Assembly: GCF_030124145.1 (NCBI RefSeq)
Contig: NZ_JASKMS010000004.1
Span: forward strand, 124,001 to 188,000
DNA length: 64,000 bases
From: Streptomyces sp. 378
GTDB lineage: Bacteria > Actinomycetota > Actinomycetes > Streptomycetales > Streptomycetaceae
Direction of reading: 5' to 3'
Part shown: in pieces, positions 1 through 64,000 of the stretch
How the letters are laid out: every line of letters begins with the position of its first letter
How positions within the stretch are numbered: the stretch's first letter is position 1
Translations under genes and position numbers: made by a program
The notes under the pieces: model-generated
Told to the model about the DNA's origin: nothing
Database searches by the model: none
Seen by the model: the letters and a program-made list of their open reading frames with translations, nothing else

Positions 1-728
1 GGGGGCGGCTCGGGGTACCGGTGACGCGGCCGGAACCGGTGCCACGGGGAGAGCGCGCACTCGTACGCCATCGCACGCACCCAGCCCGCCGGGTCGCGGT
101 CGCGGGCCACCTCGGGCCACCTCTGCCAGGCGATCTGGAAGGCCCGTTCCACCGACTCCCGGGCCAGTTCGCGGCGGCCGGTCAGCAGGTAGGTCTGCCG
201 GACGAGGGCGGGGGCGCAGAAGGAGTAGAGGGCGTCGAAGGCCTGGTCGGGGGTCAGGGCGGCGACGGCGTCGTCCGGCCGACGCGGTGACGCCGTACGC
301 GGGCGATTCGTGAGGATGACGCGGTGTCCGTGCGGGACGGGGGTGTCGCTCCGGTCGGGGACGGTGACGGGACCTCGGCTCCGGTCCTTCGCGGCGGGCC
401 GATTCCGGTCGGGAGGGGCGGGCTTGTGCCGGGCCCGGGCCGCTCGCCGGGAAGACGCCGCCCCGGGCCCGGTCACCGGCTCACCGGCCTCGACGGGGCC
501 CTCCTGAGGGGACGTCACCTCCGCCTCGCCTTCCAGAGAGTCGAGCAGCTTCGCGTACTTCTCCCCTTTGCGGCCGCGCGGCGTGGAGTGGCCGGTCTCC
601 CACCCGCGCACCGTCTCGCTGGTGACGCCCACCCGGGAGGCCAGCTGAGCCCGCGTCAGCGAGGCGGCCTCGCGCAGGCGTCGGCGTTCCTTGGGCGGGG
701 GGAGGGGGATGGCAGGGCTCTGTGTCAC
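1..728 (-). CDS. XRE-type HTH protein with sigma-70 region 2-like C-terminal domain (partial)
   Basis: The gene runs off the left edge; about 242 codons are visible. The GTG start at 728 follows a good ribosome binding site (GGAGGGG, 6 nt away). Residues about 12-60 form a helix-turn-helix (TRAQLASRVGVTSETVRGWE) typical of XRE repressors. A charged, proline-rich linker of about 80 residues follows. After it, from about residue 165, comes a stretch that looks like ECF sigma-factor region 2 (LVRQTYLLTGRRELARESVE, then a WxRWP motif and PAGWVRAMAYE). DNA binding is a safe inference from the HTH; whether the second domain still binds core RNA polymerase is unknown. An AT-rich stretch at 750-775 probably carries its promoter. 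Confidence 0.75.
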   Translation of the reverse strand, partial: MTQSPAIPLPPPKERRRLREAASLTRAQLASRVGVTSETVRGWETGHSTPRGRKGEKYAKLLDSLEGEAEVTSPQEGPVEAGEPVTGPGAASSRRAARARHKPAPPDRNRPAAKDRSRGPVTVPDRSDTPVPHGHRVILTNRPRTASPRRPDDAVAALTPDQAFDALYSFCAPALVRQTYLLTGRRELARESVERAFQIAWQRWPEVARDRDPAGWVRAMAYECALSPWHRFRPRHRYPEPP

Positions 729-824
729 AGGGCGCCCCTCCGTCCAGAAAAGTACATAAACGTATATTGAGCGACACAGCGATGGTTCGCCTGTTGCGAC
801 GGGAAAGCGCGTGTCGTTGGGAGC

Positions 825-2984
825 ATGGCGATCGTGATCGAGATGACAGCTCGCCGACGTTCGCCGTCGCCCCTGCTCACCCGGATGCGGGACCGTTCGC
901 CCGGACTGGCCGGCGGTTTCACGGGGGGTGCGCTCGCGGCGGGCCTGGGGCTCGCGTCGTTCGCCGTGCTCGTGATGCTGTTGTGGATCAGCTCGCCGTA
1001 TCCCGACAGCGGGCCCGGCGGGGCCATGCACGTGGCGGCGGCCCTGTGGCTGCTGACGCACGGTGCCGACCTGGTCCGCACCGACACGCTCTCCGGTGTC
1101 CCCGCTCCCATGGGCGTCCCGCCCCTGCTGCTGCTGGCACTGCCGGTGTGGCTGCTGCACCGGGCGGCACGGGACGCCACGGACGGCGGGGGAGGAGACG
1201 AGGACGACGACTCCGGTGCGGACGCCGAGCCGGTCGCGGCCCCGCCCCTGGTCGCCCCGCGCACGGCGTGGGCGGGCGTGGTCCTCGGTTACCTCGCCGT
1301 CGCCGCGCCCGCCGCCCTGTACGCCGCCGGTGGGGCGCTGCGCCCCTCCTGGGTGGGGACGGGGGTGTGCGTCCTGCTGGTCGCCGTCGTGGCCGCGGGG
1401 GCGGGCGTGTGGTCGGCGTACGGCCGCCCGCACAGGCCGTTGCGGCGGCTGCTGGGTGTGCTGCCGGCGGGAGTGCGCCCGCTGGTGCTCGGCCCGGACG
1501 GGCGCCCGGGTGTCGCCGCACGGGCCGCGGCGGCCGGGGTGGTGGTGCTCCTCGGCGGCGGTGCCCTGCTGGTGACCGTGTCGCTCGTGGGTCATGGCTC
1601 GATGGCCCAGGCGTCCTTGCTCCGGCTGACCGAGGGGTGGTCAGGACGGGCCGCCGTGCTGCTGCTGTGCGCGGCCCTGGTCCCGAACGCGGCGGTCTGG
1701 GGTGCCGCCTACGCCCTCGGCCCGGGGTTCGCCCTCGGTGCCGGTCATGCGGTGGGTCCGCTGTCCTCGGCGCCGGCTCCGTTCCTGCCGCCGTTTCCGC
1801 TGCTGGCGGCGGTGCCGGAGGCGGGGGAGGGGACGTCGCTGCACTGGGCGGCCGGGGTGGTGCCGATGGTCGCGGGGGTGGTCGTGGGCTGGACGGTCGC
1901 CAAGCGGGCGGCGCCCGCGGAGGGCGCCGCGACGAGGCCGGGCAGTAAGCGGCCCGCGGTGTGGACGACCGGCCGCACGGCCCGTGCCGCGGCGCTGGCT
2001 TCTCTGCTGGGCGCCGTGGTGCTCGCGGGGCTGGCCGCGCTGTCGGGCGGTCCCCTCGGCTCCGGTGTGCTGTCCCGGTTCGGCCCGGTCTGGTGGCAGG
2101 TCGGCGCCGCGACACTGGCCTGGCTGGGACTGTCGGCGATCCCCACGGCGATCGGCGTACGGGCTTGGCGATGCCGGTCGCCACGGGCGGCTGAGCCGAC
2201 GGTCGGCAGGCAGCGGGAGGACGCGGCTCAGGGCGCCCGTGGGGCCGGGCGGCTGCGGAAGGGTGCCCGGTTCGGCCGCGGCTGGTTCACGCGCACCGGA
2301 GTCGCCGGGATCGCGGGAGTGGCCGGGGGTGCCGGAGCATCCGACGCCGGCCGGGCAGCCGGGGCTTCTCGCGGCCCCGGATCGGCCGACGCTCGTGGAG
2401 GCGCCGGGCGGGCCGGGGGCTTTGAGGGCGGCGGACGTTCCGGGGGTGCCGGAGCCGCCGACGGCCCCGGGGGTGCCGGGCGGGCCGGGGGCTACGACGA
2501 CGGCGGCGGACGTTTCGGGGTTGCCGGAGCCGCCGATGACCTCGGGGGTGCGGGGCGAGCGTGGGACTACAACGACGACGGACGTTTCGAGGGTGCCCGA
2601 GCCGCCGACGGCCCCGGGGGCGCCGGGCGAGCGGGGGGCTACGACGGCGGCGGACGTTCCCGCAGTTCCGGAGCCGTCGACGTCGGTCCGGGTGCCGCGC
2701 GTGCCAGAGGCGACGACGGCGTCGCCTCCTTCTGGGATCTCGGAGATCTCGGAGATCCCGGAGGCGCTTGGGGCACCGGCGACCCAGGACGCCCCGGGCG
2801 CGATGCGAGACCGGCGGACGTCACCCCGGCGCCACACTCCTCCGCCCCCGACCCGGACACGTCCTACGCCCCGTACGCCCCCTTCGAGCCCTTCGAGTAC
2901 GACTTCCTGTCGCCCGGCCCGGCCCCCGAGCCGCCCGACGCTCCGGCCCCGCCCGGCCGGTCCTCACCGCCGGAGAACCGCTAG
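825..2984 (+). CDS. DUF6350 multi-pass membrane protein with repetitive hydrophilic tail
   Basis: A 719-residue protein. The first roughly 440 residues contain many hydrophobic segments, starting with [20 protein letters not shown], and match the Streptomyces DUF6350 family in its usual place just upstream of purN. The ATG follows GGGAG. From about residue 450 the protein becomes a Gly/Ala/Arg-rich tail made of four 24-residue units (GGAGRAGG core), encoded by a 72-bp tandem repeat, and ends in an acidic Tyr/Pro segment ([12 protein letters not shown]). Because the repeat unit is a multiple of three, a second reading frame also stays open through the tail. Function is unknown; it is presumably a cytoplasmic-membrane protein. 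Confidence 0.8.
2397..2684 (+). repeat. 72-bp tandem repeat, about 4 copies, inside the DUF6350 gene
   Basis: Four diverged copies of a 72-bp unit lie head to tail, each encoding a GGAGRAGG-type core followed by an aromatic/acidic stretch. Copies start near 2397, 2470, 2542 and 2614. They encode the disordered tail of the preceding membrane protein. Confidence 0.75.
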
Positions 2985-3213
2985 GCCGTTTCTGACGGAT
3001 CTCCGCGGCGTCGCGACGCCCGGCACGCTCCCCCGTTCTCGGCTTCGCTCGAACGGGAGGGGCCCCCACCGCCGCACCGCGCGAAAGCCCAAGTAGCTCC
3101 GCTACGAGGGCTTCAACGCGGCACTCCCCCAAGCTCTTCGAGCAGGGGGGACCCCCAGAGCACGCCCCGAACGCCGCTCCTTCTCCCGCGGAGATCCATC
3201 AGAAGCGGCCTAG
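2981..3213. repeat. 233-bp MITE-like palindromic element between convergent genes
   Basis: The ends are 28-bp inverted repeats (2981-3008 and 3186-3213; both begin CTAGGCCG and end ATCTCCGCGG when read inward) with two mismatches. Inside are three further hairpins: 3028-3068 (core TCGGCTTCGCTCG), 3085-3113 (AAGCCC and GTAGC nested stems) and 3121-3157 (GCTC-TTC-GAGC flanked by C and G runs). No ORF is present. It overlaps the TAG stop of the DUF6350 gene and ends 5 bp before the stop of the convergent gene. It may act as a bidirectional terminator. The layout resembles non-autonomous interspersed elements seen in Streptomyces genomes. Confidence 0.7.
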
Positions 3214-3217
3214 GGCG

Positions 3218-4012
3218 TCAGTCGTCCGTCTCCAGGAACCTCCGGAGTTCCTCCGGCAGAAGCGTGGAGCAGGACTGCTTCGCCTCGTTGGTCAGGGCGT
3301 CGTTGATGCACGTGTAGTAGTCGCGGTAGACCAGCTGTGCCGTGAAGGACGCGGCCACCAGGGCGATCGCCAGGGACGCGGTGACCAGGCCGCTCACCGC
3401 CGCCGTCGTCTGAGGACGGCCGCCCTGCTGCTCGGGGGCCGGGGAGTCCGGGTCGGGCCGCTGGGGCTTGGCGCGCAGGGAGCTGATGGCCCAGTAGAGG
3501 GCGAGCGCGCCGAGCAGCAGCGCCGCGTACGGCCAGCTGAAGAGGGCGAAGAAGAAGGCCCACATGCCCGAGAGGAGGGCATAGCGTGCCCGGCGCTGCG
3601 CGGGGTCCGTCGGGTCCCAGCGCATGTTCGGGCCGCCGCCCTGGGGGCCGCCCTGGCCCTCGGGCCCGCCGCGGGGACGCTCACCGAAGCCGCCGGGGGA
3701 GCGGCCGGGCTGCTGGTCGCTCCACTGGCTGCCCCAGGGCGAGCGGTCGCGTCCGCCGCCGCCGTCTCCGGAGTCCTGGGGGCCGTCACCCGAGGTGTGT
3801 CGCGGCTGCCAGGGCCGGTCCGGGGTGCCCTCGGGCGGCGGGGCGAAGGGGTTGTCCTCCTGGGATCCGCGCCCCCGCCCGTCTCCGCCGTCGCCGCTCG
3901 AAGGCGCGTCGGGCGGTGTGCTGGAGCGCTCCCGCGGCAGCACGGCGCCGCGCTCCCCTCCCTGCGGCGACAGCTGGGGGAACGTGAGGAGTCGCAGGCT
4001 GCGGTCCGGCAT
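3218..4012 (-). CDS. membrane protein with Gly/Pro-rich hydrophilic N-terminus
   Basis: A 264-residue protein if started at the ATG at 4012; an earlier in-frame start at 4261 would overlap the purN promoter region and add non-coding-like sequence. Residues about 1-140 are hydrophilic and rich in Gly, Pro, Arg and Gln (disordered). Two hydrophobic segments follow ([20 protein letters not shown] and a second around [19 protein letters not shown]), then a short extracytoplasmic tail with two cysteines (YYTCIND, QSCSTLL) that could pair. No catalytic motif is visible. It is a conserved Streptomyces neighbour of purN; function unknown. Confidence 0.75.
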
Positions 4013-4193
4013 CAAGTGAGCGTCTTCCCGTTGGTGAGGAGGAATGAGTGGACAGAACGGAACGGCGTCGGACCCGGGTCCGTCACCTCCTGAACGCACC
4101 ACGTCCGGACGTCGTTCCCGAACCGGCCCCGCCCAGACGCTACCTTCCGGCCATGCCCCCGTCCCGTGGGGGCCGTCCGGTGTGCCGGTATCG

Positions 4194-4221
4194 TTGCTGA
4201 CGGTCGGCCGGTTCGTAGGCT
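4194..4221 (+). promoter_or_regulatory. candidate vegetative promoter of purN
   Basis: TTGCTG (4194-4199), a 16-nt spacer and TAGGCT (4216-4221) resemble the -35/-10 boxes of HrdB-type promoters. Transcription would begin near 4228, giving a leader of about 90 nt before the purN start. Confidence 0.4.
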
Positions 4222-4259
4222 TCCCCGTATCCGGGGACGCAAAGCATTCGTATGAATGC
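4222..4259 (+). other. two tandem short hairpins upstream of purN
   Basis: Two perfect 6-bp stems with 4-nt loops: TCCCCG-TATC-CGGGGA (4222-4237) and GCATTC-GTAT-GAATGC (4244-4259), joined by CGCAAA. The joint reads GGGGACGCAAAGC. They lie 60-95 bp before the purN start, at or just inside the predicted transcript start. Confidence 0.55.
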
Positions 4260-4317
4260 ACAAAACGCTGAGCGTCGGCCGCCTTGGACAGACGCTTCCC
4301 CGAGAAAGGCCTCCACC

Positions 4318-4956
4318 GTGGCCGCCAAGCCCGTGGCCCCGCGCGCCAAGCGCCTCGTCGTGCTGGTCTCCGGATCCGGCACCAACCTTCAGGCGCTGCT
4401 CGACGAGATCGCCGCTGTCGGCGCGCGGGAGTACGGGGCCGAGATCGTGGCCGTCGGCGCGGACCGCGAGGGCATCGAGGGACTGGCGCGTGCGGAGCGC
4501 GCGGGGTTGCCCACCTTCGTGTGCAAAGTCAAGGACCACGGCAGCCGCGAGGAGTGGGACGCCGCCCTCGCCGAGGCCGTCGCCGCGCATGAGCCCGATC
4601 TCGTCATCTCCGCCGGGTTCATGAAGATCGTCGGCAAGGAGTTCCTCGCGCGGTTCGGCGGGCGGTTCGTCAACACGCACCCCGCGCTGCTGCCCAGTTT
4701 CCCGGGAGCCCACGGCGTGCGGGACGCGCTCGCGTACGGCGCCAAGGTCACCGGTTGCACCGTCCACTTCGTCGACGACGGCGTCGACACCGGGCCGATC
4801 ATCGCGCAGGGCGTGGTGGAGATCCGGGACGAGGACGACGAAGGCGCTCTGCACGAGCGCATCAAGGAAGTCGAGCGAAGGCTGCTCGTCGAGGTCGTGG
4901 GGCGCCTCGCCCGCAACGGCCATCGCATTGAGGGACGAAAGGTAGTTATCCAGTGA
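4318..4956 (+). CDS. purN: phosphoribosylglycinamide formyltransferase
   Basis: PurN transfers a formyl group from 10-formyl-tetrahydrofolate to GAR, the third step of de novo purine synthesis, in the cytosol. The 212-residue protein has the family features: the N-terminal [10 protein letters not shown] loop that binds GAR phosphate, the folate-site motif with catalytic Asn-His ([20 protein letters not shown]) and the catalytic Asp in [11 protein letters not shown]. The GTG at 4318 is preferred because GAGAAAGG sits 9 nt upstream; a further in-frame ATG at 4252 would add 22 atypical residues. It overlaps purH by 4 bp (GTGA), implying translational coupling. Confidence 0.97.
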
Positions 4957-6518
4957 CCGCCGAGAGCAACAAGCGGCCCCTTCGCCGGGCGCTCGTCAGC
5001 GTCTACGACAAGACCGGGCTCGAGGACCTCGCGCGCGGGCTCCAGGAGGCCGGGGTCGAGCTCGTCTCCACCGGCTCCACCGCCGCGAAGATCGCCGCTG
5101 CCGGCGTCCCCGTCACCAAGGTCGAGGAACTCACCGGCTTCCCCGAGTGCCTGGACGGCCGGGTCAAGACCCTGCACCCCCGGGTCCACGCCGGCATCCT
5201 CGCCGACCTGCGCCTGGAGGACCACCGGCGGCAGCTCGCCGAGCTGGGTGTCGAGCCGTTCGACCTCGTCGTCGTCAACCTCTACCCGTTCCGTGAGACC
5301 GTCGCCTCCGGCGCCTCGCCCGACGAGTGCGTCGAGCAGATCGACATCGGCGGTCCCTCGATGGTCCGCGCCGCCGCCAAGAACCACCCGTCGGTCGCGG
5401 TCGTCACCAGCCCCGCCCGGTACGCCGATGTACTCAAGGCCGTCCAGAACGGCGGCTTCGACCTCGCCACCCGCAAGCGGCTCGCCGCCGAGGCCTTCCA
5501 GCACACGGCCGCCTACGACGTCGCGGTCGCCTCCTGGTTCGCCTCCTCCTACGCCCCCGCCGACGAGTCGCGGTTCCCGGACTTCCTCGGCGCCACCTGG
5601 GAGCGCGAGCACACCCTGCGCTACGGCGAGAACCCGCACCAGCCGGCCGCGCTCTACGTCTCCCCGGAGGGCGGCGGTCTCGCCCAGGCCGAGCAGCTGC
5701 ACGGCAAGGAGATGTCCTACAACAACTACACGGACACGGACGCCGCCCGCCGTGCCGCGTACGATCACGCCGAGCCCTGCGTCGCGATCATCAAGCACGC
5801 CAACCCCTGCGGCATCGCGATCGGCGCGGACGTCGCCGAGGCGCACCGCAAGGCACACGCCTGCGACCCGCTGTCGGCGTTCGGCGGCGTGATCGCGGTC
5901 AACCGCCCGGTCAGCAAGGAGATGGCCGAGCAGGTCGCGGAGATCTTCACCGAGGTCATCGTCGCGCCGGACTACGAGGACGGCGCCCTGGAGGCCCTCA
6001 CCAAGAAGAAGAACATCCGCGTACTGCGTTGTCCCGACGGCCCCTCGGCCCCGGTCGAGGTCAAGCCGATCGACGGCGGCGCGCTGCTCCAGGTCACCGA
6101 CCGCCTCCAGGCCGACGGCGACGACCCGGCCGACTGGACGCTGGCGACCGGCGAGGCGCTGAGCGCCGACGAGCTGGCCGAGCTGGCCTTCGCCTGGAAG
6201 GCCTGCCGCGCGGTGAAGTCCAACGCGATCCTGCTCGCCAAGGACGGCGCCTCGGTGGGCGTCGGCATGGGGCAGGTCAACCGGGTCGACTCCGCGAAGC
6301 TCGCCGTCGAGCGGGCGGGTGCCGAGCGCGCCGCGGGTGCGTACGCCGCGTCCGACGCGTTCTTCCCCTTCCCGGACGGCCTGGAGATCCTCACCGGGGC
6401 CGGAGTGAAGGCCGTGGTCCAGCCCGGCGGTTCCGTCCGCGACGAACTGGTCGTGGAGGCCGCGAAGAAGGCCAGCATCACGATGTACTTCACGGGGACG
6501 CGGCACTTCTTCCACTGA
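4953..6518 (+). CDS. purH: bifunctional AICAR transformylase / IMP cyclohydrolase
   Basis: PurH performs the last two steps of IMP synthesis: formylation of AICAR with 10-formyl-THF and ring closure to IMP. At 521 residues it has the usual length. The N-terminal MGS-like cyclohydrolase domain (about 1-200) shows [15 protein letters not shown] and [17 protein letters not shown]; the C-terminal transformylase domain shows the KHANPCG motif at about residue 275 and LRYGENPHQ before it. The GTG start overlaps the purN stop in GTGA, so the two genes form one operon. The downstream gene is convergent, 39 bp away. Confidence 0.98.
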
Positions 6519-6557
6519 CGGCGACCCCACCCGGGCGGCGCCGCGCCGGATCGACAC

Positions 6558-8300
6558 CTACGTCGAACCGCGCAGCGCCGTCCAGGTGCCGGGTCCCACC
6601 TCGCCGTCGGCGGCGAGGCCCTTCGCCCTCTGGAACTTCTTCACCGCGGCCAGCGTGGATCCGCCGAACTGTCCGTCCACGCCCGCGTCACCGACCTTGA
6701 AGCCGCGCTGGGTGAGCATGCACTGCACCTGGAGCACGCGCTCGCCCCGGTCGCCGCGCACGGTGAGCTCGGTGCCGGAGTAGTGCGTGCACCGGGAGAT
6801 CCAGGGAGGGGTGGCGGGCCCGGTCGCCGTCTTGGTGGGCGCGGTGGTCGGGGCGCCTCCGTCGCTGCTGCCGCCTGTGCCCCCGGCCGAGGCGCCGGAG
6901 GTTTCGGCGGTGGAAGGGGATCCGGCCGCGCCTGACGGTGCCCCCTCGCCGGGCGACACATCGTCCGCCCGCTTCCCCGATGCGGCTTCCTTCTCCTCCC
7001 CGCCCGCCTCCTTCCCTTCGCCCTCGGCACTGGAAGGTGATGCGGAGGAACCGGGGAGAGGGGAGATCCGAGCGTCGTCGCCGCGGGCGGTGGCGACCGC
7101 CGTCGGCGCGGCCGAGGCGGTGCCGCCGAGGGACGGACGGGTGAGGAAGAAGGTTCCTGCAACGACGGCGCCCACGGCGAGACCGGCGGTGACGGCGAGG
7201 TACACCTTCCGCTTCCGGCGCCCGGCCCCGCTCTCGGCGACGGGACTGCGTGCGGGACTCGGGGCAGAGGCCTGCGAGTCCGGCGCCGGCGCACGCGACG
7301 GGACGGCGCCGGGAGCGGCCTTCTGCCCGGTGCGGCGTTCCAGTGCGTCGCAGGCCTGCCGCCGGGCGAGTAACCGGCCGCCCAGCGGCTCGGGCCAGGC
7401 GGCGGCTCGGCGGTCCTCGGCGATCTCGGTCAGCCGCTCGGGGGTGGGGCGGCCGGCGGGGTCCTTGGAGAGGCAGGCGGACAGCAGCGCGGCCAGTTCG
7501 GCGTCCCGGGCCGCGAGTTTGGCCATGATGCCGGGCCGGGGCTCCTCGAACGCGACCCGGTGCATCACGTCGACGCCCGTCCCGTCCCCGAAGGGGGCGT
7601 TCCCGGTCGCGGCGTAGATCAGGCTTCCGGCGAGCGAGAAGACGTCGGAGGCGCTGTCGCACAGCCCTTCGCGCAGATACTCGGGCGCCATGAAGGCGGG
7701 CGTGCCGACCCGGTTGCCCGTGGAGGTGATCGCGCTGCTGTCGACGGCCTGCGCGATGCCGAAGTCGATGACGTGCGCGCCCTGCGGCGAAAGGATCACG
7801 TTGGACGGCTTGAGATCCCGGTGTACGACCCCGGCGGCGTCCAGTGCCGACAGCGCCCGCCCCAGCTCCGCCACCAGCCGCCACACCCCGGCCGGTTCGA
7901 GCGCACCGCACTCGCGGACGGCGTCGGCGAGGTTGAGGCCGGGCAGGTACCGGGTCGCCATCCACAGCAACTCGTCCTCGAACCCGCTGCCGAGCAGGGG
8001 AGGCGCGTGCGGTGTACACAGCCGGGCGTGCACGGAGGCCTCCCGCTCGAAACGCCGCCGGAACCGGGGGTCCTCGGCGTACTCGGGGCGGATCACCTTG
8101 ACGGCGACGAGACCAGGGGCGTCGGCGGCGGCCCGGGCGAGGTAGACGCGGCCCATGCCGCCGCAGCCGAGTAACCCGAGGGGCGTGTAGGGGCCGATCT
8201 GTCCCGGGTCCCTGGCCCGTAACGGACTCGCGCCCGCCTGTTCCAGCGCCGTGCTTCCGGGCGCCGGCGAGTACGGCGGCATCGGCCGTCGGTCTGACAT
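6558..8300 (-). CDS. receptor-type Ser/Thr protein kinase with extracellular peptidoglycan-binding domain
   Basis: A 580-residue Hanks-type kinase. The catalytic domain (about 30-285) has the glycine loop (LLGCGGMGRVYLA), the ATP lysine (VAVKVI), HRDLKPSN, DFGIAQ and the APE-like MAPEYL, so it should be active. A linker leads to one membrane helix (about 365-385, VYLAVTAGLAVGAVVAGTFF), then a Ser/Gly/Ala-rich stalk, then a C-terminal PG_binding_1 domain (about 510-580; QRGFKVGDAGVDGQFGGST, KKFQRAKGL). PASTA domains, usual in actinobacterial cell-wall kinases, are absent. The ATG at 8300 is chosen for its GGGGGG upstream; an earlier ATG at 8345 lacks one. Probable role: sensing cell-wall fragments or integrity. 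Confidence 0.9.
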   Translation of the reverse strand: MSDRRPMPPYSPAPGSTALEQAGASPLRARDPGQIGPYTPLGLLGCGGMGRVYLARAAADAPGLVAVKVIRPEYAEDPRFRRRFEREASVHARLCTPHAPPLLGSGFEDELLWMATRYLPGLNLADAVRECGALEPAGVWRLVAELGRALSALDAAGVVHRDLKPSNVILSPQGAHVIDFGIAQAVDSSAITSTGNRVGTPAFMAPEYLREGLCDSASDVFSLAGSLIYAATGNAPFGDGTGVDVMHRVAFEEPRPGIMAKLAARDAELAALLSACLSKDPAGRPTPERLTEIAEDRRAAAWPEPLGGRLLARRQACDALERRTGQKAAPGAVPSRAPAPDSQASAPSPARSPVAESGAGRRKRKVYLAVTAGLAVGAVVAGTFFLTRPSLGGTASAAPTAVATARGDDARISPLPGSSASPSSAEGEGKEAGGEEKEAASGKRADDVSPGEGAPSGAAGSPSTAETSGASAGGTGGSSDGGAPTTAPTKTATGPATPPWISRCTHYSGTELTVRGDRGERVLQVQCMLTQRGFKVGDAGVDGQFGGSTLAAVKKFQRAKGLAADGEVGPGTWTALRGST

Positions 8301-8394
8301 GGGCCCCCCGAAGAGCTGCGGTCTCACAACGAACGCTCGTGTCACGCCAGTTGGGCGGAAAGGCTACCGCCCCCGGGGTGGGAGCGGCGAGAAG

Positions 8395-8500
8395 CCCGGC
8401 GCACCGGCCCGCCACCGTCGCCGAACCTTTGGCCCGACCGGAAACCCGGCGCACCGGCCCGCCACCGCAACCGACCTGCGGTCCCACCGGAAACCCGGTG
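8395..8500. repeat. 50-bp tandem repeat, about 2 copies
   Basis: The 23-bp string at 8395-8417 recurs exactly at 8445-8467 (CCCGGCGCACCGGCCCGCCA and so on), and the adjoining ACCGGAAACCCGG recurs at about 8437 and 8487, giving a 48-50 bp period. It lies upstream of the kinase gene, in a 346-base non-coding gap that otherwise holds only a terminator. Confidence 0.7.
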
Positions 8501-8566
8501 GGTGCTGTACAAGGTGCTCTCCCCCGTGCCTGACCGGCCACCACCGTCGGACCAGGGCGACGCACC

Positions 8567-8604
8567 AGGGCCGTGCCCCCCTCGTACGGGTGGGACACGG
8601 CCCT
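8567..8604 (-). terminator. factor-independent terminator-like hairpin
   Basis: AGGGCCGTGCCCC (8567-8579) pairs with GGGACACGGCCCT (8592-8604), one G-T type mismatch. It lies just after the stop of the small membrane protein gene on the minus strand, before the kinase gene. Confidence 0.7.
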
Positions 8605-8646
8605 TGGGTGTCAATGGCGTGAACGGGTCCGGTCGGCCGGGCCCGT

Positions 8647-9228
8647 TCAGTAGCGGGGGCGGTTGAACCAGGCCTTGCCGGCCGCGTTGCCGACGAAGAC
8701 GGCCACCAGGATGGCGAGGATCGTGTGCACCAGGCCCACGATGACGAACGGGTAGATGCCGAGGACCGCCGTGATGATGGCGAAGACCAGGATGGTGACC
8801 CGGGCGCCGTTGCCGCCGTTCTTGAACTTCGTCGCCAGGACGGCCGCGAACACCAGCCAGGCCAGGCCGAACACGACGTAGCCCCAGATCAAGCCGGTCG
8901 AGTCGCCGACCAGGTCCTGGAAGGCGGTGTTGTCCTTGAGGGACTCGTCGTCCTTCGCGGCGTTGAGCGCGATGGCGGAGAAGGCGAAGACGGCCACGCC
9001 GAGGACCTGCAGACCGACGATGACCCACATCATCACGCGGGCCGCGCTCACCGAGCCGGGCATCGTGGTCGGCGCGGCGGGGCCGCCGTAGGGGGAGACC
9101 GGAGGCGCCTGCGGGTAGCCGTAACCGGGAGCCTGCTGGCCCTGGTCCTGCGGGTAGCCGTAGCCCGGCTGCTGCGGCTGCTGCCCCTGGGGAGCGCCGT
9201 AGGGGTTGTTGGGGTCGCCGTAGCTCAT
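8647..9228 (-). CDS. small membrane protein with Pro/Gln/Tyr/Gly-rich N-terminus
   Basis: A 193-residue protein. Residues 1-60 are a low-complexity Gly/Gln/Pro/Tyr tract (PGYGYPQ repeats) common in Streptomyces membrane proteins of this type. Four hydrophobic segments follow (starting VMMWVIVGLQVLGVAVFAFS), with a short charged loop after the first. The ATG at 9228 is fixed by a strong GGAGGAAAG site 6 nt upstream. No enzymatic motif is seen; function is unknown. It is divergent from folD, with 274 bp between the two starts. Confidence 0.8.
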   Translation of the reverse strand: MSYGDPNNPYGAPQGQQPQQPGYGYPQDQGQQAPGYGYPQAPPVSPYGGPAAPTTMPGSVSAARVMMWVIVGLQVLGVAVFAFSAIALNAAKDDESLKDNTAFQDLVGDSTGLIWGYVVFGLAWLVFAAVLATKFKNGGNGARVTILVFAIITAVLGIYPFVIVGLVHTILAILVAVFVGNAAGKAWFNRPRY

Positions 9229-9502
9229 GGGGGCTTTCCTCCGTTGGTCCGAGTGCGGGGACGACGCGTGACATCCGCACGGAGGAAAATCTTCAGTATT
9301 GCGACCGTCCCCCCGTTGAGCTGCCCGCGGCACTTGTCAGGTCATCGTTCTTCACCATTGACCGGCTTGTCCAGCCGCATTCCCGATGTGTTGTGCAAGT
9401 GCAACATCGCTGATCTTGGACGGATACGGGGGCACGGGTCCCGCGGTGCCCGGATCGCGGTCGGATTGGAACCGCGGCGGGGTCATCCGCGAGGATGGGG
9501 TC

Positions 9503-10357
9503 ATGACCGCCCAGATTCTCGATGGCAAGGCCACCGCAGCCGCGATCAAGTCCGACCTGACCGCCCGCGTGGCGGCGCTGAAGGAGAAGGGCGTCACGCC
9601 CGGCCTCGGCACGATCCTGGTCGGGGACGACCCCGGCAGCCAGAAGTACGTCGCCGGCAAGCACCGCGACTGCGCGCAGGTGGGCATCGCCTCCATCCAG
9701 CGCGAACTGCCCGCCACGGCGACCCAGGAGGAGATCGAGGGGGTCGTCCGCGAGCTGAACGAGGACCCGGCCTGCACCGGGTACATCGTGCAACTGCCGC
9801 TGCCCAGAGGCATCGACGAGAACCGCATCCTCGAACTGATGGACCCGGACAAGGACGCGGACGGCCTGCACCCGATGAACCTCGGGCGCCTCGTCCTCAA
9901 CGAGCCCGCCCCGCTGCCCTGCACCCCGAACGGCGTGCTGACGCTGCTGCGCCGCTACGGCGTGGAGATCAAGGGCGCCGAGGTCGTGGTCGTCGGACGC
10001 GGTGTGACCATCGGCCGGCCGATGCCGCTGCTGCTCACCCGCCGCAGCGAGAACGCGACGGTGACCCAGTGCCACACCGGCACGCGTGATCTGTCGGCGC
10101 ACCTCAAGCGCGCCGACGTCATCGTGGCCGCCGCCGGTTCCGCCCATCTGATCCGCGCCGAGGACGTGAAGCCCGGCGCGGCCGTCCTCGACGTCGGCGT
10201 CTCCCGCAGCGCCGAGGGACAGATCGTGGGCGACGTCCACCCCGATGTCGCCGAGGTCGCCGGCTGGATCTCGCCGAACCCCGGCGGAGTCGGCCCGATG
10301 ACCCGCGCCCAGCTGCTCGTGAACGTGGTCGAGGCGGCGGAGCGCAGTGTCGGCTGA
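9503..10357 (+). CDS. folD: methylene-THF dehydrogenase / methenyl-THF cyclohydrolase
   Basis: FolD interconverts 5,10-methylene-, methenyl- and 10-formyl-tetrahydrofolate and so supplies the formyl donor used by PurN and PurH. The 284-residue protein is full length. Seen motifs: SQKYVAGKH (the conserved Tyr and catalytic Lys), [22 protein letters not shown], the dinucleotide loop [12 protein letters not shown] and the C-terminal [14 protein letters not shown] at 9503 follows GAGGATGGGG. Its last 11 bp overlap the start of the next gene, suggesting coupling. The upstream 270 bp were inspected for a ZTP riboswitch and none was found. Confidence 0.97.
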
Positions 10358-10874
10358 GCACCGCGCCCCGAGCGAGCGCGAGACGCCGAGCGGGCAGGAC
10401 GCCCCGGGCGGCGAGGAGCCGACGGAGGACCTCACCGTCCGTGACCCGATCAGCGCGCCCGACGCCCAGGGGCGGCCGCGGCGGGTCACCCGGCGCTTTC
10501 CGCTGTTCACCAAGGACACCGCGCGGCCCGAGGGCGGTGGCCGGGCCGCGTCCGGGGACGCGCCCGCGCCGGCGCGGCAGTGGCCCGTGCTCGCCGTGCT
10601 GGGGCTGGCCGGGCTCGGGCTGCTGGTGACCGCGTTCGGCCAGTTCCGGTTCGGGACGCTGCTGATCGGCGTCGCTCTGCTGGGCGGGGGCGCGATGCGC
10701 TGGCTGCTGCCGGACGTCGGCATGCTCGCCGTCCGCTCCCGCTTCACGGACATCGTCACCTGTGTCCTGCTGGGCACCGTGATCGTCCTGCTGGCGCTGA
10801 TGGCGCAGCCGAAGCCGCTGCTGCAGATCCCGTTCCTGAAGGACACCCTGCACTTCACGGTCACCAACGAGTGA
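10347..10874 (+). CDS. DUF3017 membrane protein
   Basis: A 175-residue protein starting at a GTG inside the 3' end of folD. The first 80 residues are hydrophilic and Pro/Arg-rich; three hydrophobic segments follow ([58 protein letters not shown]). This layout and the position behind folD match the actinobacterial DUF3017 family. Biochemical role unknown. A strong terminator follows. Confidence 0.85.
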
Positions 10875-10883
10875 CGAGACGGT

Positions 10884-10915
10884 GGCCCGTCCCCTCCCCC
10901 GAGGAGGGACGGGCC
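10884..10915 (+). terminator. terminator hairpin after folD-DUF3017
   Basis: GGCCCGTCCCCTC pairs with GAGGGACGGGCC across a short loop, 10 bp after the stop codon. The rest of the gap to 11239 shows no convincing gene or motif. Confidence 0.75.
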
Positions 10916-11239
10916 GCCGTCACGCCCCACCCTCCAGCACGGCGAACGGCCTGTTCAACGGCTGTCAGTGCGCTGTGGCACGGAAGTGACGGTTCCGCTA
11001 CGTCCCGCATCCGATTCGGCATGAAGTGGTGCAAGCACGGGGTTGGCGTGGACAATCGGGACGGTCCAGGGTGTATCGCGCGCGGTCACCACGCTTCTGT
11101 GCGCCCCCTGTCAGGGAACTGAGATCCTGAGTGGGCGCATCCCTGTGGGTATCCAGAACGGGGACTCGGCCAAGGCCGCCACGCGCGGGGCGAACAGCGC
11201 GAGAAATATCAGCACGTTTCGGGGGGAAGAGGGGGAGCA

Positions 11240-12547
11240 ATGCCTCGTTGGAAGGCCTTGCCGGATGAGCTCGATCCACAGATCAGGGAGTTCACCAGCC
11301 AGCTGCGCAGGCTCGTGGACCGCAGCGGTCTGAGCATCGCGTCGGTGGCGGACCGCACGGGTTACAGCAAGACGTCCTGGGAGCGTTACCTGAACGGCCG
11401 GCTGCTCGCGCCGAAGGGCGCGATCGTGGCCCTGGCCGAGGTCACCGGCACCAATCCGGTGCACCTGAGCACCATGTGGGAGCTCGCCGAGCGTGCCTGG
11501 AGCCGCTCGGAGATGCGGCACGACATGACGATGGAGGCCATACGGATCTCCCAGGCGCGCGCCGCGCTCGGCGAGTTCGGCGGGCAGGACTTCACCGACC
11601 CCTCGGCCGGTGGCAGGACGTCCTCCTCGGGCGAGGGCAGAGCGGCCTCCGCGGGCGGCGCCAAGCCCGTCCGCCGCGGTGGCACCACCGTCACGCCGGG
11701 CATCGCGGGACCGGCCGGTGTGGCGCCGTCCGTGCCGCCGCAGCCGACGGCCCCCGAGGTCCAGGACTCCACCGGCTCGGGTGTGCGGGAGGAGAGCCGG
11801 AGCGCCGCGCCCGAGGTCAACTCGTGGGGGATGGCCGGGTACCAGGGCCCGTCGCCGACGGGCGGGCGCTCCGCCGGTCCCGGCACCGGCACGGGCCCGG
11901 GGCCCGTCGCCCCCGTCGGGTCGTCCGGCGGCCCTGGCCGGACCGCGGGCGTCGGGACGGGCTCGTACGGCGAACCGCAGGACGCCGTCCCGGCCCGGGT
12001 CGGCGGCGCCTCCGGTGGTTCCGGCGGGACGCATCCCGCCGCCTCCGCCCCCGCGGGCAAGAAGCGGACCGCGACTTTTCTCGCCGGTGCCGTGGGCGTG
12101 CTGGTGGTGATCGTCGGCGCGTTCTACCTCGTCGGCGGCGGTGGGGAAGGCGAGAACCAGGGCGGTGGCACGTCGCCCTCGCCGACCGTCAGCGCCGACC
12201 CGAAGCTGCCGCCCGGTGTGAAGTGCAGCGGCGACGGCTGCACCGGCAAGGACGCGGAGGCCATGGGATGCAGCGGTGATCTGGTGACCACCGCGCAGAC
12301 GGCGACCGTCGGCGCGGCCACGGTCGAGGTCCGCTACAGCGAGACCTGCAAGACGGCCTGGGGACGCATCATCCAGGGGGCACAGGGCGACGAGGTGCAG
12401 ATCAGCGCGGGCAAGGCGAAGCAGTCCGGCGGCATCACCGCGGCCGGGGACACCATCGCGTACACCCCGATGGTGGCGGTGAAGAGCGCCGCCGACGCCA
12501 AGGCCTGCGCGACGCTGGCGGCCGGGCAGAAGGGCTGCACCGAGTAG
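11240..12547 (+). CDS. membrane-anchored XRE regulator with DUF2690 extracellular domain
   Basis: A 435-residue protein in three parts. Residues about 20-75 are an XRE helix-turn-helix (SIASVADRTGYSKTSWERYL). A long Gly/Pro/Ser-rich linker (about 115-270) leads to one membrane helix (LAGAVGVLVVIVGAFYLVGG). The outer part (about 315-435) matches DUF2690, with six cysteines (CSGDGC, MGCSGD, ETC, KAC, GC) that probably form disulfides. This type is common in Streptomyces and is thought to link an outside signal to DNA or chromosome organisation, but no ligand is known. ATG follows GGGGGAAGAGGGGGAG. Confidence 0.85.
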   Translation: MPRWKALPDELDPQIREFTSQLRRLVDRSGLSIASVADRTGYSKTSWERYLNGRLLAPKGAIVALAEVTGTNPVHLSTMWELAERAWSRSEMRHDMTMEAIRISQARAALGEFGGQDFTDPSAGGRTSSSGEGRAASAGGAKPVRRGGTTVTPGIAGPAGVAPSVPPQPTAPEVQDSTGSGVREESRSAAPEVNSWGMAGYQGPSPTGGRSAGPGTGTGPGPVAPVGSSGGPGRTAGVGTGSYGEPQDAVPARVGGASGGSGGTHPAASAPAGKKRTATFLAGAVGVLVVIVGAFYLVGGGGEGENQGGGTSPSPTVSADPKLPPGVKCSGDGCTGKDAEAMGCSGDLVTTAQTATVGAATVEVRYSETCKTAWGRIIQGAQGDEVQISAGKAKQSGGITAAGDTIAYTPMVAVKSAADAKACATLAAGQKGCTE

Positions 12548-12818
12548 GCGCGAAGGGCTGCACCGACGTAGGCGCGTGGAGCGCGGCCCGCCCCGCCCCG
12601 GCCCGGCGAGGAATCCCGGTCGGGGTGGAATGCCCACCGGAATCGGGGGCACGCGGACCGTACCCCCACGGGAGTCCGGCCTGGTCGGTATCCCCCAGGC
12701 GGCCGTCTTCGTCCTCCTCTCCCGGACGGGCGGCCGCCTCTCGCATGACACGGGGAGGGGTTGTGGGCCGGGCCACACCGACCCGGACGTCCGGGATCCC
12801 GGATGCGCGATAGCCTGA

Positions 12819-13898
<1,080 letters not shown>

Positions 13899-13920
13899 CC
13901 GGAGTCTCTCCGCGTTCGTG

Positions 13921-13959
13921 CGCAGGCCCCGCACCGGTGGTTCCGGTGCGGGGCCTGCG
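13921..13959 (+). terminator. strong terminator hairpin after mdh
   Basis: A perfect 17-bp stem (CGCAGGCCCCGCACCGG with its complement) around a 5-nt loop, starting 22 bp after the mdh stop. Confidence 0.9.
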
Positions 13960-14145
13960 GGCTTTCCCGAGCCCCGCCGGGTCCCGCCGTGTCCTGCGAG
14001 AACCGCCGCCGTGGCGGCCAGGACCGCCAGGCGGACGGTGCGCGGGGCCGGTGCGCAGTGACCCACAGGAGGTGCACGCCGCCGGGGGCGCTCGCGGACC
14101 ACACTCAGCACTTGTGTTGTTTGGGAGGATTTGTCCGCATCTCCC

Positions 14146-14235
14146 GTGACACAGCGCACTTTCGGCCATCGGTGCGCATGCATCCAGGGGAGTCGGGCAG
14201 GCGATCCCGGTCTCTTAGTGACACGGATGTGACAC
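14146..14235 (+). promoter_or_regulatory. three GTGACAC direct repeats upstream of the betaine operon
   Basis: GTGACAC occurs at 14146-14152, 14218-14224 and 14229-14235. The last two are offset by exactly 11 bp, one helical turn, and lie 39-55 bp before the ATG of the aldehyde dehydrogenase gene, a fitting place for an operator or activator site. No other element was recognised in the 313 bp after the mdh terminator. Confidence 0.4.
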
Positions 14236-14272
14236 AAGGGCGCTGATCAGGAACGGAAGGCGAACAGCGATC

Positions 14273-15793
14273 ATGGCGGTAAGTACCGAACTCCAGGCAC
14301 GTCAAACCATCCACGCGGGAGGAAAGTGGCGCGCGGCCGTCTCCGGCGCCACACGCGAGATCCTCGACCCCGCGGACGCCCTGCCCTTCGCCGTGGTCGC
14401 GGAGGGCGACGAGAAGGACACCGACCTGGCGATCGCCGCCGCCCGGCGCGCCTTCGACGAGGGGCCCTGGCCGCACACGCCGGCCACCGAGCGGGCCGCA
14501 CTGCTCAGGCGCGTCGCCGACCTCCTCGTGCGGGACCGCGAGAAGCTGGGCCGGCTGGAGGCCCGCGACGCGGGCAAGACCGTCGAGGAGGGGCGCGTCG
14601 ACATCGACTGTGTCGCCGACGCCTTCCGCTACTTCGCCGACCTGGTCGCCGGCGAGGCCCCCGGCCGGGTCGTGGACGCGGGCTCGACCGACATCCACAG
14701 CGTCGTCGTGCACGAGCCCATCGGCGTCTGCGGGATGATCACGCCCTGGAACTACCCGCTGCTCCAGGCCAGCTGGAAGATCGCCCCCGCCCTCGCCGCC
14801 GGCAACACCTTCGTCATCAAGCCGAGCGAGATCACGCCGATGACGACGATCGCGGTCATCGACCTGCTCGTCGAGGCCGGGCTCCCCGACGGCGTCGCCA
14901 ACATCGTCACCGGCCCGGGTCACTCCGTCGGCGCACGCCTGTCCGAGCACCCGGACGTCGACCTGGTCTCCTTCACCGGCGGCACGGTCAGCGGCATCAA
15001 GGTCGCCCAGGCCGCCGCCCCGACCGTCAAGAAGGTCGCCCTCGAACTCGGCGGCAAGAACCCCAACGTCGTCTTCGCCGACGCCTGCGCCACCGAGGAG
15101 GGCTTCGACACCGCCGTCGACCAGGCCCTCAACGCCGCCTTCATCCACAGCGGCCAGGTCTGCTCGGCAGGTGCCCGCCTCATCGTCGAGGAGTCCGTCC
15201 GGGACCGCTTCGTCACCGAACTGGCCCGGCGCGCCGAGAAGATCCGCCTGGGCCGCGGCACCGAGGACGGTGTCGAGTGCGGCCCGCTCGTCTCGGAGCA
15301 GCAGCGCGCCAAGGTCGAGATGTACGTCGAGTCCGCCCTCAAGGAGGGCGCGGTGCTGCGTTCCGGCGGCAAGCGCCCCGAGCCGTCCCCGCAGCGTCCG
15401 GAGAACGGCTACTTCTACGAGCCGACCGTCCTCGACCACTGCCACCGCGAGATGCGCGTCGTGCGGGAGGAGGTCTTCGGGCCGGTCGTCACCGTCGAGA
15501 CCTTCCGGACCGAGGACGAGGCCGTCGCCCTCGCCAACGACACCGAGTACGGGCTGGCGGGCGGCGTCTGGACCTCCGACGCGGGCCGCGCCCGCCGCGT
15601 GGCCGGGCGGCTGCGCCACGGCACGATCTGGATCAACGACTTCCACCCCTACCTGCCGCAGGCGGAGTGGGGCGGTTTCGGCAAGAGCGGTGTGGGCCGC
15701 GAACTCGGCCCGGCCGGACTCGCCGAATACCGGGAGACCAAGCACGTCTACCAGAACCTCGCTCCCCAGCCGGTGCGCTGGTTCGCGGGCTGA
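14273..15793 (+). CDS. betB: betaine aldehyde dehydrogenase
   Basis: A 506-residue member of the aldehyde dehydrogenase superfamily, predicted to oxidise betaine aldehyde to glycine betaine with NAD(P)+. Conserved parts: TPWNYPLLQASWKIAPALAA (Asn of the oxyanion hole), the general-base Glu in ALELGGKNPN, the catalytic Cys in SGQVCSAGARL and the C-terminal EEVFGPVV. Substrate choice rests on context: a choline-dehydrogenase-like gene and a betaine ABC importer follow. ATG is preceded by GGAAGG. First gene of a five-gene plus-strand set reaching 21443. Confidence 0.9.
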   Translation: MAVSTELQARQTIHAGGKWRAAVSGATREILDPADALPFAVVAEGDEKDTDLAIAAARRAFDEGPWPHTPATERAALLRRVADLLVRDREKLGRLEARDAGKTVEEGRVDIDCVADAFRYFADLVAGEAPGRVVDAGSTDIHSVVVHEPIGVCGMITPWNYPLLQASWKIAPALAAGNTFVIKPSEITPMTTIAVIDLLVEAGLPDGVANIVTGPGHSVGARLSEHPDVDLVSFTGGTVSGIKVAQAAAPTVKKVALELGGKNPNVVFADACATEEGFDTAVDQALNAAFIHSGQVCSAGARLIVEESVRDRFVTELARRAEKIRLGRGTEDGVECGPLVSEQQRAKVEMYVESALKEGAVLRSGGKRPEPSPQRPENGYFYEPTVLDHCHREMRVVREEVFGPVVTVETFRTEDEAVALANDTEYGLAGGVWTSDAGRARRVAGRLRHGTIWINDFHPYLPQAEWGGFGKSGVGRELGPAGLAEYRETKHVYQNLAPQPVRWFAG

Positions 15794-15900
15794 GACCGTC
15801 CCCCCGCCGGGCCGCCGACGCCCCATCCCGGGTTCACCCCCACATCCCGGGCCGACGTCCCCGAGCCCGTTCACTTCACCCCCACTGGAGCAAGCACGCC

Positions 15901-17429
15901 ATGTCCCACACCCGCCATGAGTACGACTATGTCGTGATAGGCGGCGGAACCGCAGGTTCTGTGATCGCCTCCCGCCTGACCGAGAACCCGGACGTCACCG
16001 TCGCTGTCATCGAGGGCGGCCCCAGTGACGTCGGCCGTGACGACGTACTGACCCTGCGCCGCTGGATGGGCCTGCTCGGCGGCGAGCTCGACTACGACTA
16101 CCCCACCACCGAACAGCCACGCGGAAACTCGCATATCCGGCACAGTCGGGCGCGTGTCCTGGGCGGCTGCTCCTCCCACAACACCCTGATCGCCTTCAAG
16201 CCGCTGCCCGCCGACTGGGACGAGTGGGAGACCGCCGGCGCCAAGGGCTGGGGCGCGGTGCAGATGGAGGCGTACTTCGCCCGGCTCCTCAACAACATCG
16301 TGCCGGTCGACGAGAAGGACCGGAACGCCATCGCCCGCGACTTCGTCGACGCCGCCCAGGAGGCGCTGGGCGTGCCGCGCGTCGAGGGCTTCAACCGGAA
16401 GCCGTTCACCGAGGGCGTCGGCTTCTTCGACCTCGCCTACCACCCCGAGAACAACAAGCGGTCCTCGGCGTCGGTCGCGTACCTCCACCCGGTGATGGAC
16501 GAGCGGCCCAACCTGACGATCCTGCTGGAGACCTGGGCGTACAAGCTTCAGCTCGACGGCGACCGCGCCGAGGGCGTGCACGTGCGCACCGCGGACGGCG
16601 AGGAGATCCTCGTCAAGGCGCGGCGCGAGGTCCTGCTGTGCGCCGGCGCCGTCGACTCGCCCCGGCTGCTGATGCACTCCGGCATCGGCCCCAAGGCCGA
16701 CCTGGAGAAGCTCGGCATCCCCGTCACGCACGACCTGCCCGGTGTCGGCGAGAACCTGCTCGACCACCCCGAGTCGGTCATCGTCTGGGAGACGAACGGC
16801 CCCATCCCGGAGAACTCCGCGATGGACTCCGACGCGGGCCTGTTCGTGCGCCGCGACCCCGAACTGGCGCACCCCGACCTGATGTTCCACTTCTACCAGA
16901 TCCCCTTCACGGACAACCCGGAGCGACTGGGCTACCGGCGGCCGGAGTTCGGCGTCTCCATGACCCCGAACATCCCCAAGCCGAAGAGCCGCGGCCGGCT
17001 GTACCTGACCAGCGCCGACCCCGAGGTCAAGCCCGCGCTGGACTTCCGCTACTTCACCGACGAGGACGACTACGACGGCAAGACCCTCGTCGACGGCATC
17101 AGGATCGCCCGCGAGATAGCCAGGACCGAGCCCCTGGCCGGCTGGCTCAAGCGCGAGGTGGCCCCCGGCCCGGACGTCACCGGTGACGAGGAGCTCGGCG
17201 AGTACGCCCGCAAGGTCGCGCACACCGTCTACCACCCCGCCGGAACCTGCAAGATGGGCGACGCCGACGACCGGCTCGCGGTCGTCGACCCGGAGCTGCG
17301 CATCCGCGGCCTGGAGGGCATCCGCATCGCCGACGCCTCCGTGTTCCCCACCATGACCACCGTCAACCCGATGATCGGCGTGCTCATGGTCGGGGAGAAG
17401 GCCGCCGAGCTGATCGGCGGTGGTTCCCG

Positions 17430-17433
<4 letters not shown>
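15901..17433 (+). CDS. betA: GMC-family oxidoreductase, probable choline dehydrogenase
   Basis: A 510-residue FAD enzyme. The N-terminal Rossmann loop is [17 protein letters not shown]; the GMC signatures are [14 protein letters not shown] and [16 protein letters not shown]; the C-terminal catalytic His lies in [13 protein letters not shown], followed by [14 protein letters not shown]. Placed directly behind betB, it most likely oxidises choline to betaine aldehyde; membrane association of BetA-type enzymes is known. The usual LNGM motif is replaced by HNTLIAF, so another alcohol substrate cannot be excluded. ATG at 15901; the stop overlaps the next start (ATGA). Confidence 0.85.
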
Positions 17434-18535
<1,102 letters not shown>

Positions 18536-18536
<1 letters not shown>

Positions 18537-20485
18537 TGGCGACCATCACCGCGTCCCCCACGCGTATCGGCCTGCCCGCCCTCCTCAAGCACCACGCCGT
18601 CCGCAAGCTGCTGCTGCTCGGCCTCGCCGCCGCGATCCTCGTGCCGCTGGCCAACGCCCGCTGGGCGAGCGGCGCCTGGCCCGGCGCGCTGACCGTCGAC
18701 TTCTCCGAGCCGCTCGCCAGGACCAGCGACTGGATCATCGACAACCGCGACAGCCACCCGCTGTTCCTGTACTTCTTCGGCCACGTCAGCAACGTCGTCG
18801 TCATCGCCGTACGGGCCGTCTACCTCACCCTCCTGGCCGTCGGCTGGGCCGGTGTCACCGCCCTGGGCGCCCTGGTCGCCTGGCGTGTGGCGGGCGTGAA
18901 GCTGGCCCTCGGCACGGCCGTCGGATTCCTCGCCTGTGGGCTGCTCGGCATGTGGGTGCCGACCATGCAGACGCTCGCCCTCATGGTCGTCGCGGTCCTC
19001 GCGTCGGTCGTGGTGGGCGCGCTGCTCGGGCTCGCCGCAGGACTGTCCGACCGGATGGACCGCGTGCTGCGCCCGGTCCTGGACACCATGCAGGTGCTGC
19101 CCGCCTTCGCCTACCTGCTGCCCGTCGTGCTGATCTTCGGCATCGGCGTCCCGGCGGCCGTCCTGGCCACCGTCATCTACGCCGCGCCCCCCATGGCCCG
19201 CCTGACCTCGCTCGGTCTGCGCGGTGCCGACAAGGAGGTGCTGGAGGCCGTGGAGTCGCTCGGTTCCACCGCACGCCAGCGCCTGCTGACGGCCCGCATC
19301 CCGCTGGCCCGCAAGGAACTCCTCCTCGGCCTCAACCAGACGATCATGATGGCGCTGTCCATGGCCGTCATCGCGGCCGTCATCGGCGCGGGTGGTCTCG
19401 GTGACCGCGTCTACCAGGCCCTGGCCTCGGTCGACGTCGGTGCCGCGCTCGCCGCCGGTATCCCGATCGTGCTGCTGGCCGTCGTCCTCGACCGCGTCAC
19501 CGGCGCGGCGGGGGAGCGGCTCGGCGCCGAACCGGAGCCCCACAGGGGTCGCGGCTGGCTCATCGCGCTCGCCGGCGTCGTCGCCGTGGCGGTCGCCGGG
19601 CGGCTCGCCGGCCGCCTCGACTGGCCCGACACCTGGGTCGTCGGCATCGCCGAGCCCGTCAACCGCGCCGTCGACTGGATGACCGCGCACCTGTACTCGG
19701 GCGTCCCCGTCATCGGCGGCACCGCCGACTGGGCGGGCCACTTCACCACCTGGGTCCTCGACCCGATGCGCGACAGCCTCCAGGCGCTGCCCTGGTGGGG
19801 GGTCCTGCTGATCGTCGCCGCACTGGCCTGGGTCATCGGTACTTGGCGCACCGCGCTCACCGCCGTCCTCGCCATGGCCGCGATCGGCGTCCTCGGCGTC
19901 TGGAAGCCCTCCCTCGACACCCTCTCGCAGGTCCTGGCGGCCGTCGCCGTCACCCTCGTCGTCGGGTTCGCCGTCGGTATCGCCGCGGCCCGCAGCGACC
20001 GTCTGGAGCGAGCCCTGCGCCCGGTCCTCGACGTGTTCCAGACGATGCCGCAGTTCGTGTACCTGATCCCGGTCGTCGCCCTGTTCGGCGTCGGCCGCGC
20101 CCCGGCCGTCGCGGCCGCGATCGTCTACGCGCTGCCGGCCGTCGTCCGCATCACCACCCAGGGCCTGCGCCAGGTCGATCCGGCCGCGCTGGAGGCGTCC
20201 GGCTCGCTCGGCGCGACCAGCTGGCAGCAGTTGAGGCAGGTCCAGCTCCCGCTGGCCCGCCGGGCCCTGCTGCTCGCCGTCAACCAGGGCCTCGTCCTGG
20301 TCCTCGCCGTCGTCGTCATCGGCGGCCTGGTCGGCGGTGGCGCCCTCGGCTACGACGTCGTCTTCGGCCTCGCCCAGGGCGACCTGGCGACCGGTCTGGT
20401 GGCCGGCGTGGCGATCGTCTGCCTCGGCCTGATGCTCGACCGGGTGACCCAGCCCACCGAACGCCGCGCGCAGAAGGGAGCCTGA
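18536..20485 (+). CDS. betaine ABC importer permease, two permease units fused in tandem
   Basis: A 649-residue membrane protein. Two homologous halves each carry a binding-protein-dependent transport domain: the coupling loops are around LEAVESLGSTARQRLLTARI (about residue 235) and LEASGSLGATSWQQLRQVQL (about residue 555), each followed by PLAR. ProW/OpuAB-type permeases are normally single units of about 280-350 residues working as dimers; here the dimer is covalent. Each half begins with an extended hydrophilic stretch containing Trp and Asp (DWIIDN, DWPDTWVVGIAEPVN). The ATG at 18536 overlaps the ATPase stop. Confidence 0.92.
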
Positions 20486-20486
20486 C

Positions 20487-21443
20487 ATGCGCGTCCGTAT
20501 CACTGCCGCGCTCGCCGCGGTGAGCTCCCTGGCGTTGCTCACCGGCTGCGGTGCCGCCGACATGACCAAGCAGGCCTCGCCCTTCGCCAACGCGCAGGGC
20601 GCGAAGACCGTCACCCTGTCCGTGCAGTCCTGGGTGGGCGCCCAGTCGAACGTGGCCGTCGCCCAGTACATCCTGGAGCACGAGCTGGGCTACCGCGTCG
20701 ACACCGTCCAGGTCGACGAGGTGCCCGCCTGGGACGCCCTCAGCCAGGGCCGCGTCGACGCGCTCCTGGAGGACTGGGGCCATCCCGAGCAGGAGCAGCG
20801 CTACGTCAAGGACAAGAAGACGATCGTGCGCGGCGGCGGACTCGGCGTCACCGGCCACATCGGCTGGTTCGTCCCGACGTACCTCGCCGAGCAGCACCCC
20901 GACATCACCCACTGGAAGAACCTCAACAAGTACGCCGAGCTGTTCCGCACTCCCGAAAGCGGCAGCAAGGGCCAGCTGATGGACGGTTCGCCGTCCTACG
21001 TCACCAACGACAAGGCGCTGGTGAAGAACCTGAAGCTGGACTACAAGGTGGTGTTCGCCGGGTCCGAGGCGGCGCAGATCACGCAGATCCGGCAGTTCGC
21101 CAAGGAGAAGAAGCCCTTCCTCACCTACTGGTACTCGCCGCAGTGGCTCTTCAAGAAGGTCCCGATGACCGAGGTGAAGCTGCCGGAGTACAAGGAGGGC
21201 TGCGACGCCGACCCGGACAAGGTCGCCTGCGCCTACCCGCACACCCCGCTGCAGAAGTACCTCAACGCGGACTTCGCGGAGAACGGCGGCAAGGCGGCGG
21301 CCTTCCTGAAGAAGTTCAAGTGGACGACCGAGGACCAGAACGAGGTCTCCCTGATGATCGCCGACAAGAAGATGACGCCGGAGGACGCGGCGAAGAAGTG
21401 GGTGGACAGCCACCCCTCCACGTGGAAGAAGTGGCTGTCCTGA
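20487..21443 (+). CDS. glycine betaine-type substrate-binding lipoprotein
   Basis: A 318-residue OpuAC/ProX-family binding protein. The signal peptide ends in the lipobox LLTGC, so it is a membrane-anchored lipoprotein outside the cell. Tryptophans likely to form the cation box for quaternary amines are visible in QSWVGAQSN, VPAWDAL, EDWGHPEQ and IGWFVPTYL. The gene starts 2 bp after the permease stop and closes the operon; betaine, or choline as precursor for the two upstream enzymes, is the expected ligand. Confidence 0.93.
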   Translation: MRVRITAALAAVSSLALLTGCGAADMTKQASPFANAQGAKTVTLSVQSWVGAQSNVAVAQYILEHELGYRVDTVQVDEVPAWDALSQGRVDALLEDWGHPEQEQRYVKDKKTIVRGGGLGVTGHIGWFVPTYLAEQHPDITHWKNLNKYAELFRTPESGSKGQLMDGSPSYVTNDKALVKNLKLDYKVVFAGSEAAQITQIRQFAKEKKPFLTYWYSPQWLFKKVPMTEVKLPEYKEGCDADPDKVACAYPHTPLQKYLNADFAENGGKAAAFLKKFKWTTEDQNEVSLMIADKKMTPEDAAKKWVDSHPSTWKKWLS

Positions 21444-21446
21444 CGT

Positions 21447-22166
21447 TCACCGGCTCAGTCGGTCGGCGATCTCCCGCAGGGCCCGGGTGGCCCGCCGCTG
21501 GAGTCCCGGCCCGAAGGTGATCCGGGTGGCCCCTTTCGCCCCGAGTTCGGCGGGCGAGGGGCCACCCTCCGCCGGGGCCCCGACGTTGATCGGCCCCTGG
21601 ATCCCGGCCCGCAGCAGCGGCAGCACCTCCGGCGGGGCGCCGATCGGGTACACGCAGTCGGCCCCCGCGGCCACGTACAACGCGGCCCGCTCGATGGCCT
21701 GTCCGGGATCGTCGACCCCGCGGGCGAAGGTGTCGACGCGCGCGTTGACGAACAGCCGGTCCCCGGCCGCCTCCCGCACCTCGGCCAGCCAACCGGCGTG
21801 CGCGCGGGGGTCCTTGAGCACCCCGTCCGCGGAATCCTCCAGGTTGCAGCCGACCGCCCCCACCTCCAGCAGCCGCTCCACCAGCTCCTTCGGCGCGAGC
21901 CCGTATCCGCCCTCCACGTCCGCCGACACGGGCACGTCGACGGCCCGGGCGATCCGGGCGACCGCCGCGAACATCTCGTCGGCCGGGACCTGCCCGTCCT
22001 CGTAACCGAGGGAGGCGGCGACCCCGGCGCTGGGCGTGGCGAGCGCCGGGAACCCGGCCTCGGCGAACACCCGCGCACTGGCCGCGTCCCAGGGCCCGGG
22101 CAGCACCAGCGGATCCCCCGGCACCCGGTGGTGGTGCAGGGCGCGGAACGTCTCGACCTTGCTCAC
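21447..22166 (-). CDS. isocitrate lyase/PEP mutase superfamily protein
   Basis: A 239-residue TIM-barrel protein. Family features: PGPWDAASARVFAEAGFPAL and TPSAGVAASLGYEDG (substrate loop), metal ligands in VPVSADVEGGYG and GAVGCNLEDS, and NARVDTFARG. The lyase KKCGH motif is absent, so it belongs to the broad group that includes carboxyphosphonoenolpyruvate mutases, methylisocitrate-lyase-like and oxaloacetate-decarboxylase-like enzymes; the reaction cannot be fixed. A GTG at 22166 has AGGGGG at proper spacing; the ATG at 22175 lies too close to it. Convergent with the betaine operon, 3 bp between stops. Confidence 0.85.
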   Translation of the reverse strand: MSKVETFRALHHHRVPGDPLVLPGPWDAASARVFAEAGFPALATPSAGVAASLGYEDGQVPADEMFAAVARIARAVDVPVSADVEGGYGLAPKELVERLLEVGAVGCNLEDSADGVLKDPRAHAGWLAEVREAAGDRLFVNARVDTFARGVDDPGQAIERAALYVAAGADCVYPIGAPPEVLPLLRAGIQGPINVGAPAEGGPSPAELGAKGATRITFGPGLQRRATRALREIADRLSR

Positions 22167-22335
22167 GGCGTGCATCCCCCTGGCGGAATCCGGCGACCGG
22201 CCATCACCCGGTTCCCGTGGTTGACGGCGACGACCGGCCCGATCACACGGGCCGGCCGCGTTCCCTTCTTCGCGGTGGCGCCGAGAGCCGGCATGGCCCG
22301 GCCGACCGCCGGGTCCGGCAGCCGGGTGCGGGGCG

Positions 22336-22845
22336 TCACTTGTACTGGCCCGGCTGGTAGTGCCCGGGCGTCATACGGCAGGTCACCCCGAACCGGTTCC
22401 AGGCGTTGATGACCGTGATCGCCGCGATGAGCTGCGCCAGCTCCGCCTCCTCGAAGTGCTCGGCCGCCTGCGCGTAGACGTCGTCCGGCACGAAACCGTC
22501 CGTCAGGACCGTCACCGCCTCCGTCAGCTCCAGGGCCGCGGTCTCCTTCGCGGTGTAGAAGTGCCGGGACTCCTCCCAGGCGCTGAGCTGCACGATCCGT
22601 TCGACGCTCTCGCCCGAGGCGAGGGCGTCCTTGGTGTGCATGTCGATGCAGAACGCGCAGTGGTTGATCTGGGAGGCGCGGATCTTCACCAGCTCGTACA
22701 GCTTGTGGTCGAGGCCCTTCCGGGCGGCGGTGTCCAGCCGGACCATCGCCTTGTAGACCTCGGGCGCGTGCTTGGCCCACTCCAGCCGGGCGGGCTGCTC
22801 GGGGGCGTACTCCACGGCCTCGGTCTCGTCGGTGTGCGTCGTCAT
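22336..22845 (-). CDS. carboxymuconolactone decarboxylase (AhpD-like) family protein
   Basis: A 169-residue protein with the AhpD-type redox motif INHCAFCIDMHTKDAL (Cys-X-X-Cys with His three residues later). Such proteins act as alkylhydroperoxidase-like disulfide reductases. ATG at 22845 is preferred; the longer form from 22899 would run into the divergent regulator. Its promoter must lie in the 47 bp shared with the divergent MocR gene, so that regulator is the natural candidate to control it. Confidence 0.9.
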   Translation of the reverse strand: MTTHTDETEAVEYAPEQPARLEWAKHAPEVYKAMVRLDTAARKGLDHKLYELVKIRASQINHCAFCIDMHTKDALASGESVERIVQLSAWEESRHFYTAKETAALELTEAVTVLTDGFVPDDVYAQAAEHFEEAELAQLIAAITVINAWNRFGVTCRMTPGHYQPGQYK

Positions 22846-22892
22846 GCCCTCGATCCTAGGAAGGAAGTCACCCAGGAGTATGGTCCATTTCC

Positions 22893-24281
22893 ATGGCAAA
22901 GCCGTGGGCCACTCTGGGCATCGACCTGCATGTGGAGCCGACCGGGCCGGGCCTGCGCCGAGGACTGACGGACGCCCTGCGCAAGGCGGTGCGCTCCGGC
23001 CGGCTGGCCCCCGGCACCCGGCTGCCCTCCTCCCGCGCGCTCGCCGCCGACCTGGGCATCGCCCGCAACACGGTCGCCGACGCCTACGCCGACCTGGTCG
23101 CCGAGGGGTGGCTCACCGCCCGGCAGGGCTCGGGCACCCGGGTCGCCGCGCGCGAGGTCGTCCCGCCGTCCGGCACGGCACCCCACCCCCGCGCCCGCAC
23201 CCGCCCGGCCTACGACCTGCGCCCCGGCAGCCCCGACCTCGCCTCCTTCCCACGCGCGGAGTGGCTCAGGGCCGCCCGCCGCGCCCTCGCCGCCGCCCCG
23301 TACCACGCCCTCGACTACGGCGACCCCCGCGGCCGCCCCGAGCTGCGGGCCGCGCTCGCCGGGTACCTCTCACGGGCCCGGGGCGTGCGCGCCGAACCCG
23401 AACGGATCGTGGTGTGCGCCGGGTTCGCACACGGCCTGAAACTGCTCGGCACGGTGCTGCGGGCGCGCGGAGCGGCGCTGGTCGCGGTCGAGTCGTACGG
23501 ACTCGACGCGCACCGGAACATCCTGGCCGACCGCGGCCTGGACACCGCCCCGCTGCCCTTCGACCGGCTCGGCACCGACCCGGGCGGCTTGTCCGGGGCC
23601 GACGCGCTGCTGCTCACCCCCGCCCACCAGTTCCCCATGGGCGTGCCCCTGCACCGCGACCGCCGCGCGGCCGTCGTGGACTGGGCGCGGCGCACCGGCG
23701 GGCTGGTGCTGGAGGACGACTACGACGGTGAGTTCCGCTACGACCGGCAGCCCGTCGGGGCGCTCCAGGGCCTGGACCCCGACCGGGTGGTCTACCTGGG
23801 CACCGCGAGCAAATCCCTCGCGCCGGGGCTGCGGCTGGCCTGGATGGTGCTGCCGCCGGGCCTCGCCGAGGAGGTCGCGGCGGCGAAGGGCGGCGTCGAC
23901 TCCTGCGGGGCGCTGGACCAGCTGACCCTGGCCGAGTTCCTCACCTCCGGTGTCTACGACCGGCACGTCCGCGCGACCCGCCTGCGCTACCGGCGCCGCC
24001 GGGACGCCCTGGTCGCCGCCGTGACGGCCAGGGCCCCGCAGACCCGTGTCACCGGCATCGCGGCGGGTCTGCACGTCCTGCTGCGGCTGCCGCCCGGCAC
24101 CGAGCAGTCGGTGATCCAGGCGGCCCACTGGCGAGGCCTCGCCCTGCACGGACTCGCCCGGTTCGGCCACCCCGACGCGCGGGTCGAGCCGCTCGACGCC
24201 CTGGTCGTCGGATACGGGACACCCCCGGACCACGCGTGGTCCGGCGCGCTGGACGCGCTGTGCGCGGTACTGCCCGGGTGA
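22893..24281 (+). CDS. MocR-family transcriptional regulator (GntR HTH fused to aminotransferase fold)
   Basis: A 462-residue regulator. The N-terminal winged HTH (about 20-85) reads LPSSRALAADLGIARNTVAD with the GntR hallmark AEGWLTARQGSGTRV. The rest is a fold-type I aminotransferase domain with the PLP lysine in LGTASKSLAPGLRLAW and the PLP Asp/Tyr region LVLEDDYDGEFRY. MocR proteins sense PLP or amino-acid derivatives and usually act on a divergent neighbour; here that is the AhpD-like gene 47 bp away. ATG at 22893 with AGGAG about 14 nt upstream. Confidence 0.92.
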   Translation: MAKPWATLGIDLHVEPTGPGLRRGLTDALRKAVRSGRLAPGTRLPSSRALAADLGIARNTVADAYADLVAEGWLTARQGSGTRVAAREVVPPSGTAPHPRARTRPAYDLRPGSPDLASFPRAEWLRAARRALAAAPYHALDYGDPRGRPELRAALAGYLSRARGVRAEPERIVVCAGFAHGLKLLGTVLRARGAALVAVESYGLDAHRNILADRGLDTAPLPFDRLGTDPGGLSGADALLLTPAHQFPMGVPLHRDRRAAVVDWARRTGGLVLEDDYDGEFRYDRQPVGALQGLDPDRVVYLGTASKSLAPGLRLAWMVLPPGLAEEVAAAKGGVDSCGALDQLTLAEFLTSGVYDRHVRATRLRYRRRRDALVAAVTARAPQTRVTGIAAGLHVLLRLPPGTEQSVIQAAHWRGLALHGLARFGHPDARVEPLDALVVGYGTPPDHAWSGALDALCAVLPG

Positions 24282-24491
24282 CTGCGCGCACTGCACCGTC
24301 CGAGCCCCGCCCCCAGGCCCAGTGCCAGGGCCCGCTCGGGCAGCCGCATCAAGGGCGCACAGCATTCCGTACATCACAAATCGGCACCAGGGGAAGGGTC
24401 ATGGGCGGGGGGTCGTGCACGCCCGTTCACAGCGATCTCTAGGCTGACCGTCTGTCGGTGCACAACGGGGAGAACCGGGGGAGACACACAG

Positions 24492-24845
24492 ATGGCTGAG
24501 ACACGGCGAAGGCTGCGTTCGAGCACGGTGGTGCTGGGCGGCATGGGCGTCCTCGCGGCGACCCTGTCCGCGTGCGGCTCCGATCCCGACCGCCGCTGTG
24601 TGGACCGCGACAGCTACGACTACCTCAACGGCTACAAGATCGTCGCCGACAAGAACTGTGCGTCCGGCGCCGCCTCCTCCGGCAAGGGCCGCAAGAAGAG
24701 CGGCACGACCAGGGCCGCCGACGCCGACTGGTACTACGACGCCGACGTCAGCGGCGGCTACGCCGAGCACGGCACCTTCAGCCGCAGCGAGGCCGTCGAC
24801 CGGGGCGGCTTCGGCTGCTCCGGCTCCGGCAGCGGCGGCGGCTGA
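24492..24845 (+). CDS. small YgiB/DUF1190-like lipoprotein
   Basis: A 117-residue protein with a signal sequence ending in a lipobox-like LSAC, so probably anchored outside the membrane. The mature part has paired Cys residues (RRCVDRDSYDY, DKNCASG), a Tyr/Asp-rich segment (WYYDADVSGGYAEHG) and a Gly-rich C-terminus (RGGFGCSGSGSGGG) like enterobacterial YgiB. The call rests mainly on its partner: the next gene, 17 bp away, is YgiC-like. ATG is preceded by GGGGGAGA. Confidence 0.7.
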   Translation: MAETRRRLRSSTVVLGGMGVLAATLSACGSDPDRRCVDRDSYDYLNGYKIVADKNCASGAASSGKGRKKSGTTRAADADWYYDADVSGGYAEHGTFSRSEAVDRGGFGCSGSGSGGG

Positions 24846-24862
24846 CCGGGCGGACGCGAGCG

Positions 24863-26044
24863 ATGGAACGCCGGATCACCGAGCCCCGCCCCGGCTGGCA
24901 GCAGATCGTCGAGGAACAGGGCCTGATCTACCCCCTGACCCGCTACCCCGACGACTCCCTGCGCCCCTACTGGGACGAGAGCGCGTACTACGTCTTCTCC
25001 CTGGAGGAGATCGAGGCCCTCGAGGAGGTGGTCGAGGACCTCCACCGCATGTGCCTGGCGGCGGCCGACCACATCGTCACCGCGGGCCGCTTCGCCGACC
25101 TGGGCATCACCGACCCCCGCGTGGCCGACGCGGTCGCCGAGGCCTGGCACCGCCGTGCCGAACTCCCCTCCGTCTACGGCCGTTTCGACCTCCGCTACGA
25201 CGGCACCGGCCCGGCCAAGCTCCTGGAGTACAACGCCGACACCCCCACCTCACTGGTGGAGGCCGCGTCGCCCCAGTGGTTCTGGATGGAGGACCGTTTC
25301 CCCGGCGCCGACCAGTGGAACTCCCTCCACGAACGCCTCATCGACGCGTGGAAGAACCAGGCCGCCCTGCTCCCGCCCGGCAGCCCCCTCCACTTCGCGT
25401 ACTCCTCCGCCGACGAACTCGGCGAGGACATGATGACGGTGGCCTACCTGAAGGAGACCGCCGAGCAGGCGGGCCTCGCCACCGACTGGATCTCCATGGA
25501 GGAGATCGGCTGGGACCGTCTCTCCGGCCGCTTCGTCGACCAGCGTCTGCGCTTCATCCGCAGCGTCTTCAAGCTCTACCCCTGGGAATGGCTCACCGCC
25601 GACCGCTTCGCCGGCCACGTCCTGGACACCCTCGACAACGGCGGCGGCACGGGCTCCACGCTGTGGATAGAACCGGCCTGGAAGATGCTCCTCAGCAACA
25701 AGGCCCTGCTGGCCGTCCTCTGGGAGCTCTACCCCGGCCACCCCAACCTCCTCCCGGCCTACCTGGACGGCCCCCGGGACCTCGCCACCACGGGCTGGGC
25801 GGCCAAGCCCCTCCTCGGGCGCGAGGGCGCCGGCGTCACGATCCACGAGCCCGGCTCCGACCCCGCCCTCCGCGACGAACCGTGCTGCTACCAGGAACTG
25901 GCGCCCCTCCCCGACTTCGACGGCAACCGCGTCGTCCTGGGCGCCTGGGTGGTGGAGAACGAGTCGGCCGGCCTGGGCATCCGCGAGTCGTCGGGCCTGA
26001 TCACCGACGAGTACGCACGGTTCCTTCCCCACGTGATCCTCTGA
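24863..26044 (+). CDS. glutathionylspermidine synthase-like ATP-grasp protein (YgiC/YjfC type)
   Basis: A 393-residue protein of the glutathionylspermidine synthetase preATP-grasp family. Visible blocks: YLTRYPDD-like start (YPLTRYPDDSLRPYWDE), RFDLRYDGTGPAKLLEYNAD (substrate/metal site), TPTSLVEAASPQWFWME, WLEPAWKMLLSNKALL-type segment (IEPAWKMLLSNKALLAVLWE) and the glycine loop KPLLGREGAGVTI. Streptomyces make neither glutathione nor trypanothione, so the true amide ligation partner is unknown. It probably acts with the upstream lipoprotein gene, as YgiB/YgiC do in pairs. Confidence 0.88.
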   Translation: MERRITEPRPGWQQIVEEQGLIYPLTRYPDDSLRPYWDESAYYVFSLEEIEALEEVVEDLHRMCLAAADHIVTAGRFADLGITDPRVADAVAEAWHRRAELPSVYGRFDLRYDGTGPAKLLEYNADTPTSLVEAASPQWFWMEDRFPGADQWNSLHERLIDAWKNQAALLPPGSPLHFAYSSADELGEDMMTVAYLKETAEQAGLATDWISMEEIGWDRLSGRFVDQRLRFIRSVFKLYPWEWLTADRFAGHVLDTLDNGGGTGSTLWIEPAWKMLLSNKALLAVLWELYPGHPNLLPAYLDGPRDLATTGWAAKPLLGREGAGVTIHEPGSDPALRDEPCCYQELAPLPDFDGNRVVLGAWVVENESAGLGIRESSGLITDEYARFLPHVIL

Positions 26045-26056
26045 CCGGGCCGACGC

Positions 26057-26131
26057 CCCAGGGGGCGCGGGGCTGCGACCTATGCGGCTCCGCCGCGTGG
26101 GCGCGACCGGCCACGACGCACCCGCACCCGG
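26057..26131 (+). repeat. Streptomyces interspersed repeat (GCGGCTCCGCCGCGTGGGCG type)
   Basis: The run from CCCAGGGGGCGCGGGGCTGC through ATGCGGCTCCGCCGCGTGGG to CGACGCACCCGCA matches a short intergenic repeat I recognise from many Streptomyces genomes, usually just after stop codons. It contains the hairpin GCGGCTCCGCCGC. It probably ends transcription of the ATP-grasp gene. Confidence 0.6.
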
Positions 26132-26185
26132 CCACGCTCGCCAACCCGGCAGACGCTTCCCCGGCCCAGCCGGTAGGCTGATCGC

Positions 26186-26262
26186 CGGGCCGTGACTGGC
26201 GCGCTGGGATGGACGAACCATCGGGGAGCGGTCCGAAGGACGAGAGCCGTGCGCCTGGGCCG
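26186..26262 (+). ncRNA. ZTP (pfl) riboswitch upstream of glyA
   Basis: The RNA carries both conserved halves of the ZTP/pfl motif: GGGCCGTGACTGGCGCGC (26187 on), a hairpin GGGATGGACGAACCATCGG, the invariant CGGGGAGCGGTCC, and the 3' pseudoknot segment GAGCCGTGCGCCTGGGCC. The class senses ZTP/ZMP, the AICAR-type purine intermediate that builds up when 10-formyl-THF is short, and is known to sit before glyA, folD and purH genes. It ends 39 nt before the glyA start, with GGAGG in between, so control could be at translation or at elongation. Confidence 0.92.
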
Positions 26263-26300
26263 TACCGTGAACGCTGAACGCAACGTCCGGAGGTCCACAC

Positions 26301-29103
<2,803 letters not shown>

Positions 29104-29242
29104 AACCGCTCCCGCGCACAGCCGTACCCCCGAACAGCGCTGTACATCACTCCGGTTGCGCCTGCCCGTAACCCGGCCGTGGCCGTACAGTCGATAACCG
29201 GGTGGTCGTACCAGCGGCCACACTGACACGACAGGAGACGAC

Positions 29243-29821
29243 GTGGGGACCGTAACGATCGGTGTCTCGATCGCGGTCCCGGAGCCTCACGGCAGCGAGC
29301 TCCAGCAGCTGCGCGCGGGCTTCGGCGACGCCGCGGCTCACGGCATCCCCACGCACGTCACCCTGCTGCCGCCGACGGAGGTCGGCGAGAGCGCCCTGTC
29401 GGCCGTCGAGGCACATCTGGCCGAGGTCGCCGCGGCCGGCCGCCCGTTCCCCATGCGGCTGTCCGGCACCGGCACCTTCCGGCCCCTGTCACCGGTGGTG
29501 TACGTCCGGGTCGTCTCGGGCGCGGAGGCCTGCACCCGGCTCCAGCAGCAGGTCCGCGACCCCGCCGGGCCGGCCGCGCGCGACCTGCAGTTCCCGTACC
29601 ACCCGCACGTCACGGTGGCGCACGGCATCGACGAGGCGGCCATGGACCGCGCCTTCGAGGAACTCGCCGGCTACGAGGCCGAGTGGCCCTGCACCGGCTT
29701 CGCCCTCTACGAGCAGGGCGCCGACGGCGTCTGGCGCAAGCTCCGCGAGTTCCCCTTCGGCGGCTCCGTGGTGCCCCCGCAGGCCGGGCGGGTGGAGCGC
29801 GGCTCGGTCCCCACCCGCTGA
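29243..29821 (+). CDS. 2'-5' RNA ligase / cyclic phosphodiesterase superfamily protein
   Basis: A 192-residue member of the 2H phosphoesterase superfamily, with the two defining His-X-Thr motifs HVTLLPP and HVTVAHG about 85 residues apart. Such enzymes hydrolyse or form 2',5' or 2',3'-cyclic phosphodiesters; the physiological substrate here is unknown. GTG start at 29243 with AGGAGA 7 nt upstream. Follows trpS in Streptomyces; 140 bp separate them, so a separate promoter is possible. Confidence 0.85.
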   Translation: MGTVTIGVSIAVPEPHGSELQQLRAGFGDAAAHGIPTHVTLLPPTEVGESALSAVEAHLAEVAAAGRPFPMRLSGTGTFRPLSPVVYVRVVSGAEACTRLQQQVRDPAGPAARDLQFPYHPHVTVAHGIDEAAMDRAFEELAGYEAEWPCTGFALYEQGADGVWRKLREFPFGGSVVPPQAGRVERGSVPTR

Positions 29822-29832
29822 CCCGCCCGGGG

Positions 29833-30588
29833 TCAGACCGGCAGCCGCCGGAACACCCCGCGCGGCAGGTGCCGCAGCGCCGCCATCACCACCCGCAGCG
29901 CCCCCGGCACCCACACCGTCTCCGAGCGGCGGCGCAGGCCCAGCTCCACGGCCGTCGCGACCGCCTCGGGCGTGGTCGCGAGCGGCGCCTCGGGCAGACC
30001 GGCGGTCATCCGGGTCCGGACAAAGCCGGGGCGCACGACCATGACGTGCACGCCCGTGCCGTACAGCGCGTCACCCAGGCCCTGCGCGAAGGCGTCGAGC
30101 CCGGCCTTGCTGGAGCCGTAGATGAAGTTGGCGCGGCGGGCCCGCTCGCCCGCGACGGAGGACATCACGACCAGCGAGCCGTGCCCCTGCGACTGGAGCG
30201 AGCGGGCGCACACCAGCCCCGCCGAGACCGCGCCGGTGTAGTTGGTCTGCGCGACCCGCACCGCCGCCTCCGGCTCGCGCTCGTCGCGGGCCTGGTCGCC
30301 GAGCAGCCCGAAGGCGAGCAGCACCATGTCGATGTCGCCCTCGGCGAAGACCTTGCCGAGCACCGCCTCGTGGGAGGCCGGGTCGAGGGCGTCGAAGGCG
30401 ACGGTGTGCACGTCGGCCCCGAGCCCGCGCAGCTGCCCGGCGGCCTCCTCCAGGGCGGGGGAGGGGCGGCCCGCCAGCCAGACCGTACGGGTGCGGCGGG
30501 CGACCAGCCGACGGGCGGTGGCCAGCGCGATCTCGGACGTACCGCCGAGGACGAGCAGGGACTGGGGGAGGCCGAAGGCGTCCTTCAT
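29833..30588 (-). CDS. dprE2: DprE2-like decaprenylphosphoryl-2-keto-erythro-pentose reductase
   Basis: A 251-residue short-chain dehydrogenase. NAD loop LLVLGGTSEIALATARRLV, catalytic Ser in VVMSSVAGERARR, and YGSSKAG with catalytic Tyr and Lys. In mycobacteria DprE2 reduces the keto-intermediate made by DprE1 to polyprenylphosphoryl-D-arabinose. The assignment rests on its adjacency to dprE1 (22 bp downstream, same strand) and on the divergent pathway genes. Polyprenol length in this organism is not known. Confidence 0.9.
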   Translation of the reverse strand: MKDAFGLPQSLLVLGGTSEIALATARRLVARRTRTVWLAGRPSPALEEAAGQLRGLGADVHTVAFDALDPASHEAVLGKVFAEGDIDMVLLAFGLLGDQARDEREPEAAVRVAQTNYTGAVSAGLVCARSLQSQGHGSLVVMSSVAGERARRANFIYGSSKAGLDAFAQGLGDALYGTGVHVMVVRPGFVRTRMTAGLPEAPLATTPEAVATAVELGLRRRSETVWVPGALRVVMAALRHLPRGVFRRLPV

Positions 30589-30610
30589 GACAGCAGCTCC
30601 TTGAGGTTGC

Positions 30611-31993
30611 TCACAGACTGAGGCGGCGGGCCAGGTCGGACACGAACACCCCGCGCGGGTCCAGCTCGGCGCGCAGCTCGCGGAAGTCGTCGAGACGCGG
30701 GTACATGGTCGCGAGCAGCTCCGGTCGCAGCCGGGCGTCCTTGGCGAGGTAGACCCGCCCGCCGGCGGCGGCGACGTCCTCGTCGAGTTCGTCGAGGAAC
30801 GCGCCGAGGCCGGGCAGGCCCGCCGGGATGTCCAGCGCCAGGGTCCAGCCCGGCACGGGGAAGGACAGCCAGCCCGGGTCGGACTCCCCGAAGCGCTTGA
30901 GGACGGCCAGGAAGGACGGGCAGCGGCGTTCGGAGATGCGGCGCACGATGCGGCGCAGGGCGTCCTCCCGGCCGTGGCCGACGACGAACTGGTACTGCAC
31001 GAAGCCGCCGCGGCCGTAGACGCGGTTCCAGTGCGGCACGCCGTCCAGGGGGTGGAAGAAGGCGGAGATCCGCTGGAGTCGGCCGGTGCGGGCGCGGGGG
31101 GCCTTGCGGTACCAGAGTTCGTTGAACAGGCCCACGGTCGTCCGGCTGAGCAGGCCCTCGGGCAGCAGGGCGGGCGCGGCGGGCAGGCGTGAGGTGCGGA
31201 AGGCCAGCGGGTCGCGGCGCAACCGGGCCGGGAGCGCGTCCGCGGGCGCGTGGTCGCCGCGGGTGAGCACCGCGCGCCCGGTCGAGGCGCCGCGGGCCAG
31301 GAGGTCGATCCAGGCCACCGAGTAGCGGTAGCGGTGGTCGGTGGCGGCCAGCCGGGCCATCAGGTCGTCGAGGTCGGTCGCGCGCTCGGTGTCGACCGAC
31401 ACCAGGGAGGTCTCCACCGGCTGCAGCCGGATCGTCGCGGTGAGGATCACCCCCGTGAGGCCCATGCCGCCGGCGGTGGCGTCGAACAGGGGTGTGCCGG
31501 GGATCACCGTGCGGATCTCGCCGTCCGCGGTGAGCAGTTCGAGGGCGAGGACGTGCCGGGCGAAGGAGCCCGAGACATGGTGGTTCTTGCCGTGGATGTC
31601 GGCGCCGATCGCCCCGCCGACGGTGACGTAGCGCGTGCCGGGGGTGACCGGCACGAACCAGCCGAGCGGCAGCAGCACCTCCATCAGCCGGTGCAGGGAG
31701 ACCCCCGCGTCGCACAGCACGGTCCCGCCGGCGGCGTCGATCGCGTGCACACGGTCCAGGGCCGTCATGTCGAGCACGGAGCCGCCCGCGTTCTGCGCCG
31801 CGTCCCCGTACGCCCGCCCCAGTCCCCGGGGGATGCCGCCGCGGGCCCCGCAGTCCCGGACGGCCGCCGCGGCCTCCTCGTACGTCCGTGGGCGGATCAG
31901 CCGGGCGGCGGTGGGGGCGGTGCGGCCCCAGCCCGTGACGGTGGTGTGGTCCAGGCCCATGATGTCCGGGTCGAAATCGGTGTCGGCAGACAT
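30611..31993 (-). CDS. dprE1: DprE1-like decaprenylphosphoryl-ribose 2-oxidase
   Basis: A 460-residue FAD enzyme that oxidises C2 of polyprenylphosphoryl-ribose, the first epimerisation step. FAD-site motifs: PRGLGRAYGDAAQNAGG, GGAIGADIHGKNHHVSG; catalytic Lys in VYLAKDARLR. The segment that holds the benzothiazinone-reactive Cys387 of M. tuberculosis (PGWNICVD) reads PGWTLALD here, so that Cys is Ala. Start ATG at 31993; the 133 bp to the divergent PAP2 gene must hold both promoters and are AT-rich around 32025-32085. Confidence 0.93.
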   Translation of the reverse strand: MSADTDFDPDIMGLDHTTVTGWGRTAPTAARLIRPRTYEEAAAAVRDCGARGGIPRGLGRAYGDAAQNAGGSVLDMTALDRVHAIDAAGGTVLCDAGVSLHRLMEVLLPLGWFVPVTPGTRYVTVGGAIGADIHGKNHHVSGSFARHVLALELLTADGEIRTVIPGTPLFDATAGGMGLTGVILTATIRLQPVETSLVSVDTERATDLDDLMARLAATDHRYRYSVAWIDLLARGASTGRAVLTRGDHAPADALPARLRRDPLAFRTSRLPAAPALLPEGLLSRTTVGLFNELWYRKAPRARTGRLQRISAFFHPLDGVPHWNRVYGRGGFVQYQFVVGHGREDALRRIVRRISERRCPSFLAVLKRFGESDPGWLSFPVPGWTLALDIPAGLPGLGAFLDELDEDVAAAGGRVYLAKDARLRPELLATMYPRLDDFRELRAELDPRGVFVSDLARRLSL

Positions 31994-32126
31994 GTCCGCG
32001 ACCGTATCGCCCTACTGTGAGCGATTAGTTAGCGAACATGGCATCTCTCCCCGAAATGGGTGATTAATGGGATGTCGCCCAATATTGCCGGAGTTCAGGC
32101 CTGGTGGGCGTGAACAGTGAGTCCAC

Positions 32127-32648
32127 ATGGACGACCTCGACGACCTGCACGACATGGACCACCGGATCGTTTCGGCGCTCAGGGCGTGCGGCACCGACCC
32201 GCGCGTCGCCGGTGCCGCGCGTGCCCTGTCCTGGGCGGGGGAGCACGCGGCACTGTGGCTGGTGGCGGGGCTCGCCGGAGCCGCCGTCGACGCCGGCAGA
32301 CGCGGCGTCTGGCTGCGCGGCACCGCCCTCACCGCCGGGGCGCACCTCGTCAGCATGGGGGTGAAACGGGTCGTGCGCAGGCCGCGCCCCGCGCACGTCG
32401 AGCCCCTGGTGCGCACCGCCGGCCGGCACTCCTTCCCCAGCTCGCACGCCACCTCGGCGGCGGCCGCCGCCGTCGCCTTCGGCGCCCTGGGAGCACACGC
32501 GGTCCCGCCGCTCGCCGCCGCCGTGTGCGTCTCGCGCCTCGTGGCCGGTGTCCACTACCCCTCCGACGTGGCCGCGGGCGCGGCGCTGGGCGCCCTCACG
32601 GCCCGGCTCGGCGCCCGCTGGATGCGAGGAGGCGCCCACCATGGCTGA
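32127..32648 (+). CDS. PAP2-family phosphatase, likely polyprenylphosphoryl-phosphoribose phosphatase
   Basis: A 173-residue membrane phosphatase with all three PAP2 blocks: KRVVRRPRP, SFPSSHATS and SRLVAGVHYPSDV. In mycobacteria a homologous enzyme (Rv3807c) removes the 5-phosphate from decaprenylphosphoryl-5-phosphoribose before DprE1 acts. Its gene overlaps the UbiA gene by 8 bp, the same pair as Rv3807c-Rv3806c, which supports that role. Confidence 0.88.
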   Translation: MDDLDDLHDMDHRIVSALRACGTDPRVAGAARALSWAGEHAALWLVAGLAGAAVDAGRRGVWLRGTALTAGAHLVSMGVKRVVRRPRPAHVEPLVRTAGRHSFPSSHATSAAAAAVAFGALGAHAVPPLAAAVCVSRLVAGVHYPSDVAAGAALGALTARLGARWMRGGAHHG

Positions 32649-33585
32649 GACGACCGTCCTGCGGCAGCGCACCCGCCAGGAGCGGCCGGCACCACCCCGC
32701 AAGGGCGGTCTCCCGGCCGGTCTCCTCAGAACCGCGCGCCCCAGACAGTGGATCAAGAACGTTCTCGTGGTCGCCGCCCCGGCCGCCGCCGGCGAGCTCT
32801 TCTCGCGGCACGCCCTGATCCGACTCGCCCTGGTCTTCGTCCTCTTCACGGCCTGCGCCGCCGCCGTCTACCTCGTCAACGACGCCCGCGACGCCGACGC
32901 CGACCGCGCCCACCCCACCAAGCGGCACCGCCCGGTCGCCGCCGGGCAGGTCCCCGTGCCCGTGGCCTACGCCGTCGGAGGAACCCTCGGCCTCCTCGCG
33001 CCCGCCGCCGCGGCCTGGCTGTGCGGTCCGGCCGTCGCCGCGCTGCTGACCGCGTACCTCGGCATGCAACTGGCCTACTGCATCAGCCTGAAGCACGTCC
33101 TCGTCGTCGATCTCGCCGTCGTCACCACGGGGTTCCTCATGCGCGCCATGGTCGGCGGACTCGCCCTCGGCATCCCGCTGTCGCGCTGGTTCCTCATCAC
33201 CACCGGCTTCGGCGCGCTGTTCATGGTGTCGGCCAAGCGCTACTCGGAAGCCGTCCAGATGGCCGGAAAGGCGGGCGCCACACGGGCGTTGCTCACCGAG
33301 TACACCACCGGCTACCTCCGCTTCGTCTGGCAGCTCGCGGCCGGGGTCGCCGTCCTCGGCTACTGCCTGTGGGCCATGGAGGAGGGCGGCGTCCCGCACA
33401 CCAGCGTGCTGCCCTGGCGGCAGCTGTCCATGGTCGCCTTCATCCTCGCGATCCTCCGCTACGCCGTGTTCGCCGACCGCGGCACCGCCGGCGAACCCGA
33501 GGACGTCGTCCTGCGCGACCGCGCCCTCGCCCTCATCGGTGTGGTCTGGGTGGCGATGTACGGCCTGGCAGTGGCCAATTGGTGA
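32641..33585 (+). CDS. ubiA: decaprenyl-phosphate phosphoribosyltransferase (UbiA family)
   Basis: A 314-residue integral membrane prenyl-acceptor transferase. It has the polyprenyl-phosphate/Mg site NDARDADADR (NDxxDxxxD) and the second motif DLAVVTTGFLMRAMVGGLA, close to the Rv3806c type that transfers ribose-5-phosphate from PRPP to decaprenyl phosphate. About eight membrane segments. The ATG at 32641 overlaps the PAP2 stop; the stop overlaps the next GTG (GTGA). Committing step of polyprenylphosphoryl-arabinose synthesis. Confidence 0.9.
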   Translation: MAETTVLRQRTRQERPAPPRKGGLPAGLLRTARPRQWIKNVLVVAAPAAAGELFSRHALIRLALVFVLFTACAAAVYLVNDARDADADRAHPTKRHRPVAAGQVPVPVAYAVGGTLGLLAPAAAAWLCGPAVAALLTAYLGMQLAYCISLKHVLVVDLAVVTTGFLMRAMVGGLALGIPLSRWFLITTGFGALFMVSAKRYSEAVQMAGKAGATRALLTEYTTGYLRFVWQLAAGVAVLGYCLWAMEEGGVPHTSVLPWRQLSMVAFILAILRYAVFADRGTAGEPEDVVLRDRALALIGVVWVAMYGLAVANW

Positions 33586-34034
33586 CCACGCGCCCGGGGC
33601 GAGCCCACGTGCTCCCGTGCCGCCGGGAACTGATCGGCTTCGCCACCACCGGTCTCCTCGCCTACGCAGTCGACCTCGCCCTCTTCACGCAGCTGCGCGG
33701 CCCCGCCGGGCTCGACCCGCTCACCGCCAAGTCCGTGTCCTTCCTGGCCGCCTGCACGGTCGCCTACGCCGGCAACGCCCTCGGCACCTACCGGACCACA
33801 CGACCCCGGGGCCCGCGCCCGTACGCGGTGTTCTTCGCGGTGAACCTCGCCGGAGCCTGCGTACAACTGCTCTGCCTGGCCGTCAGCCACTACGGGCTCG
33901 GCCTCACCTCGCAGCGCGCGGACACCGTCTCCGGCGGAGTCGTCGGGATGGCGCTGGCCACAGTCCTGCGGTTCTGGGGTACCCGTACATGGGTGTTCCG
34001 GGCGGAGGGCAGAGTCGGATCATGGACTGGCTGA
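33582..34034 (+). CDS. GtrA-family membrane protein
   Basis: A 150-residue protein with four membrane helices (ELIGFATTGLLAYAVDLALF, VSFLAACTVAYAGNALGTY, YAVFFAVNLAGACVQLLCLA, GVVGMALATVLRFWGTRTWV), the GtrA layout. Small GtrA proteins help move or organise polyprenyl-linked sugars at the membrane; Rv3789 in mycobacteria plays such a part next to dprE1. GTG start at 33582 overlaps the UbiA stop. The 3' end overlaps the YihY gene by 13 bp. Confidence 0.88.
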   Translation: MTTRPGRAHVLPCRRELIGFATTGLLAYAVDLALFTQLRGPAGLDPLTAKSVSFLAACTVAYAGNALGTYRTTRPRGPRPYAVFFAVNLAGACVQLLCLAVSHYGLGLTSQRADTVSGGVVGMALATVLRFWGTRTWVFRAEGRVGSWTG

Positions 34035-34939
34035 AAAGACTCCCGGTGGTCGGGCCGTGGGCGCAGCGGCTGATGATCACCCACGTGTGGCGGTCGTACG
34101 AACGGCTGGACCGCGTGAAGTGGACGCGGCTGGCCGCCGCGATGACCTTCAGGAGTTTCGTCGCGCTGTTCCCGCTGCTGACGGTGTCCGCCACCATCGC
34201 CGCCGCCACGCTCAGCACGGAGCAGGAGGACAGGCTGCGGGACAAGGTCGCCGAGCAGGTCCCCGGCATCTCCGACCAGATGGACATCGCCGGTCTGGTG
34301 GACAACGCCGGCACGATCGGGCTCATCGCGGGCGCCCTGCTGTTCTTCACCGGGGTGAGCTGGGCCGGCTCGATGCGCGAGTGCCTGCGGGCGGTGTGGG
34401 ACCTCGACGACGACGAGGAGAACCCCGCCGTGCGCTACGGCAAGGACACGGGTGTCCTGATCGGCCTCGGCGGCGCGCTGCTCGTCACCATCGCCGCCTC
34501 CGCCGTCGCCTCCGCGCTGATCGGCTGGGTCACCCGGCAACTCGGTGTCGACGAGGGCGGCTGGGGCGGGGTCCTGCTGCACGTCGTCGCGTTCCTGGTC
34601 GCCGTGCTGGCGAACTTCCTGCTGCTGCTCTACGTCCTCACGCTGCTGCCCGGCGTCGAGCCGACGCGCCACCGCCTCATCGTGGCGGCGCTGACCGGCG
34701 CCATCGGCTTCGAACTGCTGAAGCTGCTGCTCAGCGGCTATCTGCAGGGCGTGGCCGCGAAGAGCATGTACGGCGCGTTCGGGGTCCCCGTCGCGCTGCT
34801 GCTGTGGATCAACTTCACCTCGAAGCTGGTGCTGTTCTGCGCCGCCTGGACGGCGACGCGGAGCAAGCAGGACGAAGTCCCGGGTCTCACGGGCGAGTCC
34901 GACGGCGCACCAGATCCGGCAGCGGCCAGCGGCGGTTGA
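34022..34939 (+). CDS. YihY/BrkB-family inner-membrane protein
   Basis: A 305-residue protein of the former 'ribonuclease BN' family, now regarded as membrane proteins of unknown role. After a short amphipathic start (LKRLPVVGPWAQRL) come the family block AAAMTFRSFVALFPLLTVSA and six or so helices, ending WINFTSKLVLFCAAWTAT. ATG at 34022 lies inside the GtrA gene, so it is co-translated with the polyprenyl-arabinose genes. Its last 53 bp overlap the 3' end of the convergent carboxypeptidase gene. Confidence 0.88.
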   Translation: MDWLKRLPVVGPWAQRLMITHVWRSYERLDRVKWTRLAAAMTFRSFVALFPLLTVSATIAAATLSTEQEDRLRDKVAEQVPGISDQMDIAGLVDNAGTIGLIAGALLFFTGVSWAGSMRECLRAVWDLDDDEENPAVRYGKDTGVLIGLGGALLVTIAASAVASALIGWVTRQLGVDEGGWGGVLLHVVAFLVAVLANFLLLLYVLTLLPGVEPTRHRLIVAALTGAIGFELLKLLLSGYLQGVAAKSMYGAFGVPVALLLWINFTSKLVLFCAAWTATRSKQDEVPGLTGESDGAPDPAAASGG

Positions 34940-36260
34940 CCAGGAACGCGCCGCCCGCGAGCAGCACCAGCACCCCGCCCGTGATGCCGAGCGCCGTCCC
35001 GATGCCGCTGGAGCCGTCCGCGGTCGGTGCGCCGGCCACCGGCTTCGCACCGGTCCCGGCCGTGCCGCCGCCGCCGTCCCCGGAGCCACCGGCCTCGCCG
35101 GAGGGGTTCGCGCCGGGCTGCGCACTGGCCCGCGCGGCGCTCCTGGGCGGCACCAGCTCGCCCACCGGCCGTACCTTCCCGGCCGCCTTGAAGCCCCAGT
35201 CGAACAGCCGGGCGGTCTCCTTGTAGACCTCGTTGTGCTCGGACTTCTCCGGGTTCATCACCGTCACCAGCAGCACCTTGCCGCCGCGCTCGGCGACACC
35301 CGTGAAGGTGGCGCCCGCGTTGGTGGTGTTGCCGTTCTTGACGCCCGCGATGCCCTCGTAGACCGGCACGTCGGAGTCGCCGGCCAGCAGCCGGTTGGTG
35401 TTCTGGATCTCGAAGGACTCGCGGACCTTCTTGCCCTTCTTGCCCTTCTTCGTCTTCCCGGGGAACTTGGCGCTGACCGTCGAGGCGTACTCGCGGAAGT
35501 CCTTCTTCTGCATCCCGGAGCGGGCGATCAGTGTCAGGTCGTACGCCGAGGAGACCTGCCCCTCGGCGTCGTAGCCGTCCGGGCTGACGACGTGCGTGTC
35601 GAGGGCCTGGAGCTCCTCGGCGTGCTCGTTCATCTCCTTGACGGTGTTCTCGACGCCGTGGTTCATGGCGGACAGCACGCGCACGGCGTCGTTGCCGGAG
35701 CGCAGGAAGACGCCCAGCCACAGATCGTGGACCGTGTACGTCTCCTCCTCCTTTATGCCGACCATGCTGGAGCCCGAACCGATGCCCGCCAGATCGGAGG
35801 GGACGACCTTGTGCTCGGTGTCCCTCGGGAACTTCGGCAGCAGCGTGTCCGCGAACAGCATCTTCAGGGTGCTCGCCGGGGCGAGGCGCCAGTGGGCGTT
35901 GTGCGCGGCCAGCACCTCGCCCGACTCGGCGTCGGCGACGATCCAGGACCGGGCGCTGACGTCCTTCGGCAGCACCGGGACGCCGCTCGCCAGATTCACC
36001 TGCGTCCCCGGCCTGCCGAGCCGGGCGCCGCCCACGCTCGACATCGACGCCGGGGGAGTGGCCGACGGGCTCGCCGAGGGACTGCCCGAAGGGCTGCCGG
36101 AGGGGCTGCTCGAAGGGCTGCCGGAGGGGCTGCTCGAAGGGCTGCCCGAGGGGCTCGGTGCGGCGACGGCGGCGGGCGCGGCCAGGGCCAGGGCCAGGGA
36201 CGACAGGACGGTGGAGGTGACCAGCAGGGATCGCCTGGTGGTCTGCTGCGGAGCGGGCAC
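34887..36260 (-). CDS. D-alanyl-D-alanine carboxypeptidase (penicillin-binding, DacC/DacA type)
   Basis: A 457-residue low-molecular-mass PBP that trims pentapeptides of peptidoglycan outside the membrane. A signal peptide (LLVTSTVLSSLALALAAPAA) is followed by a Ser/Pro/Gly repeat spacer (SPSGSPSSSPSG). Catalytic motifs: SxxK in LAPASTLKMLF, SxN in RSGNDAV, and KNG (in GVKNGNT) where most relatives have KTG. A C-terminal helix (GTALGITGGVLVLLAGGAFLV) anchors it. Start: GTG at 36260, just before the signal peptide; earlier in-frame starts would overlap the divergent gene. Homologues sit here in other Streptomyces. Confidence 0.88.
   Translation of the reverse strand: MPAPQQTTRRSLLVTSTVLSSLALALAAPAAVAAPSPSGSPSSSPSGSPSSSPSGSPSGSPSASPSATPPASMSSVGGARLGRPGTQVNLASGVPVLPKDVSARSWIVADAESGEVLAAHNAHWRLAPASTLKMLFADTLLPKFPRDTEHKVVPSDLAGIGSGSSMVGIKEEETYTVHDLWLGVFLRSGNDAVRVLSAMNHGVENTVKEMNEHAEELQALDTHVVSPDGYDAEGQVSSAYDLTLIARSGMQKKDFREYASTVSAKFPGKTKKGKKGKKVRESFEIQNTNRLLAGDSDVPVYEGIAGVKNGNTTNAGATFTGVAERGGKVLLVTVMNPEKSEHNEVYKETARLFDWGFKAAGKVRPVGELVPPRSAARASAQPGANPSGEAGGSGDGGGGTAGTGAKPVAGAPTADGSSGIGTALGITGGVLVLLAGGAFLVNRRWPLPDLVRRRTRP
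36040..36165 (-). repeat. Ser/Pro/Gly codon repeat in the carboxypeptidase gene
   Basis: Imperfect 12-24 bp tandem units (GGGCTGCCGGAGGGGCTGCT and relatives) encode an SPSGSPSS-type spacer between signal peptide and enzyme domain. Such repeats can vary in copy number between strains. Confidence 0.65.
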
Positions 36261-36351
36261 GGTCGGAAACGTACATGCCGTACGGTCGGAAGTCCCGCCT
36301 CCGGCCCCACCCCGGGAACGGAACCGGACACGGCCTGGCGATACTGGGTGC

Positions 36352-36591
36352 ATGAAGCTCAGCCGCCCCGTCTCCTGGTTCCTGCTCGCCTTCGGGGTGT
36401 GGAGCTGGGTCATCTGGATCACTTTCGTCAAGAACCTGGTCAAGGACGGCAGCGGGCTCGCCTTCGACGACGGTCGTCCCACGGCCTACTTCTGGGTGCA
36501 CCTGCTGCTCGCCGTCGTTTCCTTCGTATTGGGGACGGTCATCGGGGCCATCGGGTTGCGTGGTCTGCGCGCACTGCGCCGGACGTCATAA
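36352..36591 (+). CDS. small two-helix membrane protein (SCO4848-like)
   Basis: A 79-residue protein with two hydrophobic segments (VSWFLLAFGVWSWVIWITF and YFWVHLLLAVVSFVLGTVIG) separated by a charged loop, ending in basic residues. It matches, from memory, a conserved Streptomyces membrane protein found between the carboxypeptidase and the metallophosphoesterase. Only 92 bp separate it from the divergent carboxypeptidase start. Function unknown. Confidence 0.8.
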   Translation: MKLSRPVSWFLLAFGVWSWVIWITFVKNLVKDGSGLAFDDGRPTAYFWVHLLLAVVSFVLGTVIGAIGLRGLRALRRTS

Positions 36592-36614
36592 CGGCGATCG
36601 GGAGACACGACACC

Positions 36615-38246
36615 GTGGTCATCGTTTTCGTACTCGTCGCGAGTCTGGTCCTGGCCGTCGTCGTGACGGCCAACTGGTACGTGTGGCGCCGCCTGTTCCG
36701 CGACACGACCAGCGGCCCGGGCCTCGTCCGCCGCGCGGGCGCGGTCCTGATCGCCGGCGGCTGGTTCCTGGCGATCACGGCCCTGGTCGCTGAACGCGCG
36801 GGCGCCCCCTTCCGGCTCCAGCAGGTCCTCGCCTGGCCGGGCTTCCTGTGGCTGGCCCTGTCGATATACCTGCTGCTGGCGGTGCTGGCGGGGGAACTCG
36901 TCCGCCCGCTTCTGCGCCGCTTCCTCGAGCACCGCGCGAGACGCACGAACCAGGAGCGGCGCCCGGCGACCACCGCCGAGCAGCCCACTGACTCCGAGCC
37001 CGGCCCGCACGCCCCGGCCGGTGCCACGGCACCCGACTCACCCGCGGGCCGCACTCCCACCGCGAGCCTCTCCCCGGGAGCGGACGGCCCCCAGGGCAAC
37101 GGCAGCGGCGCCGGGACGCCGGCGGCCGCGCCGCGGGAGCACGCCGGCGACACGCCCACCGCGCCCGCGTCCACCGCACCCGTGCCCGCCGCGCCCGTCT
37201 CGCAGGCGGGCGGTTCCGGTGGAGCGGCAGCCCCCGGGACGGCGCCCACGACCGCCTCGCGGACGGGCGATTCCGGTGGAGTGCCTGTCTCGGGGACGGC
37301 GCCCGCGCCCGCTTCGCAGCCCGGCCGTGCCCGTTGCGCGACCGCCGTCCACCCGCAGGGCGACCCCGCGGCGGACACTCCCGAGGCCTCCCCGCAGCCG
37401 TCCCCTGCCGCCCCTCCCTCGCCCTCCCGGCGGCTCTTCGTCTCGCGGGTCGTCGCCGGGGCCGCCGCGGCCGCCGCCGTCGGGACCGTGGGGTACGGGA
37501 CGTACGGCGTGCTGCGCGGGCCGAAGGTCAAGCGGGTCACCGTGCCCCTCGCCAAGCTGCCGCGCGCCGCGCACGGATACCGGATCGCCGTGGTCAGTGA
37601 CGTGCACCTCGGCCCGGTCCTGGGACGCGGTTTCGCGCAGAAGGTCGTCGACACGATCAACGCGGCCCAGCCCGACCTGATCGCGGTCGTCGGCGACCTG
37701 GTCGACGGCAGTGTGAAGGACCTGGGACCCGCTGCGGCCCCGCTCGCCCAGCTGAGGGCCCGTCACGGGTCCTACTTCGTCACCGGCAACCACGAGTACT
37801 TCTCCGGCGCGGAGCAGTGGCTCGAGGAGATCCGCCGCCTGGGCATCGCCCCCCTGGAGAACGCCCGCCGGGAGATGCCGTACTTCGACCTGGCCGGAGT
37901 CAACGACGTCGCGGGTGAGGACGAGGGGCAGGGCCCGGACTTCGCGAAGGCGCTCGGCGACCGGGACACCGCCCGCGCCTGCGTGCTGCTCGCCCACCAG
38001 CCCGTCCAGATCCACGACGCCGTCGAGCACGGTGTCGACCTCCAGCTCTCCGGCCACACCCACGGCGGCCAGCTCTGGCCCGGCAACATCGTCGCCTCCG
38101 GCGCGAACCCCACCCTCGCGGGCCTGGAGCGCTACGGCGACACCCAGCTCTACGTCTCGCGCGGTGCCGGCGCCTGGGGCCCACCCACCCGGGTGGGGGC
38201 ACCGTCGGACATCACCGTGATCGAGCTCGCGTCGAAGCAGGCCTGA
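36615..38246 (+). CDS. membrane-anchored metallophosphoesterase
   Basis: A 543-residue protein. Three to four helices at the N-terminus are followed by an unusually long disordered linker (about 110-270, rich in Ala/Pro/Thr/Gly, with a duplicated SGG..GTAP unit), then a further hydrophobic segment (VAGAAAAAAVGTVGYGTYGV, with a preceding RRLF) and a calcineurin-like phosphoesterase domain. Metal motifs: SDVHLGP, GDLVDG, GNHEYF, LLAHQP and GHTHGGQLWP. The family (YkuE/YaeI type) acts on phosphodiesters or lipid-linked phosphates outside the membrane; the substrate is unknown. GTG at 36615 follows GGAG. Confidence 0.88.
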   Translation: MVIVFVLVASLVLAVVVTANWYVWRRLFRDTTSGPGLVRRAGAVLIAGGWFLAITALVAERAGAPFRLQQVLAWPGFLWLALSIYLLLAVLAGELVRPLLRRFLEHRARRTNQERRPATTAEQPTDSEPGPHAPAGATAPDSPAGRTPTASLSPGADGPQGNGSGAGTPAAAPREHAGDTPTAPASTAPVPAAPVSQAGGSGGAAAPGTAPTTASRTGDSGGVPVSGTAPAPASQPGRARCATAVHPQGDPAADTPEASPQPSPAAPPSPSRRLFVSRVVAGAAAAAAVGTVGYGTYGVLRGPKVKRVTVPLAKLPRAAHGYRIAVVSDVHLGPVLGRGFAQKVVDTINAAQPDLIAVVGDLVDGSVKDLGPAAAPLAQLRARHGSYFVTGNHEYFSGAEQWLEEIRRLGIAPLENARREMPYFDLAGVNDVAGEDEGQGPDFAKALGDRDTARACVLLAHQPVQIHDAVEHGVDLQLSGHTHGGQLWPGNIVASGANPTLAGLERYGDTQLYVSRGAGAWGPPTRVGAPSDITVIELASKQA

Positions 38247-38344
38247 GCGAGGAGTACGTCGTCACGACCGAGGACGTCGGCGGCGGCCAGTACCTGTCGG
38301 ACGGCACGGGTGTGTTCCGCTTGTGGAGCCTCACCACGCTCTGA
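38243..38344 (+). pseudogene. coding-like remnant without a start codon
   Basis: Right after the metallophosphoesterase stop, in another frame, 33 codons read through with near-perfect G/C third positions and end in TGA (peptide ends GTGVFRLWSLTTL). No ATG, GTG or TTG with a ribosome binding site opens this frame upstream. It looks like the 3' end of a lost gene. No family was recognised. Confidence 0.35.
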
Positions 38345-38392
38345 ACCCGCTGAACCTCCGAGTCCTCTGAACCCGCTGAACCCTCCGAACCC
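38339..38392. repeat. short direct repeat
   Basis: CTCTGAACCCGCTGAACC followed by TCCGA occurs twice, at about 38339 and 38365, between the remnant and the TetR gene. Confidence 0.6.
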
Positions 38393-38417
38393 TTGACGGC
38401 CTGGGGCCGGTCGCCGG

Positions 38418-39164
38418 TCAGGGGTCGGAGCGCCGCCGGGCCGCCGGATCCGGGATGGCGTGCGTCATCCCCGGCAGGAAGTCCGTGAACAGCTCGTGCA
38501 CCTCGCGCACGAGCGGCCGTAGCACCCGGAAGCGGGCCAGGGCCACGCCCCGCGCGGTGAGCCGGGCACCGCGTTCGGCGAGCCGGTAGCTGCGCTCGCG
38601 GCCCTCGGTCCGGTCGAAGATCCAGTACAGGCACAGTCCCATCTGGGACAGCCACATCAACTCGGGCAGGATGTCCCGCAGTTCCTCGGGCACCTTGGTC
38701 TTCGTCGCCCCGGCCAGCACGTCCCGGTGGACGCTGATGGCCTCCTCGCGCGCGTGCTCCGACTCCGGGGAGAAGGGGCTGAGCGGGCTGTCGGGGTCGG
38801 CGGCGTTCTTGAAGAACTGCACCGCGAACTCGTGGTAGGGCGCGGCGATGTCCAGCCAGGCCCGCAGCACTCCCGCGAGCCGGGTCTCCAGGTCGGTCTC
38901 CCGGTCCAGGATCTCCCGGACCGCCACCTGGTGCTCGGCGGCGATCCGGTCGTAGAAGCCCTGGATCAGGTGCTCCTTGCCCGCGAAGTAGTAGTAGGCG
39001 TTGCCTACGGAGACCCCGGCCTCCGTGGCGATGGCCCGCATCGTGGTCTTGTCGTAGCCACGCTCCTGGAACAGCCGCATGGCCGTCTCCAGGATCAGGG
39101 CGCGGGTCTGCTCGGACTTGGTGGGGGTGGCGCCGTCGTCGGGGCCGTCGTTCTTCGCGGGCAC
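38418..39164 (-). CDS. TetR-family transcriptional regulator
   Basis: A 248-residue repressor. After a short hydrophilic start, the HTH lies at about residues 20-65 (ALILETAMRLFQERGYDKTT, then MRAIATEAGVSVGNAYYYFA and GKEHL). The C-terminal ligand domain carries DIAAPYHEFAVQFFKNAADP. GTG at 39164 chosen because codons upstream of it lose coding character. A DCC-type thiol protein and a small membrane protein follow upstream on the same strand; operator-like palindromes at 40155-40213 could be its targets, though this is inference. Confidence 0.88.
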   Translation of the reverse strand: MPAKNDGPDDGATPTKSEQTRALILETAMRLFQERGYDKTTMRAIATEAGVSVGNAYYYFAGKEHLIQGFYDRIAAEHQVAVREILDRETDLETRLAGVLRAWLDIAAPYHEFAVQFFKNAADPDSPLSPFSPESEHAREEAISVHRDVLAGATKTKVPEELRDILPELMWLSQMGLCLYWIFDRTEGRERSYRLAERGARLTARGVALARFRVLRPLVREVHELFTDFLPGMTHAIPDPAARRRSDP

Positions 39165-39196
39165 GGGAAGAGAGCCTAACGTCAGCACCCGTGCGG

Positions 39197-39721
39197 TCAC
39201 CGAGGGGCGCAGGCGCCGTCGGCGCAGCCCGGGGCGGTGTAGCTCCAGCCGCTGTCCGGGGCGTACGACCACCCGTCCGCCCGCCGGTACACCCGGCCGC
39301 CCCACTGCGTCCCGCCGCGCTGCCCCCGAGGCCACCGCGCCCCGCGCCACTTGGCGGCGGCGAGGACCGCGCCCCTGGCGAGCAGAGCGCCGGACGGGGT
39401 GCTCAGCCGGTGGGCCAGCGGCCGGTGTTCGCGCAGCGCCCACAGGGTCACCACCCAGGCGGCGGGGCCCTGGTAGACCTGTCCGGCGTCACCGACGACG
39501 GTGATCTCGTCGAGGGTGGCGCCGTGGTCGAGGCCGGGAAAGCGTCGCCGGGCCTCCTCGGAGGCGGCCGGGACCAGCTCCAGCGGCACCAGGTGGGACT
39601 GCCGCAGGAGCCAGTCGCGCAGGAACGCGCACAGGGAGCACTCGGCGTCGTACAGGACGGTGAGCCGACGGAGCGGTGCGGGTGTGTTCATGCCGGTCGT
39701 GCCGGTGCCGGTGGCGTTCAC
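39197..39721 (-). CDS. DCC-family (DUF393) thiol-disulfide oxidoreductase-like protein
   Basis: A 174-residue protein with the family's DxxCxxC motif (VLYDAECSLCAFLRDWL) near the N-terminus. These are thioredoxin-like proteins of unknown partner. The C-terminal part is Gly/Trp/Arg-rich with two late cysteines (PGCADGACAP). GTG at 39721 is favoured by GGAGG 6 nt upstream; an ATG at 39691 is an alternative. It lies 12 bp after the membrane protein gene, so the two are probably co-transcribed. Confidence 0.85.
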   Translation of the reverse strand: MNATGTGTTGMNTPAPLRRLTVLYDAECSLCAFLRDWLLRQSHLVPLELVPAASEEARRRFPGLDHGATLDEITVVGDAGQVYQGPAAWVVTLWALREHRPLAHRLSTPSGALLARGAVLAAAKWRGARWPRGQRGGTQWGGRVYRRADGWSYAPDSGWSYTAPGCADGACAPR

Positions 39722-39733
39722 GGGGGCCTCCGC

Positions 39734-40141
39734 TCAGGCCCGCGCCGACGGGGCGACCCAGCCCTGCGGCGGCACCGGCGGCACCTGCTCGCGCTCCATG
39801 GCCCCCCGGCGCCGGATCCGGTTCAGCACGTAGACGTTGGCCAGGTGCATCACACCGAGCACCAGTAGCACCACGCCGAGCTTCGTCGACAGGGCCTCGA
39901 AGATGCCGCGGGCGTCGGTGATGGTCCCGTCACCGCTCAGGTACAGGGCGACGAACCCGAGGTTGACGAGGTAGAAGCCGACCACCAGGAGGTGGTTGAC
40001 GGCATCGGCGAGCTTCTCGTTGCCGTGCAGCACGTCGGCCAGGAAGACCTTGCCGTTCCGGCTGAGCGTGCGGGCCACCCAGACGGTCAGGCCGATGCTG
40101 ACCAGCAGGTAGATGACGTAGGCGACGACCGTGCGGTCCAT
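39734..40141 (-). CDS. small multi-pass membrane protein under a palindromic operator
   Basis: A 135-residue protein with three to four helices (VVAYVIYLLVSIGLTVWVAR, LLVVGFYLVNLGFVALYL, LGVVLLVLGVMHLANVYVL) and a short cytoplasmic tail. The loop LSRNGKVFLADVLHGNEKLADAVNHLL is typical of a conserved actinobacterial family without known function. ATG at 40141 follows GGGTGGGG. The palindrome TTGAACACGTTCAA is centred about 20 bp upstream of its start. Confidence 0.82.
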   Translation of the reverse strand: MDRTVVAYVIYLLVSIGLTVWVARTLSRNGKVFLADVLHGNEKLADAVNHLLVVGFYLVNLGFVALYLSGDGTITDARGIFEALSTKLGVVLLVLGVMHLANVYVLNRIRRRGAMEREQVPPVPPQGWVAPSARA

Positions 40142-40154
40142 TGCCCCACCCTTC

Positions 40155-40168
40155 TTGAACACGTTCAA
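40155..40168. promoter_or_regulatory. palindromic operator, copy 1
   Basis: TTGAACACGTTCAA: two 6-bp arms (TTGAAC/GTTCAA) around AC. It lies 14 bp from the start of the membrane protein gene, a repressor position. Confidence 0.65.
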
Positions 40169-40199
40169 AATGCTGTCGAGGATGACTCTAGACCTATTT

Positions 40200-40213
40200 T
40201 TGAACGTGTTCAA
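40200..40213. promoter_or_regulatory. palindromic operator, copy 2
   Basis: TTGAACGTGTTCAA, the reverse complement of copy 1, 45 bp further on and 17 bp before the GTG of the divergent gene. The two copies frame the AT-richer core (40169-40199) that must hold both promoters. Confidence 0.65.
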
Positions 40214-40229
40214 CGTCTATGAAGGTTCT

Positions 40230-40679
40230 GTGGATCAGAGCGAAGATCAGATCTTGGCTGAGGAGCTTGCCGCCCTAGGCGCGTCGAGCGGGGGGAGCGG
40301 TCACGTGGTCCGCCTTGTGGCCAGGCTGATGAGGAAGAACGTCCATGAGATCGATCTCCTCGTCCCCTTGCCGTTCGACGATGTGCTGCGACGCGTCACC
40401 AGCGTGCTCGGGAAGGCGGGCCACGCGGTCGCGACCGTGCCGGTCGACTCCAGGGAGGACGAGGAGACGATCCGCGTCGTCACCGGCGGCGGTGCGGGCG
40501 GTCTGAATCCCGTAGTGGTGACCGCCCGAGTGCTGAAGGCCGATGAGGTCAGCACGGAGGTCTGGCTTCGTGCAGCTGCCAAAGAGGGTCTGATCAGGCA
40601 ACGAGCCGGGGAGAAGACCGCAGTCCGTTTCGCCGCCCTGCTGAGCGAGGCGACCGGAGCGGACAGAGCGGGCGGGTGA
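40230..40679 (+). CDS. hypothetical protein divergent from the membrane protein
   Basis: A 149-residue soluble protein. The GTG at 40230 follows GAAGG by 5 nt; reading further upstream would run through the palindromic operators. Acidic N-terminus (DQSEDQILAEELAALG), then an alternating hydrophobic pattern suggesting an alpha/beta fold (LLVPLPFDDVLRRVTSVL, PVVVTARVLKADEVSTEVWL). No motif was recognised. It shares the twin operators with the divergent membrane protein, so the two are probably regulated together. Confidence 0.75.
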   Translation: MDQSEDQILAEELAALGASSGGSGHVVRLVARLMRKNVHEIDLLVPLPFDDVLRRVTSVLGKAGHAVATVPVDSREDEETIRVVTGGGAGGLNPVVVTARVLKADEVSTEVWLRAAAKEGLIRQRAGEKTAVRFAALLSEATGADRAGG

Positions 40680-40707
40680 GGGGCGGGCGCGGCAGCACAG
40701 CGGCTGC

Positions 40708-41095
40708 CTACAGCGAGACCTTCCGCTCCTCGGCCTTGAGACCACGGAGTGTCCAAAGCCCGTACAGAGCCAGCAGCGGTTTACCGATCACCCACTCGCC
40801 AGGACGGTAGTCATCCGCCCGTACGAGCCTCTCAGCAAGATCAGGGCGCTGCCGCCGCAGGTACGCACGGGCCTTGAGGGCGTGCGCTGGTTGGGAGGCG
40901 ATCCTGATGCGATCGACATCCTCAAGCAGCGGGATCACGTTCGTGATGTTCTCCGATGTCGTCGCGCTCCGGTCCTCGAGAAGCACCGCGCCGTCGAACC
41001 CAGCACCGACTTCGCGTAGTCAGCCATCAGCTGGGCTTCCGCGGCGTAGCTGCCGCCTGGGTCTGGCGAGTTCCGAGCCTCGCGGATCAGTCGGC
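40708..41095 (-). pseudogene. broken DUF218 (YdcF-like) gene: 5'-truncated and frameshifted
   Basis: On the minus strand, 92 codons to the stop at 40708 encode the C-terminal half of a YdcF/DUF218 protein (VLLEDRSATTSENITN, then IASQPAHALKARAYL). Directly upstream, but in another frame, about 35 codons continue the same family (SYAAEAQLMADYAKSVLG). Joining them needs a frameshift near 41000. The N-terminal third, with the family's VVLGxG start, is missing; its place is taken by the 3' end of the Uma2 gene. Intact members act in envelope or polyprenyl metabolism. Confidence 0.6.
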
Positions 41096-41707
41096 TGTTT
41101 TCGGCTGGCCGGCCTTGAGGATCTCGGCCACGTCGAGGGTCACCTTGGCGCCGATGGAGTCGGGGAGGGTGACGAGCTCGCCGGGGGCGTGCGGGCGGTG
41201 GTTCTCGTAGGCGCTTCCGACCGGGTTGGTCAGGACGTGAAGGCGTTGGTGCTTGCGGTCGACGATGACGTGGACGGGCACCTTGGCCTCGGCGTAGGCG
41301 CCGACCTTGGTCTTGAGGTCGTCCTTCCAGTTCCCGGACGTGACTTCCAGAACGAGGCGGAAGCAGACCGGGTCGTAGGCGTTGTTCTCGACGAAGTGGT
41401 CGTCGATATCGGCATCCACCACCGCGAGGTCCGGGATGGCGTAGTCCTCGGCGCCGGTGGGGAGCCAGAGACCGACGTTCTGGAGGACCTCGGTTTCGCC
41501 GTCGTGCAGTCCGGCGGCGATGAACGGAATCATGAGGCCGGTCAGGGCACGGGCGTGGGGAGCATCCGGTGACGGGGCCACGAGGAGATGGCCTCCGATG
41601 ATCTCGACGCGGTAGCCCGGATGGCGCTCCATGATCTCGTCGGCGATGGTCGTGAGGGTGACCGGCTCTTCGTCGTGGAAGGGCTGCTCGACGGAAGCTG
41701 CGGACAT
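41087..41707 (-). CDS. Uma2-family (DUF820) putative restriction-endonuclease-fold protein
   Basis: A 206-residue protein of the Uma2 family, widespread in Streptomyces and cyanobacteria, with a PD-(D/E)XK nuclease-like fold. Family pattern: RVEIIGGHLLVAPSPDAPHA, an acidic YAIPDLAVVDADIDDH (Asp), then VCFRLVLEVTSGNWKDDLKTK with the E-x-T-S and K residues. Physiological role unknown. ATG at 41707 follows GGAGG. It may have arrived by insertion, since it truncates the neighbouring DUF218 gene. Confidence 0.88.
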   Translation of the reverse strand: MSAASVEQPFHDEEPVTLTTIADEIMERHPGYRVEIIGGHLLVAPSPDAPHARALTGLMIPFIAAGLHDGETEVLQNVGLWLPTGAEDYAIPDLAVVDADIDDHFVENNAYDPVCFRLVLEVTSGNWKDDLKTKVGAYAEAKVPVHVIVDRKHQRLHVLTNPVGSAYENHRPHAPGELVTLPDSIGAKVTLDVAEILKAGQPKTAD

Positions 41708-41809
41708 CAGGTGCCTCCTGGGAACTGGTGTCGAGAGCATCATCGTAGGCCGGGCGCCGCTCGTAGGGCCGGTTGAGTCGCGTTCACCCGATGGTGTGGC
41801 ATATGCCAA

Positions 41810-41846
41810 AGGGCCCCGTCTCCAGCGGAAACAGGGCCCTCGAGCG
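41810..41846 (-). terminator. terminator after sdhCDAB
   Basis: AAGGGCCC and its complement GGGCCCT lie 15-17 nt apart just beyond the sdhB stop, forming a hairpin on the minus-strand transcript. Confidence 0.6.
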
Positions 41847-41859
41847 CAGGCGGTCGACC

Positions 41860-42639
41860 TCAGTAGCGGCGCGTGATCAGCGCACGCTTCACTTCCGCGA
41901 TCGCCTTCGTGACCTCGATGCCGCGCGGGCAGGCGTCCGTGCAGTTGAAGGTCGTGCGGCAGCGCCAGACGCCGTCGCGGTCGTTGAGGATCTCCAGGCG
42001 CTGCTCGCCGGCCTCGTCACGCGAGTCGAAGATGAAGCGGTGCGCGTTGACGATGGCGGCCGGGCCGAAGTACTGGCCGTCGTTCCAGAAGACCGGGCAC
42101 GACGTGGTGCAGGCCGCGCAGAGGATGCACTTCGTGGTGTCGTCGAAGCGCTCGCGGTCCTCGGCCGTCTGGAAACGCTCACGCGTCGGCTCGTTCGTGT
42201 CCTTCGTGATGAGGAAGGGCATGACGTCGCGGTACGCCTGGAAGAACGGCTCCATGTCGACCACGAGGTCCTTCAGGACCGTGAGGCCCTTTATGGCCTC
42301 GACCGTGATCGGCTTCTCGGGATTGATGTCCTTGATCAGCGTCTTGCAGGCCAGACGGTTCTTGCCGTTGATCCGCATGGCGTCCGAGCCGCAGATGCCG
42401 TGCGCGCAGGAGCGGCGGAACGTCAGCGAACCGTCGAGCTCCCACTTGATCTTGTGGAGGGCGTCGAGGACGCGCTCCTTGGGGTCGATCTCGACCTGGA
42501 AGTCCTCCCAGGTGGCGTCCGCCGCGACCTCCGGGTTGAAGCGGCGGACGCGGAACGTGACCGTGATGTAGGGGGAGTCGGCGAAACCGGGCTCGGGCTT
42601 GCCGGCCGCGTCTTCCTTGTCCAGAACAGGGGTAGCCAT
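41860..42639 (-). CDS. sdhB: succinate dehydrogenase iron-sulfur subunit
   Basis: A 259-residue subunit carrying the three Fe-S clusters that pass electrons from FAD to quinone. [2Fe-2S] ligands: RRSCAHGICGSDAM and RLAC; [4Fe-4S] ligands: CILCAACTTSCP; [3Fe-4S]: NCTDACPRGI. The ATG overlaps the sdhA stop (ATGA). Last gene of the operon, followed by a hairpin terminator. Confidence 0.98.
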   Translation of the reverse strand: MATPVLDKEDAAGKPEPGFADSPYITVTFRVRRFNPEVAADATWEDFQVEIDPKERVLDALHKIKWELDGSLTFRRSCAHGICGSDAMRINGKNRLACKTLIKDINPEKPITVEAIKGLTVLKDLVVDMEPFFQAYRDVMPFLITKDTNEPTRERFQTAEDRERFDDTTKCILCAACTTSCPVFWNDGQYFGPAAIVNAHRFIFDSRDEAGEQRLEILNDRDGVWRCRTTFNCTDACPRGIEVTKAIAEVKRALITRRY

Positions 42640-44393
42640 CAGTACTTACGCTCCATCGGCTGGTAGCGGGTCTGGACGACCGGCTTGTAGTCGAGACGGA
42701 CGGTTTCGGAACCGTCGGCGCCGACCTCGCGGTACGCCATGGTGTGCCGCATGAAGTTGACGTCGTCGCGGTTCGGGTAGTCCTCGCGGTAGTGACCGCC
42801 GCGGGACTCCTTGCGGGCGAGCGCGGAGACGGCCATGACCTCGGCCAGGTCGAGCAGGTTGCCCAGCTCGACGGCCTCCAGCAGGTCCGTGTTGAACCGC
42901 TTGCCCTTGTCCTGGATCGACACGTTCCGGTAGCGCTCGCGCAGCTCCGCGATCTTCTCGACCGCCGTCTTGATCGTCTGCTCGGTGCGGAACACCATGA
43001 CGTTGGCGTCCATGGTCTCCTGCAGCTCGCGCCGCAGCTCCGCCACCCGCTCGGTGCCGGTGGAGTCGCGCAGCCGCTCCACCTGGGAGAGCACGAGCTC
43101 CGCCGGGTTCTCCGGCAGCTCGACGAAGTCCGCCTTCTGCGCGTACTCCGCGGCGGCGATGCCCGCGCGCTTGCCGAAGACGTTGATGTCCAGCAGCGAG
43201 TTGGTGCCGAGGCGGTTGGCGCCGTGCACGGACACGCAGGCGACCTCGCCGGCCGCGTACAGGCCCGGGACGACCGTGGTGTTGTCCGCCAGGACCTCAC
43301 CCTCGACGTTGGTCGGGATGCCGCCCATGGCGTAGTGCGCGGTGGGCTGGATCGGGATCGGGTCCGTGTAGGGCTCGATGCCGAGGTAGGTGCGGGCGAA
43401 TTCCGTGATGTCGGGAAGCTTCGCGTCCAGCTGCTCCGGCGGGAGGTGGGTGAGGTCGAGGTAGACGTGGTCGCCCTCGGGACCGCAGCCGCGGCCCTCA
43501 CGGATCTCCGTGTAGATGGAGCGGGACACGACGTCACGCGACGCCAGGTCCTTCATCACCGGCGCGTACTTCTCCATGAAGCGCTCGCCGTCCTTGTTGC
43601 GGAGGATGCCGCCCTCACCGCGGGCGCCCTCCGTCAGCAGGATGCCCATGCGCCAGATGCCGGTCGGGTGGAACTGGAAGAACTCCATGTCCTCCAGCGG
43701 CAGACCGCGACGGTAGACCGCCGCCTGGCCGTCACCGGTCAGCGTGTGCGCGTTCGACGTCACCTTGAAGAACTTGCCGCAGCCGCCGGACGCGTAGACC
43801 ACGGACTTCGCCTGGAAGACGTGGATCTCACCGGTCGCCAGCTCGTACGCCACGACACCGGCCGACTTCTTGACGCCGTCGACCTCGGTGATCAGCTGGT
43901 CCAGGACGTAGAACTCGTTGTAGAACTCCACGCCCTCCTTGACGCAGTTCTGGTACAGCGTCTGGAGGATCATGTGGCCGGTGCGGTCGGCCGCGTAGCA
44001 GGAGCGGCGGACCGGGGCCTCGCCGTGGTTGCGGCTGTGACCGCCGAAGCGGCGCTGGTCGATGGTGCCGTTCGGGGTGCGGTTGAACGGCAGGCCCATC
44101 TTCTCCAGGTCGAGGACGGAGTCGATGGCCTCCTTCGCCAGGATCTCGGCGGCGTCCTGATCGACCAGGTAGTCACCGCCCTTGACCGTGTCGAAGGTGT
44201 GCCACTCCCAGTTGTCCTCCTCCACGTTGGCGAGCGCGGCGGCCATGCCGCCCTGCGCGGCGCCCGTGTGGGAGCGGGTGGGGTAGAGCTTGGTCAGGAC
44301 GGCGGTGCGGCTGCGCTTGGTCGACTCGATGGCCGCGCGCATGCCGGCGCCACCGGCGCCGACGATGACGGTGTCGTACTTGTGGATCTTCAT
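42639..44393 (-). CDS. sdhA: succinate dehydrogenase flavoprotein subunit
   Basis: A 584-residue FAD subunit oxidising succinate to fumarate at the inner face of the membrane. FAD loop [16 protein letters not shown]; the histidine that binds FAD covalently in [12 protein letters not shown]; substrate motifs [20 protein letters not shown] and [13 protein letters not shown]-terminal [14 protein letters not shown]. Full length. Translationally coupled to sdhB. Confidence 0.98.
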
Positions 44394-44412
44394 GATTCTC
44401 GCAGCCCCGTGC

Positions 44413-44895
44413 CTAGCGGATGTTCGGGTCGAAGGTGAAGATCACCAGCGTGCCCAGCAGGATGGTGAACACCGTGGCGGTGTAGAGCAGGCCCTTGAGC
44501 CACAGCCGGGTGTTCGCGCGCTCCGCGTAGTCGTTGATGACCGTGCGCAGGCCGTTGGCGCCGTGCAGCATGGCGAGCCACAGCATCAGCAGGTCCCAGA
44601 CCTGCCAGAACGGGGACGCCCAGCGGCCCGCCACGAAGGCGAAGCCGATCTTGGAGACGCCGCCGTCCAGCACGAGCTGGATCAGCAGGTGGCCGAGGAC
44701 GAGCACGACCAGCACGACGCCCGACAGGCGCATGAACAGCCAGGCCGCCAGCTCGAAGTTGCCGCGGGTGCTCTTCGGGCTCTTGCGGGTGCGCCGGCGC
44801 GGGGCCTCGATGAGGGGCGCCGGGTTGTCGACGGTGTAGACGGCGCCGCCCTCGACGGGGCCGACGCCGGAGGCGGTCTTCTCAGACGTGGACAT
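44413..44895 (-). CDS. sdhD: succinate dehydrogenase membrane anchor subunit
   Basis: A 160-residue anchor with three helices after a 45-residue hydrophilic start: [20 protein letters not shown] (heme-ligand type His at its end), a central segment with [20 protein letters not shown], and [18 protein letters not shown]. Works with SdhC to hold heme and quinone. 5 bp behind sdhC and 19 bp before sdhA. Confidence 0.93.
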
Positions 44896-44900
44896 TGGCG

Positions 44901-45281
44901 TCAGCTCCCGAAGAGTTCACGAGCGGCGTGGCCGAGGACGGGGTAGATGGCCCCGAGCATCAGCACGACCCACAGGGCGACGACGGTCCAGAGCATCTGC
45001 TTCTGGTAGCGGGCGCCCTTGATCCAGAAGTCGACAGCGATGACGCGCAGACCGTTGAGCGCGTGGAAGAGGATGGCGGCGACGAGGCCGTACTCCAGCA
45101 GCGCGACGATCGGCGTCTTGTACGTGGCCACGACGGTGTCGTAGGCCTCCGGGGACACACGGACGAGCGCGGTGTCCAGCACGTGAACGAACAGGAAGAA
45201 GAAGATGAGGACGCCGGTGACTCGGTGAGCCACCCAGGACCACATTCCTTCCCGGCCGCGGTACAGCGTTCCAGCCGGCAC
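44901..45281 (-). CDS. sdhC: succinate dehydrogenase cytochrome b556 subunit
   Basis: A 126-residue membrane subunit. The GTG at 45281 is certain: GGAGGAAA lies 8 nt upstream, and the residues before it in the longer frame are non-coding in character. Family marks: the N-terminal WSWVAHRVTGVLIFFFLFVH (His ligand) and LFHALNGLRVIAVDF. First gene of sdhCDAB. Confidence 0.94.
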   Translation of the reverse strand: MPAGTLYRGREGMWSWVAHRVTGVLIFFFLFVHVLDTALVRVSPEAYDTVVATYKTPIVALLEYGLVAAILFHALNGLRVIAVDFWIKGARYQKQMLWTVVALWVVLMLGAIYPVLGHAARELFGS

Positions 45282-45367
45282 GGAAGTTTCCTCCGGGAGC
45301 GGGGATTGGGGCCGCGCCGGCTTGGTGTGTCGGTCGGGCCCGGCCGGGTACGGTCCACCGGCCCCCA

Positions 45368-45411
45368 GCATCGTAGCGATGCGCTGCCGCTGGGCTGAGC
45401 GGGGGTCCCCC
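45368..45411 (-). promoter_or_regulatory. dyads upstream of sdhC
   Basis: GCATCGTAGCGATGC (45368-45382) is an inverted repeat with 6-bp arms, containing TACGAT on the minus strand in -10 position, 87 bp before sdhC. The perfect palindrome-like GGGGGTCCCCC lies about 20 bp further upstream. Which protein binds is unknown. Confidence 0.4.
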
Positions 45412-45502
45412 GGTGTGATCAAACTGGCACGCAAAGAGGTACGGGTGGGCTAGTGCGGCCAAGGGGGCGGGAGGGGTCTCCGGGACCGCCGGGTGCGGAC
45501 CG

Positions 45503-45976
45503 TCAGTGGTCGATCGCGCAGTTCCCCGCGTCCCTGAGGGCATCCAGCAGACGTCCCCGGGCGAGGCGCCGGAGCTCCTCCACCGCCACCACCCGCTCTT
45601 CCTCCGGATCGTTGGTCAATCGTGACCGGATGGCCGCGAGGAGGCGGTCCAGGGTCTCGGAGGGGGACAAACCGTCCAGGCAGATGACGAACACGTGTCC
45701 GAAGCGGGCCTCGTAGGCGGCGTGGGCCGCGCTCAGGGCCGTGTGGGCCGCGGAGTAGGCGTCCGGCGGCAGGGTGGGCAGCGGCTCGGCCGCCAATGCC
45801 TCCGCGAGCTCGGACCAGGTCAGGTCGTAGGCCGCCTCGTCCGCGGCGGCCAGCAGGGAGTCCAGGTCCGGGTAGGGGCGGTGCTCCGCGACACGCCGGG
45901 CCCAGCGGTGGCTGCGCAGGCAGGAGAGGAGGGCCTGCTCCAGGTCCTCCTCGGAGGCCGCGTTGAAATGCTCCAC
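45503..45976 (-). CDS. uraD: 2-oxo-4-hydroxy-4-carboxy-5-ureidoimidazoline (OHCU) decarboxylase
   Basis: A 157-residue enzyme of the uric-acid breakdown route, converting OHCU to S-allantoin. Family residues: the N-terminal HFNAASEEDLEQALLSCLRS, WARRVAEHRPYPDLDSLLAAA (catalytic His in the HRPY block), and the fold marker YEARFGHVFVICLDGLSPSE. GTG start at 45976. The usual partners (uricase, transthyretin-like hydrolase) are not in the window, so it stands alone here. Confidence 0.9.
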   Translation of the reverse strand: MEHFNAASEEDLEQALLSCLRSHRWARRVAEHRPYPDLDSLLAAADEAAYDLTWSELAEALAAEPLPTLPPDAYSAAHTALSAAHAAYEARFGHVFVICLDGLSPSETLDRLLAAIRSRLTNDPEEERVVAVEELRRLARGRLLDALRDAGNCAIDH

Positions 45977-46199
45977 CGGTATGGCGAGCCGACCGGGGAG
46001 ATCTGGGAGACGGTGCGCAGGCAGCGTGGGTCCTCGTGGGCGTCACGTGTGTCGGCAGGGCAAGCTGTGAGAGATGTGACGTCACGCTATCGAGTACGAC
46101 CATGACGTGTCCGAAGGATGCCTGAATTTCACCCGGGGGAGAGAGATTCGGACGCGTGGTGGACGCGCGCCATCGAGCCCCGGGTTTTAGGTTGGCCGT

Positions 46200-47867
46200 G
46201 TGAGTCAGCACAGGCGCCGGGCTTCGGCGAAGCAGGAGAGCAAGCGGCAGGTGCTGGTCGTGGCCATGGCGGTAGCCCTGGTCGTGGTCGCGGCCGGGGT
46301 GAGTCTCGGGCTCTGGGCGGCCTCGGGCGGTGCCGGAGGGTCCACGGGCCAGGAGGCCGGGCCCTCGCGGGGGGCCACCGCGGCGGCGCCCCCGGACAGA
46401 GCGCCGGAGGCGAGCCCGACCCCCGGCCCGACCCGCTCCTACCCCCTGTCCGAGGCGCCCCGCACCATCCCCGCCGTGCGCGAACACGAGCCGGCGCGCG
46501 GCCCGGGCTGGCGTCCCGAGAAGGGCAACCGCGTGGTCGTGGACGACCCGGCGCTGGCCGACGAGGGGCGGCTGGTCGCCGGCGAGCTGGGGATGGCGTA
46601 CGCGGGTGAGAAGGACGACCGGCGGGCCGGGGACCTGAGGCTGGCGCTCAACAAGGACAAGGGCGCGAACCCCGAGTCGTACGTGATGACCGTGCGCGAC
46701 GGGCGGGTGGAGATCAACGGGCCGTCCGACACCGGGGTCTTCTACGGCACCCGCACGCTCAAGCAGGAGACGCGCGACGACGGCACGGCCCCCGAGGGCG
46801 TCGTGAAGGACGAGCCGGCCAAGGCTCAGCGCGGGTTCATGCTGGACATCGCGCGCAAGTACTTCACGGCCGGCTGGATCGAGGACCGGATCCGGGAACT
46901 GGGCGACCTGAAGTTCAACCAGCTGGGACTGCACTTCTCCGACGACCAGGGGTTCCGGATCGAGTCCACCTCGCACCCCGAGATCGTGTCGCAGCAGCAC
47001 CTGACCAAGGCGCAGGTACGGAAGATCATCGACCTCGCGCAGAGCCGCCACATCACGATCGTGCCCGAGATCGACTCGCCCGGACACCTCGGCGCGGTCC
47101 TCGACGCCCACCCCGACCTGCAACTGCGCAGCGCGCAGGGGTCGCCGGTGCGGGGCGCCATCGACATCTCCAAGGCCGAGAGCGCCGACCTCGTCGACGA
47201 CCTGCTGAACGAGTACGCGGACCTCTTCCCCGGCGGGCCCTGGCACCTCGGCGGCGACGAGTACCAGGCGCTGACCCGGTCGAACCCGGAGGCCTCGTTC
47301 CCGCAGCTGGCCGCCGCGGCCCGGGAGAGGTACGGCTCCGGCGCGACGGTCGCCGACCTCGCCACCGGCTGGCTGAACGACCGGGCCGACACCGTCCGGG
47401 CGCATCAGCGCGTCCCGCGCGCGTGGAACGACGGCTTCTTCCGCGGCACCTCCGTCCAGGCCGCCGAGGACATCCGGGTCGCGTACTGGACCGGCAAGGA
47501 GATCGGCGCCCGGGCGCCCCTGGAGTACCTCCAGGCGGGCCGCGAGGTGATCAACTACAACGACGAGTTCCTGTACTACGTGCTCGGTGAGCCGCAGACC
47601 TTCGTCTATCCGACGGGGCAGCGGATCTACGAGCAGTGGACGCCGCGGGTGCTGCGCGGCACCGCGGCCGTGCCGGCGCGTTACGACGGCCAGATCCTCG
47701 GCGGGTCCTTCGCGGTGTGGTGCGACCTCGCCGACTCCCAGACGCAGGAGCAGGTGGCGGCCGGGATCCGGATGCCGCTGCGGGCGACCGTCCAGAAGCT
47801 GTGGGACCCGGACAAACCCGAACTGTCCTGGGCGGAGTTCCGGACGCTGGCGGACAGGCTCGGCTGA
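46200..47867 (+). CDS. secreted or membrane-anchored beta-N-acetylhexosaminidase (GH20)
   Basis: A 555-residue glycoside hydrolase removing terminal N-acetylglucosamine/galactosamine. An N-terminal helix (LVVAMAVALVVVAAGVSLGLW) acts as signal or anchor, followed by a Pro/Ala/Thr linker; the GH20 N-domain (about 100-215) and the barrel follow. Conserved: RGFMLDIARKYFT, NQLGLHFSDDQGFRIES, IVPEIDSPGH and the catalytic Asp-Glu in WHLGGDEYQ. The GTG has no clear ribosome binding site and TAGGTT ends 6 nt before it, so the mRNA may be leaderless. Confidence 0.92.
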   Translation: MSQHRRRASAKQESKRQVLVVAMAVALVVVAAGVSLGLWAASGGAGGSTGQEAGPSRGATAAAPPDRAPEASPTPGPTRSYPLSEAPRTIPAVREHEPARGPGWRPEKGNRVVVDDPALADEGRLVAGELGMAYAGEKDDRRAGDLRLALNKDKGANPESYVMTVRDGRVEINGPSDTGVFYGTRTLKQETRDDGTAPEGVVKDEPAKAQRGFMLDIARKYFTAGWIEDRIRELGDLKFNQLGLHFSDDQGFRIESTSHPEIVSQQHLTKAQVRKIIDLAQSRHITIVPEIDSPGHLGAVLDAHPDLQLRSAQGSPVRGAIDISKAESADLVDDLLNEYADLFPGGPWHLGGDEYQALTRSNPEASFPQLAAAARERYGSGATVADLATGWLNDRADTVRAHQRVPRAWNDGFFRGTSVQAAEDIRVAYWTGKEIGARAPLEYLQAGREVINYNDEFLYYVLGEPQTFVYPTGQRIYEQWTPRVLRGTAAVPARYDGQILGGSFAVWCDLADSQTQEQVAAGIRMPLRATVQKLWDPDKPELSWAEFRTLADRLG

Positions 47868-47964
47868 CCCGGCACGAATTGCCCCATACGGCTGCGAACT
47901 CCCGTACGACTGTGGTGGTGTTCTGACCGCAGCAGGAATCGAATATGCCGGGGGGAACCGGAAC

Positions 47965-48507
47965 ATGGGCTACTGGGGATACTTCGTCGTGGGCCGGGGG
48001 GAGCGGCCGCTGCCGGAGCTGGACGCGCTGGCGGGGGCCGCGGAGGGGCTCGTACGGCACACCTCGGCGCCGGGCGGCTGGCAGGTGTGGGAGTACCCGA
48101 GCGGCGACGGCGACATCGGGAACATGAACGCCCTCGCCCGGGAGACCGGGGCGCCCGCGCTCTTCGGGTACGTCATGAACAGCGAGTGCGTGGTGCTGGA
48201 GGCCGCGGCTCCCGAGAGCGGGACGTGGACCACCTGCCTCGCGCGCTCCGCCATGGCCGGGTACCTGGGGGCGGACCGCGAGGGCCTCATGCTGGAGGAC
48301 TACTTCCTGGAACCCGGCGACGCCGCCGAGCGTGCCGTGCGCTGGGCCGCCGAGGCGGGGTGTGAGGTGAACGCCGAGTCGCTGCTGGACGTACTCACGA
48401 CAGACCCCGATCCTTCCCCACTCTCGGCTTCGCTCGAGCGGGGGGACCCCCAGGCCGAAAACCTGCTGTTCCGCTTCCTCGACAGGCTGGGTGTGGTGCC
48501 CCTGTGA
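47965..48507 (+). CDS. hypothetical protein with an in-frame intergenic-type repeat near its C-terminus
   Basis: A 180-residue protein beginning MGYWGYFVVGRGERPLPEL; ATG follows GGGGGG. Conserved Streptomyces type without a named domain that I can confirm (WQVWEYPSGDGDIGNMNALA, CVVLEAAAPESGTWTTCLAR). Near its end, bases 48412-48451 match the hairpin core found in intergenic elements and translate as PSPLSASLERGDPQ before the native-looking LLFRFLDRLGVVPL resumes. The insertion kept the frame. Confidence 0.8.
   Translation: MGYWGYFVVGRGERPLPELDALAGAAEGLVRHTSAPGGWQVWEYPSGDGDIGNMNALARETGAPALFGYVMNSECVVLEAAAPESGTWTTCLARSAMAGYLGADREGLMLEDYFLEPGDAAERAVRWAAEAGCEVNAESLLDVLTTDPDPSPLSASLERGDPQAENLLFRFLDRLGVVPL
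48412..48451. repeat. hairpin repeat (CTCGGCTTCGCTCG core) inserted in a coding region
   Basis: CCCCACTCTCGGCTTCGCTC, then GAGCGGGGGGACCCCCA: the same core and flanking C/G runs as at 3028-3068 inside the 233-bp element. Here it lies within an open reading frame. Confidence 0.75.
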
Positions 48508-48615
48508 CACTCCGGGGCCGTTGCACGCAGTAAGGGGAAGTGCGGGTTCCGTGAGGGGTGAAGGCCGGTAGCGGCCTGATCGGGCCCCCGGGTCGGCCCG
48601 CGGAGGGAGACGTGG

Positions 48616-49188
48616 ATGAGCCTGGTGGAGTTGATCGCTCAGGCCGACGAACGCGGGCTGGCCGCGAGCGGGCTGGCTTGTTTGGACCGGTGCGTGCCCC
48701 TGCTGGGCGGCGACGACGAGATCCTGCGGCCGGTGTGGGCGAGCCTCGGTGACGGCGCGGACCCCGGTGAGTGGGGTGAGCGGCTGGAGCAGGTGCGGGC
48801 GAAGCTGGACGCCGTCGGCGACGGGGACGAGGCGGTCGTGCTCGCCCACCGGATGCTGCGGGCCGCTCCCGCCGAGCGGTCCGCAGCCGCGGTGCGTGTG
48901 TGGGCCGACGCCTGCTCCGTCGCCGCCCTGCAGATCCACCGGCTCCTGGACACCGCCGAGGACGAGGCCTCATCCGTCGACTCCCGCCGCGAGGGCCGGA
49001 CGGAGGGCATGTCGCCCCTCGTCGCCGCCGAGCTGCGCCGCCAGATCACCGTGCTGGAGGTCCTGGCCGGACACGGTCCGGCCGGTCTGCGTCGGGCGCT
49101 GGAGGTGTCGGTCGAGGGGCGCCGGGTGCTGCGCGCGGTGGTGTCCCGCCGGAGCCGCCGGCGGGGCTGGCGGTCCCCACCGGCCTAA
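48616..49188 (+). CDS. hypothetical helical protein
   Basis: A 190-residue protein, mostly helical by pattern, with repeated Ala/Leu/Glu-rich segments (LVELIAQADERGLAASGLAC, AVVLAHRMLRAAPAERSAAA, LVAAELRRQITVLEVLAGHG) and a strongly basic C-terminus (RRSRRRGWR). No motif recognised. ATG follows GGAGGGAGA. Coding statistics are good, so it is a real gene. Confidence 0.7.
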   Translation: MSLVELIAQADERGLAASGLACLDRCVPLLGGDDEILRPVWASLGDGADPGEWGERLEQVRAKLDAVGDGDEAVVLAHRMLRAAPAERSAAAVRVWADACSVAALQIHRLLDTAEDEASSVDSRREGRTEGMSPLVAAELRRQITVLEVLAGHGPAGLRRALEVSVEGRRVLRAVVSRRSRRRGWRSPPA

Positions 49189-49308
49189 ACCCGCTTCCTG
49201 GAAGAGTCCTGTGACTGTCCCTTGAGCAAGGTGGGGCGGTCCTGCGCCGCTTCGGGGGAGCCGCCGGTTCCGGGTGACGAAACGCTTCGCCGCAGCGCTT
49301 TCCGGGAT

Positions 49309-49704
49309 GTGACGACTCAAGCGGAGACCAGGCCGTCGGCGGCTGCCAAGCCGCGGCGGTGGGCGGCGGACACGGTGGCGACGATGCGCGGGGGAGCACG
49401 GCTGCGCCTCGACTACTCGGAGCAGAGCCTGTGGAGCATCGACCGGATGATCGAGGGGATACGGCGGGAAGGAGCGCCCGACGCCGCCGTCCAGGAGGTG
49501 CTGCGCGGCTTCGGGGCCTACGCCGGTGAGGTGATGGCGCGTCAGACGGGCGCCGAGTGGTGGGCGACCGGCGGAGACCACTGGATCCGCACCCCCGACG
49601 GGCGCCTGTGGGACCCCATCGAGGAGGCCCGCCGCTGCTACGCGGGCCATGGATCGCTCCGGCTGCTGTGCCGGGACGCGGGGAGGGCCGCGCCCCGGCG
49701 TTAG
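49309..49704 (+). CDS. hypothetical protein, short Trp-rich fold
   Basis: About 131 residues from the GTG at 49309; starts at 49222 (TTG) and 49384 (ATG) are possible, none with a convincing ribosome binding site. The conserved-looking part runs from LDYSEQSLWSIDRMIEGI to ARRCYAGHGSLRLLCRDAG, with GAYAGEVMARQTGAEWW and WIRTPDGRLWDPIEEA in the middle. This pattern recalls DUF3806-type proteins of unknown role. Convergent with the amidase gene, 2 bp between stops. Confidence 0.6.
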   Translation: MTTQAETRPSAAAKPRRWAADTVATMRGGARLRLDYSEQSLWSIDRMIEGIRREGAPDAAVQEVLRGFGAYAGEVMARQTGAEWWATGGDHWIRTPDGRLWDPIEEARRCYAGHGSLRLLCRDAGRAAPRR

Positions 49705-49706
49705 CG

Positions 49707-50921
<1,215 letters not shown>

Positions 50922-51137
50922 ACGGCACTCGCCTTTCGTGGGCGGTTGCATCGCGAGCAGAGCTCCCCGGTGGCGAACTCGGCCGAAACCTCCGCGGCGC
51001 CGGGCTCCCGAGGACGGCGGGCCGGGTTGACCCGAACGGTCGTGGGCCCCCCGCATCCGGCGCGCTGTGACACTTCCGCGCGGACCGGCGCTGATCACCG
51101 TGGGAGGGCGCGCACTCGGCACGGACGAGGACGGTAC

Positions 51138-51755
51138 TTGGGTCAGGGAGCGGAACCCCGGCGCGGGCAGGCGTACGACGGGGAACTGGGCGCGGCCGTC
51201 GCGCGGGCCCAGCAGGGTGACGAGGCGGCCTTCGCGGTCGCCTACCGGTTCGTGCAGCCCGGTCTGCTCGGCTATCTGCGCGGTCTGGTCGGGGACGACG
51301 CGGAGGACGTGGCGTCCGACGCCTGGCTGGAGATCGCCCGGGACCTCGGCCGGTTCCGGGGCGACGGGGCCGGCTTCCGGGGCTGGACGGCGACCATCGC
51401 CCGGCACCGGGCGCTGGACCACCTGCGCCGGCAGCGGGTACGGCCCCGGTCGTCCGCGCTGGAGCAGGACGTCCTGGAACTGCCCGGGCCGCAGAGCACG
51501 CACGACCAGGCGCTGGAGGCCCTGTCCACCGAGCGCGCCCTGGAGCTGGTCCGTGGGCTGCCGCGCGACCAGGCCGAGGCCGTGCTGCTGCGTGTCGTGG
51601 TCGGCCTCGACGGCCCGGCCGCCGCGCGGGTCCTGGGCAAGCGGCCGGGCGCGGTCCGTACGGCCGCCCACCGGGGCCTGAAACGCCTCGCCGGGCAGCT
51701 GGGCGCGGAGAGTGTGACGGATGAAGCCCCCCGGACGCTGGGTGAGTCGACATGA
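51138..51755 (+). CDS. ECF-family RNA polymerase sigma factor, first module
   Basis: A 205-residue sigma factor. Region 2: FAVAYRFVQPGLLGYLRGLV, then DDAEDVASDAWLEIARDLGRF and FRGWTATIARHRALDHLRR. Region 4: LPRDQAEAVLLRVVVGLDGP, AAARVLGKRPGAVRTAAHRG. A TTG at 51138 with GAGG 7 nt upstream is the best start; no ATG or GTG fits. Its paralogue lies 2 kb downstream with the same partner layout. Stop overlaps the next small ORF (ATGA). Confidence 0.88.
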   Translation: MGQGAEPRRGQAYDGELGAAVARAQQGDEAAFAVAYRFVQPGLLGYLRGLVGDDAEDVASDAWLEIARDLGRFRGDGAGFRGWTATIARHRALDHLRRQRVRPRSSALEQDVLELPGPQSTHDQALEALSTERALELVRGLPRDQAEAVLLRVVVGLDGPAAARVLGKRPGAVRTAAHRGLKRLAGQLGAESVTDEAPRTLGEST

Positions 51756-51919
51756 GCGGAACCGGCGGTTTCGCTCACGGTCCGGGCGGGTCGCGCGGAC
51801 TTGGCGCCCTGAACAGGGCCGACCGGCGGGACGTACTGGTGGGACCCGGCGGCCCGGGCGGCCCCACCGGGGCGGACGGATCGATCGAATCGAGCAGGGA
51901 CGGATACGGACATGGGTGA
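51752..51919 (+). CDS. small 55-residue ORF between sigma factor and its membrane partner
   Basis: ATG overlaps the sigma stop (ATGA) and the TGA overlaps the next gene's start region (ATG at 51912), so three frames are chained without gaps. Third codon positions are G/C-rich. The peptide contains LNRADRRDVLVGPGGP, which loosely resembles the LDRETAERLLSGEPPE at the N-terminus of the partner protein of the second module. It may be a detached N-terminal piece or an independent small protein. Confidence 0.5.
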   Translation: MSGTGGFAHGPGGSRGLGALNRADRRDVLVGPGGPGGPTGADGSIESSRDGYGHG

Positions 51920-52700
51920 ACGGCAGAGCGGCGGCGGGCTGTCCGGCCGTGGTTCCCGTCACGCCCTCCTGGACTCCGACGTCGAGGCGCTGCTCATCGC
52001 CTCCCTCGTCAGGGACGGTGTCGACGCCGAGGCCGAGCAGCGGGCCGTGGCCGCCTTCCGGGCCGCCCGGGACGCCGAGGGCCTGCGCACCCGCGGCCAC
52101 CGCCGGGACGACTGGCGGGCCGGGGAGCGGCGGCACCTGGGCCGGTCCCTGAAGACCACGCTCTCCGTCCTGGTCGCCAGTCTCACGCTGGGCGGTGTCG
52201 CCGTGGCGGCGATCGGCGTGGCGGGGTCGCCGGAGGAGGGCACCACGGACGCCCCCGACCGCAAGCCCGCCCCGAGCAGCGCCCCGCACGACCCGGCCGG
52301 GAAGCCTCCCCCCGGCGGTCACAGCCCCGGCACCGGCAGCGGCTCGGCCCCGGCCCACCCCGGCCGGCCGTCCCCCGCGCAGGACACCGAGGCCCACTGC
52401 CGCGCCTATGAGCGGGCCGGGGGGCGCGGCGAGGCCATGGAAGCGACGGCCTGGCAGCGTCTGGCGACCGCCGCGGGCGGTGAGAGGAACGTCACGGCGT
52501 ACTGCGCCGGACAACTGGCCGAGCCCAAGAGCGGGAGCGGTGGCTCCGGGAACGGCGACCCCGGCCGCGGCGGCTCTTCCACCGCGGACAAGGGCGGGGC
52601 GAACCGGCCGGACAACGCCGGGAGCGGTGAGCCGGGCAACGGAACGGGCAAGAACCGGAGCGACTCCGAGCGCTCCCAGCCCAAGGGCCGTCACCGGTAG
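51912..52700 (+). CDS. single-pass membrane protein, putative anti-sigma-like partner (first module)
   Basis: A 262-residue protein. Cytoplasmic part about 1-80 (ALLIASLVRDGVDAEAEQRA, AVAAFRAARDAEGL), one helix (TLSVLVASLTLGGVAVAAIG), then a long Pro/Gly/Ser-rich outer part with two cysteines (AHCRAYERAGG, TAYCAGQLAEP) and a basic end. The layout equals that of the second-module protein, and AVAAFR...AR and LGGVAVA match it. No zinc anti-sigma HxxxCxxC motif is present. Role as sigma-factor control protein is inferred from position only. Confidence 0.7.
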   Translation: MGERQSGGGLSGRGSRHALLDSDVEALLIASLVRDGVDAEAEQRAVAAFRAARDAEGLRTRGHRRDDWRAGERRHLGRSLKTTLSVLVASLTLGGVAVAAIGVAGSPEEGTTDAPDRKPAPSSAPHDPAGKPPPGGHSPGTGSGSAPAHPGRPSPAQDTEAHCRAYERAGGRGEAMEATAWQRLATAAGGERNVTAYCAGQLAEPKSGSGGSGNGDPGRGGSSTADKGGANRPDNAGSGEPGNGTGKNRSDSERSQPKGRHR

Positions 52701-53084
52701 GAGATTTCCGCGAGCGCCGGTCGGCACCGCTCAGCGGTGCTGCGGACCCGGCGGTACCCGCCATGGCAACGGCCGGAGCCGCCACCCCCCACAGGAGAGG
52801 CCCCGGCCGTCGCGCGGCACGGGCCGCGCGGCGGCCCGTATCCCCTACAGCGCGCGGGGTGCGTTTTCTGTCACACCCCGCCGCGTCACGGCTTAGTTGC
52901 ATCCCGGGCGGACATGGACGGGGAGTGGTTTCAGGTCGTAACGTGCCATTCGCGCCAACGGCGAAGGCGGCAAGACCACCGCAGCCACCTGCGGTCTTGT
53001 AACCGCAACCACCTATTGGGCAACCACGACGGCGAGAACCCGGTCCGCGCGAGCGGCGCCGGTCGAGGCGCAGAAGGGCGCGCG
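52701..53084. other. 384-bp gap with several hairpins, no gene
   Basis: Dyads seen: GCACCGC-TCA-GCGGTGC (52724-52740), GGCGG-TAC-CCGCC (about 52750), ACGGGCCG/CGGCCCGT (52819-52839) and an imperfect AAGACC...GGTCTT stem (52971-52998). The first may end transcription of the first module; the region before 53085 must hold the promoter of the second sigma gene. An in-frame ATG at 52914 exists, but the peptide it would add is Arg/His-rich and lacks coding character. Confidence 0.5.
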
Positions 53085-53759
53085 GTGCTGGGGGACGACG
53101 CGGAGCTGACCGCAGCGGTGCGCGCGGCACAGGACGGAGAGGAAGACGCGTTCCGGACTGTGTACCGCACCGTGCATCCGCGGCTGCTCGGGTACGTACG
53201 GACGTTGGTCGGCGACCCTGACGCCGAGGACGTGACGTCCGAGGCGTGGCTGCAGATAGCCCGCGATCTGGAGCGGTTCACCGGCGACGCGGACCGGTTC
53301 CGCGGCTGGGCCGCCCGGATCGCCCGCAACCGCGCGCTGGACCACATACGCATGCGCGGGCGAAGGCCCGCGATCGGCGGGGACGAGACCGAACTGACCG
53401 GCCGGCCGGCCGAGTCCGACACCGCCGGCGAGGCCATCGAGGCGCTCGCCACCGACGGCGCGTTCTCCCTGATCTCCCGACTGCCCCAGGACCAGGCCGA
53501 GGCGGTCGTGCTGCGCGTGGTGGTGGGGCTCGACGCGAAGACCGCCGCCGAGACGCTCGGCAAGCGCCCGGGCGCGGTCCGTACGGCGGCGCACCGGGGC
53601 CTGAAGCGGCTCGCCGAACTGCTCGGCGACGATCCGCAGGCGGATCCGGAATCGGCCGGGGTGCTCGATGCCCTGCCGCCCCAGAGAGAACCGCGCGGCG
53701 GTGCCGTGACGTCCGCAGGTGTGACGCGTAGCGTGACGCGGACGCAGAAGGATGTGTGA
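53085..53759 (+). CDS. ECF-family RNA polymerase sigma factor, second module
   Basis: A 224-residue sigma factor. Region 2: TVYRTVHPRLLGYVRTLVGD, AEDVTSEAWLQIARDLERF, FRGWAARIARNRALDHIRMR; region 4: LPQDQAEAVVLRVVVGLDAK, ETLGKRPGAVRTAAHRGLKR. It is clearly a paralogue of the sigma at 51138. GTG at 53085 with GAAGG 8 nt upstream. A 30-residue tail after region 4 (PESAGVLDALPPQREPRGG) is not in the paralogue. Stop overlaps the partner start. Confidence 0.9.
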   Translation: MLGDDAELTAAVRAAQDGEEDAFRTVYRTVHPRLLGYVRTLVGDPDAEDVTSEAWLQIARDLERFTGDADRFRGWAARIARNRALDHIRMRGRRPAIGGDETELTGRPAESDTAGEAIEALATDGAFSLISRLPQDQAEAVVLRVVVGLDAKTAAETLGKRPGAVRTAAHRGLKRLAELLGDDPQADPESAGVLDALPPQREPRGGAVTSAGVTRSVTRTQKDV

Positions 53760-54856
53760 TGGCCGACGAGCAGTACAGGTGGCTGGACCGCGAAACGGCG
53801 GAGCGTTTGCTGAGCGGAGAGCCACCGGAAGCTGTCGACGGCGCCCACCGCGGCGAGGCCGAACGGCTCGCCAGGACACTCGGCGCGCTGTCCGTGCCAC
53901 ACCCGCCGACCAGCGAGGAACTCCCCGGTGAGGCAGCCGCGGTAGCCGCTTTCCGCAAGGCCCGCGCCGACGCCGTGACCGCCTCCACCGCCACTCGTGA
54001 ACAGGCCCCCGCCAGGACCGCCGACGCCGGGCTGGTCCGGATCGGAACCGCGCGCGTCGGCGGTCCGGGTGGCGTCCGGCGCTCCCGCGGGGTCCGTCCG
54101 GCCGGCCTGGCGCTGGCCGCCTCACTGGCCGTCGGCACGGTCGGCGGAGTCGCCGTCGTGGCCGGAACCGGAGTCCTGGGAGCACCGTTCGGCGGCGACG
54201 AGACCGACCCCGGTGCCTCCGTCTCGGCCGCCACCACTCCTCCCGAGCGCCCCCTGGTCTCACCCTCGCCGACCGACTCCGGGCAGGGCGAGGCGGCTCC
54301 CGGCGACGATGCCCCGAACAGCGCCGCGACGGGCGGCGCCGGTGACCCCGGGCGGAACGGGACCCGCGAGGACACCACCGGCAAAGGCGGCGCCGACGCC
54401 CGGGAGGACCGCCCCGACAGCCGCGAGGCGATCGCCCAGGCCTGCCGCGACCTGCGCGACGGCAAGCGCCTGGACGACGACCGCAGGCGCGCCCTGCGGG
54501 ACGCGGCGGGCGGCACGCGCGTGTGGAAGTACTGCAAGGGCGTCCTGTTCATGGCCGATCCCCGCTCCGGCGAGCCGGACGAGAAGGGCACGGGGCAGGG
54601 GCAGAGGCAGGGGAAGGGCCACGGCAAGGGCCGGGACGGGGAGCGGGACCGCGGCCAGGACCGCGAGGCGGACAAGGCCGAGCGGAAGGCCGAGCGCAAG
54701 GCCGAGCGGAAAGCCGAGCGGAAGGCCGACCGGCAGGCCGGTCGACAGGACGGGGCGAAGAGGACCGACGCCGGCCACAGCCGCACCGGGCACTCCCTCG
54801 CACCCCTGCGACCTGCGGTTTCGCACGCTGCGGAAAACTTCTGGCCGAAGGTGTGA
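53759..54856 (+). CDS. single-pass membrane protein, putative anti-sigma-like partner (second module)
   Basis: A 365-residue protein beginning MADEQYRWLDRETAERLLSG, with a helical cytoplasmic part (LPGEAAAVAAFRKARADAV), one membrane helix (AGLALAASLAVGTVGGVAVV) and a long hydrophilic outer part with two cysteines (AQACRDLRDG, WKYCKGVLF). The C-terminal third is highly charged, with a KAER repeat. ATG overlaps the sigma stop. No zinc anti-sigma motif. Same layout as the first-module partner. Confidence 0.72.
   Translation: MADEQYRWLDRETAERLLSGEPPEAVDGAHRGEAERLARTLGALSVPHPPTSEELPGEAAAVAAFRKARADAVTASTATREQAPARTADAGLVRIGTARVGGPGGVRRSRGVRPAGLALAASLAVGTVGGVAVVAGTGVLGAPFGGDETDPGASVSAATTPPERPLVSPSPTDSGQGEAAPGDDAPNSAATGGAGDPGRNGTREDTTGKGGADAREDRPDSREAIAQACRDLRDGKRLDDDRRRALRDAAGGTRVWKYCKGVLFMADPRSGEPDEKGTGQGQRQGKGHGKGRDGERDRGQDREADKAERKAERKAERKAERKADRQAGRQDGAKRTDAGHSRTGHSLAPLRPAVSHAAENFWPKV
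54676..54745 (+). repeat. 12-bp tandem repeat encoding KAER units
   Basis: Five near-identical 12-bp units (AAGGCCGAGCGG type) encode KAERKAERKAER near the C-terminus of the membrane partner. Confidence 0.75.
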
Positions 54857-55014
54857 CGTTTTCGGCCGCCCCGGCGCAGTAATGAGTGAGCCGACTGGTC
54901 ATCGGCCGTCGCACAGAGCCGGGGTTCCCCCCGTACCTACGGCTCGTGCACCTGAGCGCGGGCGGGACACGTTCCCCCGGTCCCGCCCGCGCCCCTGACT
55001 CCCCTCTTCCGCCG

Positions 55015-55869
55015 TCACCAGGACACGACGACTCTGTCGCCGTCGCGGACCCGCGCGAACAGCTCGGCGATCGCCGCCTCGTCCCGTACGTTGACGCAGC
55101 CGTGCGAGGCGCCCGCGTAGCCCCGGGCGGCGAAGTCCGCCGAGAAGTGCACGGCCTGGCCGCCGCTGAAGAACATCGCGTAGGGCATGGGCGAGTCGTA
55201 GAGCGTCGAGACGTGGTCGCGGGACTTCCAGTAGACGGAGAAGACGCCCTCCCGGGTCGGCGTGTACTGCGCGCCGAAGCGGACCGCCATCGTCGACACC
55301 GTTCGCCCGTCGACCATCCAGCGCAACGTCCGGCTGGTCTTGTCGATGCACAGCACCCGGCCCGTTCGGCAGCGCGGGTCCGGCGGGTCGGCCGGCTGGC
55401 CGCCCATCAGATACAGATCCCAGCGGCCCGGCTCCCGCGTCATGCGCAGCAGCCGCCGCCAGGTGACGGCGTCGGCCTTCCCGGTGCGCGGCAGCCCGCG
55501 CTTGCCCTGGAAGCCGCTGACCGCCCGCTCCGTCGGCTCGTCGTACGTCCCGGTCGGCCCCTCGAACAGCCAGGCGACCTGCCGCAGCCTGGCCTGGAGT
55601 TCCCGGACGTCCCGGCCGGTGTCACCGCGGGACCACAGCACGCGGGGCGGGGCCGGGGCGGCACCGGGCTTGTCGTCGCCGGACGGTGGCGCGGCGCTCG
55701 GCCCGCCGCCGTCACGGTCGCCACCGGCCGCCGTGCGGCCCGGGGACGGGGTGCCGGGCAGCTCGATGTGCACCGGCGAGCGGCCCTTGTCCTCGCCGTC
55801 GGGGGCCTGCACCGTGCAGCCGGTCAGCACGGCCGCCACGGCGAGTCCCGCTGCGCACGCTCTCTCCAT
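55015..55869 (-). CDS. L,D-transpeptidase lipoprotein with peptidoglycan-binding domain
   Basis: A 284-residue lipoprotein (signal AGLAVAAVLTGC, lipobox LTGC). A PG_binding_1 domain (about 95-150; RGDTGRDVRELQARLRQVAW, VSGFQGKRGL) precedes the YkuD catalytic domain (about 170-284) with the His and catalytic Cys in HFSADFAARGYAGASHGCVN. It makes 3-3 cross-links or links other proteins to peptidoglycan, a route resistant to most penicillins. The ATG at 55869 follows AGGACGG; a GTG at 55905 is possible. Confidence 0.92.
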   Translation of the reverse strand: MERACAAGLAVAAVLTGCTVQAPDGEDKGRSPVHIELPGTPSPGRTAAGGDRDGGGPSAAPPSGDDKPGAAPAPPRVLWSRGDTGRDVRELQARLRQVAWLFEGPTGTYDEPTERAVSGFQGKRGLPRTGKADAVTWRRLLRMTREPGRWDLYLMGGQPADPPDPRCRTGRVLCIDKTSRTLRWMVDGRTVSTMAVRFGAQYTPTREGVFSVYWKSRDHVSTLYDSPMPYAMFFSGGQAVHFSADFAARGYAGASHGCVNVRDEAAIAELFARVRDGDRVVVSW

Positions 55870-56011
55870 GCCCGTCCTACGCACACGGCCCCCCACTCGT
55901 CTCACCGGTCCGCCCGGTTGTCACCTCCAGATGCTTCCCCGGGCGTGACCCGCCGCGAACCAGGGGGCATCGTGGTGAGCGAGGTCACTGCTCTGCGGGA
56001 GGCAACCCACC

Positions 56012-57592
<1,581 letters not shown>

Positions 57593-57654
57593 CCGGCGGG
57601 GAGCGTCCCGCACGTCCTACCCGGCTGTCGGACCCGCGTGCGACACTCCTTCGC

Positions 57655-58302
57655 ATGCTCGGTGTCGTCGATCTGCCCACCTATCTGGCGGGCCTCGTCC
57701 TGATCATTCTGCTGCCCGGCCCCAACTCGCTGTACGTGCTGTCCGTGGCCGCCCGGCGCGGCGTGCGTGCCGGGTACACCGCCTCCGCCGGCGTCTGGTG
57801 CGGTGACGCGGTGCTGATGACGCTGTCCGCGGCCGGGGTCGCCTCGCTGCTGCAGGCGAACGCCGTGCTGTTCGCCGTGGTGCAGTACGCGGGGGCCGGA
57901 TATCTGACGTGGCTGGCCATCGGCATGCTGCGGGCCGCGTGGGGCATGTGGCGGACGCGGGCCGAGCGGACCGCCGACGGTGAGACTCCCGCGCCCGCCG
58001 AGGAGCGGCCCTTCCGCCGCGCCTTCGTCGTCAGCCTGTTCAACCCCAAGGCGATCCTGTTCTTCGTCGCCTTCTTCGTGCAGTTCGTGGACCCGGCGTA
58101 CGCCTACCCGGCCCTGTCCTTCGTCGTCCTCGGCGTCCTCGCCCAGTTCGCCAGCGTGCTCTACCTGAGCGCGCTGATCTTCGGCGGCACCCGGCTGGCC
58201 GCGGTCTTCCGCCGCCGCAGGCGCCTGTCGGCGGGGGCGACCTCGGCGGCGGGCGCGCTGTTCCTGGGCTTCGCGGTGAAGCTGTCCCTGGCGAGTTCGT
58301 AG
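57655..58302 (+). CDS. LysE/LeuE-family amino-acid exporter
   Basis: A 215-residue transporter with six helices and the family marker LIILLPGPNSLYVLSVAARR near the N-terminus, then GVWCGDAVLM and FNPKAILFFVAFFVQFVDP. LysE-type proteins export amino acids such as leucine or lysine or their derivatives by ion exchange. It starts 62 bp after the mutase gene and could share its transcript. Confidence 0.9.
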   Translation: MLGVVDLPTYLAGLVLIILLPGPNSLYVLSVAARRGVRAGYTASAGVWCGDAVLMTLSAAGVASLLQANAVLFAVVQYAGAGYLTWLAIGMLRAAWGMWRTRAERTADGETPAPAEERPFRRAFVVSLFNPKAILFFVAFFVQFVDPAYAYPALSFVVLGVLAQFASVLYLSALIFGGTRLAAVFRRRRRLSAGATSAAGALFLGFAVKLSLASS

Positions 58303-58358
58303 GGCAGTCGTGCCGGCACCGGCCGAAGCGGGTCGGGTAGGTGACGCCGTCCGGCGCG

Positions 58359-59276
58359 TCAGGCCCGTTTCGCGCGAGCCCGCCGTACGGCCCGGGTCAC
58401 CAGGGGCGGCAGCAGGTCTTTGGCGAGCCGACGGGCCCGGGACGGGGCGGGACGGGCCGGGCGTGCCGCACGGGACTCGCTGACCTCGGGACGGGCCTGC
58501 ACGGGCACGGGCTCCACGTAGTGCCGTGAGCGAGGGAAGGACGGTGGCTCCATCTTCCGGGAACGGACCCGGACCAGCCGGTGCCCGGCCGCCTCCTGCA
58601 CGCTCAGCCCGACGTCCGTGCGCTGCCGCAGCATCTCCAGCAGCTCCTCCTGGAGCGGCCCGGGATCACCCCAGGTGGCGTACATCTTCTGCGTGCTGAG
58701 GCAGATCGGGCGCAGACCGCGGTTGAGGACGGCCTCCCAGGCGGCGACCGAGACACCCGGGGTGTGCTCGGAACGGAAGTCGTCGAGGACGACGATGCCC
58801 TCGGGCAGCAGGAGGTCGTGGGCCGCGCCGATGTCTCCGTACACGTGCTCGTACAGGTGCGAGGCGTCGATGTGGACGAAGCGGCAGGTGCCGGGGGCCA
58901 CCCTCTCGGACACCAGGGAACTGGGGCCGGTGATCACCGTCGGCAGGGTGTCGTGGAAGGAGAGGTAGTTCCGCTCGAACGCCTGCTGGGTCAGCGAGGC
59001 GTACGACTTGGCCGCCTCCGCCTGGTTGGCCCCGTCCGGGGCGTCGCCCTCGAAGAGGTCGCAGACGGTGAACCGCTCGCCGTCCGCGAGGTGGTGGCCG
59101 AGGAGGATCGCGCTCTTGCCCATGTAGACGCCGAGTTCCAGCAGGTCCCCCTTCGTCCCGGCCGTCTTCTGCCGGTCCAGGAACCAGGTGAACAGCAGCT
59201 GGTCCAGCGCCGGGAACCAGCCGGGGACGTCGGCGAGTTCACCCGGGTGCCTGTCGGTCGCTTGTGCGTTGGTCAC
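58359..59276 (-). CDS. class I SAM-dependent methyltransferase (TylF/Methyltransf_24-like)
   Basis: A 305-residue enzyme. Motif I is GDLLELGVYMGKSAILLG; the acidic loop that binds SAM ribose is FTVCDLFEGDAPDG; metal-type Asp residues in VHIDASHLYEHVYGD and IVVLDDFRSEHTPG recall the TylF/CmcI O-methyltransferases that use Mg. The last 70 residues are basic (SRAARPARPAPSRARRLAKD), which could bind the membrane or a polymer. The flanking glycopolymer genes suggest sugar O-methylation; that is inference. Confidence 0.82.
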   Translation of the reverse strand: MTNAQATDRHPGELADVPGWFPALDQLLFTWFLDRQKTAGTKGDLLELGVYMGKSAILLGHHLADGERFTVCDLFEGDAPDGANQAEAAKSYASLTQQAFERNYLSFHDTLPTVITGPSSLVSERVAPGTCRFVHIDASHLYEHVYGDIGAAHDLLLPEGIVVLDDFRSEHTPGVSVAAWEAVLNRGLRPICLSTQKMYATWGDPGPLQEELLEMLRQRTDVGLSVQEAAGHRLVRVRSRKMEPPSFPRSRHYVEPVPVQARPEVSESRAARPARPAPSRARRLAKDLLPPLVTRAVRRARAKRA

Positions 59277-59339
59277 GAGACGAGCCCTCTCTGTGAGCGT
59301 TGCCCGAACAGACGACCGGTTGAACGTCCTCTGAACGGA

Positions 59340-60494
59340 TCAGCGGGCCTTCGCCAGCGCCGCCCGCAGCCGGGGCGTCAGCGGCTTTTCCACATATTTG
59401 TTCAGCAACCACGCCAGCAGCAGCATTGACGCCACGGTCAGCGCGAACGTCCCCCCGGACGCCAGTCCCAGACCGCGGTGCAGGGCGTGGATCACCACCC
59501 AGCCGAGGTGCTCGTGGACGAGGTAGAAGGGGTACGTCAGCGCCCCCGCGACCGTCAGCCACCGCCAGTTCACCCGGTTGAGCAGCCCCAGCGCGATCGC
59601 GGCGACCGCCACGAAGCCGAACGTCACGACGGCGATGATCCCGAACGCGGAGCGGTAGGAGAAGGCCTCCGGGTCGGGGGCGTGCCAGAGGTCCTGCACC
59701 GCGTAGTGCTGGCCGATCAGCCAGCTGACGGCCACGATGCCCCACCCGTAGACGTCCCGCCGGTCGCGGTGCACGAGGTAGAGGCCGACGCCGCCGATGA
59801 AGAAGGGCGCGTACTCGGGCATCAGGACGATGTCGAGCAGCGGCATGTTCGCGTTCTCGGCGATCACCGCCGCCAGCGTCCACCCCGCGCAGAACGTGAT
59901 CACCCGGCGGCGGTTCGCCCCGGGCAGCACCACGCACAGCGCGAACAGGGCGTAGAAGCGGACCTCGGCCCACAGGGTCCAGCACACGCCGAGCACCCGG
60001 TCCACGCCGAGCGGCATCTGCAGCATGGTCAGGTTGACCAGGGCGTCGCTGGGCGAGACCGCCTTGTAGGCCACCACCGGCAGCGCGAACACCGCCGTGA
60101 CGATGAGCACCGCCGCCCAGTAGGCGGGCAGCAGCCGGGAGGCGCGGGAGGCGAAGAACGACTTCAGGGGCCGGCCCCAGCCGCTCATGCAGATCACGAA
60201 CCCGCTGATCACGAAGAAGACCTGGACGCCGAGGCAGCCGTAGGCGAACAGCGAGTGCAGGGTCGGGAACTGGTCCCTCGGCGAGCTGCCCCAGGCCTGG
60301 GCGACCTCACCGCCGCGCCCGCCGTAGTGGTACAGCGCCACCATCAGCGCGGCCAGCAGCCGCAGCCCGTCGAGGGCGCGCAGCCGCCCGCCGGAGTCCT
60401 TTTCGCGCCGTGGGACGGTCGTGGCGCCCGGTGGTTCGACCAGCACGGCGACGCCGGGCCGGGGCTTGCGGGTGCTGACGACCGTCTCGGTCAC
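59340..60494 (-). CDS. acyltransferase 3 family membrane protein
   Basis: A 384-residue membrane acyltransferase with about ten helices. Family markers: RALDGLRLLAALMVALYHY (His of the active site), CLGVQVFFVISGFVICMSGW and FFASRASRLLPAYW. Such enzymes O-acetylate cell-surface sugars. GTG at 60494 follows AGAGG; longer starts reach into the promoter. It lies in the same minus-strand run as the two transferase genes upstream of it, with 170 bp between. Confidence 0.9.
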   Translation of the reverse strand: MTETVVSTRKPRPGVAVLVEPPGATTVPRREKDSGGRLRALDGLRLLAALMVALYHYGGRGGEVAQAWGSSPRDQFPTLHSLFAYGCLGVQVFFVISGFVICMSGWGRPLKSFFASRASRLLPAYWAAVLIVTAVFALPVVAYKAVSPSDALVNLTMLQMPLGVDRVLGVCWTLWAEVRFYALFALCVVLPGANRRRVITFCAGWTLAAVIAENANMPLLDIVLMPEYAPFFIGGVGLYLVHRDRRDVYGWGIVAVSWLIGQHYAVQDLWHAPDPEAFSYRSAFGIIAVVTFGFVAVAAIALGLLNRVNWRWLTVAGALTYPFYLVHEHLGWVVIHALHRGLGLASGGTFALTVASMLLLAWLLNKYVEKPLTPRLRAALAKAR

Positions 60495-60665
60495 GCTGAA
60501 AACCTCTGTGTGGTTCGTATGTCCTTCGCTGCGCCGCCCGTGGGCGGGCGCCTGCCACCCTAGGACGAGAGTTGACGCAATTTCGTTCGATGGCGACAGG
60601 CTTCGCCCGCCGGACTCCATGGGTTCATCTGGATGTCGCCGGGGGCGCCGGCGGGCGGGACCGGC

Positions 60666-61997
60666 TCAGCGGCGTACCGCCTTGCGCAGCGCCCGCGCCC
60701 GCCGGACCACCCGGCGTGCCGTGGAGTTGCGCGGCAGGAACGCCAGCCGCTGCGGAATGCCGCCGGGCAGCCCGAGCGCGGTGAGACGGCGCTTCTTGAA
60801 GTAGCGCCGGGTGCGCGGGCCGAGATGCCGGGCGAGGAACTGCTCGGCCTGCGGGCGCAGATCCGGGTAGATCTGCGGCTGCATGGCGAACCCGAGGGCG
60901 CTGAGGAGCCCGGACAGCCGCTCGGCCGGCAGTGCGTCCTCCTGCTCGCCGTCCTCCAGGCCGGGCAGCAACGCGTCCGCCAGAATGGTCGGCACCCGGT
61001 TGCTGTTCTGGTACGGCGTCAGCCGCTCCAGCAGCAACTCGGTGCCGATGCGGGCGACCGGCAGGCCGTAGAACACGGACGCCGTGAACAGCGCGGTCGA
61101 GAAGCAGCCGACGACCAGTGCGGGCCGGGCCCGGTCGAACAGCGCCTCGGCGAGCACCGGCGTGTCCAGGACCGTGAGGTCCACACCGAGCTGCTCGGCC
61201 TCGGCCTCCAGGGCGCGGCTGTAGCGGGCCGGTGCGGTCGGGTGCGGTTTGAAGACGACCGTGCGGTGGCCGCGGGCGACGGCGCCCCGCATCATCCGCA
61301 CATGCAGGTCCTCCTCCTCCTCGGGGGAGAGGATGTTCAGCGCGGACAGGTACTGGCCGAGCAGCAGCGCCGTATCGCCGGGCAGGGTGGGCAGCTCGGA
61401 CACGGTCTCGGTGATCTCGCCGAGTACCTTCAGGAAGGCGGGCGTCGGCACCAGGTGTGCCGGCACGCCGAACTCGGTCAGCAGCATCGGCGTGAGCCCC
61501 GGCACCAGGTCGAGGTGCAGCAGCCGCCGCACGCGCGTGCCCACCAGCGGGTCGAGCTTGTTGCGGGTGGGGCCGTAGCTCATCAGCCCGTCGGCGTAGA
61601 CGTCGATGGGCGCGTCGGTGAACAACTGCGCCACCGTCAGGGCCGGCGCCACCTGGAGGGACTCCAGCACCAGGCTCACCCGGTCGTCGCCGAGGCCCCA
61701 CAGCAGCCGCAGATAGCGCTCGAAGAGGGGGATGTCGTCGGCGCGCGGCGCCCACGCCCCGGGGTGGAAGGGGCGGATGGCCTCGTTCCAGGACAGCACC
61801 TCGTCGAAGTGCTCGCGCAGCGGCGCGAAGCCCGGCATCTCGTCGAGGGCCGGAGCCGTCTCCGGGGTGGTGGTGTTGTTGAACACCAGCAGCACCCGGC
61901 GGTCCGGCTCCTCGAAGAAGTCGGAGTCGATCGCGGCGGCCAGGGTGGCGACGCCGTACAGCGTCGAGGCGCAGAAGATCTGAGTGGTCCCGGGCAT
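60666..61997 (-). CDS. polysialyltransferase-like glycosyltransferase
   Basis: A 443-residue protein resembling the alpha-2,8-polysialyltransferase family. The donor-binding motif is TVVFKPHPTAPARYSRALEA, and the second conserved block is VVGCFSTALFTASVFYGLPV (Ser-Thr after Cys, as in bacterial sialyltransferases). In S. coelicolor the cell wall carries a Kdn-based teichulosonic acid, a nonulosonate polymer for which such an enzyme would be apt. ATG overlaps the stop of the upstream GT2 gene (ATGA), so both act together. Confidence 0.82.
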   Translation of the reverse strand: MPGTTQIFCASTLYGVATLAAAIDSDFFEEPDRRVLLVFNNTTTPETAPALDEMPGFAPLREHFDEVLSWNEAIRPFHPGAWAPRADDIPLFERYLRLLWGLGDDRVSLVLESLQVAPALTVAQLFTDAPIDVYADGLMSYGPTRNKLDPLVGTRVRRLLHLDLVPGLTPMLLTEFGVPAHLVPTPAFLKVLGEITETVSELPTLPGDTALLLGQYLSALNILSPEEEEDLHVRMMRGAVARGHRTVVFKPHPTAPARYSRALEAEAEQLGVDLTVLDTPVLAEALFDRARPALVVGCFSTALFTASVFYGLPVARIGTELLLERLTPYQNSNRVPTILADALLPGLEDGEQEDALPAERLSGLLSALGFAMQPQIYPDLRPQAEQFLARHLGPRTRRYFKKRRLTALGLPGGIPQRLAFLPRNSTARRVVRRARALRKAVRR

Positions 61998-62983
61998 CAG
62001 GCGGCCGCTCCCGTCGTGGTCACCCGGCGCCGCAGCCGCCGCAGCTTGGACGAGCGGTCCATGTCCATGGCCTCCAGTGCGTCGGCGAGTGCGTCCTGCG
62101 GCATGCGCTTGATGGCCGCCGCGCTCATCGACCGCAGCTGCCTGGCCACGGCCGGTTCGAACCGGTCTTCGTTGGAGAGGTGGTGGGCGATGATGGCGCA
62201 GTAGGTGCGCACCGCCTTGGGCAGCAGCCGGTCGGCGTCGCGGTCCGCGGCCGTCTCCTCGATCACCTGGTCGAAGGCACGGATGAAGTCGAGCTGGCGG
62301 ACATCGCCGATCTGCGTCAGGGACGAGGCGACCCCGCGCCGGTAGAACACGCCCAGCAGGCTCACCACGGCGAACGACTCCGCCTCACGGTGCAGCTTCC
62401 AGATCCACGGCCGGTCCTCGGCCGTGCGCAGCCCGTCGGTGAAGTGGAGCACGCCCTTGTCGACGAGGCGCCGGTGGTAGGCGCCGGCCCAGGCGTAGGC
62501 GTAGTCGACGGAGGTGGAGCGGTGGGCGGGGAGGATCGCCTCCCGCGGGTCGAACGTCTCCCAGCGGCGGCCGACCGGGACCCGGTGCACGGAACGGGCG
62601 CGCGCGGTGGCCTGCACATGGTCGGTGCGCACGAAGTCGCACCCCAAGTCGTCCATCGCGGACACCAGTTCGGTGAGGTAGCCGGGGGCCAGCCAGTCGT
62701 CACCGTCCAGGAACGTCAGGTACTCGCCCTGCGCGGCGTCCAGGCCGGTGTTGCGCGCGGTGGCGAGCCCGCCGTTCTGCTCGTGGCGGATGTACCGCAC
62801 CCGGGCGACATCCGAAAGCTCCTCGGCCGCTCGTTCGAGAATGGCCGGAGTTCCGTCCTTCGAATGGTCGTCGACCAGGATGAACTCGAAATCGCGGTCG
62901 GCGTTCAACCGCAGGCTTCTGAGGGTGTCCGGGGCATATTGCTGCACGTTGTAGAACGGCACGATCACGGAAAGCTTAGGCAC
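61997..62983 (-). CDS. family 2 glycosyltransferase
   Basis: A 328-residue GT-A enzyme. N-terminal KLSVIVPFYNVQQYAPDTL, the nucleotide-binding FEFILVDDHSKDGTPAIL, the metal-binding YLTFLDGDDWLAPGYL and a base-like Glu-Asp in TAEDRPWIWKLH. The basic C-terminus (KLRRLRRRVTTT) suggests membrane contact. GTG at 62983; no clear ribosome binding site. Translationally coupled to the polysialyltransferase-like gene. It is similar in plan to teichoic-acid glycosyltransferases. Confidence 0.9.
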   Translation of the reverse strand: MPKLSVIVPFYNVQQYAPDTLRSLRLNADRDFEFILVDDHSKDGTPAILERAAEELSDVARVRYIRHEQNGGLATARNTGLDAAQGEYLTFLDGDDWLAPGYLTELVSAMDDLGCDFVRTDHVQATARARSVHRVPVGRRWETFDPREAILPAHRSTSVDYAYAWAGAYHRRLVDKGVLHFTDGLRTAEDRPWIWKLHREAESFAVVSLLGVFYRRGVASSLTQIGDVRQLDFIRAFDQVIEETAADRDADRLLPKAVRTYCAIIAHHLSNEDRFEPAVARQLRSMSAAAIKRMPQDALADALEAMDMDRSSKLRRLRRRVTTTGAAA

Positions 62984-63131
62984 CCGCAAAACGTTAGGAG
63001 GCGGCCCGGCAGCGGAAATTGACGGTGAAGGTACACCGGGTGAACTCAATGTGTCAGAACGGTGCACCGCGTGTACTTTCCGCCTTCCAGCAGGCCAGTT
63101 CGGCTCTCGGTGGGCTGTTGTTAACTTTTCG

Positions 63132-63160
63132 TTGAGTCGCGGTTCTGCCATACCTAGCAT
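63132..63160 (+). promoter_or_regulatory. vegetative promoter of the DUF6716 gene
   Basis: TTGAGT (63132-63137), a 17-nt spacer and TAGCAT (63155-63160), in an unusually AT-rich stretch (GTTAACTTTTCG just upstream). Transcription would start near 63167, 15 nt before the GTG at 63182. The divergent GT2 gene uses the other side of this 198-bp gap. Confidence 0.6.
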
Positions 63161-63181
63161 TCGCTTCCTAGCGTCCTCGGT

Positions 63182-64000
63182 GTGCCAGTAAGTACACCGA
63201 AGCGCCCGCGAATCGCGGTCCTGGCGGACTCCGACACCCGATGGAAATGGGGTGCGCTGACCGCGGACCGCATCGCCCCGCGACCGTCCATGGAAGCCGC
63301 ACCGCGCGAGGGCGCGCAAGCCGGCCCCCTCCTCGACGGATTCCTGCTGCGCGGCCGGGCCACGCCCACCCCGCGCCAGTTGGAAGAAGTGGGCGTGCGC
63401 GCCGACTCGCTGCGGGAGGTCACCGCCGTCGAGTTCCTGCGCGCCATGGCCGAGGGGTCCTACGACGTCCTGGTCCTCTCCCTGGTCGGCGGCGGTGTGC
63501 AGGCGATGCTGCACGGCCTGGCGCGGGTGTGGGAGGACCGCACCGAGCGGCCCGTCGTCGTCACCGGCTACGTCGGCGTCGTCTACGAGAAGCTCGCCGA
63601 CGGCCTCCTGCTGCGGCACGGAGCGGACCTGGTCCTCGCCAACTCCCGCCAGGACGCGGACCGTTTCCGCGCGGTCTACGAAGGAGTGGGCGCCGACGCC
63701 GCCGCGGTGACCGAGGTGGCCCTGCCGTTCCTCGGCGGCGCGCCCTACGCGGGGGAGCACGACCCCTACACGGTCGTCTTCGCCGCCCAGCCCTCCGTCC
63801 CGGACAGCCGCAAGGACCGCACGTACCTGCTGCACCGGCTGGTCCAGCACGCCCGCAGGCACCCCGAGCGCGAGGTGCTGCTGAAGCTGCGCTCCAAGCC
63901 GGGCGAACACACCACCCACATCGAGGAACTGCCGTACCAGAAGCTGGTGCAGCGCCTCGATCCGCCGGCCAACTTCCGGCTCGTCTACGGCAACATGGGC
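63182..64000 (+). CDS. DUF6716-type putative glycosyltransferase (partial)
   Basis: The gene is cut by the right edge; 273 codons are visible. The start is the GTG at 63182, giving an N-terminus RIAVLADSDTRWKWGALTAD. It has a GT-B-like pattern: a Gly-rich loop (YDVLVLSLVGGGVQAMLHGL), RPVVVTGYVGVVYEKLADGL and LLLRHGADLVLANSRQDADR, then a second half with REVLLKLRSKPGEHTTHIEE. From memory these match the Streptomyces DUF6716 family encoded near nonulosonate polymer genes. The expected neighbours (NeuB, CMP-transferase) would lie beyond the window. Confidence 0.75.
   Translation, partial: MPVSTPKRPRIAVLADSDTRWKWGALTADRIAPRPSMEAAPREGAQAGPLLDGFLLRGRATPTPRQLEEVGVRADSLREVTAVEFLRAMAEGSYDVLVLSLVGGGVQAMLHGLARVWEDRTERPVVVTGYVGVVYEKLADGLLLRHGADLVLANSRQDADRFRAVYEGVGADAAAVTEVALPFLGGAPYAGEHDPYTVVFAAQPSVPDSRKDRTYLLHRLVQHARRHPEREVLLKLRSKPGEHTTHIEELPYQKLVQRLDPPANFRLVYGNMG

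Follow-up and report, generated by a model that had tools for sequence, protein, structure and literature searches.

A short ORF as candidate translational relay between an ECF sigma factor gene and a presumed membrane anti-sigma factor gene in Streptomyces

Does a short ORF between a sigma factor gene and the gene of its presumed membrane inhibitor code for a product of its own, or does it hand ribosomes on from the first gene to the second? The locus raising this question lies in the window, a stretch of 64,000 nucleotides from Streptomyces sp. 378. Two modules of a sigma gene and a membrane partner gene (S1 and P1, S2 and P2) lie side by side on its forward strand, and in module 1 a bridge ORF of 55 codons (51752..51919, forward strand) separates S1 from P1. 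We compared the junction in 81 loci, namely the window and 80 named records.

Sigma factors and their membrane partners

S1 (51138..51755) and S2 (53085..53759), both on the forward strand, are ECF sigma factors of regions 2 and 4: Pfam placed Sigma70_r2 and Sigma70_r4_2 above cut-off in both and gave no row for region 3 at E<=1, and both exceeded the cut-off of the NCBIfam sigma70-ECF superfamily model. The best other match of S2 within its own genome was S1 (60% identity over 184 aa), and S2 was the only other own-genome match of S1 at E<=1e-30, which confirms that the two genes are paralogous, as a sequence-only reading of the locus had proposed. S1 starts with TTG at the same place in 81/81 loci and S2 with GTG in 58/64; the idea that the TTG is a weak start was dropped, as TTG is reported to give more SigR than ATG or GTG (PMC5472188). 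Alignment of 18 loci revealed a TGTGACAC element upstream of S1 (51066..51073, forward strand), presumably regulatory or promoter DNA, and a CGTAACGTGCC block upstream of S2 (52937..52947, forward strand). Within 300 nt upstream of the respective gene, TGTGACA[CT] was found in 71/81 loci and the CGTAACGTGCC block in 63/64.

P1 (51912..52700) and P2 (53759..54856, or from GTG 53756), again on the forward strand, are homologous (hhalign E 2.6e-13). The predicted single-pass topology was borne out by one clear hydrophobic stretch in each, residues 86-104 of P1 (52167..52223; 19-residue hydropathy peak 2.27, next 1.01) and residues 117-135 of P2, counted from ATG 53759 (54107..54163; peak 2.13, next 0.48). 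AlphaFold2 modelled the N-termini with only moderate confidence and predicted an outer domain with two cysteines in both proteins: three helices with Cys163 and Cys198 in P1 (residues 155-203, 52374..52520; pLDDT 79-96 in the blocks 151-200), and a domain with Cys229 and Cys259 in P2 (residues 221-266, 54419..54556; pLDDT 80-95 in the blocks 221-270). The P1 set comprises proteins from 72 of the 81 loci and the P2 set proteins from 57; 40 and 38 of these were aligned. Cys163 and Cys198 are invariant in the P1 alignment, and their spacing is C-x34-C in 62/72 and C-x35-C in 2/72 proteins; in the P2 alignment Cys229 is invariant and Cys259 is present in at least 90% of the sequences.

The zinc motif HxxxCxxC of zinc-type class I anti-sigma factors, which the sequence-only reading had noted to be lacking in the partners, is present in 0/72 P1 and 0/57 P2 proteins. 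Pfam gave no family above cut-off for the P1 members and the window P2, and anti-sigma families, RsdA (PF16751) included, are absent from the Pfam rows of P1 and P2 members. Foldseek returned nothing at E<=0.001 for the P1 and P2 models, in which the N-terminal and outer domains were modelled only within the whole protein, and VIA-align gave no row reaching Z>=5, an absence that by itself shows nothing; the sole anti-sigma structure row, RseA 1or7_C, fell on the outer domain (Z 2.4, rmsd 8.0, 60 aligned). Profile searches of PDB sequences at E<=10 detected five rows for P2 and one for P1, with no sigma or anti-sigma protein among them.

By eye, the partners are similar to RsbN and RsdA, a likeness that shuffle statistics did not support. 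RsbN, the class III anti-sigma factor that partners BldN, is described as membrane-anchored (PMC8103513, PMC7406223). The BldN-family sigma model gave S1 and S2 scores that stay under its cut-off. Comparison of the P2 and P1 N-termini with an RsbN profile, built from 26 of 30 fetched loci, was not significant (hhalign P 0.11 and 0.059), column shuffles reaching the score in 9/60 and 3/60 cases. For an RsdA profile (four of five fetched stretches used) shuffles reached the score in 4/60 and 7/60 cases, and a search of the own genome gave no RsdA match. Gene order and coupling suggest that P1 and P2 are most likely anti-sigma factors, each holding its sigma factor inactive. Together with the overlaps, the missing zinc motif, the lack of a Pfam family and the conservation in many Streptomyces, gene order makes the modules most likely non-classical sigma/partner pairs.

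Overlaps and reading frame at the S1-P1 junction

The chained small ORF is present as first read, overlapping a neighbour at both ends. Its start shares ATGA with the S1 stop (-4 nt), and its stop codon lies under the P1 start codon in an 8-nt overlap (ATGGGTGA, 51912..51919, forward strand). The earlier claim that each sigma gene overlaps its own partner gene therefore holds for module 2, where S2 and P2 overlap directly in TGATG (-1 nt; GTGA, -4 nt, if P2 begins at GTG 53756), and fails for module 1, where S1 overlaps the small ORF and not P1. Overlaps of -4, -1 or -8 nt are those of termination-reinitiation coupled gene pairs; the -8 ATGNNTGA overlap ranks third in frequency, and reporters in E. 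coli and Haloferax lost nearly all coupling at gaps of about 20 nt (PMC10666635).

A start codon overlaps the S1 TGA in 76/81 loci (54 ATG, 22 GTG), counts that are not independent, since the loci are related. In 54/81 loci the final codon of S1 has A as its third base, versus 5% of 16,589 other S1 codons, and ACA makes up 25 of 39 Thr codons at this place versus 7 of 661 elsewhere; of 205 S1 codon places, two others have a higher A share. At the P1 start, the GGT from which the overlap TGA arises is kept in 21/21 early-ending and 10/12 fused loci of a first classification (five of the 81 loci, unassigned there, were later placed by inspection), so that the overlap at this end alone is no proof of use.

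Continuous translation from S1 into P1 is kept in 57/81 loci by different arrangements. The bridge ORF overlaps the P1 start by 8 nt in 35 loci, overlaps P1 in another frame in five (in L138 by about 160 nt) and stops just before the P1 start in two; the spacer is fused to P1 as its head in 13 loci and to S1 as its tail in two, where S1 itself has the 8-nt overlap with the P1 start. A continuous relay is missing in the remaining 24 loci (21 early ends, three without start), which presumably still make P1. The bridge peptide itself is not conserved: separate bridge ORFs range from 8 to 279 codons, with four codons in L025, and no common sequence was seen beyond a promoter-like segment and a ..GHG* end. 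Small-ORF conservation, left open by the sequence-only reading, hence applies to start and frame and not to the peptide.

Lacking a bridge length, L124 and L129 enter neither the frame test nor the box count given below, which leaves 79 of the 81 loci. Over 41 spacer length changes the frame changed 11 times versus 20.5 expected, and 0 of 2000 simulations were as low, whereas the 24 control loci without relay showed 11 frame changes versus 10.8 expected (1328 of 2000 simulations as low). Sister pairs gave five multiple-of-3 versus four other length changes when both were open, a weak result from few changes, and three versus six when one or both ended early. The comparison shows that, at the level of the predicted reading frames, start overlap and frame are conserved and that relay ORF, P1 fusion and S1 fusion are alternative arrangements that keep continuity. 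Median anti-SD pairing is -8.4 kcal/mol at the relay start (81 loci, five without a start codon there) versus -4.4 at random places, and -7.4 at the P1 start (76 loci), so that independent initiation of P1 is possible.

A promoter-like element and the rival explanations

Within the bridge ORF, TGAAC (51810-51814) and CGTA (51832-51835) are separated by 17 nt and form an ECF-promoter-like element (51810..51835, forward strand). The box pair occurs at a spacing of 16 or 17 nt in 37/79 scored loci, where a Markov model expects 0.03 loci, and every other spacing from 8 to 27 nt in at most two loci each. It is missing in 42/79, including all 12 fused loci of the first classification. Genome-wide, TGAAC-N17-CGTA was found 44 times versus 11 for the reversed pattern. 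Judged by conservation and spacing, the boxes are a candidate ECF-type promoter of P1. The translated element reads LNRADRRDV, and the ORF segment LNRADRRDVL had been likened to LDRETAERLL at the P2 N-terminus. Conservation of a protein segment (LNRAD..RDV) instead of a promoter would fit the 24 loci in which the box pair lies wholly within the ORF, all in one frame; we regard it as improbable, because in the other 13 of 37 loci the pair spans the ORF stop (nine), follows it (two) or has no ORF (two), and an N16 variant is positioned on the ORF start codon itself. The proposed peptide homology was rejected on the same ground, as conservation lies in the DNA independently of the ORF.

Could the bridge ORF be a mere by-product, the gap being a spacer and promoter region in GC-rich DNA poor in stops and P1 having its own RBS? 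The unconserved peptide, the 21 early ends and three missing starts, the anti-SD pairing at the P1 start and the promoter-like element in the gap all agree with this, but the frame retained over length changes in continuous loci, unlike in the control group, and the start overlap retained by use of rare codons argue against it, and we consider it rather unlikely. That the bridge encodes a functional micropeptide, acting on sigma factor or partner as a third, modulating component, is very improbable. Two of the four groups of relatives compared, with six sequences each, showed a mild third-position excess of differences; the third group (four sequences) lacks it, the fourth is a single pair with 14 changed codons, and neither the variable ORF length nor a shared sequence confined to the promoter segment and the end favours a coded product. 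Just as little weight is given to the bridge being a detached P1 head, joined by programmed frameshifting into an N-terminally extended partner. The in-frame fusions in 13/81 loci provide a model for such a protein; the opposite frame in five loci, heads without common sequence by eye and an RBS-like stretch before the P1 start all speak against it.

A proposed relay and its precedents

On balance we favour the view that the bridge ORF is a translational relay from the sigma factor to its presumed anti-sigma factor, with a candidate promoter for P1 in the spacer; if the small ORF matters at all, it would be in this role. P1 synthesis would be tied to S1 synthesis as follows: ribosomes terminating at the S1 stop would reinitiate at the ATG that overlaps it, translate a short ORF whose sequence is not fixed, terminate within ATGGGTGA, the region where P1 starts, and initiate again on P1. 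The putative spacer promoter, present in a large subset of species, would give P1 a separate transcript, by which the inhibitor could exceed the sigma factor. More tentatively, translation of the relay may be selected and its peptide irrelevant, so that an unbroken ribosome flow reaches the membrane inhibitor whose promoter the relay carries, and coupled and uncoupled channels may together set the sigma/inhibitor ratio. The segment might then swap between species as ORF, sigma tail or inhibitor head, or be lost, and the inhibitors might belong to a membrane anti-sigma family so far uncatalogued, whose outer sensor domain has two cysteines. A stress switch has its threshold set by the sigma:anti-sigma ratio. 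The 81 loci offer natural variants of a single junction, some with a relay, some fused, some broken and some with a promoter, through which the contributions of coupling and private promoter are directly measurable. For small-ORF surveys they carry a warning: an ORF can keep its place and frame although its peptide is of no importance, and behind a conserved stretch of peptide there can be a promoter.

The closest precedent is sigR-rsrA of Streptomyces, where the sigma stop and the next start likewise overlap in ATGA. There, rsrA is reported to have a dedicated conserved promoter and RBS, so that the anti-sigma factor is made in excess, and ATGA coupling is incomplete (PMC5472188). However, the overlap is itself the start of rsrA, whose promoter lies inside sigR, whereas module 1 has a separate ORF in between that contains the promoter-like boxes, and its partner P1, a membrane protein, lacks the zinc motif. 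Another parallel is with ribosome-delivering short ORFs and with MIRU-type coupling, where a short ORF serves only to bring a ribosome to the start downstream; as far as the accessible text of the review PMC12548453 describes them, those ORFs precede a gene or accompany an inserted repeat, whereas the bridge connects to a gene on either side, and in relatives fusions take its place without breaking the connection. A title search found no paper on the S1-P1 junction, most subscription papers being beyond its reach and the result no proof of absence, and Rfam matched nothing over 49500-56500 at E<=0.1.

In S. coelicolor, SCO4864-SCO4867 may be the corresponding modules. No mention of SCO4865 or SCO4867 was found in the literature searched. 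The other two, SCO4864 and SCO4866, appear there as ECF sigma genes; of the two lists from a pH-shock array, the one called downregulated contains SCO4864 and the other SCO4866 (PMC2631018), and during one interval of germination SCO4866 rose by a factor of more than 3 (PMC4367926).

The sigma and partner genes of the two modules

The two sigma genes, S1 (51138-51755) and S2 (53085-53759), both encode sigma regions 2 and 4, share 60% identity and are mutual closest paralogues within the genome, the next-best match of S2 there reaching 32% identity. This confirms the sequence-only reading of two paralogous sigma genes lying side by side. Both score above the cut-off of the general NCBIfam ECF superfamily model; their top-scoring NCBIfam rows, including ShbA- and BldN-type models, fall below cut-off. 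A pattern search for the region 4.2 helix GKRPGAVRTAA(H/Y)RGL(K/R)RL found it in S1 of 73/81 loci and S2 of 50/64, the remaining loci not fitting the pattern.

Their respective partners, P1 and P2, are homologous (E 2.6e-13). As had been described from the sequence, each is a single-pass protein with one transmembrane stretch, and the zinc anti-sigma motif HxxxCxxC is absent from both. The C-terminal outer domain of each contains two conserved cysteines and is the highest-confidence part of the structure models. No Pfam family scored above cut-off for either window protein. The N-terminal pattern looks by eye like those of RsbN and RsdA; profile tests against each supported neither. Judged by gene order, P1 and P2 are presumed anti-sigma factors. 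P2 of S. viridochromogenes DSM 40736 (L070 7566-8015) has only 150 codons, compared with 321-436 in the other 56 loci, a frameshift that is either genuine or an assembly artefact.

A survey of 61 genomes of the genus (E<=0.001) detected P2 in 51 and P1 in 25. S1-type genes (>=69% identity) were found at 30 places in 26 of the 61 genomes, four of which have two copies, and S1 is followed downstream by module 2 (S2 and P2) in 57 of 69 full-length loci, the window counted. Module 2 is therefore the commoner and module 1 (S1 and P1) an accessory relative, often though not always adjoining; their relative age is a matter of inference. In other genera of the order, the P2 profile had no more than weak matches, in 2/15 genomes.

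Two flanking genes lie on the minus strand: an Amidase_2 gene (49710-50921), divergent from S1, and a gene for a YkuD L,D-transpeptidase (55018-55905), convergent with P2. Both belong to families acting on peptidoglycan, and this is compatible with a possible role in the cell envelope. Within the available flanks of the 69 full loci, 39 have an amidase homologue and 55 a transpeptidase homologue. The window Amidase_2 protein ends in an acidic DEDEDE repeat.

Upstream of S2, CGTAACGTGCC (52937-52947) is present in 63/64 loci; inspection by eye of 18 aligned loci did not reveal a second box recurring at a distance typical of promoters. The S2 leader (53002-53078) has a 78-bp, 85% copy on another contig of the genome (C56; L002 1501-1578), in a gap that, by eye, separates the end of panB from an ABC transporter gene, and is a repeated leader element.

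The S1-P1 junction and its promoter-like element

The arrangement is real and conserved, and its small ORF between S1 and P1 (the bridge, 51752-51919) fits a probable translational relay with a nested promoter-like element, inside a sigma/presumed anti-sigma operon, better than it fits a peptide gene. Junctions were compared between the window and 80 loci, the best 80 of a longer list of closest S1 relatives (79 Streptomyces and one 'Actinobacteria bacterium OV320'). In 35/81 the bridge end overlaps the P1 start by the 8-nt ATGNNTGA; it overruns that start in another frame in five and stops just short of the P1 ATG in two. An ATGA/GTGA start in frame with P1 makes the bridge the head of P1 in 13 loci. 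In L124 and L129 the S1 stop is lost, the bridge is the tail of S1, and S1 itself forms the 8-nt overlap with P1. The bridge ends early in 21, and in three its start is missing, the S1 stop being changed to TAG. One species (L087) has a 279-codon bridge still ending in the 8-nt overlap.

Among 26 S1-type loci of the genus genomes (including the window and partly overlapping the 80 strains), nine have the 8-nt overlap, the shortest bridge having four codons (L025). At 69-76% S1 identity, six of eight (L018, L022, L023, L024, L026, L028) start P1 directly in an ATGA overlap, which suggests that the bridge may have arisen through a downstream shift of the P1 start.

The segment LNRADRRDVL, previously likened to the P2 N-terminus, is the translation of TGAACAGGGCCGACCGGCGGGACGTA plus adjoining bases (TGAAC-N17-CGTA, 51810-51835). 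The general ECF promoter shape is AAC-N16/17-CGT. In alignments of this variable, gapped region the two boxes are conspicuous, as is the distance between them: 29 of 79 bridges have the N17 form and 8 the N16 form (37 loci together; Markov expectation 0.03), and no other spacing between 8 and 27 is found in more than two loci. The ORF encloses the boxes in 24/37, always in the same frame; they straddle its stop in nine, follow it in two and occur without an ORF in two. Because of these last 13 loci, conservation lies in the DNA, independent of the ORF, and the proposed peptide resemblance was not upheld.

Elsewhere in the genome, TGAAC-N17-CGTA matches between an ECF sigma gene and the next gene (L148 2076-2101; contig C34:52059-52084), which look by eye like shbA and guaB. 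Another match (C17:37629-37654) lies 116 bases upstream of an S2-matching stretch (C17:37039-37512, minus) coding for a different ECF sigma factor.

Proposed relay and possible selection on the bridge

Ribosomes ending S1 would restart on the bridge and then on P1, so that some P1 would be made per S1; the promoter-like element would supply extra P1 without S1 in species having it. Published data on sigR-rsrA describe the same logic with different components: ATGA coupling there is incomplete, and the anti-sigma gene also has a promoter and an RBS of its own, so that anti-sigma is made in excess (PMC5472188). The S1-P1 gaps of the 35 relay loci (33-828 nt) would need a relay, since in E. coli and Haloferax reporters coupling is almost lost at gaps of about 20 nt (PMC10666635). 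According to a review, a short ORF may serve solely to deliver ribosomes (PMC12548453).

The final S1 codon ends in A in 54/81 loci and in G in 25, compared with A endings in 5% of 16,589 codons elsewhere in S1; a higher A share is seen at just two of those other places, both close to the beginning of S1. Bridge length changes were mapped on the S1 tree. For 55 loci with continuous reading, 41 length changes included 11 frame changes versus 20.5 expected with random frame (0/2000 simulations as low); for 24 loci without the relay, 21 included 11 versus 10.8. An earlier run minus three later-placed loci gave 11 versus 19.1 and 10 versus 10.8. The fusions to S1 or P1, which keep the reading track, are a third line for selection. 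Against it count the 24/81 loci that dispense with the relay, the weakness of the sister-pair count by itself and the retention, also where no relay runs, of the GGT codon forming the overlap stop. Anti-SD pairing at the P1 start itself is almost as strong as at the start of the bridge (medians -7.4 versus -8.4 kcal/mol; random places -4.4), which also argues against a selected relay. Of the small ORF originally singled out, start base and frame are kept over loci; its peptide shows little constraint.
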